This document shows, one piece after another, positions 1 through 40,804 of a DNA stretch of 40,804 nt. This DNA is from Ruminococcus sp. Its GTDB lineage: Bacteria; Bacillota; Clostridia; Oscillospirales; Ruminococcaceae. The position numbers were made by a program, and so were the translations under genes. A model generated the notes under the pieces. It was not told where the DNA came from, did no database searches, and saw nothing but the letters and a program-made list of their open reading frames with translations. The stretch lies in the NCBI GenBank assembly GCA_017634275.1, contig JAGBNQ010000080.1, positions 1 to 40,804 of the forward strand, written 5' to 3'. Each line of letters opens with the position of its first letter. The first letter of the stretch is position 1.

Positions 1-1
1 A

Positions 2-199
2 ATCCTTCTTCAGCGGAACGGATTCTCTCGTGAGGTATCCACATATATCCGGAACAACAAGGATGAGTTTATTATCGAAGGGCCGGATGGAAAATGGCAT
101 CTGAGCACGGCATTGCTTGAATGCTCAAATACTAACGCTCGCACAGAAGCGTCGAGTGTGCGATATAACATGCCGGAATTGTTTGCAGAGAAGATATAA
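2..199 (+). CDS. C-terminal end of an unrecognised protein (5' end outside window)
   Basis: An open frame runs in from the window edge and stops at TAA 197-199, giving the last 65 residues. The tail contains SREVSTYIRNN and EGPDGKWHLSTA, which could be the end of a small winged-helix-like or DNA-binding module, but I do not recognise a family. It lies 24 nt before the DUF262 gene on the same strand, whose ribosome site GGAGGAAGAG falls in the gap, so the two are probably co-transcribed in the defence cluster. With only the C-terminus visible, no function is assigned. Confidence 0.55.
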   Translation: MLLQRNGFSREVSTYIRNNKDEFIIEGPDGKWHLSTALLECSNTNARTEASSVRYNMPELFAEKI

Positions 200-223
200 A
201 CCAATCGGGAGGAAGAGTTACCT

Positions 224-2047
224 ATGAAGAAGATTGAAGGTTCTCCTAAGAGCCTAAAGCAGCTTTTACAGAATACAAAATACTCGATTCACTATTATCA
301 GCGTGAGTATATGTGGCAGAGAAAACATATCGAGGAACTGATCGATGACCTTACATCGGAGTTCTTAGATTATTATGTTCCCGGTGATGATCGCAAAGAT
401 GTGCAGGACTATGGTGCATATTTCATGGGTTCCATTGTTCTTGCCGGTCGTGAAAATGCAATCATAGACGGCCAGCAGAGATTCTCATCGCTGACGCTCC
501 TGCTAATGTATCTAAACAATCGGCTCCGTTCACTTGGTCAGAACTATAGCATGATCGAACAGATGATTTTTTCTGAGGCGTACGGAACTAAATCCTTCAA
601 TATAAATGTTGAGGATCGAGCTGATTGCATGAATGCCATTTTTAATGATCAGCCGTTTGACACGACCGATGTCGGAGAGTCCGTGAAAAACCTCTATGGC
701 AGATATAACGATATCATTGATGTTTTTCCCAATGATGATATTACTGACGACATGCTCTTGCATTTCTGTGACTGGCTGGCCGAAAAGGTGTTCTTTATAG
801 AGATTGTGGCCACCACAGAACAGGATGCCCATAAAGTCTTTGTAACCATGAACGATAGAGGTCTGAGTCTCACATCAACAGAAATGTTGAAAGGATACCT
901 ACTATCAGAGATAAAGGATGATTCCAAGCGTGAAAAACTCAATAACATTTGGAAAGACAAAGTTCTCTCCCTCAAAAAAGACGACGATAAGGGAGATGAA
1001 ACATTTATCAAAGCATGGCTAAGAGCTCAATATGCTGAAACCATCCGTGAAACGAAAGCCGGTGCCGTGAATCAGGATTTTGATATCATTGGTGGTTCTT
1101 TCCACAAATGGGTACGTGATGAGCGAGACAAGCTCGGCCTATCCACAACAGATGATTTTGAGCTCTTTATTATGAAGTTTTCTAAATTTGCGGATGTTTA
1201 CAGGAAAATTCGTGAAGCTGAGAACACATTTGCAGCGGAAACAAAGTATATCTATTACAATGCACAGGTTAATTTTACGCTTCAGCCGCAGTTGCTACTG
1301 GCTCCTATTTGTTATGAGGATACGTGGCCGGTTATCATTGAAAAGATGAATTTGGTCGCTCGATTCATTGATCTGCTGATCACTGCCAGAGTAACGAATT
1401 ATAGGTCTGTAGACTATAGCACTATCAAGAATTACGTGTTTAACGTAACAAAGAATATTCGTCGCTGTTCTATTGATGAGCTGAAGGCTCGTTTGAAAGC
1501 CCAATCTGATAACCTCGCATATGATCCGGCAGCAGCCCTTCCTGAGTTGCGTTTGAACAGCTTTACCAAGAAATACATCAAGAATATGCTTGCTCGCATC
1601 ACTGGCTATATTGAGGAGCAGACCGGTGTAGCTTCGAATTACTGCAACTACATGAATACGCAGACAAAGAATCCATTTGAAATCGAGCATATTATCACGG
1701 ACCATTACGAGTGGTTTACCAGCGAATACTCCGATCAAGAAGAATTCAGACGGTGGAGAAATAGCTTCGGCGCACTATTACTTTTGCATAAGAGCATCAA
1801 TGCCAGTCTGAATGACTCAAAATATGATTACAAGCTCTCGAAGTATTGTTCCAATGAAGGAAACATTTATACCGAGTCGCTGGGTGATCAGGCCTATCAG
1901 AATAATCCAAAGTTCAAGAAGTTTATTGCTGACAATGGTCTGGGATTCAAACCTTATGCACAGTTCGGAAAAGCAGAAATCACTGAGCGAATTCAGCTTC
2001 TTGTTCAGCTTGTTAATTTGGTGTGGAATTCGGAGATGTTTGCATGA
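224..2047 (+). CDS. DUF262/DUF1524 (GmrSD-type) protein
   Basis: A 607-aa protein with the two hallmark regions of the GmrSD family. The N-terminal DUF262 (ParB/sulfiredoxin-like nucleotide-binding fold) shows QREYMW at about residues 26-31 and DGQQR at 82-86. The C-terminal DUF1524 (HNH-like nuclease) shows EIEHI near 486-490 followed by RNSFGALLLLHKS near 513. Family knowledge: GmrSD enzymes are NTP-dependent type IV restriction systems that cut modified (for example glucosylated hydroxymethylcytosine) phage DNA, and single-chain S-D fusions of about this size are common. The histidine motif is EHIITDH rather than the usual EHILPQ, so catalytic competence should be confirmed. The ribosome site is GGAGGAAGAG, and the stop overlaps the start of the Mrr-like nuclease gene. 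Confidence 0.88.
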   Translation: MKKIEGSPKSLKQLLQNTKYSIHYYQREYMWQRKHIEELIDDLTSEFLDYYVPGDDRKDVQDYGAYFMGSIVLAGRENAIIDGQQRFSSLTLLLMYLNNRLRSLGQNYSMIEQMIFSEAYGTKSFNINVEDRADCMNAIFNDQPFDTTDVGESVKNLYGRYNDIIDVFPNDDITDDMLLHFCDWLAEKVFFIEIVATTEQDAHKVFVTMNDRGLSLTSTEMLKGYLLSEIKDDSKREKLNNIWKDKVLSLKKDDDKGDETFIKAWLRAQYAETIRETKAGAVNQDFDIIGGSFHKWVRDERDKLGLSTTDDFELFIMKFSKFADVYRKIREAENTFAAETKYIYYNAQVNFTLQPQLLLAPICYEDTWPVIIEKMNLVARFIDLLITARVTNYRSVDYSTIKNYVFNVTKNIRRCSIDELKARLKAQSDNLAYDPAAALPELRLNSFTKKYIKNMLARITGYIEEQTGVASNYCNYMNTQTKNPFEIEHIITDHYEWFTSEYSDQEEFRRWRNSFGALLLLHKSINASLNDSKYDYKLSKYCSNEGNIYTESLGDQAYQNNPKFKKFIADNGLGFKPYAQFGKAEITERIQLLVQLVNLVWNSEMFA

Positions 2048-2811
2048 TGGAGCTTATAGAAGATGTTTTTATCCGCTGTGGTAGATGCGGGAAGATTACC
2101 GGAATACACAAAGAAGATTTTGATTTTGAGTCCTATGTATATGATCGTGGCGATAATAGGATGGGTGAAGAAATCGAATTCCGTCACGAGGGATACATTG
2201 AATGTGATCAATGTGGGAATGAAATCTCCTTCAGAATATCTGGCTACGAGTATCCTATAGGTGCATTCAACTATGAAGATAGCGAAATAGCTGGAGGTCG
2301 GTTTGAGAAAGAGCCGCACATGGGAGTCATATATAGCCGAGATGATTTTGACCCCGATGATGCATACCCTGCATTTACACGTGTGGAGCAAATCATCATG
2401 GACATTGCCCAAAACCGTGAGTTGATATATGACATCTCTCCCAGAGAGTTTGAGGCAGTTATCGAGCGGGTACTTCAAGATGAGGGCTTTGAAACAAAGT
2501 TGACACAACAAACCAGAGATGGTGGTCGTGATATTATCGCAACAAAGTATGAAATGGGAAAGCCGGTCGTTTTCTATATAGAGTGTAAACGGTACGGACG
2601 CCAGAACTCTGTGGGTGTAAATGTCGTTCGATCTCTATATGGTGTTCAGTCGGCTGATCAAATAAACAAAGCAATTCTCGTAACAACTGGACATGTTACC
2701 CGTGGTGCTCGCAGATTTGTAGATAATCAGAATACGATGATGAGCGTCATCGATATCGAGGAAATACACGAGCTGATTCAAAGAAGCGCAAGGAAATATA
2801 GAGGCTACTGA
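2044..2811 (+). CDS. Zinc-ribbon protein with Mrr-like restriction endonuclease domain
   Basis: A 255-aa protein. The N-terminal half carries two CxxC pairs (C12/C15 and C54/C57), consistent with one zinc ribbon. The C-terminal half is an Mrr-cat PD-(D/E)xK nuclease: FEAVIERVLQDEGF, then DGGRDI (D163) and IECKRYG (E180-x-K182). Mrr enzymes cut methylated foreign DNA. I place the start at ATG 2044: it overlaps the upstream stop as ATGA and sits 8 nt after a GGAG at 2032-2035. A GTG at 2023 would add seven residues without a ribosome site. The 4-nt overlap suggests translational coupling with the DUF262 protein, and the two may form one two-gene restriction module; that is inference. Confidence 0.85.
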   Translation: MMELIEDVFIRCGRCGKITGIHKEDFDFESYVYDRGDNRMGEEIEFRHEGYIECDQCGNEISFRISGYEYPIGAFNYEDSEIAGGRFEKEPHMGVIYSRDDFDPDDAYPAFTRVEQIIMDIAQNRELIYDISPREFEAVIERVLQDEGFETKLTQQTRDGGRDIIATKYEMGKPVVFYIECKRYGRQNSVGVNVVRSLYGVQSADQINKAILVTTGHVTRGARRFVDNQNTMMSVIDIEEIHELIQRSARKYRGY

Positions 2812-2911
2812 ACCTTTTAATTTTTTCACACTTTTTAATTATTCCTCCGACAGCCGGTTTTGAGGGGTAAGTTTCAAAGGCCACAGAACCGGCAAGAAAC
2901 AATCGAATAAA

Positions 2912-3016
2912 CAGAAAAAGGGCTTCCGAAGCTCTGCTGTAAAACACAGCGGAACCTCGAAAGCCCTTTATTTCAAGCCTTTTTCAGCACTTATGTGCCG
3001 GAGAAGGCTTTTTCTG
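2912..3016. repeat. 105-bp inverted-repeat (MITE-like or double-hairpin) element at a truncation junction
   Basis: Perfect 9-bp terminal inverted repeats, CAGAAAAAG at 2912-2920 and CTTTTTCTG at 3008-3016, enclose two further hairpins: arms 2917-2940 with 2945-2970 (AAAGGGCTT / AAGCCCTTT core), and AGCCTTTTTCAGCAC paired with GTGCCGGAGAAGGCT at about 2976-3008. Recognisable methyltransferase coding sequence begins right after the element. Either a small non-autonomous transposon or a terminator pair left by a deletion could explain it; no target-site duplication was recognised. Confidence 0.5.
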
Positions 3017-4671
3017 TTTGTATCAAAGACAGCGTCTTTATAGACCCTGCCTGCGGCTCGGGCAACTTCCTTACCGAAACCTATCTGAGCCTGCGCCGAC
3101 TGGAAAATGAAGCTATCAAGACCGCACTCGGCGATGCTATCATGTTTGCAGACACAAGCAGCCTGTCAACCGTCAAGGTGTCTATCGGGCAGTTCTACGG
3201 CATAGAGATAAACGACTTTGCGGTGACTGTCGCAAAGACTGCGCTGTGGATAGCCGAGAGCCAGATGCTGCACGAGACCGAGAAGATAATAAACAAGTCG
3301 CTCGACTTCCTGCCGCTGAAAAGCTATGCCAACATCATAGAGCGCAACGCTCTGCGTGTGGATTGGGAAGATGTTGTGCCCAAGGACAAGCTGTCATATA
3401 TAATGGGAAATCCGCCGTTTGTGGGCGCAAGGCTTATGAGTGATGCACAGAAGGCAGATGTATTTTACATCTTTGACGGTGTTAAGAGCAACGGTAATCT
3501 TGACTATGTTTCCTGCTGGTATAAGAAAGCAGCCGATCTTATGAAAGGGACATATATCAGAACAGCTCTTGTTTCCACGAACAGTATTACGCAGGGTGAA
3601 CAGGTTGCTATCCTTTGGAAAACGCTGTTTAAGCAGGGTGTGCATATCGACTTTGCGCACAGAACGTTCCGCTGGGATAGCGAGGCAAGTATCAAGGCAC
3701 ACGTTCACTGCGTCATTGTCGGCTTTAGTGTAGCCCCGAATACTGCACCGAAGCACCTGTATGACAAAGATGGAGATAAGGTCGTAAAGAATATCAACGG
3801 TTATCTTGTTGAAGCAGATGATATTATAATAAACAGCAGAACAAAGCCGATTTGTAAAGTACCTCCTATCGGCATGGGTAATCAGCCGATAGAAGACGGT
3901 AATTATCTTTTCACTGAAAATGAAATGAAAGACTTTATCCGCATAGAACCAAAAGCCGAAAAATATTTTAAGAAGTGGTTGGGGTCGCAAGAATTTATAA
4001 ACGGTTATTATCGTTACTGCCTGTGGCTGGGAGACTGTTCACCAAAGGAATTATTGGGTTTGCCCGAATGCATGAAGCGAGTTGAAAACGTCAGACAATT
4101 CCGACTTTCAAGTAAACGTAGCAGTACATTAAAACTTGCTGACAAGCCCACAAGGTTTCAAACTGAAAATATGCCTGATAGCACTTATATTCTTATTCCT
4201 AAAGTCTCATCAGAAAGAAGAAAATATGTGCCTATTGGCTTCTTAACACCCGATACGCTTTGTAGTGATCTTGTTTTTATCATTCCAAATGCAACACTCT
4301 ATCATTTCGGTATTCTTACCTCGATTGTTCATATGGCTTGGATGCGGGCTGTAGCGGGCAGACTGAAAAGCGATTATCGCTATTCAAAGGATATTGTATA
4401 TAATAACTTCCCGTGGTGTGAGCCTACACCTGAACAGAAAGCAAAAATTGAAAAGACCGCACAGGCTATCCTTGACGCAAGAGCCAAATACCCCGACAGC
4501 AGCTTTGCTGATATGTACGGCGATAATATGTATCTTTATGGTGATCTTGTCTCTGCTCACAACGCCAACGACAAGGCGGTAATGCAGGCATACGGCTTCA
4601 AGCCCGATATGCCCGAAAGCGAGATCGTCGCCGAGCTGATGAAGATGTATCAGAGGTTGACGGAGATTTAA
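2995..4671 (+). pseudogene. 5'-truncated class I DNA methyltransferase (YeeA-like / type IIG-like)
   Basis: The 558-codon frame has an SAM-binding motif I (FIDPACGSGNFL, residues 16-27) and the catalytic NPPF motif (139-142) of N6-adenine DNA methyltransferases, then a long C-terminal target-recognition-like region ending MKMYQRLTEI. Members of this family are usually about 900-1000 aa with several hundred residues before motif I; here motif I almost starts the frame, so the N-terminal part is missing. The only candidate start, GTG 2995, lies inside an inverted-repeat element and has no ribosome site. I read this as a 5'-deleted remnant, although the methyltransferase core is complete and expression of a short form cannot be excluded. 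Its C-terminal tail is duplicated at 6913-7002. Confidence 0.75.
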
Positions 4672-4770
4672 AGATGTCTATATAATGTTTGTTAGCATTT
4701 GAATTACATTTTTTTATGAAATAGTGTGTTACTAGGTTGAGCTGATAATCTTAACAATACTTAAGAATTC

Positions 4771-4792
4771 TATAATCATGTAAAAAAGGAGG
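4771..4792 (+). promoter_or_regulatory. -10 box and strong ribosome site for the AIPR gene
   Basis: TATAAT at 4771-4776 is followed by AAAAAAGGAGG ending at 4792, eight nt before ATG 4801. A good -35 box is not obvious (TTAACA at 4751 is too close), so promoter assignment is moderate, while the ribosome site is near-perfect. Confidence 0.45.
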
Positions 4793-4800
4793 ATATAAAA

Positions 4801-6810
4801 ATGCAATTTGAACCGATGATAAAAGCTAGAATAAATTCATTTATGGAGAACCATGCATTACGAGGGATTAAAGAAGATAGATTATTCGAGCTATTTGTAA
4901 ATGACACCATATTACGAAGCCATCAACCTGATATGGGAGTCACAGGGGATGTTTTGCTAGATGAATGCTCAGTCGGTGGATCAGATGACATGGGAATAGA
5001 TGGTCTTGCCATAAAAGTTAATGGAATATTTGTTTCGACTTCTCAAGACATTGATGAAATAATTGAGCTAAATAAACAGATATCAGTTGAGTTTATTTTT
5101 ATTCAATCTAAGAACAAAGATAAACTTGATTCTAGCGAATTTGGGAAATATGCTGATGGAATAATTGATTTTTTATCTGAATGCCATAATGAACCGCACA
5201 ATGAAAAAATAGATTCGTTATTGCAGTTAAAAGATTACCTGTTTTCAGATAAGATTATACTACGATGGAAATCTAATCCTATTGTAAGAGTATACTATGT
5301 AATATTTGGGCAATGGAGAGATAGCAAGCATATTGAAGCAAAAAAGAATACACTTTTATCTAATATTAATAATCTTCACAGTTATGAAGAAACTTTTATT
5401 AGTTTTATTGACAGCATAGTGCTAAAGAGATTTTGTGAGGAAAATGAAAACGCTTTCTCCGCTGTCTTAACTGCTATTGATAATTTTGGACTTACAGAGG
5501 TAACAGGAGTAGACAATTCTTTAATTGTACTCTTCTCTGCGGCAGAATTGATTAAAATGATTACTACTGAAGATCATAGGTTACGACAAGCTTTGTTTAC
5601 TGACAATGTTCGTGATTATCAAGGTGAAACAATCATAAACTCAGAAATAATGGATACCATTCGTTTAGCACCATCTAATTTTGCATTATTGAATAATGGC
5701 ATAACAATCGTGTGCTCTAATGTTACTGTCAGCAACCGAAAACTCTCTCTTGTAAACCCTCAAATTGTAAATGGTTGTCAAACTTGCAATGTACTGTTTG
5801 ATGCATATACTGCTGGCATAGACATTTCAAAAGTAACGCTTTTAGCTAAAGTAATAGCAACGCAAAAAGATGAATTAACAACATCGGTAATACGAGGTAC
5901 GAACAGTCAAAATGTTGTATACAACGAAGCATTTGAGACAACTCGTGATTTCCACAAACATTTGGAAGAATTTATAAATGTTATTCAACCATCTGATAGC
6001 AATAAAAGGATATACTATGAACGTCGATCTAGACAGTATTCTAGAGAACCAAGTATTTCGTCGGGGCGAATAATAGGACTTAAAGCACTTACACAAAGCT
6101 TTGTCAGCGTTTTTTTAAGTTCTCCACATTTAGGGACATCACACGAAGCAATACTTCTCAAGAAGTTTAAAAACAGTATTTATGTTGAGGGACAATCATT
6201 TCTCCCTTATTATACTGCTGCACTCATGTGTCTTGTTTTTGAGGAAATACGTCGAGATGGATTGATTGATCGAGAGTCTGAGAACTATAAGCATCATATT
6301 ATGTTTATTGCATGTGAATCTATTGTTGGAATTTGTCCGGGAATTAATAACTCTCAGCGAATCGATGATTATTGTAATAAATTGTTACCAGTAATAAACA
6401 ATACTGATGAATACAGAATAAAAATAGAAAAAGCTAAAGAAATACTTCAATCAGCTATTAATAAATGGATTAAAACATTTGGAGCAAAGTATCGTTACGG
6501 AATAAAGGATAATCCTAATTTCACAAAATTCCTTATTACATTTATTCGAGGTGGAAACACAGAAAACATAGAATACAGCACAGAACAAGAACTCGTACTA
6601 AGAGGTCGTGTTATAAAATGTAGACGAGATCGTAATGGGTTTAACTATGGATTCATTCAGCATTTGCCAAGTGATGTTTTTTTCCACGAACAAGACAACG
6701 AAAACTTGGATTTTAATGAGATTTATGGCAAAACCGTTTTATACCATTTATTTTCAGATAGTGTTAATGGCGAAGATAGAGCAGAAATAATTGAAGTTTT
6801 GCAAGAATAA
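4801..6810 (+). CDS. AIPR-family abortive infection protein with C-terminal cold-shock-like domain
   Basis: A 669-aa protein. The central AIPR signature is clear: ALLNNGITIV near 295-304 and NPQIVNGCQT near 319-328. AIPR proteins are linked to abortive phage resistance. The N-terminus has a nuclease-like pattern, GIDG (D67) followed by FIQSK (Q102-x-K104), compatible with a PD-(D/E)xK fold. The last 65-70 residues resemble a cold-shock/OB domain: GRVIKCRRDRNGFNYGFIQ, then DVFFHE, then a Gly-Lys-Thr-Val-Leu strand and DRAEIIEV. A nucleic-acid-binding tail on an AIPR protein is uncommon in my experience. The gene is more AT-rich than the methyltransferase before it and lies between two copies of the methyltransferase tail, suggesting acquisition as cargo. 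Confidence 0.82.
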   Translation: MQFEPMIKARINSFMENHALRGIKEDRLFELFVNDTILRSHQPDMGVTGDVLLDECSVGGSDDMGIDGLAIKVNGIFVSTSQDIDEIIELNKQISVEFIFIQSKNKDKLDSSEFGKYADGIIDFLSECHNEPHNEKIDSLLQLKDYLFSDKIILRWKSNPIVRVYYVIFGQWRDSKHIEAKKNTLLSNINNLHSYEETFISFIDSIVLKRFCEENENAFSAVLTAIDNFGLTEVTGVDNSLIVLFSAAELIKMITTEDHRLRQALFTDNVRDYQGETIINSEIMDTIRLAPSNFALLNNGITIVCSNVTVSNRKLSLVNPQIVNGCQTCNVLFDAYTAGIDISKVTLLAKVIATQKDELTTSVIRGTNSQNVVYNEAFETTRDFHKHLEEFINVIQPSDSNKRIYYERRSRQYSREPSISSGRIIGLKALTQSFVSVFLSSPHLGTSHEAILLKKFKNSIYVEGQSFLPYYTAALMCLVFEEIRRDGLIDRESENYKHHIMFIACESIVGICPGINNSQRIDDYCNKLLPVINNTDEYRIKIEKAKEILQSAINKWIKTFGAKYRYGIKDNPNFTKFLITFIRGGNTENIEYSTEQELVLRGRVIKCRRDRNGFNYGFIQHLPSDVFFHEQDNENLDFNEIYGKTVLYHLFSDSVNGEDRAEIIEVLQE

Positions 6811-6912
6811 AAAATGTAAGAGTTTTATAATGCTTTTTACTTGTCTTAAATTCAATACTATAATTACAAATACCTTACTTCCAAAAACAGTATTACCAAG
6901 TCAACAACAAGG

Positions 6913-7002
6913 TTTTTAGGCTTTTGGGGTAAGTTCAACAGTGAAAGTGAGATCGTCAACGAGTTGATGAAGATGTATCAGAGGTTGACGGAAGGCAAAT
7001 AA
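6913..7002 (+). pseudogene. Second copy of the DNA methyltransferase C-terminal tail
   Basis: In-frame codons ending at TAA 7000-7002 encode SESEIV-N-ELMKMYQRLTEGK, almost the same as the end of the truncated methyltransferase (ESEIV-A-ELMKMYQRLTEI). The nucleotide match over about 50 nt (6943-6992 against 4617-4666) has only a few mismatches, and similarity fades before 6930. This is the 3' end of a second methyltransferase gene, retained with its terminator. The AIPR gene is therefore bracketed by two methyltransferase tails. Confidence 0.75.
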
Positions 7003-7023
7003 CAAAAGAATATGTCTCTTTAT

Positions 7024-7047
7024 AGGCGCAGCTTCGGCTGCGCTTTT
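7024..7047 (+). terminator. Rho-independent terminator
   Basis: GCGCAGC-TTCG-GCTGCGC is a tight stem with a tetraloop, followed by TTTTTAT. It lies 20 nt after the methyltransferase tail stop and probably ended that gene's transcript; it now also closes the AIPR unit. Confidence 0.8.
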
Positions 7048-7362
7048 TATGTTTTGTGCATTTTGACCAAGTGGTTTAATTTTAGAAAAAAACAAAAATT
7101 CTCATGCACGTTATGCACGAAGTTTCATCCGAATATTTGGTCATGTCCCCAATTGAATAATTTCAAAAATAGTATCAATTCACTTATTGTTTACCACTTC
7201 TAGTGATAATTTCGACATTATCATTTTTGCCAATATTTCACAAAAGATATTTTCGCAAATATACTTTTTCTTTGTTAAAAACCTTAAATTTAAACCAGAA
7301 TCGCTTGATTTGTATAATTTGCACAATCATAAATGCACTCCGAACGCTCATGATGTGCACTG
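7048..7362. other. AT-rich stretch without a recognisable gene
   Basis: Only short unconvincing frames rich in Phe, Asn and Ile, with no ribosome sites or recognisable motifs. It separates the terminator of the methyltransferase remnant from the promoter of the Rep-like gene. Confidence 0.5.
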
Positions 7363-7392
7363 TTGACAAGGCGCACACCATAATGTTATAAT
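7363..7392 (+). promoter_or_regulatory. Consensus sigma-A promoter of the Rep-like gene
   Basis: TTGACA at 7363-7368 and TATAAT at 7387-7392, separated by 18 nt, both perfect. Just downstream, ATATGGCA ... TGCCATAT (7392-7420) forms an inverted repeat that would sit at the 5' end of the transcript; it may be an operator or part of the replication origin of the decayed element. Confidence 0.7.
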
Positions 7393-7458
7393 ATGGCATG
7401 AGTAGGCGAGCTGCCATATAAAGAAAGAATACATTGGTTAAAAACAGGGAGTATATTT

Positions 7459-8505
7459 ATGGCTGATTTATATTTTGTGCCATACACGCTAAAGACATCT
7501 GAAAGCCAATCAGGAGTGTTACAGGTTAAGATGTATCCCACACGACCGTCAATCACTGAAAGAAAGAGAAGAAGCAAACCGTCATCTATTCATCAGCAGC
7601 AGAAAAACATCAAAGCAAGCAAAGATCAGTTCTATAACCTTTTGATGAACAACTTTTATATTGGTGATTATCTGATTGATTTTACTTATAGTCCATTTTT
7701 AACTATAGCAGAAAGGATATCGAAGCGAAAGTATCTTCTGAAAACCAAACTGCCAAATGCATATAGTAAACACAACTCTGAGTTTAAATATTTAGGGGTA
7801 AGTGGTTTAGGAGAAAAAGAGAAACAGTTTCACGATCACATATTGCTGTCAAAAATCAACGATATAAGAACTGAAGACGAGGTAAGATGCTTTTTGCGAG
7901 AGCATACCGTGGACGGTGTTAATATCCACACAAGCATAATCAAACCTCAAAGGGATGAGACAGTTCTTGATACTCTGGAGGCTATCTTTAATTATTAGAT
8001 TGCTCAGTGGGATATTGAGCTAACGATAGGAGATACCGATCGTGACCGCTTTGATATCCGAAGTCTTGATCTACAAGATTTGAATACATTTTTTGCAATC
8101 AAAGAAATATATGATATACAACAATACAGCTTTTTCAAGCACTACTTAAACCACCCAAGTGAAAGTAGTGAAAAATACAAAATACTAAATCGCATCAAAA
8201 ATAACGGGCTATATGATAGGATAAACGATTACCAAAAACTTTGTAAAAAACGTTGGTTTAAGAGTGCTAATCTTATTGCCCCAGATGTTAATCGGGATGA
8301 CCAACAAGCACAGGCATTCGTAGATTTTAAGAAGGGCGCTGAGAGAAAAGACTATGATAATTTTATCAAGAAGCACTTTCCTGATTATCAGCTTTTTCGT
8401 GAGGGCACTGCCTCGGGACATAAGGCGTTCGTAGAGCTCAAGCGTAATGCATATGCTTGGTGTTCCGAACAAATACGCTATAGAGCGTGGCGGTTGGGCA
8501 TCTGA
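7459..8505 (+). pseudogene. Rolling-circle replication initiator (HUH Rep-like) gene interrupted by in-frame TAG
   Basis: Codons 1-179 and the codons after TAG 7996-7998 lie in one frame, so a single amber codon (codon 180) breaks an otherwise open 348-codon reading frame. Rep-like features: basic RKRRSKPSS segment then LLMNNFYIGDYLIDFTY, the HUH-type pair H125-D-H127 in FHDHILLSK, and after the stop CKKRWFKSANLIAPDV and HFPDYQLFREG, the order seen in Firmicute rolling-circle replication-associated proteins. The natural end appears to be near HKAFVELKRNAY (about 8455); the last residues are read from joined integrase sequence. The ribosome site is AGGGAG before ATG 7459. Probably a dead plasmid or integrative-element replication gene. 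Confidence 0.65.
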
Positions 8506-8620
8506 CAGCGCTTTAAAAAATTTTTATCAGCAGACCTTCAGCAGTGAGCGTACCAAGGTCGATAAAGAGATAGATGCTTATTTTAATGGCATAATCTCTG
8601 AGCGGCTGGATAAAAAATGA
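8435..8620 (+). pseudogene. 3' remnant of a tyrosine site-specific integrase
   Basis: A different frame from the Rep-like gene (after a TAG at 8432) encodes SVMHMLGVPNKYAIERGGW, then LKNFYQQTF and VDKEIDAYF, ending TGA 8618-8620. This is the typical C-terminus of phage-type tyrosine recombinases (box III GGW and the catalytic tyrosine region). Only about 60 codons remain, with no start or ribosome site, and just upstream the frame reads DIRRS then stop. It is fused directly to the Rep-like gene, so a deletion joined two genes of a mobile element. Confidence 0.75.
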
Positions 8621-8711
8621 GAATTATTCTTTGATGTATAGTTTTCGCTTTAGCACGCAACATTGACATTTCATAATCATTTCCATGTTTCTGACTAAAG
8701 CTATAAGACAG

Positions 8712-8758
8712 AAAAAAGCTGTTTTCACCGAAAAACTCCGGATGAAAACAGCTTTTTT
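8712..8758 (-). terminator. Bidirectional terminator for the rloAB pair
   Basis: A perfect 16-bp stem, AAAAAAGCTGTTTTCA against TGAAAACAGCTTTTTT, with a 15-nt loop and a T tract on both strands. It lies 85 nt past the RloB stop and also stops transcripts from the Rep/integrase remnant side. Confidence 0.85.
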
Positions 8759-8842
8759 ACTGCATAAGAATTTCCATAAAATGTCACAAGCACATAACCA
8801 TAAAAGAGACTGCTGCAATTGTGCGGCAACCCTCAGTAGCAA

Positions 8843-9544
8843 TCAGATATTAGGGCTTTCGTTTATTATCATTTCGATGATCTTGCCTATATTGCTGCTG
8901 ACCTTTCCTTTGATATCATGAATATTCTGATTGATATTCTTCTCCTGTTCAATGGCCATAAGCACATTATCTGCCAGATTTCCTATTTTGCAATTCTTCT
9001 TGGCATTAATTCTTGTCAGTTCCACAAGAACATTGTAAGCATAGCTGTAACTGTCCTTTTCATCCATAGTCAGGTATTCAGACTCATGCCCTTTGATTTT
9101 CTGTTCATAGCCTCCGTCTATGTGTAGGATCAGAAACAACTCAAATCCCGGATTTGATACAGCGGCAATATCAGTCTTTTCAATCTGCGCAATCAGCTCA
9201 TTATACCCCTGTACTTTCTCCTCAAAGATGTCTCCGTCAAACACAATGACCATTTTATCTCTTTCGGGATCGAAATCATTTTCGGGAATATGTTTTTGCT
9301 TTTCGGCAAATACAATAAGGTTCTTGGCAAAAGACAGATTTTTGTCCTCATCGGTCTTCTCCCACAAGCGTATATCGATCAGAGGGTGGATACCCAACTC
9401 CTTTCTCATATCGATCAGCCGTTTAAAATAAAACGTTTCCGTATTAGCACCTTCGCAAATGAAAAAGTATTTTCGGAACGGCTCGATCTGCTCTTCATTA
9501 TCGAAAGGGCGGCTGTTCCAGTTAGTATAAGTGTGTACCGGCAT
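8843..9544 (-). CDS. RloB-like (AbiLii-like) Toprim-type protein
   Basis: A 233-aa protein of the RloB family. FICEGANTE (E31, E36) and VIVFDGDIFE (D103, D105) match a Toprim-like acidic set, and SNPGFELFLILH is the other conserved block. Family knowledge: RloB partners with an AAA ATPase (RloA); the related lactococcal AbiL pair (AbiLi/AbiLii) gives abortive phage resistance, so this is likely the nuclease or effector subunit. It starts two nt after the stop of the ATPase gene, with the ribosome site AAGGAG inside the end of that gene, so the two are translationally coupled. rloA/rloB-type genes often sit near restriction genes, as here. Confidence 0.82.
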   Translation of the reverse strand: MPVHTYTNWNSRPFDNEEQIEPFRKYFFICEGANTETFYFKRLIDMRKELGIHPLIDIRLWEKTDEDKNLSFAKNLIVFAEKQKHIPENDFDPERDKMVIVFDGDIFEEKVQGYNELIAQIEKTDIAAVSNPGFELFLILHIDGGYEQKIKGHESEYLTMDEKDSYSYAYNVLVELTRINAKKNCKIGNLADNVLMAIEQEKNINQNIHDIKGKVSSNIGKIIEMIINESPNI

Positions 9545-9546
9545 AC

Positions 9547-10902
9547 TTACTCTCCTTTCGGAAAAGAAAACTGCTTGAATACGGGAATCGCACCGTATCT
9601 TCCTTCAAGGTATGCCTTGCTCAGCTTCTTATCATATCTTTCCTTAAAACGATCCAGTGAATAAATCTTGCTGGCATTATCCGAATCTCTTTCAACAAAC
9701 CAGATCTCGTCTCTTCTGAAAAGGCTCTGATCCATTATTGTATCCTCATGTGTTGTAAATACCAACTGCATTCTAATACCATCATGAGCCTGCATAAAAA
9801 GCTTAAGGAAATGCTCTGTAAGCTTTGGGTGCAGACTGCGTTCCAATTCATCAACGACAAAAACTGTATCAGGCCTATCTGTAAGCAGCATATCGATAAG
9901 ATCAAATAATCTCTTTGTTCCGTCTGATTCCTCAGAAAAACTAAAGTCAAAAACGGATCTGCCATGTCTGAGAACAAGTGTTGTGATCTCCGGCTCCGAG
10001 TTTTCCTTAATGCGTATATTGAAAAAAACGCCTTCCACTCTCCAAGTCATCTGTATTCCCGGCAGATTTGTCATCTGCATCTGAGTTTTTAGATTAGCAA
10101 AGATGCTCTGCACTACCTCCGCAGGTATCATCTTTCCCATTTCATCTATCGTGATCTTCCTCGTTCTGATCTCGGTCACACCTGTATCAAACGTCTGAAT
10201 AAGTCTGCTGATATTATCCAAGGATTCATCATTATAATAAGTTTCTGTATTCGATATACCTATATTCGGATTGATCACAATAATATTATTCATGATCCAG
10301 CCAAAAGCCTCGGAGAAAAAGCTGAGTTTTGAATTCTCAGCGTATTTTTTTCCACGATTCATCTCCGTAAGAAACAGACGGGTATCCTGACCTGCAAAAT
10401 CTTCAGAGTAAATGTCAAATCTGCTCTTTTCAGCAGCCGAAAGCTTTATGCTCTCACCCAGTAAAGGCTTGTTGCTGCCTTCTCTAATAAACAGCTGATG
10501 CGAACCACCATCCTGCATCAGTTCGTACAGCCACTCTTCAGTGATTTTTCTCTGACTGAGGATTGCAGAAAAGCCATAGGCATAAAAAGTATCTCCTACT
10601 GTAAACTGAAGTTCAAAGATACTCTCTCTTGTTTTATTTTCCTGTCTGCTTCTGCAAAAATCATTCACAGAGCCCACAGGCAGTCCTTCCATCAGAACAT
10701 TTTTGATAAATACGAACGCCGATACAAGATTAGACTTGCCGGATGCATTCGCACCATAAACGATAGCGTTCTTTAACAGTTGAGTCTGTTTTATCTTTAC
10801 ACGATGATTCTTATTTCCTTGCATTTTACTTGAGGAGATCATCAAAAGTTCTTCATTTTTATCAAAGGATTTATAGTTTTCAATCAATACTTTAATCAGC
10901 AT
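9547..10902 (-). CDS. RloA-like (AbiLi-like) AAA family ATPase
   Basis: A 451-aa SMC/ABC-like ATPase of the AAA_15/AAA_21 group. It opens with MLIKVLIENYKSF, has Walker A YGANASGKSN (G50-S57), an ABC-type region FSEESDGTKRLFDLI, Walker B TVFVVDELERSLHP (about 344-357) and a downstream switch histidine in FTTHEDTIMD. It is the sensor/ATPase partner of the RloB-like protein; by analogy with AbiL and PARIS-type systems it would hold the nuclease inactive until phage infection (inference). The start is ATG 10902 with a perfect AAGGAGG site, and a consensus promoter lies 30-60 nt upstream. Confidence 0.85.
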   Translation of the reverse strand: MLIKVLIENYKSFDKNEELLMISSSKMQGNKNHRVKIKQTQLLKNAIVYGANASGKSNLVSAFVFIKNVLMEGLPVGSVNDFCRSRQENKTRESIFELQFTVGDTFYAYGFSAILSQRKITEEWLYELMQDGGSHQLFIREGSNKPLLGESIKLSAAEKSRFDIYSEDFAGQDTRLFLTEMNRGKKYAENSKLSFFSEAFGWIMNNIIVINPNIGISNTETYYNDESLDNISRLIQTFDTGVTEIRTRKITIDEMGKMIPAEVVQSIFANLKTQMQMTNLPGIQMTWRVEGVFFNIRIKENSEPEITTLVLRHGRSVFDFSFSEESDGTKRLFDLIDMLLTDRPDTVFVVDELERSLHPKLTEHFLKLFMQAHDGIRMQLVFTTHEDTIMDQSLFRRDEIWFVERDSDNASKIYSLDRFKERYDKKLSKAYLEGRYGAIPVFKQFSFPKGE

Positions 10903-10933
10903 TGAAACGTACCTCCTTCCGAATATTTCTTTT

Positions 10934-10962
10934 ATTATATCCCAAAATCACAGAAATGTCAA
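10934..10962 (-). promoter_or_regulatory. Consensus sigma-A promoter of rloAB
   Basis: On the minus strand TTGACA (10962-10957) and TATAAT (10939-10934) are both perfect with a 17-nt spacer. The transcript would begin near 10927, 25 nt before the start codon, so the pair seems strongly and constitutively expressed. Confidence 0.85.
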
Positions 10963-11161
10963 TATTCAAAATACACATTCGGAGATTTTTTCTCCAAATA
11001 TATATTCAAATTCTAATAATTGCACCTTTAGCCTTCTCATTTCATTGAAATTTGACTTAGTTTATTATCTTTTCAATTATTTCTCAGCTTGCCTGAAGAT
11101 GTCGTTGAAGACCTACTGCATCTAATAAGAATATATAGAATTGAAAAGGTATTCTATATAT

Positions 11162-12427
11162 CTATATATACCACAGCGGCAGCGCCACTAAGTTGTCACG
11201 AAGATACAGCTTTCTGTCGATAAGACATATTATTGCGCCCATACCTCGTTTTTTGTCGGGGATACCGTCAAGTACATCAAATTCTGATGCCATAATTGCT
11301 TTTGGCATAGTGGACATTTTTATCTCAACAGGGTGAAGTATCTCTCCCTCTTGTATTATAAGATCTATCTCGCCGTCAACTTCCTCGGTCACCCCGTTCA
11401 CCTTTCGCTTTTTCTTGTCCCTGCCATTGTAAAAGAATACATCAAAATCATAATCAAGCCCCTCGTTGGAGTATGATTTGAGTATCTCGTTAATTACAAA
11501 GGTCTCAAACATAGCGCCTGCCATAGCGCCGTTTTTAAGTGTGTCGGGGGTCAGCCAGCGTGTGAGATAGCTGCAAAGCCCCGTATCTCTGAAATACAGC
11601 TTCGGCGATTTTATAGCACGTTTCAGAACGCTTGACGTATAAGGCTTGAGAATATATACAACACCGCTCTTTTCAAGTATAGATATCCATTCCTTGATAG
11701 TGACCTCGGATACCCCGACTTGATCGGCAATACTTGCGTAATTGATTATCTGCCCCGTTCTTGCAGCAACGGCGGTCATGAATTTCACAAAGGTCATGTG
11801 GTTGCTTGCTTTTATCAGTTTATTTACATCACGTTCCAGATATGTCTTGACATAAGACTGATAATAATCTATCCATTCCCTCTCAGGGTTTGCATAAAGC
11901 TCTGGGTAGTTTCCACGGTGAATAATCTCCCATATATCATTATTATATTTCTTTAGGCTTTTTTCCCGGCTTTCAATATACCCTTCAGAAGGAACAAAAT
12001 GCTCATTAAAATCAATATCATATATCTCCCTGAGCGACAAGCCGTCAAGCTCAACAACAGATATACGCCCTGCAAGAGAATCACTTACACCCTCCATAAG
12101 CTGAAGCTTCTGAGAACCTGTAAGAAAAAAGTTCCCGTATTCCTCTGTGTTATCAAGCACTATTTTCAGCTTATTGAATATTGACGGGCATTTCTGTACC
12201 TCATCTATAACAAGAGGAGCAGGGTTGTTCATCAAAAACAGCCCGACATCTTCGTCAGCCTGCGCCAAAAGCAGATCGTCATCAAACGTTACCTGACCCA
12301 CATCACAGAAAAGATGCTTAAAAAGTGTTGATTTACCCACCTGACGAGACCCTGTCAGCAGAATAGCCTTACTGTTTTTTGCTCCGCGCTCTATCACAGG
12401 CGCTATATGACGTTTTATCGAATACAT
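11162..12427 (-). CDS. AAA_14 / DUF4143 ATP-binding protein
   Basis: A 421-aa protein: an N-terminal AAA_14 ATPase with Walker A LLTGSRQVGKST (residues 23-34), Walker B PLVIDEVQKCP (D75-E76) and sensor-like FFLTGSQK, a winged-helix-like middle (IADQVGVSEVTIKEWI) and a C-terminal DUF4143 PD-(D/E)xK-like domain with EVDGEIDLIIQEG and HPVEIK. These proteins are common in Bacteroidetes and Clostridia; their role is not established, although an ATPase plus nuclease-like fold in a defence island is suggestive. I choose ATG 12427, after GAGTGGGTGAT; a TTG at 12463 lies in the promoter/operator segment and would not be translated. It has its own promoter with paired operator-like repeats. Confidence 0.82.
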   Translation of the reverse strand: MYSIKRHIAPVIERGAKNSKAILLTGSRQVGKSTLFKHLFCDVGQVTFDDDLLLAQADEDVGLFLMNNPAPLVIDEVQKCPSIFNKLKIVLDNTEEYGNFFLTGSQKLQLMEGVSDSLAGRISVVELDGLSLREIYDIDFNEHFVPSEGYIESREKSLKKYNNDIWEIIHRGNYPELYANPEREWIDYYQSYVKTYLERDVNKLIKASNHMTFVKFMTAVAARTGQIINYASIADQVGVSEVTIKEWISILEKSGVVYILKPYTSSVLKRAIKSPKLYFRDTGLCSYLTRWLTPDTLKNGAMAGAMFETFVINEILKSYSNEGLDYDFDVFFYNGRDKKKRKVNGVTEEVDGEIDLIIQEGEILHPVEIKMSTMPKAIMASEFDVLDGIPDKKRGMGAIICLIDRKLYLRDNLVALPLWYI

Positions 12428-12452
12428 TTTTATCACCCACTCACAATAATAC

Positions 12453-12474
12453 GACAAATCCAAAGTATAACTTT
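12453..12474 (-). promoter_or_regulatory. Downstream operator-like 22-bp site of the AAA_14 gene
   Basis: On the plus strand it begins GACAAATCCAAAG and ends TATAACTTT. It matches the site at 12515-12536 in 19 of 22 positions and covers the expected transcription start just after the -10 box, the usual place for a repressor site. Confidence 0.6.
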
Positions 12475-12503
12475 ATATTAGCACAAGTAAAAGTATTTGT
12501 CAA
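12475..12503 (-). promoter_or_regulatory. Promoter of the AAA_14 ATPase gene
   Basis: On the minus strand TTGACA (12503-12498), a 17-nt spacer and TAATAT (12480-12475). It lies exactly between two copies of a 22-bp operator-like sequence. Confidence 0.75.
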
Positions 12504-12514
12504 GGATTATTTGT

Positions 12515-12546
12515 GACAAATCTAAATTTTAACTTTAGATTTGTCG
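12515..12546. promoter_or_regulatory. Upstream operator-like palindrome of the AAA_14 gene
   Basis: A perfect 12-bp inverted repeat, GACAAATCTAAA and TTTAGATTTGTC, around a 7-nt centre. Positions 12515-12536 are the direct-repeat partner of 12453-12474. The spacing between the two sites is 62 bp, close to six helical turns, which would allow a bound repressor to bridge them. Confidence 0.6.
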
Positions 12547-12732
12547 AATATTCATAGTTTGTGCTCTTACGGAAACTGATGAGAAACGATACGACCATAA
12601 TAGCGCAGCTGCCGATAAGTGCGCCTTCGGCAGCACTACGCACACACCAGATGCAGGCGGAGATATAGGCAGCTCAAAGTCAAGTTCCGGGAAAGGCGAG
12701 TACACATAAAGAACTATCTCAGGTCTTAATTG

Positions 12733-12766
12733 AAAGGTTGTGTAGAAAATGCTCTACACAGCCTTT
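12733..12766 (-). terminator. Hairpin at the end of the serine recombinase remnant
   Basis: AAAGGTTGTGTAGA pairs with TCTACACAGCCTTT across a 6-nt loop (one G-T wobble or mismatch). It overlaps the stop of the recombinase remnant on the minus strand and has no strong T tract, so it is a possible terminator or an element end. Confidence 0.5.
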
Positions 12767-13185
12767 CTTCTTACATAATACTGCTTGAAATCAGCTGTTG
12801 CGGTTGCTGTCACGACGTTGAAGCGGAAGTGAATATCCACCTGCTGAGTGGGGTTTGCCCTGCCGCATTCGGGAGCGTGAACAACGATCCTGTCAATAAG
12901 CTCGTGCATGATCTCAGGGGTAAGCTCCGTGAACTCCTCATACTTCTTGACGATACCCACAAAGTTCATCACATCGTTTTTCTTCTGCTCCTTGCGGCTG
13001 ATCGTGTCATGTAGCTTGGCTGCATCGGCTTTCAGCTTGCTCTGCTCCGCTTCATATCTTGCCGACATCGTAGCGAAACGCTCATCGGAGATCTTACCCG
13101 ATACATTGTCCTCATACAAACGCTCAAACAGGTCATAAAGCTCATTGATACGCTTTTCAGCGATCCTCAGTGCTTTCTTATCCAA
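12754..13185 (-). pseudogene. C-terminal remnant of a large serine recombinase (DUF4368 type)
   Basis: The 143 codons match the C-terminal end of Tn/ICE-type large serine recombinases: RINELYDLFERLYEDNVSGKISDERF, a coiled-coil segment around EQSKLKADAAKLHDTI, ELTPEIMHELIDRIVVH, and the zinc-binding/DUF4368 tail QQVDIHFRF. The catalytic resolvase domain and zinc ribbon (usually about 400 residues) are missing; in-frame codons run only to about 13230, with no ribosome site at the TTG at 13185. It is therefore a 5'-deleted remnant, marking an old integrative element at the right edge of the accessory region. Confidence 0.82.
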
Positions 13186-13334
13186 AAACAGCGGATCATC
13201 TACAGTTATACTATGCCAGAGGTTAATAATTTCTGTTTTCTATGACATATTCAATCGTAATGACGTGTGTCAAGCCGAAACCTCAACCATTTTTCAGAGC
13301 TGCGCTTTATAAAGCAGTTCACAGCCCCTTTTAA

Positions 13335-13384
13335 CATTTCTCAAACATTTCTCAAACATCTCCCAAACAAAGCACAGGTATAAT
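13335..13384 (+). promoter_or_regulatory. Tandem 11-bp repeats and -10 box before the ABC exporter operon
   Basis: Three contiguous 11-mers, CATTTCTCAAA, CATTTCTCAAA and CATCTCCCAAA (13335-13367), lie directly before TATAAT at 13379-13384. There is no good -35 box; the repeats occupy its place, suggesting an activator- or repressor-controlled promoter. Confidence 0.55.
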
Positions 13385-13418
13385 ACAGACATACTAAAGA
13401 AAACAAGGAGGGCTTAAG

Positions 13419-13529
13419 ATGAAAGCGGCAAAAATGATGATAGCAAAAATAGACGAAATAAAAATAAGGCTCTACTGCAAGATAACGGGCAGAAGATACA
13501 TAACTGTAAATAACACGATATACTATTAG
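13419..13529 (+). CDS. 36-aa basic leader peptide of the ABC operon
   Basis: ATG 13419 follows AAGGAGGG at 13405-13412 with good spacing and runs to TAG 13527. The peptide is Lys/Ile-rich (net positive), with a single cysteine (LYCKITGRRY) and no membrane segment. Its stop overlaps the ribosome site (TAGGAGG) of the first ABC ATPase, so translation is probably coupled. I do not recognise a family; it may be a small regulatory or leader peptide. The good ribosome site is the main reason to call it. Confidence 0.55.
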   Translation: MKAAKMMIAKIDEIKIRLYCKITGRRYITVNNTIYY

Positions 13530-13541
13530 GAGGAAAAGCGT

Positions 13542-14453
13542 ATGATAAAGGTAGATTCACTCACCCACGATTACGGGCACGGCAGAGGGGTGTTTGATGT
13601 AAGCTTTGAGGTGAGCGGCGGCGAAACGCTCGGGTTCTTAGGGCCTAACGGTGCAGGAAAATCCACAACGATGCGCCACCTTATGGGCTTTTCAAAGCCG
13701 CAAAAGGGCAGCCTCTCTATAAGCGGACTTGACTGCACGGGCAAGTCAAGTGAGATAATGAAAACGGTAGGCTACCTCCCCGGCGAGGTGGCACTCCCCG
13801 AGGGGCTTAGCGGCAGGCAGTTTATAAAGATGATGCAGGATATGCGCGGAATAAAAAACGAAAAGCGCACAAGCGAGCTGCTTGAAAGATTTGAGCTTGA
13901 CCCGAGCGGCAGCGTAAAGCGAATGAGCATAGGCGAAAAGCGAAAGCTCGCAGTTGTGACGGCCTTTATGAGCGACCCCGACATTCTGCTGCTCGATGAG
14001 CCGACAAGCGGCCTTGACCCACTCATGCAGGAGGTCTTCATCGACTTTATAAGGGAAGAAAAGGGGCGCGGCAAAACGATACTCCTCTCATCACACATAT
14101 TCGCAGAGGTAGAGGCGCTTTGCGACAGGATAGCGATAATCAAAGAGGGCAGGCTCGTTTCAACAGTCGATGCGGCGGATATCCGCCACGGGCTGCATAA
14201 CATTATGACAGTAGGGTTTGAAAACCAAAAGGATTTCAACGAATTCGGCAAGGCCGGGCTTGATTTTAAGCTGCGCGACCGCAAGACGCTAAAATGCTCG
14301 GTAATTGTCGATGATGAGGACATAAACAAGTTTATAAGTGCTGTAAAGAAATTCAGGCTAAAAAGCTTTGATGAGCATTCGGTAACGCTTGAAGAATACT
14401 TTATGCACTTTTACAAAAAGGAAAAAAGCTTTGGAGGTGTAAGCTATGCCTGA
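13542..14453 (+). CDS. ABC transporter ATP-binding protein (first of two)
   Basis: A 303-aa ABC-2-type exporter ATPase: Walker A GPNGAGKST (34-42), Q-loop region VGYLPGEVALPEG, signature MSIGEKRKL (about 128-136), Walker B ILLLDEPTSGLD (148-159) and H-switch LLSSHIF. It has the C-terminal extension (about 215-303) seen in drug/antibiotic or lantibiotic-type exporters. The start ATG 13542 follows AGGAGG. It overlaps the second ATPase gene by 8 nt. The two ATPases are similar to each other and probably form a heterodimer on the single permease encoded downstream; the substrate is unknown. Confidence 0.92.
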   Translation: MIKVDSLTHDYGHGRGVFDVSFEVSGGETLGFLGPNGAGKSTTMRHLMGFSKPQKGSLSISGLDCTGKSSEIMKTVGYLPGEVALPEGLSGRQFIKMMQDMRGIKNEKRTSELLERFELDPSGSVKRMSIGEKRKLAVVTAFMSDPDILLLDEPTSGLDPLMQEVFIDFIREEKGRGKTILLSSHIFAEVEALCDRIAIIKEGRLVSTVDAADIRHGLHNIMTVGFENQKDFNEFGKAGLDFKLRDRKTLKCSVIVDDEDINKFISAVKKFRLKSFDEHSVTLEEYFMHFYKKEKSFGGVSYA

Positions 14454-15357
14454 TATGATAAAGGTAAGCAATATGACAAAGGACTATGGCGAGGGAAAGG
14501 GAATTTTTGATTTTGATTTCTCGGTCAAGCAGGGCGAGTGTTTCGGCATCGTCGGCACAAACGGCTCGGGCAAGACGACAACTCTTCGCCACCTTATGGG
14601 CTTTCTAAAGCCCGACAGCGGCAGCTGCTCGGTAATGGGGCTTGACTGCTTAAAGGACACTAAGGAGATCATGAAAAACGTAGGCTACGTCCCGGGTGAG
14701 ATAGATTTTCCCGACGTTGGCAGCGGCACGAGTTTTCTGAAAATTCAGGCCGAGTTTTTGGGGGTAAAGGACAAGGAATATATCAAAAAACTTGCCGATA
14801 TGTTCGGCCTTGACACCGATGCGCCGCTAAAGCGAATGAGCAAGGGCATGAAACAAAAAACAGCCCTCGTGGCAGCCTTTATGGCTCACCCGAAGGTTCT
14901 GCTGCTCGATGAGCCGTCAACGGGGCTTGACCCGCTTATGAGAGATACGCTTATTGAGCTTATACTTAGTGAAAAAGCTCACGGTGCAACTATACTGATG
15001 TCAAGCCACATTTTCAAGGAGCTTGACGATACTGCCGACAGGGTTCTCTTTATAGAAAACGGCATTCAGAAGGACATCGTAACAAAATCCGAGCTTTGCG
15101 ATGAGCTGCCATCGCTTTACAGATTGGGCTTTAAGTCAGATGATGATTATGACAGCTTTATCAGAAAAACTCACCTCTCGGTAGAGCATGAGAGCCGCGG
15201 CAATCTTCACATCGACATAGCCGCCGACAGCTCGCAGCTCGGCATCCTCTTTGGTGAGATGAGCAGATATGATATGAGATACATGAAATTCAAGCCCTTT
15301 ACGCTTGAAAGATACTACACCGAGGTTTTTGAAAAGGGAGGAAGAAAAAGTGCTTAG
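14446..15357 (+). CDS. ABC transporter ATP-binding protein (second of two)
   Basis: A 303-aa paralogue of the preceding ATPase with Walker A GTNGSGKTT (37-45), signature MSKGMKQKT, Walker B VLLLDEPSTGLD and switch LMSSHIF. The ribosome site GGAGG lies inside the end of the upstream gene. The identical length and parallel domain layout indicate a tandem duplication. Both catalytic sites look intact, so neither is a degenerate partner. Confidence 0.92.
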   Translation: MPDMIKVSNMTKDYGEGKGIFDFDFSVKQGECFGIVGTNGSGKTTTLRHLMGFLKPDSGSCSVMGLDCLKDTKEIMKNVGYVPGEIDFPDVGSGTSFLKIQAEFLGVKDKEYIKKLADMFGLDTDAPLKRMSKGMKQKTALVAAFMAHPKVLLLDEPSTGLDPLMRDTLIELILSEKAHGATILMSSHIFKELDDTADRVLFIENGIQKDIVTKSELCDELPSLYRLGFKSDDDYDSFIRKTHLSVEHESRGNLHIDIAADSSQLGILFGEMSRYDMRYMKFKPFTLERYYTEVFEKGGRKSA

Positions 15358-16108
15358 TTTACCGCTTTTAAAACAGTCAATAAAATCAAATTCCGTTATG
15401 TGGGGCAGCATGACGGGGGTAATGACGCTTTTATGCGTTCAGTTCTCAATGCTTGATATGACGCGCTCTATGCTGTTTACTATATTCTACGGCATGATGA
15501 CGACCATTCTCCCCGGGATTTACGTCCTTGTAACATCAAACAAGCTCCTTGCATCGCAGGTCGACCGCGGCTCGATGGCATATGTTCTTGCGACCCCCAC
15601 AAAGCGCACGACAGTCACCTTCACGCAGGCTTTCTACCTTGTAAACTCGCTTATCGCGATGTTTGGCATCTTAACGCTTGCGCACCTTGCCTGCAATGCC
15701 GCAAAGCCCATAACATTGGGCGAGCTTGGCTTTATGGGCTTACAGGGTGACTTAACAAGCAAGATGATAATGCAGGTAAACCTCTCAGCGCTTATGGTCT
15801 GCATAGCACTTGCGGCGGTATGCTTTATGTTCTCGGGTATTTTCAGCTCCACCAAATATTCCATAGGCCTGAGCGGCACATTCATAGGTGTATCTATCCT
15901 TGCGAATATGCTTGCAATGTTCGGCAATTTAGGTGTTGAAGGGCTTGATAAGTTCAAATACCTTACAGTCTGCACATTCTACGATTACAACTCAGTCCTC
16001 ACGGGCGGCAATGAGTGGATAACAAAAATGATCTTCCCTGCCGCTATAGCCCTTGTTGCCTTCGGCTTAGGCGAACTCGTTTTTAAGAAAAAGGATCTTC
16101 CCTTATAG
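15350..16108 (+). CDS. ABC-2 type permease
   Basis: A 252-aa integral membrane protein with about six hydrophobic segments (for example TGVMTLLCVQF, MLFTIFYGMMTTILPGIYVLV, LIAMFGILTLAHLAC, LMVCIALAAVCFMFSGIF, FPAAIALVAFGLGELVF). The motif VDRGSMAYVLATPTKR in the second cytoplasmic loop is typical of ABC-2 family permeases. I choose GTG 15350, eight nt after GGGAGG and overlapping the upstream stop; an earlier ATG at 15305 is inside the ATPase gene without a ribosome site. It completes the three-gene exporter. Confidence 0.88.
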   Translation: MLSLPLLKQSIKSNSVMWGSMTGVMTLLCVQFSMLDMTRSMLFTIFYGMMTTILPGIYVLVTSNKLLASQVDRGSMAYVLATPTKRTTVTFTQAFYLVNSLIAMFGILTLAHLACNAAKPITLGELGFMGLQGDLTSKMIMQVNLSALMVCIALAAVCFMFSGIFSSTKYSIGLSGTFIGVSILANMLAMFGNLGVEGLDKFKYLTVCTFYDYNSVLTGGNEWITKMIFPAAIALVAFGLGELVFKKKDLPL

Positions 16109-16140
16109 AGGCAAGAGGTTAGAGGCAAGAGGCAAGATAA
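16109..16140. repeat. Short AGAGGCA direct repeats after the ABC operon
   Basis: The block AGAGGCAAGAGG recurs with one copy truncated (AGAGGCAAGAGGTTAGAGGC at 16107-16126, then AAGAGGCAAG). It lies between the permease stop and the terminator; a simple slippage-type repeat is the likeliest reading. Confidence 0.4.
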
Positions 16141-16142
16141 GA

Positions 16143-16178
16143 AAAAAGGAGCTGTTTCACCGCAACAGCCCCTTTTGC
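16143..16178 (-). terminator. Bidirectional terminator between the permease and acyltransferase genes
   Basis: AAAAAGGAGCTGTT pairs with AACAGCCCCTTTT around TCACCGC, with T tracts on both strands. It serves the convergent ABC operon and the minus-strand acyltransferase gene. Confidence 0.8.
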
Positions 16179-16183
16179 TTTTA

Positions 16184-17218
16184 TTATTTTACACACGGCA
16201 GCAGCTTATAAAGCCTTGTTACCGCGTAGGATATCAAAAGCGATATGAGCGTGATAAGAATTACCGCCCACACTCCGCCATGCTCAAACGGGTCAAGCCG
16301 CATTACCGCGAAGATGTATTTTAATACCGCCATATGTATAAGATATATCCCGAACGAGCATTTTTCAAGCTCTGCCGCGACTGTATCTATAACGGGTATG
16401 CGCTTATCCCCCTTTGACATGGCAAATGCCCCGAAAAAGCCTGCTGACATTATCACCGTAACGGGGAATGAGTAGCTGCCAAGCAGCTCGTTTATCGTCT
16501 GCGACTTATCATTTACCGCCTTTGCAGTAAGCACAACTATACACACAAGCCCTGCCGCAGCGAGCAGGATATACACTATACGCGGCAGCTTTATCATCTT
16601 ATTGCCCAGCATAAAGCCCATAAAGATATAAAGCGGATAAACGCTGAATGCGCAGATATAAAACGCCCCCTGCCTGCCGATAAGCGTTTCAAGCATAGGC
16701 CTTAGTGACAAAAACACAAACAAAACTATGCAGATGTAGTAAATAAGGCTCTTATCCTTTTTATCGGCGGCGGCCTTATACATCGGCATCATAAGGTAGA
16801 GCGCTGTCATAAGGTAGAGATACCACATATGTTTCCAGCCCGTGCCGTAGAGGATATTATCCTTGCAGACTGTAAATATATCCGCCGTAACGCTTTTTTG
16901 TATAAGCGCCGCATCAAACAGTGCAAACAAAAAGGTAAACACCAAAAGTGCTATGACCATTTTAAGCACAAGGCGCAAGAAGAGCTTTTTATATGTAAGC
17001 TTTCTCTCGGGCTCAAGCAAAAGCGCGCCCGTTGCCATTACAAAGCAGGGTACTGCCCACATACAGGCATTTCTTACAGCAAGCATAAGCGTATGCTGTG
17101 ACGAAGTTTTTGCATAAGCGTCCGCCGCATAAAAGGAATGCAGCACGACTACCGCTATGCACGCAAGCGCCTTAAGCCTGCTTAAATAAAGTATCCTGCC
17201 GCCCTTATCCTTACTCAA
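16184..17218 (-). CDS. Acyltransferase 3 family membrane protein
   Basis: A 344-aa protein with about ten membrane segments and the family's conserved opening: LSRLKALACIAVVVLHSFY, with the catalytic-type histidine in VVLHS, then AVPCFVMATGALLL and WYLYLMTALYLMMPMY. Acyltransferase-3 proteins O-acetylate cell-wall glycans, polysaccharides or lipids at the membrane. The apparent start is TTG 17218, overlapping the lipoprotein stop (TTGA), with only a weak GCAGGGC site; this implies translational coupling. The pairing with a Thr-rich, potentially glycosylated lipoprotein suggests a role in modifying a surface glycan (inference). Confidence 0.85.
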   Translation of the reverse strand: MSKDKGGRILYLSRLKALACIAVVVLHSFYAADAYAKTSSQHTLMLAVRNACMWAVPCFVMATGALLLEPERKLTYKKLFLRLVLKMVIALLVFTFLFALFDAALIQKSVTADIFTVCKDNILYGTGWKHMWYLYLMTALYLMMPMYKAAADKKDKSLIYYICIVLFVFLSLRPMLETLIGRQGAFYICAFSVYPLYIFMGFMLGNKMIKLPRIVYILLAAAGLVCIVVLTAKAVNDKSQTINELLGSYSFPVTVIMSAGFFGAFAMSKGDKRIPVIDTVAAELEKCSFGIYLIHMAVLKYIFAVMRLDPFEHGGVWAVILITLISLLISYAVTRLYKLLPCVK

Positions 17219-17613
17219 AAGAACAGCCCTGCGTCATCGCCTACGCAGCCGTCATCGGGGTTCTGCGGCTCTGGCTCGGGCTCGGGCGCAGGTGCAGGCG
17301 TTGTAGTTGTAGTCGTTGTAGTAGTTGTGGTGGTCGTAGTGGTAGTAGTAGTTTCCTCTGTAGTGGTGGTGGTTTCCTCCGTCTGCTTTTCGGTGGTTGT
17401 AGTTTCGGGGGTGGTAGTTGTCTGCTCCGCCGTGGTGGTAGTGGTGGTAGTAGTTTCCGTTTCGCTCTCAGATGAGCTTTCCTCCGCCAAAGCCGTTGTC
17501 GCTGCCGCCGTAGCCTGCTTACTGCTGCTGTCATCTGATGACTCATCAGTTCCGCAGGCGGTCATTCCTATAATAAGTGCCATTGCCAATAATGCTGTTA
17601 ACGTCCTTTTCAT
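17215..17613 (-). CDS. Thr-rich lipoprotein (low-complexity linker protein)
   Basis: A 132-aa protein with a lipoprotein signal peptide (MKRTLTALLAMALIIGMTAC, lipobox ending at C20). The mature part is nearly all Thr, Glu and Ser (long runs of T at about 55-105), then an alternating Pro-Ala/Pro-Glu stretch and a short end NPDDGCVGDDAGLFF. No folded domain is visible, so it is either a surface stalk, probably O-glycosylated, or the linker of a protein that has lost its C-terminal domain. The ribosome site is AGGAGG before ATG 17613. The long GTT/GTA-type repeat tract in the DNA is prone to slippage. Confidence 0.75.
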   Translation of the reverse strand: MKRTLTALLAMALIIGMTACGTDESSDDSSSKQATAAATTALAEESSSESETETTTTTTTTAEQTTTTPETTTTEKQTEETTTTTEETTTTTTTTTTTTTTTTTTPAPAPEPEPEPQNPDDGCVGDDAGLFF

Positions 17614-17629
17614 TTTTTCCTCCTGAGCC

Positions 17630-18367
17630 TTAGCTCTTAGTTGCTACATAGCCATACTGCGAATATCTCCATGTACCAGGTGTGCCGTAGATTATGCAGT
17701 AGCCGTTCATGCCTGTTTCTGTAATAAAATCGGGGTCGCAGATATATGTTACACCGCCGAGCGTAAGCAGCGCCCATGAATGAACGCTTGTACCTACAGC
17801 GCCGTGTACCTGACGGCAGTTATACCCCATAGTCTTAGCCATTTCGGTAAACATCGCCGCCATAACAAAGCAATGCCCGTAGCCGTGGTCAAAGCCGTAG
17901 TTTGCATACCACTCCATAGTAACGTCACCGCTCCTCGGCAGGCCTGCGCCTATCCACGGAACAGCGCACGCATAGCAGGCACTTCTGAGATCCCAGCCGC
18001 AGCCGTCAAGCCATATTGCCGCCTTCTGATATTTATAAACGGCCTTTGTGGAAAACTTTCCGCCGCTTGTAGCGCCGCCGTACTTGATATATGCCTTTAC
18101 TGTCAGATAGCCGCCCTTGCTGCCCGACATATTCTTGACTGTATACGAGGTCTTATTGCTGCTGAGTGTTGCAAGCCTTGTCCATTTATCGCTCTTTTTC
18201 TGCTTATAGAAAACGGCATAGCTCGTTGCATTCTTCACTTTAGTCCAGCTAAGTGCCGCCTTGCCCTTTTGGGTGGTCTTTATTGTAAAGCTCACCTTTG
18301 CAGGAGATGTCGCACGGCTTAAGCTGCTGTAGCTCGGGCAGAGGTAGGTCTTAGCGCCCTGCTTTCT
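17630..18367 (-). pseudogene. 3' part of split surface protein: FN3 plus transglutaminase-like domain
   Basis: After the TAA at 18368-18370 the same frame continues without interruption to TAA 17630. It encodes RKQGAKTYLCPSYSSLSRA, an FN3-like domain (KAALSWTKVKNATSYAVFY), and a transglutaminase-like cysteine-protease fold: Cys in GYGHCFVMAA, His in VHSWALL and Asp in YICDPDF, the normal Cys-His-Asp order. The first internal start is at 18295, without a signal peptide or good ribosome site. If not translated through the stop, the domain would not be exported. The next gene (lipoprotein) starts 16 nt after its stop. Confidence 0.75.
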
Positions 18368-19468
18368 TTAAGCCCTTACCGCGAATTTATACTTTGTGCC
18401 GACGGCAAGTCCGCTTACCTTTGCCGAATTAGTCTTAACATTCGCCTTAAGCGTATACTTGCCCGAGGTAAGGTTTACAAGGTATACCTTATACCCCGTT
18501 GCGCCTGCTGTCTTTTTCCATGAAAGCGTAACAGAGCTGTTATTGACTGCGCTGCTTTTTAAGCCCGTAACGTTTGCAAGCCTTATGCTAAAGCTTTTCT
18601 TGATGACCCCCTCATAGTTGCCTTTTCCCGTTACCGTCGCATAGGCTGTACCTACAGCGCTGTTGCCCGAAAATGTGAGCGTATAGTCGGTATCCTTTAC
18701 AAGCCTTCTGTTTGAAACTGTTACCGTTACTCTCGGCGTTATCGCCTTGCCCGAGTATGTAAAGCCTGTCCCCGAAAGGGTGACATTGCCGCTTGCTATC
18801 TTAGCAGGCTTTATCGTAAAGCTTTTTGTAAGTTTGCCCGTGTATCTGCCCTTTGCGCTTACCGTAACAAGTGCCTGTCCTGCGTTTATATTACCCGAAT
18901 AGCTTACATCATAATCCTGCCCTGCCGCAAGCTCCTTGCCGTCAAGCGTTACTGTAACGGCAGGCTTTTTGACATTTCCGTCATAGGTAAATTCCTCTTT
19001 ATCAAGAGCTATAACGGCCGAGGATATATCGGTGATATCGTTGAGTTTTGTTTCAAAGCCGTTTTTATTCGCATATTCCTTTGCAGCCGAGCTGCTGCCG
19101 CAGATAATAACTACCCCCTCAGCCTTTGCGCCCTCGGCTATAAAGCCTACAGACCCCTCCTCGGGAACAGTCGTATCCGACTCAAAGGTGATACTCTTTA
19201 TATCCGCAAGCCCGTAAAATGCGCCCTTTGCAACAGCCGAAACGTTCTTGCCGTCTATCTGCGCAGGGATAACTATTTCTGCCTTGTCTGATGTACATTT
19301 TGTTATTATAACATTTCCGTCATCGCTTAGGCTGTATTCAAAGCCGTCAGCACTCGGTGCGGCTTGCTGCGCGCTTGCAGATATGCTGCCAAAGCCGCTG
19401 TTTACTGCCGCGCCGCCTGTCAGAGCCACAGCGCACAAAGCCGCTATCAAAAATCTGTTCATCATCAT
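18368..19468 (-). CDS. 5' part of split surface protein: signal peptide, BspA-like and Ig/FN3 domains
   Basis: 366 residues: a signal peptide (MMMNRFLIAALCAVALTGG ... SASAQ, cleaved near residue 34), a BspA-like leucine-rich-repeat segment (VIPAQIDGKNVSAVAKGAFYG), two Ig-like bacterial domains (EFTYDGNVKKPAVTV and FTYSGKAITPRVTV blocks, residues about 160-300) and an FN3 domain that ends abruptly at YKFAVRA. The stop replaces what should be an aromatic residue before RKQGAKTYL, since FN3 domains usually read YxFxVRAY. The full protein would be about 613 aa and end in the transglutaminase-like domain. ATG 19468 follows AAGGAG, and a consensus promoter lies upstream. Confidence 0.78.
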   Translation of the reverse strand: MMMNRFLIAALCAVALTGGAAVNSGFGSISASAQQAAPSADGFEYSLSDDGNVIITKCTSDKAEIVIPAQIDGKNVSAVAKGAFYGLADIKSITFESDTTVPEEGSVGFIAEGAKAEGVVIICGSSSAAKEYANKNGFETKLNDITDISSAVIALDKEEFTYDGNVKKPAVTVTLDGKELAAGQDYDVSYSGNINAGQALVTVSAKGRYTGKLTKSFTIKPAKIASGNVTLSGTGFTYSGKAITPRVTVTVSNRRLVKDTDYTLTFSGNSAVGTAYATVTGKGNYEGVIKKSFSIRLANVTGLKSSAVNNSSVTLSWKKTAGATGYKVYLVNLTSGKYTLKANVKTNSAKVSGLAVGTKYKFAVRA

Positions 19469-19495
19469 TCTCCTTTTATTTTTAAAATCTTTAAC

Positions 19496-19524
19496 ATTAT
19501 ATCACAGATCTAACATTTTGTCAA
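19496..19524 (-). promoter_or_regulatory. Consensus sigma-A promoter of the surface-protein cluster
   Basis: On the minus strand TTGACA (19524-19519), a 17-nt spacer and TATAAT (19501-19496), all perfect, 28 nt before the start codon region. It probably drives the whole minus-strand cluster down to the acyltransferase. Confidence 0.85.
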
Positions 19525-19539
19525 TTTGCAGAGGTAACT

Positions 19540-19566
19540 AAAAAAGGGCGGAAAACCCACCCTTTC
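19540..19566 (-). terminator. Terminator of the secreted coiled-coil protein gene
   Basis: On the minus strand AAAGGGTGGG pairs with CCGCCCTTT around TTTT, then a T tract. It lies 10 nt past the stop at 19576, just before the next promoter. Confidence 0.75.
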
Positions 19567-19575
19567 TCATTATTT

Positions 19576-20313
19576 TTACCAAGTTACGGCAACATCTATC
19601 TGCGTTGCATTATCCCCTACAAATACGGGGCTTGTGTCACAAACGATGCCCGTTCCGAGAGATGTTTCGATAAGTGAGCCGCGCGGTCTTATATCAAGAT
19701 TGCACGCTACCATTATGTAATCACCGAACATCTTGCAGCCGTCATCTCTTACCCAATACTCATACTCACTCTCGGAAAAGCCCATATTTCTCATGATATT
19801 TATAACGCCGCCCATATCAAGATTATAATATGTTTCCTTGCCCGATGGGCCGTAGAATACGCCTGCGCTTGCTGTGAGCGAGCCGCCGTTCCACGAGGTC
19901 TTAGCCGCCGCTTTCCTTGCAGCCTCCTCCTCGGCCTTTTTCTTTTCTTCCTCTTCCTTAGCCTTTTTTGCGGCCTCTTCCTTTGCTTTCTTCTTAGCCG
20001 CCTCTTCCTTAGCCTTCTTTTTAGCCTCAGCCTCTGCCTTTATGTCTGCCTTTATCTTTTTATCTGCGGCGGTGATAGTCTTTGCAGCCGTTTTTCCCAT
20101 TACGCTGCCTGCAAGCAAAGCATAGTTTTCGTTTGCAGCCCCCTCAGATACCGCGATGAGCGAGTCTACTGTAGTTGTGGTCGAGTTGAGAACGCTTGTC
20201 TGAGCGCTTTGCCCGATAGTGAGCGCGTTTGATGCAAATACGCTGACACCCGCTATCATACCTGCCGAAATGGCAAGTGCCGCTATTGCTGCAATTCCTC
20301 TTTCCTTACGCAT
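19576..20313 (-). CDS. Secreted protein with Ala/Lys/Glu coiled coil and RlpA/3D-like C-terminal domain
   Basis: 245 aa from ATG 20313. A membrane anchor or signal segment (RGIAAIAALAISAGMIAGVSVFA) is followed by a Thr-rich stretch, a highly charged coiled coil of repeated KAKEEAAKK units (about residues 85-135), and a C-terminal domain beginning SAGVFYGPSGKETYYNLDM and containing MFGDYIMVACN, RPRGSLIETSLGTGIVCDT. That last block resembles the double-psi beta-barrel 3D/RlpA folds of cell-wall lytic enzymes in Clostridia. An upstream GTG (20361) lies at the transcription start, directly after TATAAT, so I prefer ATG 20313 with AAAGGAG 14 nt before it. Likely a cell-wall-associated protein. Confidence 0.8.
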   Translation of the reverse strand: MRKERGIAAIAALAISAGMIAGVSVFASNALTIGQSAQTSVLNSTTTTVDSLIAVSEGAANENYALLAGSVMGKTAAKTITAADKKIKADIKAEAEAKKKAKEEAAKKKAKEEAAKKAKEEEEKKKAEEEAARKAAAKTSWNGGSLTASAGVFYGPSGKETYYNLDMGGVINIMRNMGFSESEYEYWVRDDGCKMFGDYIMVACNLDIRPRGSLIETSLGTGIVCDTSPVFVGDNATQIDVAVTW

Positions 20314-20567
20314 ACTAAAATAAACACTCCTTTGATTTTCGTAAAAATATCTTCTCGTCACAATAATATTATAACAGATTTTTCCTCATTTATGCCCCCT
20401 TTTTAAAATTTATTCAGAATGATTTGTAGCTTTGGCTATTTTTGCGCACCCAAAAAGTCGAATTGTGTACATTTGGCAATAAGAAAATCGGGCAAATGTT
20501 ACAAATTAAATAACTTGTTAATTAAGAATTTTACTTATTCAAAAAGCAGGCTAAGCCCTGCCGTGCA

Positions 20568-20596
20568 TTGACAACGCCGCTCAAATATGATAAAAT
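20568..20596 (+). promoter_or_regulatory. Promoter of the zinc-ribbon FGGF-repeat gene
   Basis: TTGACA at 20568-20573, a 17-nt spacer and TAAAAT at 20591-20596. Its position rules out an upstream in-frame start at 20568 and supports ATG 20634. Confidence 0.8.
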
Positions 20597-20633
20597 AACA
20601 TTTGAACAACACCATAACGGGAGGATAATTATT

Positions 20634-21071
20634 ATGGTATGCGAGATATGCAATAGTACAAAATTCACAGATGATGCAGACGGCTGCACCTGTGCCGTAT
20701 GCGGCACACACTACTCAGCCGAGAAAATAAAGGAGATAGAGCACAGACAGGCGCAAAACGCCCCTGCCCCCGTCAACACGAGCTTTTTGCGTGTAGCGCG
20801 TTTTGGCGGCTTTGACAGAGATGACGTACTCACCTTTATCGACTCACTCAACTGGTATATATTCCACCTTGAAAATGAAAAGGCGCGCCTTGAAAGCGGC
20901 GACCATTCAAAGCCTGCGCAAAAAATTGACCGCCCGTCAAGAACAACACTGCGCACAGTACGTTTCGGCGGCTTTGCCAAAAATGACGTTATAAGCTATG
21001 CCGACGAGCTTAGCAAAAAAATAGCCGACCTTGAAAGCGAGATAAAGGCGCTAAAAGGCGAAAAGGAATAA
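20634..21071 (+). CDS. Zinc-ribbon protein with two FGGF (DivIVA-like) repeats
   Basis: 145 aa from ATG 20634, nine nt after GGGAGG. An N-terminal zinc ribbon has two pairs, C3/C6 in MVCEICNST and CTCAVCGTHY. Two repeated motifs follow: RVARFGGFDRDDVLTFIDSL and RTVRFGGFAKNDVISYADEL, each leading into a short coiled coil. The FGGFxxxDVxxYIDxL pattern resembles the N-terminal membrane-binding/dimerisation part of DivIVA-like proteins and is common in Ruminococcus genomes. It is possibly a cell-division or envelope-organising protein; function is unproven. A GC hairpin at 21089-21109 follows the stop but lacks a T tract. Confidence 0.75.
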   Translation: MVCEICNSTKFTDDADGCTCAVCGTHYSAEKIKEIEHRQAQNAPAPVNTSFLRVARFGGFDRDDVLTFIDSLNWYIFHLENEKARLESGDHSKPAQKIDRPSRTTLRTVRFGGFAKNDVISYADELSKKIADLESEIKALKGEKE

Positions 21072-21118
21072 AAAAAGCCCCACTAAGCGAGGGCGCTGAG
21101 CGCGCCCTCTAAAATAAG

Positions 21119-21258
21119 AAATAAAGAAAGAATAAAGAATAAATAATAAAAGAGGTATCGGCTGCGCCGATTATTTTAAAACAAATCGCGCGCGTTTTCT
21201 GCCTAACGCAGGAAATGTCGATACCTTAAATTTTATTTATTCTTTTTTTATTTATTCG
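21119..21258. repeat. Family-1 heptamer-arm element, copy D
   Basis: Left arm 21119-21151 (A-rich heptamers of AAGAATA type) and right arm 21226-21258 (T-rich, TTTATTC type) are largely complementary. Next to the left arm is GAGGTATCGGCTGCGCCGAT, the family's conserved end hairpin, and GGTATCG also pairs with CGATACC at 21219-21225. The whole unit folds into one long hairpin of about 140 nt. It fills most of the gap between the FGGF gene and cotJA. Confidence 0.6.
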
Positions 21259-21286
21259 CTCTTTTTTAGCGGCGGCGCCCCCTTGT

Positions 21287-21315
21287 AACAAACCGGACAG
21301 CGCAAGCATAGTATA
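21287..21315 (+). promoter_or_regulatory. Possible mother-cell sigma (SigK/SigE-type) promoter of cotJABC
   Basis: AACA at 21287-21290, a 16-nt gap and CATAGTATA at 21307-21315 fit the SigK pattern mACm-N16-CATAnnnTA. In Bacillus subtilis cotJ depends on SigE, so the class is not certain, but no sigma-A promoter is visible here. Confidence 0.45.
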
Positions 21316-21349
21316 TATCACAACACACAGAAATGGAGTTGATGATCTT

Positions 21350-21583
21350 ATGGATATGTTTGACAGCTGCCCGCTTGGCAAGCTTTTAGGCGAGGCCGAG
21401 GACTGTATCATAACAAATACAGGCTCTGACGTTCTGCCCGAAAAGCTTAGCTACGGTATGGCTTACGTTCCCTTTCAGAAATGGGGAAGAATATATGAAA
21501 GCGATGTTGCGCTTATGAGGGGCACTGTATTCCCCTGCCTTGACAAGCCGTTTATAGGAGAGGAGGCGGTCTGCGATGAGTAA
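21350..21583 (+). CDS. cotJA: Spore coat-associated protein CotJA
   Basis: A 77-aa protein with the CotJA signature: short, Pro/Tyr-rich, LSYGMAYVPFQKWGRIYE and ALMRGTVFPCLDKPF. CotJA is a small protein of the inner spore coat made with CotJB and CotJC. ATG 21350 has TGGAG about 11 nt upstream; a second ATG (21356) is possible. It overlaps cotJB by 8 nt. Its presence indicates a spore-forming or formerly spore-forming Clostridia. Confidence 0.9.
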   Translation: MDMFDSCPLGKLLGEAEDCIITNTGSDVLPEKLSYGMAYVPFQKWGRIYESDVALMRGTVFPCLDKPFIGEEAVCDE

Positions 21584-21860
21584 TGACGCTAAGGAGAGAA
21601 AGGCGGCAATGCTTAAAGTCCAGCAGCTTTCCTTTGCACTTGTAGAGGCAGGGCTTTACCTTGATTCTCACCCGACCTGCGAAAAGGGCATTGCCTACTT
21701 TAAAAAGCACAAGGCCGAGCTTGACAAAGCAAGGGCGGAATATGAAAAGAAATTCGGCCCGCTGAAGATGGAAAACGCACTTGGCGCGGACGATAAAAAA
21801 TGGCAGTGGGTATGCGAGCCGTTCCCGTGGGTAAGCGAGTATGAAAGGAGTGAGGGCTGA
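21576..21860 (+). CDS. cotJB: Spore coat protein CotJB
   Basis: A 94-aa protein typical of CotJB: MLKVQQLSFALVEAGLYLDSHP, then a helical KKHKAELDKARAEYEKKFGPL and the closing WQWVCEPFPWVSEYER. The ribosome site GGAGAGGAGG is inside cotJA. It overlaps the first base of cotJC at 21860, so all three genes are translated as one unit. Confidence 0.93.
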   Translation: MSNDAKERKAAMLKVQQLSFALVEAGLYLDSHPTCEKGIAYFKKHKAELDKARAEYEKKFGPLKMENALGADDKKWQWVCEPFPWVSEYERSEG

Positions 21861-22471
21861 TGTTTAACTACGAGAAAAGACTGCAATACCCCGTCAATAT
21901 CAAAAACCCTAACCCTGCGCTTGCAAAGGTGATAATGAGCCAGCTCGGCGGCCCCGACGGCGAGGCAGGCGCAGCACTGAGATACCTCAGCCAGCGCTAC
22001 TCCGCCCCGAGCAGAGAGGTTCAGGCAATGCTGACGGATATCGGGACGGAGGAACTCTCCCACATGGAAATGGTATCTGCGATAATCTACCAGCTGACGC
22101 GCAACCTGACACCCAAGCAGATAAAGGAGCAGGGGTTTGACGCTTACTTTGTTGACCACACGACGGGGATATATCCCGTATCGGCGGCAGGGGTTCCGTT
22201 TACAGCAGCGTATTTCCAGTCGCTCGGCGACCCGATTGCAGACCTCAACGAGGACTTAGCGGCCGAGCAGAAAGCGCGCTTGACCTACGACAACATCTTA
22301 AGGCTCGTTGACGACCCCGATGTAAGAGAGCCGATAAAGTTTTTACGCGAGCGCGAGATAGTTCACTACCAGCGCTTTGGCGAGAGCCTGCGGCTTGTGA
22401 CGGATATGCTCGATGAGCGCAATTTCTACGCATTCAACCCGTCATTTGACAAGGTGAAAAAGAAAAAGTGA
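21860..22471 (+). CDS. cotJC: Manganese catalase-family spore protein CotJC
   Basis: A 203-aa ferritin-like manganese catalase homologue. The N-terminal FNYEKRLQYPVNI is characteristic, and the diiron/dimanganese ligand motifs are present: GGPDGEAGAALRYL, IGTEELSHMEM and REREIVHYQRF. It is thought to protect the spore from peroxide and sits in the coat with CotJA/JB. The full family length is present. A terminator follows directly. Confidence 0.93.
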   Translation: MFNYEKRLQYPVNIKNPNPALAKVIMSQLGGPDGEAGAALRYLSQRYSAPSREVQAMLTDIGTEELSHMEMVSAIIYQLTRNLTPKQIKEQGFDAYFVDHTTGIYPVSAAGVPFTAAYFQSLGDPIADLNEDLAAEQKARLTYDNILRLVDDPDVREPIKFLREREIVHYQRFGESLRLVTDMLDERNFYAFNPSFDKVKKKK

Positions 22472-22477
22472 TATAGC

Positions 22478-22509
22478 AAAGCTCCCCCGAAATATCGGAG
22501 GAGCTTTTA
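22478..22509 (+). terminator. Terminator after cotJABC
   Basis: AAAGCTCCCCCGA pairs with TCGGAGGAGCTTTT around AATA. It lies 6 nt after the cotJC stop and against the end of the convergent small gene. Confidence 0.8.
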
Positions 22510-22689
22510 TCATCTCAGCTTATCTGTTATCTCATCCACCATTTCCGCAAGGCTTTCAAGAGCCCTGCCTGCGGCGCTTTTAAGCTTTTTCTTACCCTTA
22601 TTCATTTTACTTGTCAGCACAAATGCCGCCGTGCCGACGGTTATACCTGTTGAGATACCCTTTACAAGGGGCGAATTTTTAATTGACAT
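22510..22689 (-). CDS. Small YtxH-like hypothetical protein
   Basis: 59 aa from ATG 22689, with AAAGGAGA upstream (an earlier in-frame ATG lies inside repeat DNA and is rejected). A hydrophobic segment, GISTGITVGTAAFVLTS, is followed by a lysine-rich region and an amphipathic helix (GRALESLAEMVDEITDKLR). The layout is that of small YtxH-like single-span proteins; no specific role can be assigned. It is convergent with cotJABC, sharing the terminator region. Confidence 0.65.
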   Translation of the reverse strand: MSIKNSPLVKGISTGITVGTAAFVLTSKMNKGKKKLKSAAGRALESLAEMVDEITDKLR

Positions 22690-22746
22690 AGTATTTTCTC
22701 CTTTCAAGTTGTTTGATGAATGATGACAAACTGGAGTTTGGCTCTC

Positions 22747-22983
22747 CAATTCACAATTCACAATGCACAATGCACAATTATTGTATCGCCTTCGGCGATG
22801 ATATGGCCATTCGGCCGTTCGCCCCCACGATATCGCCTATAATTAGCATTTTAGCTACCCATATAAGCCCGATATGTGGCTTGTCAGCATAGCTGACAGC
22901 TAAGTTTTGCAAAGCAAAACTTCCAGTCCGTCGGCGCGAGCCGACACCTCAATTGTGCATTGTGCATTATGCATTGTGCATTG
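22747..22983. repeat. Family-1 heptamer-arm element, copy A
   Basis: Left arm 22747-22779 and right arm 22951-22983 are each 33 nt and pair at about 30 of 33 positions; they consist of TGCACAA-type heptamers. Inside lie conserved end hairpins (CGCC-TTC-GGCG near 22786 and GTCGGC-GCGA-GCCGAC near 22930-22945), GTCAG-CATA-GCTGAC, and AGTTTTGC-AA-GCAAAACT. No coding frame is supported. Confidence 0.7.
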
Positions 22984-23140
22984 AAACAACCTCCAATTTA
23001 TCTCGCAGTATAATATTTTTTCATCAAAAATATTATCTGCAAATATCCTTTTGTGATACAAGTCAAATGCTGTAACTGATGAAAAAAGCCATTTGTTTAA
23101 ATTCTACAATAAATATTCATAGAAAATGTCAAAATTATCT

Positions 23141-23169
23141 GTTTACTTTTTGCGCAAATGTGGTATAAT
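23141..23169 (+). promoter_or_regulatory. Promoter of the leuC operon
   Basis: TATAAT at 23164-23169 directly preceded by TGG (extended -10), with a weak -35 (GTTTAC at 23141-23146) 17 nt away. I see no T-box or leucine-attenuator structure in the 50-nt leader. Confidence 0.6.
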
Positions 23170-23218
23170 ATAATAGTATCAGTATAAAATATTTTCACGG
23201 AAAGGATGTTGTTTTACT

Positions 23219-24493
23219 TTGGGTATGACAATGACACAAAAGGTCCTCGCGGCTCACGCAGGGCTTGATGAGGTAAAGGCAGGCCAGCTTATAATGGCGA
23301 AACTTGACCTTGTGCTGGGTAATGATGTTACTTCGCCCGTTGCTATCAACGAATTCAATAAGGCGGGCTTTGACAGCGTATTTGATAAAGAAAAGGTAAC
23401 TATGGTAATGGATCACTTTACTCCGAATAAGGATATAAAGTCGGCTCAGAATACCAAACAATGCAGAGATTTCTGCTCGCAGTACTGCATCAAGAATTAT
23501 TTCGATGTCGGTGATATGGGTATCGAACACGCGCTCCTCCCCGAAAAAGGCCTTGTTGCCCCCGGTGACTGCGTTATCGGTGCTGATTCACATACCTGCA
23601 CATACGGCGCACTCGGCGCTTTCTCAACGGGCGTTGGCTCTACTGATATGTGCGCAGGCATGGCTACGGGCAAGGCCTGGTTTAAAGTACCTTCGGCAAT
23701 AAAATTCAATATCACGGGCAAGCTGCCAAAATACAGCGCCGCTAAGGACGTTATCTTACATATAATCGGTATGATAGGCGTTGACGGTGCGCTTTATAAG
23801 TCTATGGAGTTCTCGGGTGAGGGTCTTAAGAACCTTACTATGGAAGACAGGCTCTGCATAGCCAATATGGCTATCGAGGCAGGCGCTAAAAACGGCATCT
23901 TCGCAGTTGATGATGTAACACGCGCTTACTGCTCGGGCAGAGTTGAGAGAGAGTTTACCGTATTTGAGGCTGATGAGGACGCGGAATATGATGCAGTCTA
24001 TGACATAAACCTTGATGATATCAAGCCTACAGTCGCATTCCCTCATCTTCCCGAAAATGCAAGAACATTTGATGATATGCCCGAGGTAAAGATAGACCAG
24101 GTAGTTATCGGCTCCTGCACTAACGGCAGGATAGAGGATATAAGAGCGGCGGCTGAGATACTTAAGGGCAGGCACATTGCTGATAATGTAAGGTGCATAA
24201 TAATCCCGGCAACGCAGAATGTATATCTCCAGGCAATGAAGGAAGGCCTTATGGAGATATTCATTAACGCAGGGTGTGCAGTATCTACCCCTACCTGCGG
24301 ACCATGCCTCGGCGGTCATATGGGTATTCTTGCCAAGGGTGAGAGGGCAGTTGCGACCACAAACAGAAACTTTGTAGGAAGAATGGGACACCCCGAGAGC
24401 GAGGTCTACCTTGCATCGCCTTATGTAGCGGCGGCATCGGCTGTAACGGGCAAAATATCACAGCCGAGTGAGCTTATGAAAGAGGGCGAATGA
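23219..24493 (+). CDS. leuC: 3-isopropylmalate dehydratase large subunit (HacA/LeuC type)
   Basis: A 424-aa aconitase-superfamily protein of the short bacterial/archaeal type. It isomerises 2- to 3-isopropylmalate in leucine synthesis with LeuD. The [4Fe-4S] ligands are C300 (IGSCTNGR) and C360/C363 ([10 protein letters not shown]); [23 protein letters not shown] is the substrate-binding block. The TTG start at 23219 is supported by the usual clostridial start MGMTMTQK and by GGAAAGGATG upstream. It overlaps the Dabb gene by ATGA. It heads a four-gene operon ending in leuD. Confidence 0.95.
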
Positions 24494-24795
24494 TAATGGT
24501 AAGGCATATAATAATCTGGACGCTTAAAAGTGACCTTTCAGAGCAGGAAAAGACAAACGCGCTTATAAAAGCAAAGCGCGGCCTTGAGGGGCTTAAAGGC
24601 AGGATAGACGGCCTTGAAGAGATAAGCGTTCAGATAGATAATCTTGAAAGCTCGAATGCTGATATGCTGCTTGATTCCACACTTGCAGATGAGGCAGCAC
24701 TCGCGGCTTATCAGAAAAACCCCGACCACTTAGAGGTCGCAAAATTCATAAAAGAGATCACCTGTGACAGAAAATGCATTGACTACTTACTATAA
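24490..24795 (+). CDS. Dabb (stress-responsive A/B barrel) domain protein
   Basis: A 101-aa single-domain protein with the Dabb pattern: [18 protein letters not shown], then [19 protein letters not shown], and the closing [26 protein letters not shown]. Dabb proteins are dimeric ferredoxin-like-fold barrels; roles range from stress response to catalysis of polyketide-type cyclisation. The start overlaps leuC (ATGA), with a second ATG at 24496. Insertion in the leu operon suggests common regulation, not a known step of leucine synthesis. Confidence 0.85.
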
Positions 24796-24847
24796 CTACT
24801 CAGCACATTCCTAACCCCTTCAGGCAGGATCCAAAGGAGGGAAGAAC

Positions 24848-25234
24848 ATGAAGGATTACCTTGTAGAGATATTCGGCGATATTATGATGAGCTGGCTTAC
24901 CAAAAAATACGGCACTAAGCTCAGTGACGATCAGCGCCTTGACAAATATGTGGAGGAATTCAGAAGACTTAAGGACGAGGCTAACTTTTCGGTAACATCT
25001 ACCCAGTCGATATTTGACAAGAAGGGCATAAATTCCGCGGAGCCTACTATGCTAAACGGCGAGCCCGTATTCAGGCTCACAAAATCCGGAATGTTCGGCA
25101 AGGTCAAAGTATGCTACTACATCTCGCGTATCAAGGACGAGATAACGGTAGATTATCTTGACAAGATATTTGACGAATTAAGACGTCAGGCAAACAACGA
25201 GAATGTTTTCTCGGCACCTGACTATAAAAACTGA
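24848..25234 (+). CDS. Uncharacterised 128-aa protein between leuC and leuD
   Basis: ATG 24848 follows AAAGGAGGGAAG. The protein is mixed alpha/beta and charged, with MMSWLTKKYGTKLSDDQRLDKYVEEFRRL at the front and a central MLNGEPVFRLTKSGMFGKVKVCYYISRI; no signal peptide or membrane segment. I do not recognise a family. Operon position and short gaps (52 nt before, 20 nt after) tie it to leucine biosynthesis. Confidence 0.7.
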   Translation: MKDYLVEIFGDIMMSWLTKKYGTKLSDDQRLDKYVEEFRRLKDEANFSVTSTQSIFDKKGINSAEPTMLNGEPVFRLTKSGMFGKVKVCYYISRIKDEITVDYLDKIFDELRRQANNENVFSAPDYKN

Positions 25235-25254
25235 TATAAAGGAGAACGGTTACT

Positions 25255-25743
25255 ATGAAGGTATGCGGCAAGGTACACAAATACGGCGACAACGTTGACA
25301 CCGACGTTATAATCCCCGCAAGATACTTAAACACAGCAGACCACAAGGCTCTTGCAGAGCATTGCATGGAGGATATAGACATTGACTTTGTTAAAAAAGT
25401 CAAAAAAGGCGACATAATGGTGGCCGAGTCAAATTTCGGCTGCGGCTCATCAAGAGAACACGCGCCTATCGCTATCAAGGCAAGCGGAATATCCTGCGTT
25501 ATAGCTAAGACCTTTGCAAGGATTTTTTACAGAAACGCTATAAACATAGGTCTGCCAATAATAGAATGCCCCGAGGCTGCCGACAGCATTGAGGCAGGCG
25601 ACGAGGTAGAGATAGACTTTGAAACGGGCATCATCACCAACAAAACAAAGCATGAAACATATCAGGGAACAGCCTTCCCCGAGTTTCTGATAAACATCAT
25701 AAACTCAAACGGGCTTTTAAACTCGCTCAAAAACGAGGAATAA
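25255..25743 (+). CDS. leuD: 3-isopropylmalate dehydratase small subunit
   Basis: A 162-aa swivelling-domain subunit partner of Leu[20 protein letters not shown] at the start and the loop [19 protein letters not shown] that closes over the substrate. It ends with the short-type C-terminus normal for HacB/LeuD of this class. The ribosome site is AAAGGAGAA. It is the last gene of the leu operon, followed by a terminator. Confidence 0.95.
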
Positions 25744-25755
25744 GAAAAAAAACAA

Positions 25756-25792
25756 ATCGCAGTACGCTATGAAAAGTGTACTGCGGTTTTTT
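25756..25792 (+). terminator. Terminator of the leu operon
   Basis: The perfect stem CGCAGTAC / GTACTGCG with a 12-nt loop is followed by GTTTTTTATT, 13 nt past the leuD stop. Confidence 0.85.
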
Positions 25793-25806
25793 ATTGTATC
25801 AGATGA

Positions 25807-26054
25807 CAAACCGGAATTTGTGGGGGCGATGCGCATACCGAAGGGGTTCGGGGGCGAGCGGAAAGCCCCCGAAAAAGGGCGCGCGGCTTGTTAGGACACT
25901 ATCTTAGCTTTGAGCGTGAAACAAGCTAAAAAACCAAATAACGAGCGATACGCTAAGGCTTTGTTCATCGCTCCGAGGGGTCAAGCCGCCTGCGGCGGCT
26001 TGGTGGGGGGCTTTGCGGTCGCCCCCCAGACCCCCTTCGCCAAATTCCAATTTG
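25807..26054 (+). repeat. Family-2 GC-rich intergenic element, copy 1
   Basis: About 248 bp with imperfect 14-bp terminal inverted repeats (CAAACCGGAATTTG and CAAATTCCAATTTG). It contains CGGGGGC-GAGCGGAAA-GCCCCCG, the AT-rich stem CTTAGCTT/AAGCTAA around TGAGCGTGAAAC, and GGGGGGC-TTTGCGGTC-GCCCCCC. It ends 4 bp before the stop codon of the DUF218 gene. No coding frame is supported. Confidence 0.7.
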
Positions 26055-26057
26055 CCC

Positions 26058-26840
26058 TTACCTCGTCACAAAATAGTAACTCAGCGTCAGCCATTCGCGT
26101 ACCCAGTAGGTCGGGAGAAATCTAAGCTCGGTTTCGGCACTTATGCCGAATGCGTCAAGTCCCTCGCCTTTGGCTATAAGGCCTGCGCGGTAGAGGTGGT
26201 AGCCGTCGGAAATAAAGCATACTGAGCCGCTAAAGCCCATATCATCAAGGATATTCTTTGAATAAAGCATATTTTCGCGCGTTGAGGTCGATTCACCCTC
26301 CTCGGTGATGCGGCTGCTGTCTATCCCCTTTTGCACTAAGTATTTTTTCATGATCTCCGCCTCGGTATAGTCCTCATCAGACCCCTTTCCGCCCGAAACT
26401 ATGCAGATAGCGTCCTCATTCTCGCAAAGGTAGTCGTATGCTCTGTCAAGGCGGTACTTAAGCATTCGTGAGGGGCTGTCGCCGCGTATCTGGCAGCCTA
26501 AAACTATCACGGCATCTGCCTTTTTATCCTCGCCGCTGCTTATCGCGCGCGCCATTAGAACTGACAAAACTATGCAGTAAACTACCCCTGCCGCTATTAT
26601 CACGCTAACAGCTATCACCGCCGCCTTGCCGCCGCGCGTTTTGCAAAGCGAGGATATAAGCCCCCTGAACTTATCGAAAAACATCGTTATGATGATAAGC
26701 AGTGAGCTTACGGCTATCCCTGCTATATTTCCTGCGCACACTACGGGCAGCGCCCGAAGAAAGCTCCACAGCAGCACAGCCTCCAGTGACACTATTATAA
26801 AGCGCACCACAAGCGCTGTCAGGTTTATCTCGTTATCCAC
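26058..26840 (-). CDS. YdcF-like DUF218 membrane protein
   Basis: 260 aa. Three membrane segments fill residues 1-90 (LTALVVRFIIVSLEAVLLWSF, IAGIAVSSLLIIITMFF, AAVIAVSVIIAAGVVYCIVL). The DUF218 domain follows: ADAVIVLGCQI, RLDRAYDYL, ICIVSGGKG, EAEIMKKYLVQKGI, EGESTSTRENMLYSKNIL and FISDGYHLYRA. Family members (YdcF, SanA) are linked to envelope or vancomycin-barrier functions; a precise activity is not settled. GTG 26840 follows AAAGGAG at good distance. It lies 12 nt downstream of the C39-peptidase gene, so the two form an operon. Confidence 0.85.
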   Translation of the reverse strand: MDNEINLTALVVRFIIVSLEAVLLWSFLRALPVVCAGNIAGIAVSSLLIIITMFFDKFRGLISSLCKTRGGKAAVIAVSVIIAAGVVYCIVLSVLMARAISSGEDKKADAVIVLGCQIRGDSPSRMLKYRLDRAYDYLCENEDAICIVSGGKGSDEDYTEAEIMKKYLVQKGIDSSRITEEGESTSTRENMLYSKNILDDMGFSGSVCFISDGYHLYRAGLIAKGEGLDAFGISAETELRFLPTYWVREWLTLSYYFVTR

Positions 26841-26852
26841 ATTATTTCTCCT

Positions 26853-27920
26853 TTACTCTATCAAGACCGCGTGCATTCCCTGCTCCTTGTAGCGCTTTTC
26901 AAAAAGCTTTTCGCTCAGCCTCGTCGGCTCTGTATTGCGCCTTAACGGGTCGCAGCAGAAAACCACGCCTGCCTCGGTATCAAACCCCACAAGCACAAGG
27001 CAATGCTCGTTATGCAGCCAGGTTATCTCCTTGCCGTCCTCAGTGAGCCAGCTGTCGCCCTCCTCTGATTTTTTAAGCCCGTCAGTTGCCCAGATTATTA
27101 TAGGTGTGCCGTTGTTGACGTATTTATACCAGTAGGAAAGCTTTTTGCCGTCAACTGCCTTTGCCTTAAGCTCGCTTTGCTGCGATGCTAAAAATCTGTT
27201 TGCGGCATTCGCTATAGGCGTGCTGTAGCAGCCATAGCTGTTTATATCCTCGGGGTCGCCCGGGAACACCTTATCGGGGTCAGCGCCGTAGAGCTGCGTT
27301 TCGCTGTCCTTTTTCTTCGGGTCTTTCTTTTTCTCATAAAAGGGCTGCTTTTCAAGGTACATATCGGCTATCTCGTTTTTCGTCACATCAAAGCCGTAAT
27401 ATTTAAGCACTGTCGCAAGCGCCGTACACTCGCACCCCGTCGGCAGCGAGGGTCTTGAATGCTGGCAGATATTCATTACCCCGAGAATACATTTATCCTG
27501 CATAGTCGTAAGGGTAACGGTCTTTGAGCGCGCGGTGTATTCCTTATCGCTGCCCTGCTGCTTAAAGGCAGCAAGGGTAAACTCGGCGCGCTCACCCGAG
27601 GGGCGGTCGGTTATTACATATTCCGTCAGTTCATTTGAGATAAAATGCTTTTGTGTTTCGCCCGATTTTACGAAAGTCACATCAATCTCATACCCGTCAG
27701 CGCCCTCGCAGCTTTTCCATGCAAGCTTAAAGCCCGACTTATCGGTGCTGCCCTTAAAGCCCTCTATCAGCGGCAGCTCGGGCTCTTTCGGCTCGGCTGT
27801 CTGCGTAGAAACGGCGCTCACCGCCGCAGGCTCGGCACTGCTCTGCTCGCCGCCCTTTGCGCACGAACAGAGCACCCCCACCGCAATTACTGCCGATATG
27901 AGAGCTATTTTATTTTTCAT
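26853..27920 (-). CDS. Lipoprotein with FN3-like domain and C39-type cysteine peptidase domain
   Basis: 355 aa. The lipoprotein signal peptide ends GVLCSC (lipid-modified cysteine at 18 or 20). Residues about 50-140 look like an FN3 domain (GFKLAWKSCEGADGYEIDV). The C-terminal two thirds is a peptidase C39_2 domain: catalytic cysteine in SLPTGCECTALATVLKYYG, histidine in HNEHCLVLVGF and aspartate in VVFCCDPL. It probably processes or binds cell-wall or secreted peptides at the outside of the membrane. ATG 27920 has AAAGGAC 14 nt upstream. Confidence 0.85.
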   Translation of the reverse strand: MKNKIALISAVIAVGVLCSCAKGGEQSSAEPAAVSAVSTQTAEPKEPELPLIEGFKGSTDKSGFKLAWKSCEGADGYEIDVTFVKSGETQKHFISNELTEYVITDRPSGERAEFTLAAFKQQGSDKEYTARSKTVTLTTMQDKCILGVMNICQHSRPSLPTGCECTALATVLKYYGFDVTKNEIADMYLEKQPFYEKKKDPKKKDSETQLYGADPDKVFPGDPEDINSYGCYSTPIANAANRFLASQQSELKAKAVDGKKLSYWYKYVNNGTPIIIWATDGLKKSEEGDSWLTEDGKEITWLHNEHCLVLVGFDTEAGVVFCCDPLRRNTEPTRLSEKLFEKRYKEQGMHAVLIE

Positions 27921-27941
27921 ATCAGCAGCACGTCCTTTCTA

Positions 27942-28165
27942 CAGTTAACAGTTAACAGATAACAGATAACAGTTATTGTGGCCGCCTTTGGCGAACAGAT
28001 AGTTGTCAGGGCGGCAAAATTGTGGATTTCAGGTAATATTGTCTGGGTAAACGGCCGATATGGCGCTCGTCATCTTCGATGACAGCTAAGTTTGCAAGCA
28101 AACTTACATAACATCGCCGCAGGCGATACCTCAACTGTTAACTGTTACCTGTTACCTGTTAACTT
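27942..28165. repeat. Family-1 heptamer-arm element, copy B
   Basis: Left arm 27942-27974 and right arm 28133-28165, 33 nt each, are built of CTGTTAA-type heptamers and pair at about 29 of 33 positions. Inside are CCGCC-TTT-GGCG next to the left arm, ATCGCC-GCA-GGCGAT next to the right arm, CATC-TTC-GATG, and AGTTTGC-AA-GCAAACT. The order of hairpins is as in copy A while every stem differs in sequence. Confidence 0.7.
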
Positions 28166-28196
28166 GCTTGTGTGGCAAAGCCCCACAAATTCCTAT

Positions 28197-28847
28197 TTAT
28201 CTTTGTGCAAGAAAATCCCTGACCTCCAGCAAGTCCTTAAACTCCCTCTCGGCCATTTGCCTGACCTCGGGGGTGTTTTCAACTATGTCGGGAACGAGCA
28301 GAGGGTGCATTCCTGCGCGGAATGCTGAGATTATGCCGTTGTTTGAATCCTCTATCGCGTAGGTGTTTTCGGGCTTTTCGCCTAACTGCTCGCAGGCTTT
28401 GAGGTATATCTCGGGCTCGGGCTTTGAATGCGTTACCATATCTCCGCCGATTATCTTCTCAAAATACTCCTCTATCCCTGCCATGCGAAGATGCCCCTTT
28501 ACCCCGTTTATCTCGGTCGATGAGGCAATTGCAGTCTTTATGCCGTTTTCCTTAAGCCACTCTAAAAGCTCCTTGACCCCCTTTTTGAGCGTCAGCCCCT
28601 CGGCAGCTATTATTCTCTTAAATTCATAGGTACATTCTGCCCTGAGATGCTCAATGTCAACATCTTTATACGCCGCTCTGAGTATGGCCATAGTGTCCTT
28701 TGTACTCCTGCCTATGCATTCGCGTGCGTAATGCTCTACGTTTTCAAGCGAGTGGCGCTCTCCTACCGCAACCCAGGCGCGCAGGCCTACCGTTTCGGTG
28801 TCAAAAATAACACCGTCCATATCAAATACTACCGAAAATCCACTCAC
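28197..28847 (-). CDS. HAD-superfamily phosphatase / phosphomutase
   Basis: A 216-aa haloacid dehalogenase subfamily I protein with a helical cap. Motif I is VVFDMDGVIFDTE (nucleophile Asp10 with Asp12), motif II is TAIASSTE, motif III the Lys of HSKPEPEIYLKA, and motif IV AIEDSNNGIISAFRAGM. It is closest in look to beta-phosphoglucomutase-like enzymes; the substrate cannot be read from sequence. GTG 28847 overlaps the AAA+ gene stop (GTGA), with AGGGGG upstream; last gene of an rlmL-like/AAA+/HAD operon. Confidence 0.88.
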   Translation of the reverse strand: MSGFSVVFDMDGVIFDTETVGLRAWVAVGERHSLENVEHYARECIGRSTKDTMAILRAAYKDVDIEHLRAECTYEFKRIIAAEGLTLKKGVKELLEWLKENGIKTAIASSTEINGVKGHLRMAGIEEYFEKIIGGDMVTHSKPEPEIYLKACEQLGEKPENTYAIEDSNNGIISAFRAGMHPLLVPDIVENTPEVRQMAEREFKDLLEVRDFLAQR

Positions 28848-30256
28848 AGCTCTACCCCCTTGACATCATCTACGGTAAGCGTCATAAGCTCATCATCTGT
28901 CATTTCCCCCACATCGGCAAGCCTGTCCGCCTGATTTGAAAGCGCCTTTTCAAAGAAATTGCGCGCATCTCTGCCGTTTGCAAAGTATTCTGTCTTGTTC
29001 TTTATCCGCTCCTCAAAAAAGCCCTCGACGTATTCCAAAACGCCCTCGCCTGCTTTGAGGGAATACTGCCGCAGGTAAAGCTCAAACATCTGCCTCAGCT
29101 CGTTTGCGGTGTAATCCTGAAACTCTATAAAGCGGTTAAAGCGCGAACGCAGCCCGGGGTTTGAATTTAAAAACTCCTCCATAAGGTCGGTATAGCCTGC
29201 GCAGATAACAACGATATCACCTCTGTTATCCTCCATAAACTTAAGCAGCGTGTTTACCGCCTCTATGCCGTAGTCATTCTGCCCCGTCTTGTTGGTAAGG
29301 GCATATGCCTCGTCAATAAACAGCACGCCGCCCAGAGCGCTCTCGCAGACCTCGCGCGTCTTGATAGCGGTGTGTCCTATAAAGTTGCTCACAAGCCCCG
29401 AGCGGTCTACCTCAACAAAGTTATCCTCCCTGACTGCGCCGAGGCGGTGGTATATCTTTGCAAGCAGCCTTGCCACAGTCGTCTTGCCCGTGCCCGGGTT
29501 GCCTGTAAATACGAGGTGCAGCGACATTTCGGGCTGCTTAAAGCCGCGCTCCTCTCTGAGCTTTCTTACCTTGATAAGGTTTGCAAGGCTGTAGACCTCC
29601 TGCTTTACGCTCATAAGGCCTATGAGCGTATCAAGCTTTTCGAGCAGCTCCTCTAAGGTTGAACTATCCTCTTCCTTTTTCTCGGGCTCAGCCTTTTTAT
29701 CATTATCAGCCTTTGCCGCCGTTTCAGCCTTCTCCTTTGCAGGGGCAGGTCTGCTCTTTAAGCCGCCCGAGTTTTTTATGCCCCTGACATAGCTCTCCCC
29801 GAAAACGCGCAGTCTGTAAACAAGGCGGCTCAAAAAGGCCGTTTCTCTGTCATCAGCAGCACCGTCCGCCGCCATAAAGCCTACACCCAGATCATTAACA
29901 AACGTATTTATAGCCTTGTAATCGGCATCCTCCCCGTCTGACTGCGCGTCGATAAACACCTTTACCACCCTTTGTAGCGAGTCGGTGATAGAGTCGGGGG
30001 TTATCATCTTCTTGATACGGGTAAGCTCGCTTGTGTCGTTTGTGTTTAAGCCTATCCCGAGGGCTGAGCTTATAAACTCCGTTTCGTTTTTGGTTATCCT
30101 TTCATCGAGTGTGCTTATGTAGATAAGCATTTTCATGAGGGATATCTTGAAATATTCCTCAATGCTCCCCTTATCCCTTATGACATAGCCTTTTTTGTCA
30201 AGAGCGGCGCATTTCTCCTTAAGGCTCAAAAAATCCTTTTGCAGCTTGTCTGCCAT
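28844..30256 (-). CDS. AAA+ ATPase of the CbbX/SpoVK family
   Basis: 470 aa. The N-terminal 150 residues are helical with TerB-like features (ITKNETEFISSALGIG), then a charged Ala/Lys linker and a C-terminal AAA+ module: LDTLIGLMSVKQEV, Walker A VFTGNPGTGKTT, pore-loop area FIGHTAIKT, Walker B GGVLFIDEAYAL, sensor 1 VICAGYTD and arginine finger region GLRSRF. CbbX/SpoVK-type proteins are remodelling ATPases found in sporulation and type VII secretion contexts. Start ATG 30256 after GAGGAGA, 12 nt downstream of the methyltransferase stop. Confidence 0.88.
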   Translation of the reverse strand: MADKLQKDFLSLKEKCAALDKKGYVIRDKGSIEEYFKISLMKMLIYISTLDERITKNETEFISSALGIGLNTNDTSELTRIKKMITPDSITDSLQRVVKVFIDAQSDGEDADYKAINTFVNDLGVGFMAADGAADDRETAFLSRLVYRLRVFGESYVRGIKNSGGLKSRPAPAKEKAETAAKADNDKKAEPEKKEEDSSTLEELLEKLDTLIGLMSVKQEVYSLANLIKVRKLREERGFKQPEMSLHLVFTGNPGTGKTTVARLLAKIYHRLGAVREDNFVEVDRSGLVSNFIGHTAIKTREVCESALGGVLFIDEAYALTNKTGQNDYGIEAVNTLLKFMEDNRGDIVVICAGYTDLMEEFLNSNPGLRSRFNRFIEFQDYTANELRQMFELYLRQYSLKAGEGVLEYVEGFFEERIKNKTEYFANGRDARNFFEKALSNQADRLADVGEMTDDELMTLTVDDVKGVEL

Positions 30257-30268
30257 TTTCCAATCTCC

Positions 30269-31387
30269 TCACTTAAAATACATATATAGGTTGCACTTTA
30301 TCATTCCGTTATATAGCTTTCTTTTCTTATCCGCCTTTTTGCCGAAAAATTTCTCAAATTCCTCGTGCGGCGTGATGATATAGCAGGGGCTGTCCTTATC
30401 GGGGGAAAGCTTATCCCCAAGCACCTTGTAAAGCTCCTCCGCCTGCCTGAGATCAAGAAGTCTTTCGCCATAGGGCGGATTGCAGACAGTTACCGCACCC
30501 CTCTGCGGCTTAAAGTCCTTTATATCCTGCTCGGAAACAAGTATCTTTGAGCCGACACCTGCCTTTTTAGCGTTGTCGATAGTAAGGTCAACTGCAAGTG
30601 TGTCAATATCAAAGCCGTATGCCTTAAAGGGCTTTGTCTTGTCGATAAGCTCCATAGCCGCCGCACGCTCCTCCTGCCAGACTGACGGGGATAGCTGCTC
30701 CCACTTTTCCGCGGCAAAGCTGCGCCTTAAGCCCGGGGCAACGCCGAGCGCCTTATAAACGCTCTCTATCAAAAACGTTCCCGAGCCGCACATAGGGTCA
30801 TACATCTTATCAAAAAGCCTTACCTTAGCAAGGTCGATTATCCCTGCGGCGAGCGTTTCCTTGATAGGGGCAGCATTTGAGTTTTTCCTATATCCGCGCT
30901 TATGCAGCCCTGCCCCCGAGGTATCAAGGTAGATAGTCGCTATATCCTTGAAGATATTAAATGTTATCTGATGAACAGCGCCCGTTTCCTCAAAATGCTC
31001 TATATGGTAGGTCTTTTTAAGCCTGTCAACCGCTGCCTTTTTGATAATGCTCTGACAATCGGGAATGCTGTGGAGCTTTGAGTCGATAGAATGACCCTTT
31101 ACGGGGAACGCATCAAGTCTGCCGATAAAGCTTTCAAGCGGCAGGGTCATCACCCCGTCAAAAAGCTCGGCAAAGCTTTCAGCCTTAAAGCTGCCAAGCT
31201 CTATCAGCACTCGCTCGGCGGTCGAAAGCCGCAGATTAGCTCTTGCAAGGGTATCAAAGCCGCCCTCAAAGGTCACGCGCCCGTCAGTTACGCTTACATT
31301 TTCCGCGCCCATTCTCTTAAGCTCAAAGCCCAGTGTACTTTCAAGCCCGAAAATACAAGGCGCTGCGAATTTTATTTTTTCTGTCAT
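30269..31387 (-). CDS. THUMP-domain 23S rRNA guanine-N2 methyltransferase (RlmL-like)
   Basis: 372 aa. An N-terminal ferredoxin-like/THUMP region (residues about 10-155) with FGLESTLGFELKRMGAENV, followed by a UPF0020 methyltransferase domain: KETLAAGIIDLA, SAM motif I YDPMCGSGTFLIE and catalytic CNPPYGERL. It matches the size of the RlmL N-half (YpsC-like) enzymes that make m2G in 23S rRNA. ATG 31387 follows CAGGTGA; GTG 31396 lies within the ribosome site and is less likely. First gene of an operon with the AAA+ and HAD genes. Confidence 0.9.
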   Translation of the reverse strand: MTEKIKFAAPCIFGLESTLGFELKRMGAENVSVTDGRVTFEGGFDTLARANLRLSTAERVLIELGSFKAESFAELFDGVMTLPLESFIGRLDAFPVKGHSIDSKLHSIPDCQSIIKKAAVDRLKKTYHIEHFEETGAVHQITFNIFKDIATIYLDTSGAGLHKRGYRKNSNAAPIKETLAAGIIDLAKVRLFDKMYDPMCGSGTFLIESVYKALGVAPGLRRSFAAEKWEQLSPSVWQEERAAAMELIDKTKPFKAYGFDIDTLAVDLTIDNAKKAGVGSKILVSEQDIKDFKPQRGAVTVCNPPYGERLLDLRQAEELYKVLGDKLSPDKDSPCYIITPHEEFEKFFGKKADKKRKLYNGMIKCNLYMYFK

Positions 31388-31420
31388 AGTAGTCACCTGA
31401 AAAGTTAATTGATAAATTGG

Positions 31421-31688
31421 AGTTTAGCGCTCCGTTGTGGAGGAGCGATGCCGCGAAGGGGGTACGGGGGACATTTGCTTACTGCGTGAGCAAGCAAAGC
31501 CCCCCGAAAAGGGCGTAAACTAATTTCAGCCTTTTAAAGTTATCTTTGTGCGTGCTACAAGTTTTCTTAGCTTGTTTCACGCTCAAAGCTAAGATAGTGT
31601 CCTAACAAGCCTTGCGCCCTTTTTCGGGGGCTTTCCGCTCGCCCCCGAACCCCTTCGGTTATGCGCATCGCCCCCACAAATGCCGATT
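31421..31688 (-). repeat. Family-2 GC-rich intergenic element, copy 2
   Basis: Inverse orientation to copy 1. Positions 31570-31676 are nearly identical to the reverse complement of 25820-25912 plus flank, including the GTGGGGGCGATGCGCAT end, the CGGGGGC/GCCCCCG hairpin and the TTAGCTTGTTTCACGCTC core. The other half (31421-31510) is diverged but keeps a GGGGG-rich hairpin. It separates the rlmL-like gene start from the end of the penicillin-binding protein gene. Confidence 0.7.
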
Positions 31689-31705
31689 TTCCTCTCCTCT
31701 AATAA

Positions 31706-31737
31706 ATATACCCCCGTTTTTGGCGGAGGTATACTGA
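31706..31737 (-). terminator. Terminator of the penicillin-binding protein gene
   Basis: On the minus strand TATACCTCCG pairs with CGGGGGTATA around CCAAAAA, then ATTTATT. It lies about 8 nt past the stop. Confidence 0.75.
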
Positions 31738-31742
31738 TTTCA

Positions 31743-33968
31743 TTAATATCCGATATTGCAGTATTCGGGCAGCGCGTTTTCCTTGTAGTAGCCCGTCTGC
31801 GTGTCCTTGCAGCTGTTTGTGGCAAGCAGACCCGAATGCGTGCAGTATTTAGCCTCGACAACACCCTCGGGTATCTCAAAGGTCTTGTGCGGCTCGTTTT
31901 CTGCGATGTCTCCGAAAATGTTTTTCCAGATGTTCGACGAATCCTGATACTCGCTCGTAGGTATCGTCTCGGGGTTCTCCATACCTATCCATACACCTGA
32001 TACATAATCGGGCGTGCAGCCTACGAAGAGCAGGTCCGTCCAGTCCTCGGCAGTACCCGTCTTGGCAACAAGGTCGGTATTTTGCAGCTTAGCCGCCTGA
32101 CCTGTACCGCTCTGAACTACCTTCTGCATCATTCTGTTCATAACATATGCGCTCGAAGGGTCTATTACCTGATCATAGGAATCGGAATGTTCGTAGATGA
32201 TCGTTCCGTCCTTATCCTCGATAAGCGAGATATAGGTCATATCATACTTCTTGCCGCCGTTGCCGAATATCTGGTAAGCCTCGACAAGCTCGGAAAGGTG
32301 CAGGCCGTTGCTCATAGCGCCGATAGACATAGGCGCATAATCCGCATCATCAAGTGTAAGCGTAGTGATGCCGAGCTTTTGCTGTAAGAAGTTATAGGAA
32401 TAAGTCGGGGTGAGCATCTTTACAAGCTGCGCCGACGCTGTATTTGTAGAGTTCTGGAGCATCGTCCACAGCGGGTAGTTATTATACGTCCAGTTCTCTT
32501 CCTTAGTTTCCGAATAGTTTACAGGCCATTTCTTCGTAGTCTTGTCATCAAGCTTTATCTCGATAGGCTCGTCCTTTAGGATAGTTGAGTAGGTAACAAT
32601 GCCCTGGTCTATCGCAGGCGCGTAGGCAGCTATCGGCTTGATAGTCGAACCGGGCGACCTTGTCGTATCGGTCGCAAATGACCATATTCTTGATTTCTTT
32701 TTCTTTTCACGGCTGCCGACCACGGCCTTTACCTGCCCATAGTAGTCACAGCAGAAGAATGCCGAGCAAAGCTTATCCTTTTCAAGCTCATAGGCCTGAA
32801 AATTGGTCTTATCGCGCATTTTCTTTTCTACCTCGGTCTGAATATCCATATCTACCGTTGTGTAGATAGTATATCCGCCCGAATAGAGCTTATCGTTAGC
32901 CTCTGCCGTTGTAATGCCGTAGTAATCAACAAGAATGTCGATAGTCTGGCTTATAGCATCGTCCATAAACCACGATGTAGGCCCCTGGTCCTTAGTTTCG
33001 TCCTCATACTGGGTAACGCTCGAATACTCGATATCGCCCGTCACCTCAAGCTCAGCAAGCTGTTTTTTGCCCTTTTCCCAGTCATCAGATGATATCATGC
33101 CTATATCGTTCATTTTTCTTAAGGTATACTCAGCTCTTTCCCTGTTGAGCTTTTTATCATTTATAGGGTTAAGCTCCGCAGGCGCCTTTATCATCGCCGC
33201 CAAAGATGCACACTCACCGAGGTTTAGCTGAGAAACGTCCTTACCGAAGTAATAGTTAGCCGCCGCCTGAACGCCTCTTATATCATAATCCCACGTTGCA
33301 AAGGAGATGATATTGAGGTAGCATTCAAGGATATCCTCCTTTGAATAGGTCCTCTCAACGTTCATCGCACGGAATATCTCTCGTATCTTTCTTTCCGCGC
33401 CCTCTGTTCCGTCTCTTGCGTCATCGCCCGTTACGTTTTTGATAGTCTGCTGAGTGATAGTAGAACCACCCGAGCGCTCATCATAAAGCGGCACGAAAAT
33501 ATTTATAAATGATGCAAGTGTACGCTTGAAGTCAACACCGTCGTGCGAGAGAAATCTCTCGTCCTCAGTAGCAACGACTGCGTTTGAAAGGTTCAGAGGA
33601 ATGCTCTGATAATCCGTCCAGACCGCGTGCTGGTTTGTATTTTTAAGCGCGTAGTAGAGCAGATACTCGTCGTCCTTCGGGTCATCCTCATCATAATCGG
33701 GGTTCTCATAAAGGAAACGCGAGGTATAGTTAGCGGTGATATTTTCAAGGCTTACGGTAGTTGTCGTGTCAGCGTAATTAAGCACATATATCGTCAGCGC
33801 GGTAGCGAATATCGACCCCGTTATGACAAGCACAAGTATTACCGACAGCAAGAACGTACCCAGCACCTTAAAAAAGCCTGCCATGATCTTAAAGCCCTTA
33901 CTTCTGTGCTTTTTAGCTCTGCGCTTTTTCTTTCTTGATGTACTTACTTTCGTTTTGTTTTCACTCAT
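31743..33968 (-). CDS. Class A penicillin-binding protein (PBP1A-like)
   Basis: 741 aa. A basic cytoplasmic tail (STSRKKKRRAKKHRSKG), a membrane anchor at about 30-56, then a GT51 glycosyltransferase domain with VVATEDERFLSHDGVD (catalytic Glu, about 131-146) and GGSTITQQTIKNV, and a transpeptidase domain with SPGSTIKP (SxxK serine near 440), STNTAS (SxN, near 511) and KTGTAED (KTG, near 634). It polymerises and crosslinks peptidoglycan outside the membrane. ATG 33968 follows AAAGGAC. No neighbouring gene is co-transcribed. Confidence 0.93.
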   Translation of the reverse strand: MSENKTKVSTSRKKKRRAKKHRSKGFKIMAGFFKVLGTFLLSVILVLVITGSIFATALTIYVLNYADTTTTVSLENITANYTSRFLYENPDYDEDDPKDDEYLLYYALKNTNQHAVWTDYQSIPLNLSNAVVATEDERFLSHDGVDFKRTLASFINIFVPLYDERSGGSTITQQTIKNVTGDDARDGTEGAERKIREIFRAMNVERTYSKEDILECYLNIISFATWDYDIRGVQAAANYYFGKDVSQLNLGECASLAAMIKAPAELNPINDKKLNRERAEYTLRKMNDIGMISSDDWEKGKKQLAELEVTGDIEYSSVTQYEDETKDQGPTSWFMDDAISQTIDILVDYYGITTAEANDKLYSGGYTIYTTVDMDIQTEVEKKMRDKTNFQAYELEKDKLCSAFFCCDYYGQVKAVVGSREKKKKSRIWSFATDTTRSPGSTIKPIAAYAPAIDQGIVTYSTILKDEPIEIKLDDKTTKKWPVNYSETKEENWTYNNYPLWTMLQNSTNTASAQLVKMLTPTYSYNFLQQKLGITTLTLDDADYAPMSIGAMSNGLHLSELVEAYQIFGNGGKKYDMTYISLIEDKDGTIIYEHSDSYDQVIDPSSAYVMNRMMQKVVQSGTGQAAKLQNTDLVAKTGTAEDWTDLLFVGCTPDYVSGVWIGMENPETIPTSEYQDSSNIWKNIFGDIAENEPHKTFEIPEGVVEAKYCTHSGLLATNSCKDTQTGYYKENALPEYCNIGY

Positions 33969-34096
33969 AATTTTTAGTCCTTTATAAAACCAAAATCTTT
34001 TCTTTTTTTATTTTATAAATGTATAAACGGGGACGATCTCTCGCCCCCGAAAATCTACTATGATCGGTCAATTACCGAGATCAGCGAATATAAAGT

Positions 34097-36055
34097 TTAT
34101 TCCTCGTCGTCAGCCTCGGGCGCATCGTCCTCACCCTCGGGGAGAAGTGCGCGGATAGAAAGGCTTATTCTCTGCTGCTCATCGTTTATCTCGATGATCT
34201 TAGCCTCTACCTCATCGCCCACCTTAAGGATATCGCCCACGCTGTTAACTCTCTGATTAGCTATCTGAGAGATATGGATAAGGCCGTCAACACCGTCGAT
34301 GATCTGCGCAAAAGCGCCGAATGAGGTGATGGAAACTATCTTAGCGGAGATCGTCTGCCCCTCCTCATATGTGCTTTTGAACACGTTCCACGGGTTCTCG
34401 CTGTCCTTCTTCATTGTAAGGGAGACCTTGCCTGCCTCCTTATCAATATCCTTTATAGTTACCTCTACCTTATCGCCAACCTTGACAACGTCGGAGGGGT
34501 GCTTTATTCTCTTCCATGTAAGGTCATTCTTTCTTACAAGCCCGTCAACGCCGCCGAGGTCAACGAATGCGCCGTACTCTGTAACGCTCTTTACCTCGCC
34601 TGTCATTGTCTGGCCTGCCTCAGCCTTCTCAAAGAACTCAGCCTGAGCTGCTGCTCTCTGCTCCTTAAGCAATGCTCTGATAGAGCCTACTGCTCTGCCC
34701 TTAGCCTCATTTACTTCAAGTATCTTGAAATCAACGGTTTTCTTAAGAAGTGCATTAAGGTCATCATCTCTTCTTGCAGTTGCCTGTGATGCGGGGATAA
34801 ACACCTTAACGCCGCCCGATGTTACAAGCACGCCGCCCTTTACAACGTTTGTAACAGTACCTGTAAGGGCAGTATCGTTCTCCTTAGCCTCAACTATCTT
34901 CTCAAAGCCCTTCTGAGCGTCTACCTTCTTCTTGGAAAGTGTTACGATGCCGTCTGTATCGCTTGTCTTAAGCACGATAAGATCAACCGTATCGCCGGGC
35001 TTTACTACGTCCTCAGGCTTAAGCGAAGGATCATCGGTAAGCTCACCTGCAGGGATATAGCCCGTATGCTTTGTACCGATATCTACCTTGACTTCACCGT
35101 TCTGGTCAATGCCGATGATATAGCCTTCCACCTTTTGCCCCGTATGTATTTTTTTGAGAGTTTTCTCTAACTCCTCCTCAAAGTTAAATACTTCCTCTTC
35201 AGTAGTTTTTGTCATTTCACTCATGGTTTGTTGTACCTCCTTGATTATATAAGCCGGTGTCGATGCCCCGGCGGAAATCCCGATTAACTGTGCGCCCTCA
35301 AAGTCGCCCTCCACAAGCTCGGATGCGTTTTCGACAAGTACGGTTTTACAATACTCGCTGCAAACGTCCTTAAGCTTTAAGGTGTTTGAGCTGTGCCTGC
35401 CGCCGACTATTATCATCACATCGGCTTTCCTTGCAAGCTCCCTCGCCTCACGCTGCCGCTCGGCAGTTGCGCTGCATATAGTATCACATATCCTTGCCTG
35501 CGGCAAAAGCTGTGAAACAGCCGCCTTGCACTTTTCATAGACTGCCTTATTGAAAGTAGTCTGCGATAACACAAGCACGTTTTTGCCCGAAAGCTTATTA
35601 TCAGAGATGATGCCCCTCAGCTCACCCTCACTTTTAAAGGTAAAGACCTCGCCCTTGCAGTGCCCCATTATCCCCTCGACCTCGGGGTGTGACGGATCAC
35701 CTGCTATAAGCACAGTTCCCTCATGCCCGAAAGCAAGCTTATGGATCCTCGAAACGAACGGGCAGGTAGCATCAACGATATTAGCGCCCCTGCGCTCAAG
35801 CTCATCATAAACAGCCCTGCCGACACCGTGAGAGCGTATTACGACAGTCTGCCCCTTCTGAGCCTGTGTGATATCTATAGCCTTAACGCCCTTTGCCTCT
35901 AAATCGGCAACGACATTAGGGTTATGGATTATCGGCCCCAAAGTCGCAACATTATGTCGGCTATTTAATTTATTATACACTATTTTGACCGCATTGTCTA
36001 CACCAAAACAAAAACCTGCGGTTTTTGCAACGAAAATTTTACATTTTGTTAACAT
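34097..36055 (-). CDS. ispH: Bifunctional IspH (HMBPP reductase) - ribosomal protein S1 fusion
   Basis: 652 aa. Residues 1-280 are IspH, the last enzyme of the MEP isoprenoid pathway, with [4Fe-4S] ligands C16 (GFCFGV), C98 (DATCPF) and C194 (DTICSATAERQ). Four S1 RNA-binding domains follow, at about 300-370, 385-450, 472-545 and 557-630 (for example GEVKSVTEYGAFVDLGGVDG and AKIVSITSFGAFAQIIDGVDG). The fusion is known in clostridia. The start ATG 36055 lies inside the end of the Cmk-PlsC gene (17-nt overlap) with only a weak ribosome site, so translation is likely coupled. The domain junction is near residue 285. Confidence 0.93.
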   Translation of the reverse strand: MLTKCKIFVAKTAGFCFGVDNAVKIVYNKLNSRHNVATLGPIIHNPNVVADLEAKGVKAIDITQAQKGQTVVIRSHGVGRAVYDELERRGANIVDATCPFVSRIHKLAFGHEGTVLIAGDPSHPEVEGIMGHCKGEVFTFKSEGELRGIISDNKLSGKNVLVLSQTTFNKAVYEKCKAAVSQLLPQARICDTICSATAERQREARELARKADVMIIVGGRHSSNTLKLKDVCSEYCKTVLVENASELVEGDFEGAQLIGISAGASTPAYIIKEVQQTMSEMTKTTEEEVFNFEEELEKTLKKIHTGQKVEGYIIGIDQNGEVKVDIGTKHTGYIPAGELTDDPSLKPEDVVKPGDTVDLIVLKTSDTDGIVTLSKKKVDAQKGFEKIVEAKENDTALTGTVTNVVKGGVLVTSGGVKVFIPASQATARRDDDLNALLKKTVDFKILEVNEAKGRAVGSIRALLKEQRAAAQAEFFEKAEAGQTMTGEVKSVTEYGAFVDLGGVDGLVRKNDLTWKRIKHPSDVVKVGDKVEVTIKDIDKEAGKVSLTMKKDSENPWNVFKSTYEEGQTISAKIVSITSFGAFAQIIDGVDGLIHISQIANQRVNSVGDILKVGDEVEAKIIEINDEQQRISLSIRALLPEGEDDAPEADDEE

Positions 36056-37388
36056 CTTTATATACCAGATTGGAAATATCTTCCATAATTTTAAGCTTTA
36101 GCTTTTTAAGAGAGCGCGAGTCGGTACCCGTAACGCCGATATCGGCAGGCATGATAGGCTCGCCGTAGCGCACCACTACCTTACGCCTGAATTTAAGGCT
36201 GCCCTCAAAAACGATACCCACGGGAACTATTTTAGTCTGAGCTACAGCCGCAATAAGAGCAACGCCCGTCTTGCCTGCGCCCACCTTGCCGTCCTTAGAG
36301 CGAGTGCCCTCGGGGAAGATAACAAGGTTTCTACCCTTTTCCAGCTTTTCGATAGATGTATCTATCACCGCGGTATCGCCCTTACCCCTTGTAACGGGGA
36401 AAGCTCCGAAGAACCTGATAAGTGCCGTAAAAAATACATTCTGTTTGAAAAGCTCCTCCTTAGCCATATAGGAAAGGGGCGTGCGTGTATGTATCGCTAT
36501 AAAAACGGGGTCCTGATAGCTGCGGTGGTTTGATGCAAAGACATTTCCGCCGTCCTTCGGGACATTTTCCACACCCTCAAAATGTATATCGTAGTAGATA
36601 TGGTAAAGCCCCATTACGATATACCTAAGCATCGTATAGAACACAAGCTTAACGGGATTATAGCGCTTAGCTTTGGTTATCGGGTGAACGGGCATCAGCT
36701 CTCTTTGCTTACGTTCTTTTTTTTTAGCTGTTTTTTCAGTGATAATGCGCATTATCTCCTCGGCGGTCTGCTCTAAGGTAAGGGCTGACGAATCAACGAG
36801 TACAGCGTCCTCTGCCTGCCTTAAGGGGGCGATATCGCGGTGGGTGTCGTTATAATCGCGCTGATTTATGTCAGCAAGCACCTCCTCATAGGTCGAGGGG
36901 TCGCCCTTTTCCGAAAGCTCCTTGAATCTTCTGTTTGCCCGCTCCTCGGCAGATGCTGTCAGGAATATCTTTACCTGCGCATCGGGCAGAACTACCGTGC
37001 CGATATCTCTGCCGTCCATGATAATATCGTTATTGGCGGCGATATCCTTTTGAAGGTCAAGCAGAAAAGCCCTTACCTCGGGAATGGCCGACACCTTAGA
37101 TGCGCCCATTGATATCTCTGGTGTTCTTATAAGGTCTGAAACATTCTCGCCGTTTAGGAACACCTGCTGTGTGCCCTCATTTTTAAGGGAGATATCAATG
37201 CCCGAAAGCGCCGACTTTACAGCCTGCTCATCTGATACATCTACCCCCTCTTTGATACAGTAATAGGCGATAGTTCTGTACATCGCCCCCGTATCGACAT
37301 AGACAAAGCCGAGCCCTGCCGCCGCCATTTTTGCAATAGTTGATTTACCTGCCCCCGAGGGGCCGTCGAGTGCTACATTGATGCTCAT
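36039..37388 (-). CDS. cmk: Cytidylate kinase - lysophospholipid acyltransferase (Cmk-PlsC) fusion
   Basis: 449 aa from ATG 37388 (ribosome site GGGAGGAAA; an earlier in-frame start is rejected). Residues 1-220 are CMP kinase: P-loop GPSGAGKST (9-17), VDTGAMYRTIAYY and DGRDIGTVVLPDA. Residues about 240-445 are a PlsC-type 1-acyl-glycerol-3-phosphate acyltransferase: NHRSYQD (HxxxxD motif, about 285) and FPEGTRSKDG (about 358). It thus joins nucleotide salvage and phospholipid synthesis; the KKKERKQRE linker between them is basic. Lies directly before ispH-S1, an arrangement common in clostridia. Confidence 0.92.
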   Translation of the reverse strand: MSINVALDGPSGAGKSTIAKMAAAGLGFVYVDTGAMYRTIAYYCIKEGVDVSDEQAVKSALSGIDISLKNEGTQQVFLNGENVSDLIRTPEISMGASKVSAIPEVRAFLLDLQKDIAANNDIIMDGRDIGTVVLPDAQVKIFLTASAEERANRRFKELSEKGDPSTYEEVLADINQRDYNDTHRDIAPLRQAEDAVLVDSSALTLEQTAEEIMRIITEKTAKKKERKQRELMPVHPITKAKRYNPVKLVFYTMLRYIVMGLYHIYYDIHFEGVENVPKDGGNVFASNHRSYQDPVFIAIHTRTPLSYMAKEELFKQNVFFTALIRFFGAFPVTRGKGDTAVIDTSIEKLEKGRNLVIFPEGTRSKDGKVGAGKTGVALIAAVAQTKIVPVGIVFEGSLKFRRKVVVRYGEPIMPADIGVTGTDSRSLKKLKLKIMEDISNLVYKDVNKM

Positions 37389-37413
37389 AATATTTCCTCC
37401 CATATCATAAAGC

Positions 37414-37872
37414 TTATTCCTTATACGCCTGCTCAAGTCTTTTCTTATCGCCTATCGGCATTATCATAGCCGCACTTATCCCCATAGCCGCCGAGCGTGA
37501 TTTAACGTGGGTTATCACCTTCTGAGTGCGCTCTGCCGCTTTTTTATCGGGCTCTACGATGCTCTTTATCCTGTCACGCTTTACAATGACATCATAAGTA
37601 TTTCCCTCGCGGAATTTCTTATACATAGAAAGCGAGCAGTAAAGGCTCCTTGATTTTTTCTTGACGCCCATTTTAACATCTACTATATATTCCTTACAGC
37701 TTGTCGATTCGGGGCGTGTGTTATTCATGCTCGCGCGGTGAGTAAGGCGCTTATTGACAACGGTTATCTTCCGCTTTCCGTCAACAAAGAAAAGCAGAAT
37801 AAAGTTTATAAACATACCCCCGGGCAGCCAGAACACCACAAATGTCCTCACCGCTTTTGCCTTACCGTTCAT
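37414..37872 (-). CDS. Hypothetical membrane-anchored protein
   Basis: 152 aa from ATG 37872. One hydrophobic segment near the N-terminus, VRTFVVFWLPGGMFINFILLFFV (about residues 8-30), is followed by a very basic soluble part containing KRKITVVNKRLTHR, YIVDVKMGVKKKSRSLYCSLSMYKKF and KVITHVKSRSAAMG. I do not recognise a family. It stands between the flavoprotein and Cmk-PlsC genes (gap of 25 nt to the latter) in the same operon. The ribosome site AAGGGG is moderate; a small hairpin (TCACACC-GAA-GGTGTGA, 37897-37915) lies just upstream. Confidence 0.65.
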   Translation of the reverse strand: MNGKAKAVRTFVVFWLPGGMFINFILLFFVDGKRKITVVNKRLTHRASMNNTRPESTSCKEYIVDVKMGVKKKSRSLYCSLSMYKKFREGNTYDVIVKRDRIKSIVEPDKKAAERTQKVITHVKSRSAAMGISAAMIMPIGDKKRLEQAYKE

Positions 37873-37925
37873 AAATAACACACCCCTTTTTGATCCATCA
37901 CACCGAAGGTGTGATACCTTAATTA

Positions 37926-39164
37926 TTAATTGTTGACTGCAGCCGCGCACGCATTAGCCGTTGCGAATGCAAGCTGTAGGTTAAAGCCGCCCGTGTATGC
38001 GTCGATGTCAAGTACCTCGCCTATAAAGTAAAGGCTCTGCTTTTTCTTTGAGCGCATGGTCTTTGGGTCTATCTCCCTTACATCTACGCCGCCGCGTGTG
38101 ACTATCGCCTCATCTATCGGGCGAAGTGCGGATATATCGAGCTTAAAGCGCTTTATCTCATCTACAAGGCGCTCGCGCTCGGGCTTGGTTATCTGGTTTA
38201 TTTTTTTGGTGCTGTCTATCCCCGTGCGCCTGATTATTACGGGGATAAGCTTTGCAGGCAGCAGCCTGCCCAGAGAATTTGAAAAATCTCTGTTTTTTGA
38301 GTCCTCAAAATCGCGCAGTATACGTTTATCGAGCTTTTCCTCATCAAGTGCGGGCTTTAGGTCTATCAAGGCATAGTATTTTCCGTTTTTCATATCCTTT
38401 ATATGCGCAGATGCCGAAAGCACGAGCGGACCCGAAATGCCGAAGTGGGTAAACAGCATTTCCCCAAGCTCGGAATACACAGCCTTTTCCTTTCCCTTTT
38501 CATAAAGCGAGAGGGTCACGTTTTTAAGGCTGAGCCCCATCATCTCGGCGCATTCCGCCTTTTGTGCGGTCACCATAGGCACAAGCGAGGGGGTTATCCC
38601 GGTAACGTTATGGCCTGCCGCTTTTGCAAAGGTATAGCCGTCGCCCGTCGAGCCCGTTTTGGGGTAGCTTTTGCCGCCCGTGGCAACTATTATATTCTCG
38701 CCGAAAAAGCTGTCCTCATCGCACTTAACGCCTACAGCCCTGTCACCGTCATAGATTATCTCCCGTGCATTTTCGCGCACGAACTTAACGCCTGCCTGCT
38801 TTGCGGTATCAATAAGGCAGTCAGCTATATCGTTCGCATTATCCGACACGGGGAAAACGCGGTTGCCGCGCTCAGTCTTCAGCGGCACACCGAGCATTTC
38901 AAAAAACGCCATAGTATCCTCGGGTGCAAAGCCGCTCAGCGCGGAGTACATAAATCTCGGGTTAGATACGGTGTTAGCAAGCACTGTCTGCACATCGCAG
39001 TTGTTGGTGACATTGCACCTGCCCTTTCCCGTAATGCGCAGCTTTTTGCCGATAATGCGCTCATGCTCTATCAACAGCACGCTCGAGCCGCCCCATGCAA
39101 GCTGCACGGCGCACATAAGCCCTGCCGCACCGCCGCCTATTATAACCGCGTCAGAACGTTCCAT
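37926..39164 (-). CDS. BaiN/HI0933-family NAD(P)/FAD-dependent oxidoreductase
   Basis: 412 aa from ATG 39164. The FAD-binding motif is VIIGGGAAGLMCAVQLA at the start, then GKKLRITGKGRCNVTN, IVATGGKSYPKTGSTGDGY, LFTHFGISGPLVL and the C-terminal GEVLDIDAYTGGFNLQLAFATA; all are hallmarks of the family. Related enzymes reduce steroid or quinone-like substrates, but the substrate here is not predictable. It overlaps the RpiR regulator gene by 14 nt and precedes the cmk gene, a conserved clostridial order. Confidence 0.92.
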   Translation of the reverse strand: MERSDAVIIGGGAAGLMCAVQLAWGGSSVLLIEHERIIGKKLRITGKGRCNVTNNCDVQTVLANTVSNPRFMYSALSGFAPEDTMAFFEMLGVPLKTERGNRVFPVSDNANDIADCLIDTAKQAGVKFVRENAREIIYDGDRAVGVKCDEDSFFGENIIVATGGKSYPKTGSTGDGYTFAKAAGHNVTGITPSLVPMVTAQKAECAEMMGLSLKNVTLSLYEKGKEKAVYSELGEMLFTHFGISGPLVLSASAHIKDMKNGKYYALIDLKPALDEEKLDKRILRDFEDSKNRDFSNSLGRLLPAKLIPVIIRRTGIDSTKKINQITKPERERLVDEIKRFKLDISALRPIDEAIVTRGGVDVREIDPKTMRSKKKQSLYFIGEVLDIDAYTGGFNLQLAFATANACAAAVNN

Positions 39165-40032
39165 TTGTTTCGTCCTCGCCCTTTTCGTAAACGTCATAGT
39201 CTGCCCATATCTTCTCTAAGCGCTCAAAGCTCTTTGAAACAGTTTCCTTATTCTTGACAGACACCGCCACGATAAGCGCATTTATAAGGCTCAAAGGTGC
39301 TACGAGCGAATCGACAAATGACGCCATATCGCTCCTTGCGCATAGCAGGTCATCGGAATACTGAGCTATGGGAGATTTTGCGCTGTCGGTGATAGCGATG
39401 ACGTGCGCGCCGCTCTCATGGGCATATTTCAAAGCCTTTACCGTCTGCTTTGAATAGCGCGGAAATGATATGCCTATCATAACGTCATTTTCATCAATTC
39501 TCAGTATCTGCTCAAACATCTCGCTTGTGGTAGTAGAGCGCACAAGCTTTACCTGCGGATAGATAAGGTTAAGGTAATAATTAAGGAATGATGCGAGCGA
39601 TGCCGCACTTCTTGTGCCCAGAATATAGATAGTCTTAGCATCGATAATGCTCTGCACAGCGCTTGAAAAGGCCTCGCGCGAGGTCTGCTCAAGGGTGCGC
39701 CTTAATTTATCTATATCAAGATTTATAACTCTGTCGAGAATATCGGTATCGCCAATCCTGTCGGAGGTAACTTCTATTCGCTGAACAGCGGTCAGGCGGT
39801 TTCTCATAAGCTCCTGCAAGCTCCTTTGCAGGTCGGGGTAGCCGTCAAAGCCGAGGTCAGAGGCAAATCTGACCACCGTACTTTCCGACACGCCCACAGC
39901 CGCGCCGAGCCTTTGTGCCGTCATAAACGCCGCCTTATCATAATGCTCCAGGATATACCCTGCGATAGCCTTATGCCCCTTTGACATTTTTGGCAGCTTT
40001 TCCTTTAGCTGTGAAAATAAATCATTCTCCAT
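39151..40032 (-). CDS. MurR/RpiR-family transcriptional regulator
   Basis: 293 aa: an N-terminal RpiR helix-turn-helix (SKGHKAIAGYILEHYDKAAFMTAQRLGAA with VSESTVVRFASDLGF) and a C-terminal SIS sugar-phosphate-binding domain (TIYILGTRSAASLASFLNYYLN, DVMIGISFPRYSKQTVKAL, AHVIAITDSAKSPI). Such regulators respond to phosphorylated sugars, often of cell-wall or amino-sugar metabolism. ATG 40032 follows AAAGGAAG. No divergent target gene is visible, so it may control its own operon, including the BaiN-like and Cmk-PlsC genes. Confidence 0.9.
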   Translation of the reverse strand: MENDLFSQLKEKLPKMSKGHKAIAGYILEHYDKAAFMTAQRLGAAVGVSESTVVRFASDLGFDGYPDLQRSLQELMRNRLTAVQRIEVTSDRIGDTDILDRVINLDIDKLRRTLEQTSREAFSSAVQSIIDAKTIYILGTRSAASLASFLNYYLNLIYPQVKLVRSTTTSEMFEQILRIDENDVMIGISFPRYSKQTVKALKYAHESGAHVIAITDSAKSPIAQYSDDLLCARSDMASFVDSLVAPLSLINALIVAVSVKNKETVSKSFERLEKIWADYDVYEKGEDETNGTF

Positions 40033-40078
40033 TAGTCTTGCACTTCCTTTAATTATGACTGCTTTTGAGACTTACTAT

Positions 40079-40380
40079 GATAAACCGGAGTTCGTTTCAA
40101 TGCACAACGCATAATGCACAATGCACAATTGAGGTGTTGGCTCGCGCCGACGAATGCCCATTCGGGCTTGTAAGAGCGCTGCTGCGAAGGGGGCTTGGGG
40201 GGCGACCGCAAAGCCCCCCAAAAAGCCCCTCGGAGCGATGAACAAAGCCTTAGCTCAACGCGTATTTTTCAGGATTTTTATAATTGTTTTACGCTCATAG
40301 CTATGTTGAGGACAAATCAAGCCTCGCGCCCTTTTCGGGGGCTTTCCGCTCGCCCCCGAACCCCTTCGGTATGCACACGG
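40079..40380. repeat. Composite of family-1 half element and family-2 element (copy C / copy 3)
   Basis: GATAAACCGGAGTTCG (40079-40094) resembles the family-2 terminal repeat. Positions 40098-40130 are a 33-nt family-1 arm with GAGGTGTTGGCTCGCGCCGAC after it, nearly identical to the reverse complement of the right end of copy A. From about 40184 the sequence matches family-2 (CGAAGGGGGC..., GGGGGGC-GACCGCAAA-GCCCCCC hairpin, CGGGGGC-TTTCCGCTC-GCCCCCG hairpin). The second family-1 arm is missing. It ends 4 bp before the DUF3006 stop. Confidence 0.65.
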
Positions 40381-40383
40381 CCA

Positions 40384-40596
40384 TTACTCAAACAGCTCTT
40401 CTTCAAGCGCCCTTATGCGCTCTTTTCTCCTTGCAGTTTCCTGCTCATCATATATAAAGCGCCCCTGCTCAAAGCGGTATATGCTGCCCGTTTTGACTTC
40501 TCCCTCAAAATGAAAGCGCCTTATCTCCCTGGTCTCGCCGTCATCATCGCATAGCGTAACATATTCCCCGTCAGCTCTGTCAACAGAATAAAACAT
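40384..40596 (-). CDS. DUF3006-like small protein
   Basis: A 70-aa protein starting FYSVDRADGEYVTLCDDDGE, a DUF3006-type opening, then RRFHFEGEVKTGSIYRFEQGRF and a charged helical tail (ETARRKERIRALEEELFE). DUF3006 proteins are small beta-barrel-like proteins often encoded beside ComEC-type or metallo-beta-lactamase genes, as here; function unknown. ATG 40596 lies 5 nt after the ComEC-like stop, so the genes are co-translated; GGGGAGC serves as the ribosome site. Confidence 0.75.
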   Translation of the reverse strand: MFYSVDRADGEYVTLCDDDGETREIRRFHFEGEVKTGSIYRFEQGRFIYDEQETARRKERIRALEEELFE

Positions 40597-40601
40597 TTTA
40601 C

Positions 40602-40804
40602 TCAGCTCCCCTTCTGCGTCTGCACCGTGAGCCCCTCGCCGTCAGATATAAACACTATATTGCCGTTTAAGTCGGTGCGCAGTATCTTGTCAGCATATTT
40701 ATCAAGCCTTGAAAGCGTTACATCGTGAGGGTGGCCGTAGCTGTTGCCTGCACCGCAGGATATCACCGCATAGCGCGGCAGTATCTTATCAAGCATCTCG
40801 GCAG
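40602..40804 (-). CDS. C-terminal end of a ComEC/Rec2-like metallo-beta-lactamase protein (cut by window)
   Basis: The frame enters from the right window edge and ends TGA at 40602. The visible 67 residues carry YAVISCGAGNSYGHPHDVTL, the typical C-terminal block of ComEC-type metallo-beta-lactamase proteins (GxGNxYGHPH), and RTDLNGNIVFISDGEGL. ComEC forms the DNA-uptake channel, but free-standing secreted MBL proteins share this end, and the membrane part is outside the window. An internal ATG at 40796 is probably not a start. Confidence 0.75.
   Translation of the reverse strand, partial: AEMLDKILPRYAVISCGAGNSYGHPHDVTLSRLDKYADKILRTDLNGNIVFISDGEGLTVQTQKGS

Follow-up and report, generated by a model that had tools for sequence, protein, structure and literature searches.

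Heptamer-armed hairpin elements in a Ruminococcus genome: probable gene-less relatives of S23 elements

Our analysis of a 40,804-nt stretch of DNA from a rumen Ruminococcus sp. (the window) indicates that its repeat copies A, B, C and D are very probably gene-less, MITE-like relatives of S23 elements. The end layout that the initial annotation had described for A, B, the one-ended C and the weaker D is real and recurs in a large dispersed family, whose members have a pair of inverted arms, each about 33 nt long and composed of 7-nt units, followed by the short tag RWKGT and a hairpin of variable sequence. Arms that follow this rule are associated with S23 genes in several phyla, coding and gene-less copies have sequence in common, empty sites exist, and S23 units adjoin tRNA genes. 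The annotation's further remark that no named family has such arms is not quite right, since S23/IVP genes are bracketed by arms of the same kind.

The window copies sit between ORFs and not in a 23S rRNA helix (Table 1). A period-7 scan of the whole window, with the script set to arrays of 26 nt or more, returned four arrays, namely both arms of A and both arms of B. Aligned from their junctions, the arms of A have an identity of 0.91 and those of B one of 0.88, and an inverted-repeat search pairs the arms of B at 91% over 32 nt and those of A at 82% over 45 nt. D is the weaker copy: its arms fall below the period-7 threshold, their complementarity being 71% when 49 nt are compared and 81% for 31 nt, but its sequence matches arms adjoining subfamily-2 S23 genes. 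Folded as DNA, A (22725-23002) reaches -62.2 kcal/mol (z -8.95), B -48.1 kcal/mol (z -6.4) and D -32.2 kcal/mol (z -5.5), with 0 of 200 shuffles as low in each case. Terminal inverted repeats that form a long stem, a trait of 23S rRNA intervening sequences (IVSs), are thus found in A and B by both folds and arms. An S23p gene inside, another IVS trait, is present in related coding copies and absent from the window, where no PF05635 gene was found; some 23S rRNA IVSs lack an S23p gene as well. The window has no Rfam match at the gathering threshold, and the five matches at E up to 1 within 21000-28300 all score far under it.

Table 1. Parts of the four window copies (window coordinates)
Feature	Position	Strand	Basis or remark
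Copy A, complete element including outer inverted repeat	22725..23002	.	absent from orthologous site in L139
A left outer terminal inverted repeat (GACAAACTGGAGTTTG)	22725..22740	+	
A left heptamer arm, TGCACAA type, 33 nt	22747..22779	+	
A junction ATTGT and hairpin ATCGCC..GGCGAT	22780..22799	+	sequence, fold
A hairpin GTCGGC..GCCGAC and junction (GAGGT on - strand)	22930..22950	-	sequence, fold
A right heptamer arm	22951..22983	-	
A right outer terminal inverted repeat	22987..23002	-	
Copy B, whole	27941-28201		
B left heptamer arm, GTTAACA type	27942..27974	+	
B junction ATTGT	27975..27979	+	sequence
B hairpin ATCGCC..GGCGAT and junction (GAGGT on - strand)	28113..28132	-	sequence
B right heptamer arm	28133..28165	-	
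B outer hairpin and outer inverted repeat, right side only	28166..28201	-	repeat 28186-28201
Copy C, one-ended	40079..40151	+	outer repeat 40079-40094, arm 40098-40130 (TGCACAA), GAGGT, hairpin
Copy D, AATAAAG type	21112..21267	.	junctions GAGGT 21152-21156, ACCTT 21223-21227

Across the family, the commonest arm length is 32-33 nt (107 of 221 ends). The two arms of a copy share their heptamer beyond chance, as had been proposed: the within-copy match is 0.831 against 0.741 under permutation within genomes, the highest of 500 permutations reaching 0.807. In one genome, G006, where nearly all pairs carry TGCATAA or a near word, the coupling is indistinguishable from permutation (163 of 500). 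Among copies whose cores are 84-87% identical, some carry TGCACAA on both arms and others TGAATAA: the word is swapped on both arms with the core kept. The coupling is not absolute. Of 39 copies no longer than 300 bp, 35 have an arm identity of at least 0.75, as do only 2 of 9 larger ones. Copies with unlike heptamers on the two arms (L010, L102) had been overlooked in the initial annotation.

Could the arms simply be simple-sequence arrays that gather by slippage near S23 genes and other intergenic sites, with arm pairing a by-product of common descent? Array lengths do form a copy-number ladder (26, 33 and 39-40 nt), and unit variants are weakly mirrored between arms. In 34 gene-less pairs variant units agree at 0.869 in register and 0.866 when shifted by one unit (20 better, 14 worse), while permuting unit order in the 31 informative pairs leaves 17 above, 3 below and 11 tied (z 3.0); for the snap-back route that had been suggested, with one arm copied from the other, the two tests thus disagree, the register test lending it hardly any support and the permutation modest support. 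At S23-coding loci the same permutation (34 of 48, z 7.2) suffers from bias, the best diagonal having been selected. We nevertheless consider slippage quite unlikely, since the arms are inverted rather than direct, their length peak is narrow, the word is replaced on both arms while the core is kept, and arms at S23 loci match their own partner far better than arms from most other loci: the median score is 20.8 within one locus and 8.5 between loci, and 32 of 44 own-locus scores exceed the between-locus 95th percentile, although some pairs from different loci also score high (maximum 72).

The hairpins next to the arms bear out the earlier claim of compensated inner stems. A stem of at least 6 bp directly after the junction is found at 70% of 169 ends, compared with 19% in shuffled sequence and 23% where the outer flank of the arrays is taken instead, and the 147 ends with a stem of at least 5 bp include 51 distinct 5' stems. 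When the geometry was held fixed and the 3' halves were dealt anew 200 times, the claimed covariation appeared in part: geometries 7+3+7 (40 of 146 paired, dealt maximum 16) and 6+5+6 (44 of 146, dealt maximum 19) lie above all deals, but 6+3+6, 6+4+6 and 7+4+7 do not. Such compensated stems, together with the strong folds of A, B and D, are also what one would expect of immobile regulatory or terminator RNAs, with hairpins selected by the host in untranslated regions. Placement fits as well, in that 68 of 75 clusters lie outside ORFs of 80 aa or more and convergent neighbours exceed background (17 of 59 classified, against 62 of 343 gaps). Gene context is not strict, however, the remaining neighbours being 32 tandem and 10 divergent; moreover, orthologous sites can be empty, and at one of them a core is inverted. 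An immobile regulatory RNA therefore seems quite improbable to us.

The idea of a mobile hairpin element has, by the same token, held up well. Besides the empty site facing A in L139, comparison with other species reveals insertion at further orthologous places, and an S23 unit of 526 bp from this genome is found again in another species, 98% identical and between unrelated flanks, evidence of a recent move. No clear target-site duplication was seen at the empty sites, all of which come from other species. Dispersion is uneven in genome G005: of 20 stretches sampled there (16-20 kb each), 13 hold no array, so density should not be inferred from a few loci; the stretches from G002, G003 and G006 are a biased sample because they were chosen round matches.

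What moves the element? One candidate is an ordinary MITE system, in which the heptamer arms are passive filler and the outer GATAAACCGG inverted repeat is the substrate of a DDE transposase that has escaped notice. An outer inverted repeat of the GATAAACCGGARTTTG type, which had been overlooked earlier, is indeed present on both sides of A, in C and on the right side of B. With two mismatches allowed, its pattern gives 133 matches in this genome (reversed pattern 0), and the sequence examined contains 32 paired units of 167-366 bp, many without heptamers. We find this account rather unlikely, as G005 and G006 contain few matches to the outer repeat (13 and 5, against 0 and 2 for the reversed control) and most of their heptamer copies lack it, and as it cannot account for heptamer arms adjoining S23 genes in other families and phyla. 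Among 13 extended-repeat loci, of which one, in L128, had its ORFs listed, no autonomous transposon with the same ends was recognised, and the analysis identified no mobility enzyme. The sole transposase seen within such a unit, in G005, is inserted into one of the heptamer arms and has ATT at either edge. We take it to be of the IS3 family, and, although it stands between outer repeats, we rejected it as the element's own enzyme because it is such an insertion.

The association of arms with S23 genes is seen at three levels. Within the genus, 6 of 7 genomes yielded PF05635 matches, 11 in total, and each of these has a period-7 array near the gene; family membership was checked for seven of the 11. 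At 4 of 7 subfamily-2 genes the arrays lie on one side only, as an inverted pair, and hence do not simply enclose the gene. Across the order, among 30 loci taken from the best-scoring matches of 139 positive genomes, 22 have an array within 400 bp and 8 have no detectable array, while 23 have an inverted repeat above all 60 shuffles; the 90.8 kb covered hold one further array elsewhere. In 7 of these 30 loci the S23 unit ends 4-8 nt before a tRNA-Leu gene. At plasmid loci from Spirochaetota, Bacteroidota and Cyanobacteriota (mostly cyanobacterial, from 14 of 23 plasmid records), arrays occur at 11 of 14 and were not detectable at 3, and all 14 have an inverted repeat that outscores each of 100 shuffles, in two cases by a narrow margin.

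Coding and gene-less copies are also linked directly. The inner right segment of coding copy L325, arms excluded, is 95% identical over 42 nt to a gene-less copy of this genome; inner segments of L324 and L330 without arms match gene-less copies weakly (E 0.001 to 0.05), and an end of L324 matches the right end of B, arm plus hairpin, at 86.5% over 52 nt. Moreover, close S23 proteins carry close heptamers.

Two inverted ends, each with a conserved short tag (RWKGT) 5' of a variable hairpin, recall REPINs and GTAG REPs with their RAYT (PMC3116915, PMC3733652), likewise miniature mobile units of two inverted tagged hairpins, and a Y1 (HUH) transposase might read the tag in single-stranded DNA. 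The tag here is neither GTAG nor CGTC; unlike in the published REPINs, the arms are long heptamer arrays and the hairpin varies within a genome. In a PF01797 search, 4 of 7 genomes proved to have Y1 genes, and G000 (59% complete), G002 and G003, all incomplete, had none; the 7 IS200-type tnpA loci scanned had no arrays nearby, and no RAYT gene flanked by repeats was found in these genomes, several of them incomplete. Finally, the Nostoc plasmid S23 units examined have arms but neither tag nor hairpin. A Y1-driven element is on these grounds very improbable.

Several known systems come close to the family. One 23S rRNA IVS described in PMC4990558 is similar in its S23 family protein and in terminal inverted repeats that form a long stem, with heptameric repeats and a 28-bp terminal stem; its tandem heptamers, at one end, vary in copy number among strains, and it is termed a selfish element. 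Unlike it, the present elements are intergenic or beside tRNA genes, mostly gene-less and many per genome, and both arms are heptamer arrays whose word varies among copies (PMC4990558). In the P6b stem of the Nostoc tRNA-Leu(UAA) intron, built from one of two classes of 7-nt repeat, one class has repeatedly replaced the other with structure kept, much as here, but this is a single loop of a group I intron, not dispersed, with no S23 link described in that account (PMC4476775). The TAACTGA repeats of Beggiatoaceae, cyanobacteria and Bacteroidetes are likewise tandem, intergenic heptamers in scattered phyla, yet they are direct repeats of one fixed word, mostly upstream of start codons, and the main text on them mentions neither S23 nor 23S (PMC4679880). 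PF05635, the family of the S23 elements' protein, is described as resembling Avd of diversity-generating retroelements, which is essential to retrohoming (PMC10053308).

How could one element keep its arms while changing their word? On our reading the two inverted arms of about 33 nt, each of four to five copies of a 7-nt word, enclose hairpins alone or else a gene of about 120 codons for the S23/IVP four-helix bundle. We infer that the element may act in folded, single-stranded form, the strand being most probably RNA; this RNA route, with an RNA intermediate, is put forward tentatively. The arms would pair into a long duplex, as in 23S rRNA IVSs excised by RNase III. The S23 protein is related to a homopentamer that has been published, and its target may be the arms or the strand after excision; with five subunits it would fit about five 7-nt steps. 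A polymerase or reverse transcriptase acting in trans would copy the strand into new sites. The word may drift because either arm could serve as template or, alternatively, because selection acts only on pairing, phase and length.

More generally, it is possible, although we would not call it probable, that heptamer-armed S23 elements make up a single class of RNA-borne mobile elements, widespread in at least four phyla, in which pentameric S23 measures about five 7-nt steps whatever the word. Such elements would settle in transcripts of stable RNAs (tRNA leaders and trailers, 23S rRNA) and between genes, and 23S IVSs and cyanobacterial heptamer stems would be special cases.

The heptamer arms supply a rule from which the borders of these elements can be predicted. 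For rRNA IVSs, origin and function have been called unclear or unknown, as has the role of the S23 protein (PMC4990558); with this border rule, and with gene-bearing and gene-less copies at occupied and empty sites, both become testable, and heptamer ends that bracket an S23 gene in several phyla offer a way to test how the element spreads. Arms whose word changes while pairing, phase and length are kept would be recognised by their shape and spacing, which is unusual.

In the window, a scan for period-7 arrays of at least 26 nt recovered four, namely both arms of copy A and both arms of copy B, which bears out the heptamer arms reported in the initial annotation; the folds claimed for A, B and the weaker copy D are likewise far stronger than those of shuffled sequence. 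An outer inverted repeat lies on A, on a single side of C and only on the right side of B, and it has 133 matches in the copies' own genome (1.76 Mb, 59% complete), against 0 for a reversed control. In the sequence examined, 32 units measuring 167-366 bp are bounded by outer repeats; many of them have other hairpins and lack heptamers. The window holds further modular hairpin copies without heptamer arrays, one of them a continuation of C.

Features of the window and of related loci
Feature	Position	Remark
Modular copy	25805-26056	outer-repeat-like ends 25805-25820, 26041-26056
Modular copy	31563-31692	outer-repeat-like end 31677-31692
Modular copy	40184-40382	continuation of C
Complementary segments	25837-25933; 31563-31659	97% over 97 nt
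Copy with S23 gene between arms	L240:12457-12965	G006
D-type copies	L257:58-243; L224:13630-13783	two species
Other palindromic repeat (G005)	L128:1451-1629; L280 near 1560-1750	ends GGCAACACCGC
IS3-like element (G005)	L128:1772-3053	two ORFs, ATT either side
Similar end	L235 near 13114	adjoins array
Shared site	L140:1876-2159	core segment inverted relative to L142

With A as query, BLAST returned 86 pieces in its own genome. A shorter query hit 10 of the 61 genomes searched, among them each of the six other members of the genus and 3 of 54 further genomes. Ruminococcus MAGs are the closest named relatives when one neighbouring protein is compared; goat omasum and sheep rumen are the sources of the top two. 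Among 215 distinct arrays in the loci covered by this count, the junction tag RWKGT stands on exactly one side in 169, on both in 16 and on neither in 30. Measured between its outer edge and the junction, the arm is most often 32-33 nt long (107 of the 221 ends in loci up to L323); its length distribution also has steps at 26 and 39-40. Arrays in G005 are strongly clustered, with 0 in 13 of 20 sampled stretches (L219-L238) and 11 in one; that genome also carries another palindromic repeat. Two D-type copies from different species have near-identical 50-nt flanks.

The arms of one copy match each other better than random pairs do, as had been proposed: in 48 two-armed copies mean arm identity was 0.831, against 0.741 when arms were permuted within genomes (500 rounds, maximum 0.807). 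By genome, the observed value was reached in 1 of the 500 permutations for G000 (the window's own), 15 for G002, 5 for G005 and 163 for G006. Arms matched at an identity of at least 0.75 in 35 of 39 copies no longer than 300 bp, but in 2 of 9 larger ones. The chimeras L010 and L102 carry a different word on each arm; unit variants are mirrored from arm to arm weakly at most. Core identity is 84-87% over 165 nt for A and four TGAATAA copies, and 75-80% over 107-125 nt for CAGGTAA cores of G005 against TGCACAA cores. Such similar cores under different words indicate that both arms switch word while the core is kept.

Comparison of occupied and empty sites supports the earlier suggestion of a mobile element, since the orthologous site in L139 lacks A, and two copies of G006 have no counterpart in G001. 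In L140 a TGCATAA copy lies just 5' of the gene for the neighbouring protein compared above, which we take to be leuC; the window has no copy there, and L142 has an apparent remnant. At another site shared by these two loci the flanks align at 83-85% and a core segment is inverted, matching at 90% over 145 nt, 95 nt of them identical. An element that we presume to be of the IS3 family sits within the right heptamer arm of one G005 copy, and a similar end adjoins an array elsewhere.

One of the two G006 copies without counterpart in G001 encodes a PF05635 (S23) protein between its arms. The genus has 11 such matches, in 6 of 7 genomes, and all 11 genes have arrays close by. At L324, L325, L326 and L330 the arm words are those of gene-less copies: the coding copy L325 matches a gene-less copy strongly even without the arms, the ends of L324, arms included, strongly match gene-less copies, B among them, and L330 matches weakly. 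The remaining seven loci form subfamily 2 (six proteins compared; broken L329 assigned by arms and tRNA), with words GAATAAT, GAATAGT or AAAGAAT and with arrays detected on one gene side only in four; D matches the arms of three of them (L329, L334, L328). A tRNA gene lies near all seven, the nearest being tRNA-Tyr in five, tRNA-Leu in one and tRNA-Pro in one. The S23 unit L327, in the window's genome, shares 98.3% identity with L331 of G006 over 526 bp; outside this unit nothing aligns in the 3.3 kb, and a base-by-base comparison of the flanks gives 31% and 27% identity.

In the order, PF05635 is present in 139 of 295 genomes. An array lies within 400 bp of the gene at 22 of the 30 loci read, on both sides at nine, with highly varied words; seven of the 30 units stop 4-8 nt upstream of a same-strand tRNA-Leu gene, again with differing words, and three further loci have another tRNA nearby and no arrays. 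Of the plasmid S23 records, 14 of 23 were read: 11 of the 14 loci have arrays (Spirochaetota 1, Bacteroidota 1, Cyanobacteriota 9), and inverted repeats exceed shuffles in all 14, barely so for the Chloroflexota and Pseudanabaena loci. Some plasmid genes (L367, L373, L377, L378) lie between restriction-modification genes or adjoin cas1/cas2.

PMC4990558 reports a link between S23 and heptamers in the case of a single 23S rRNA intervening sequence and describes S23 as a homopentamer; two solved relatives that we identified by sequence each have five chains. A literature search of limited scope found no S23-heptamer tie beyond that paper, and no description of heptamer arms as a general rule of S23 genes. 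The arms, their coupling, the S23 association, insertion and tRNA placement make up the established part of our account. The element's cycle may further include an RNA or single-strand stage, S23 protein may bind the element, and a copying enzyme would be supplied in trans.
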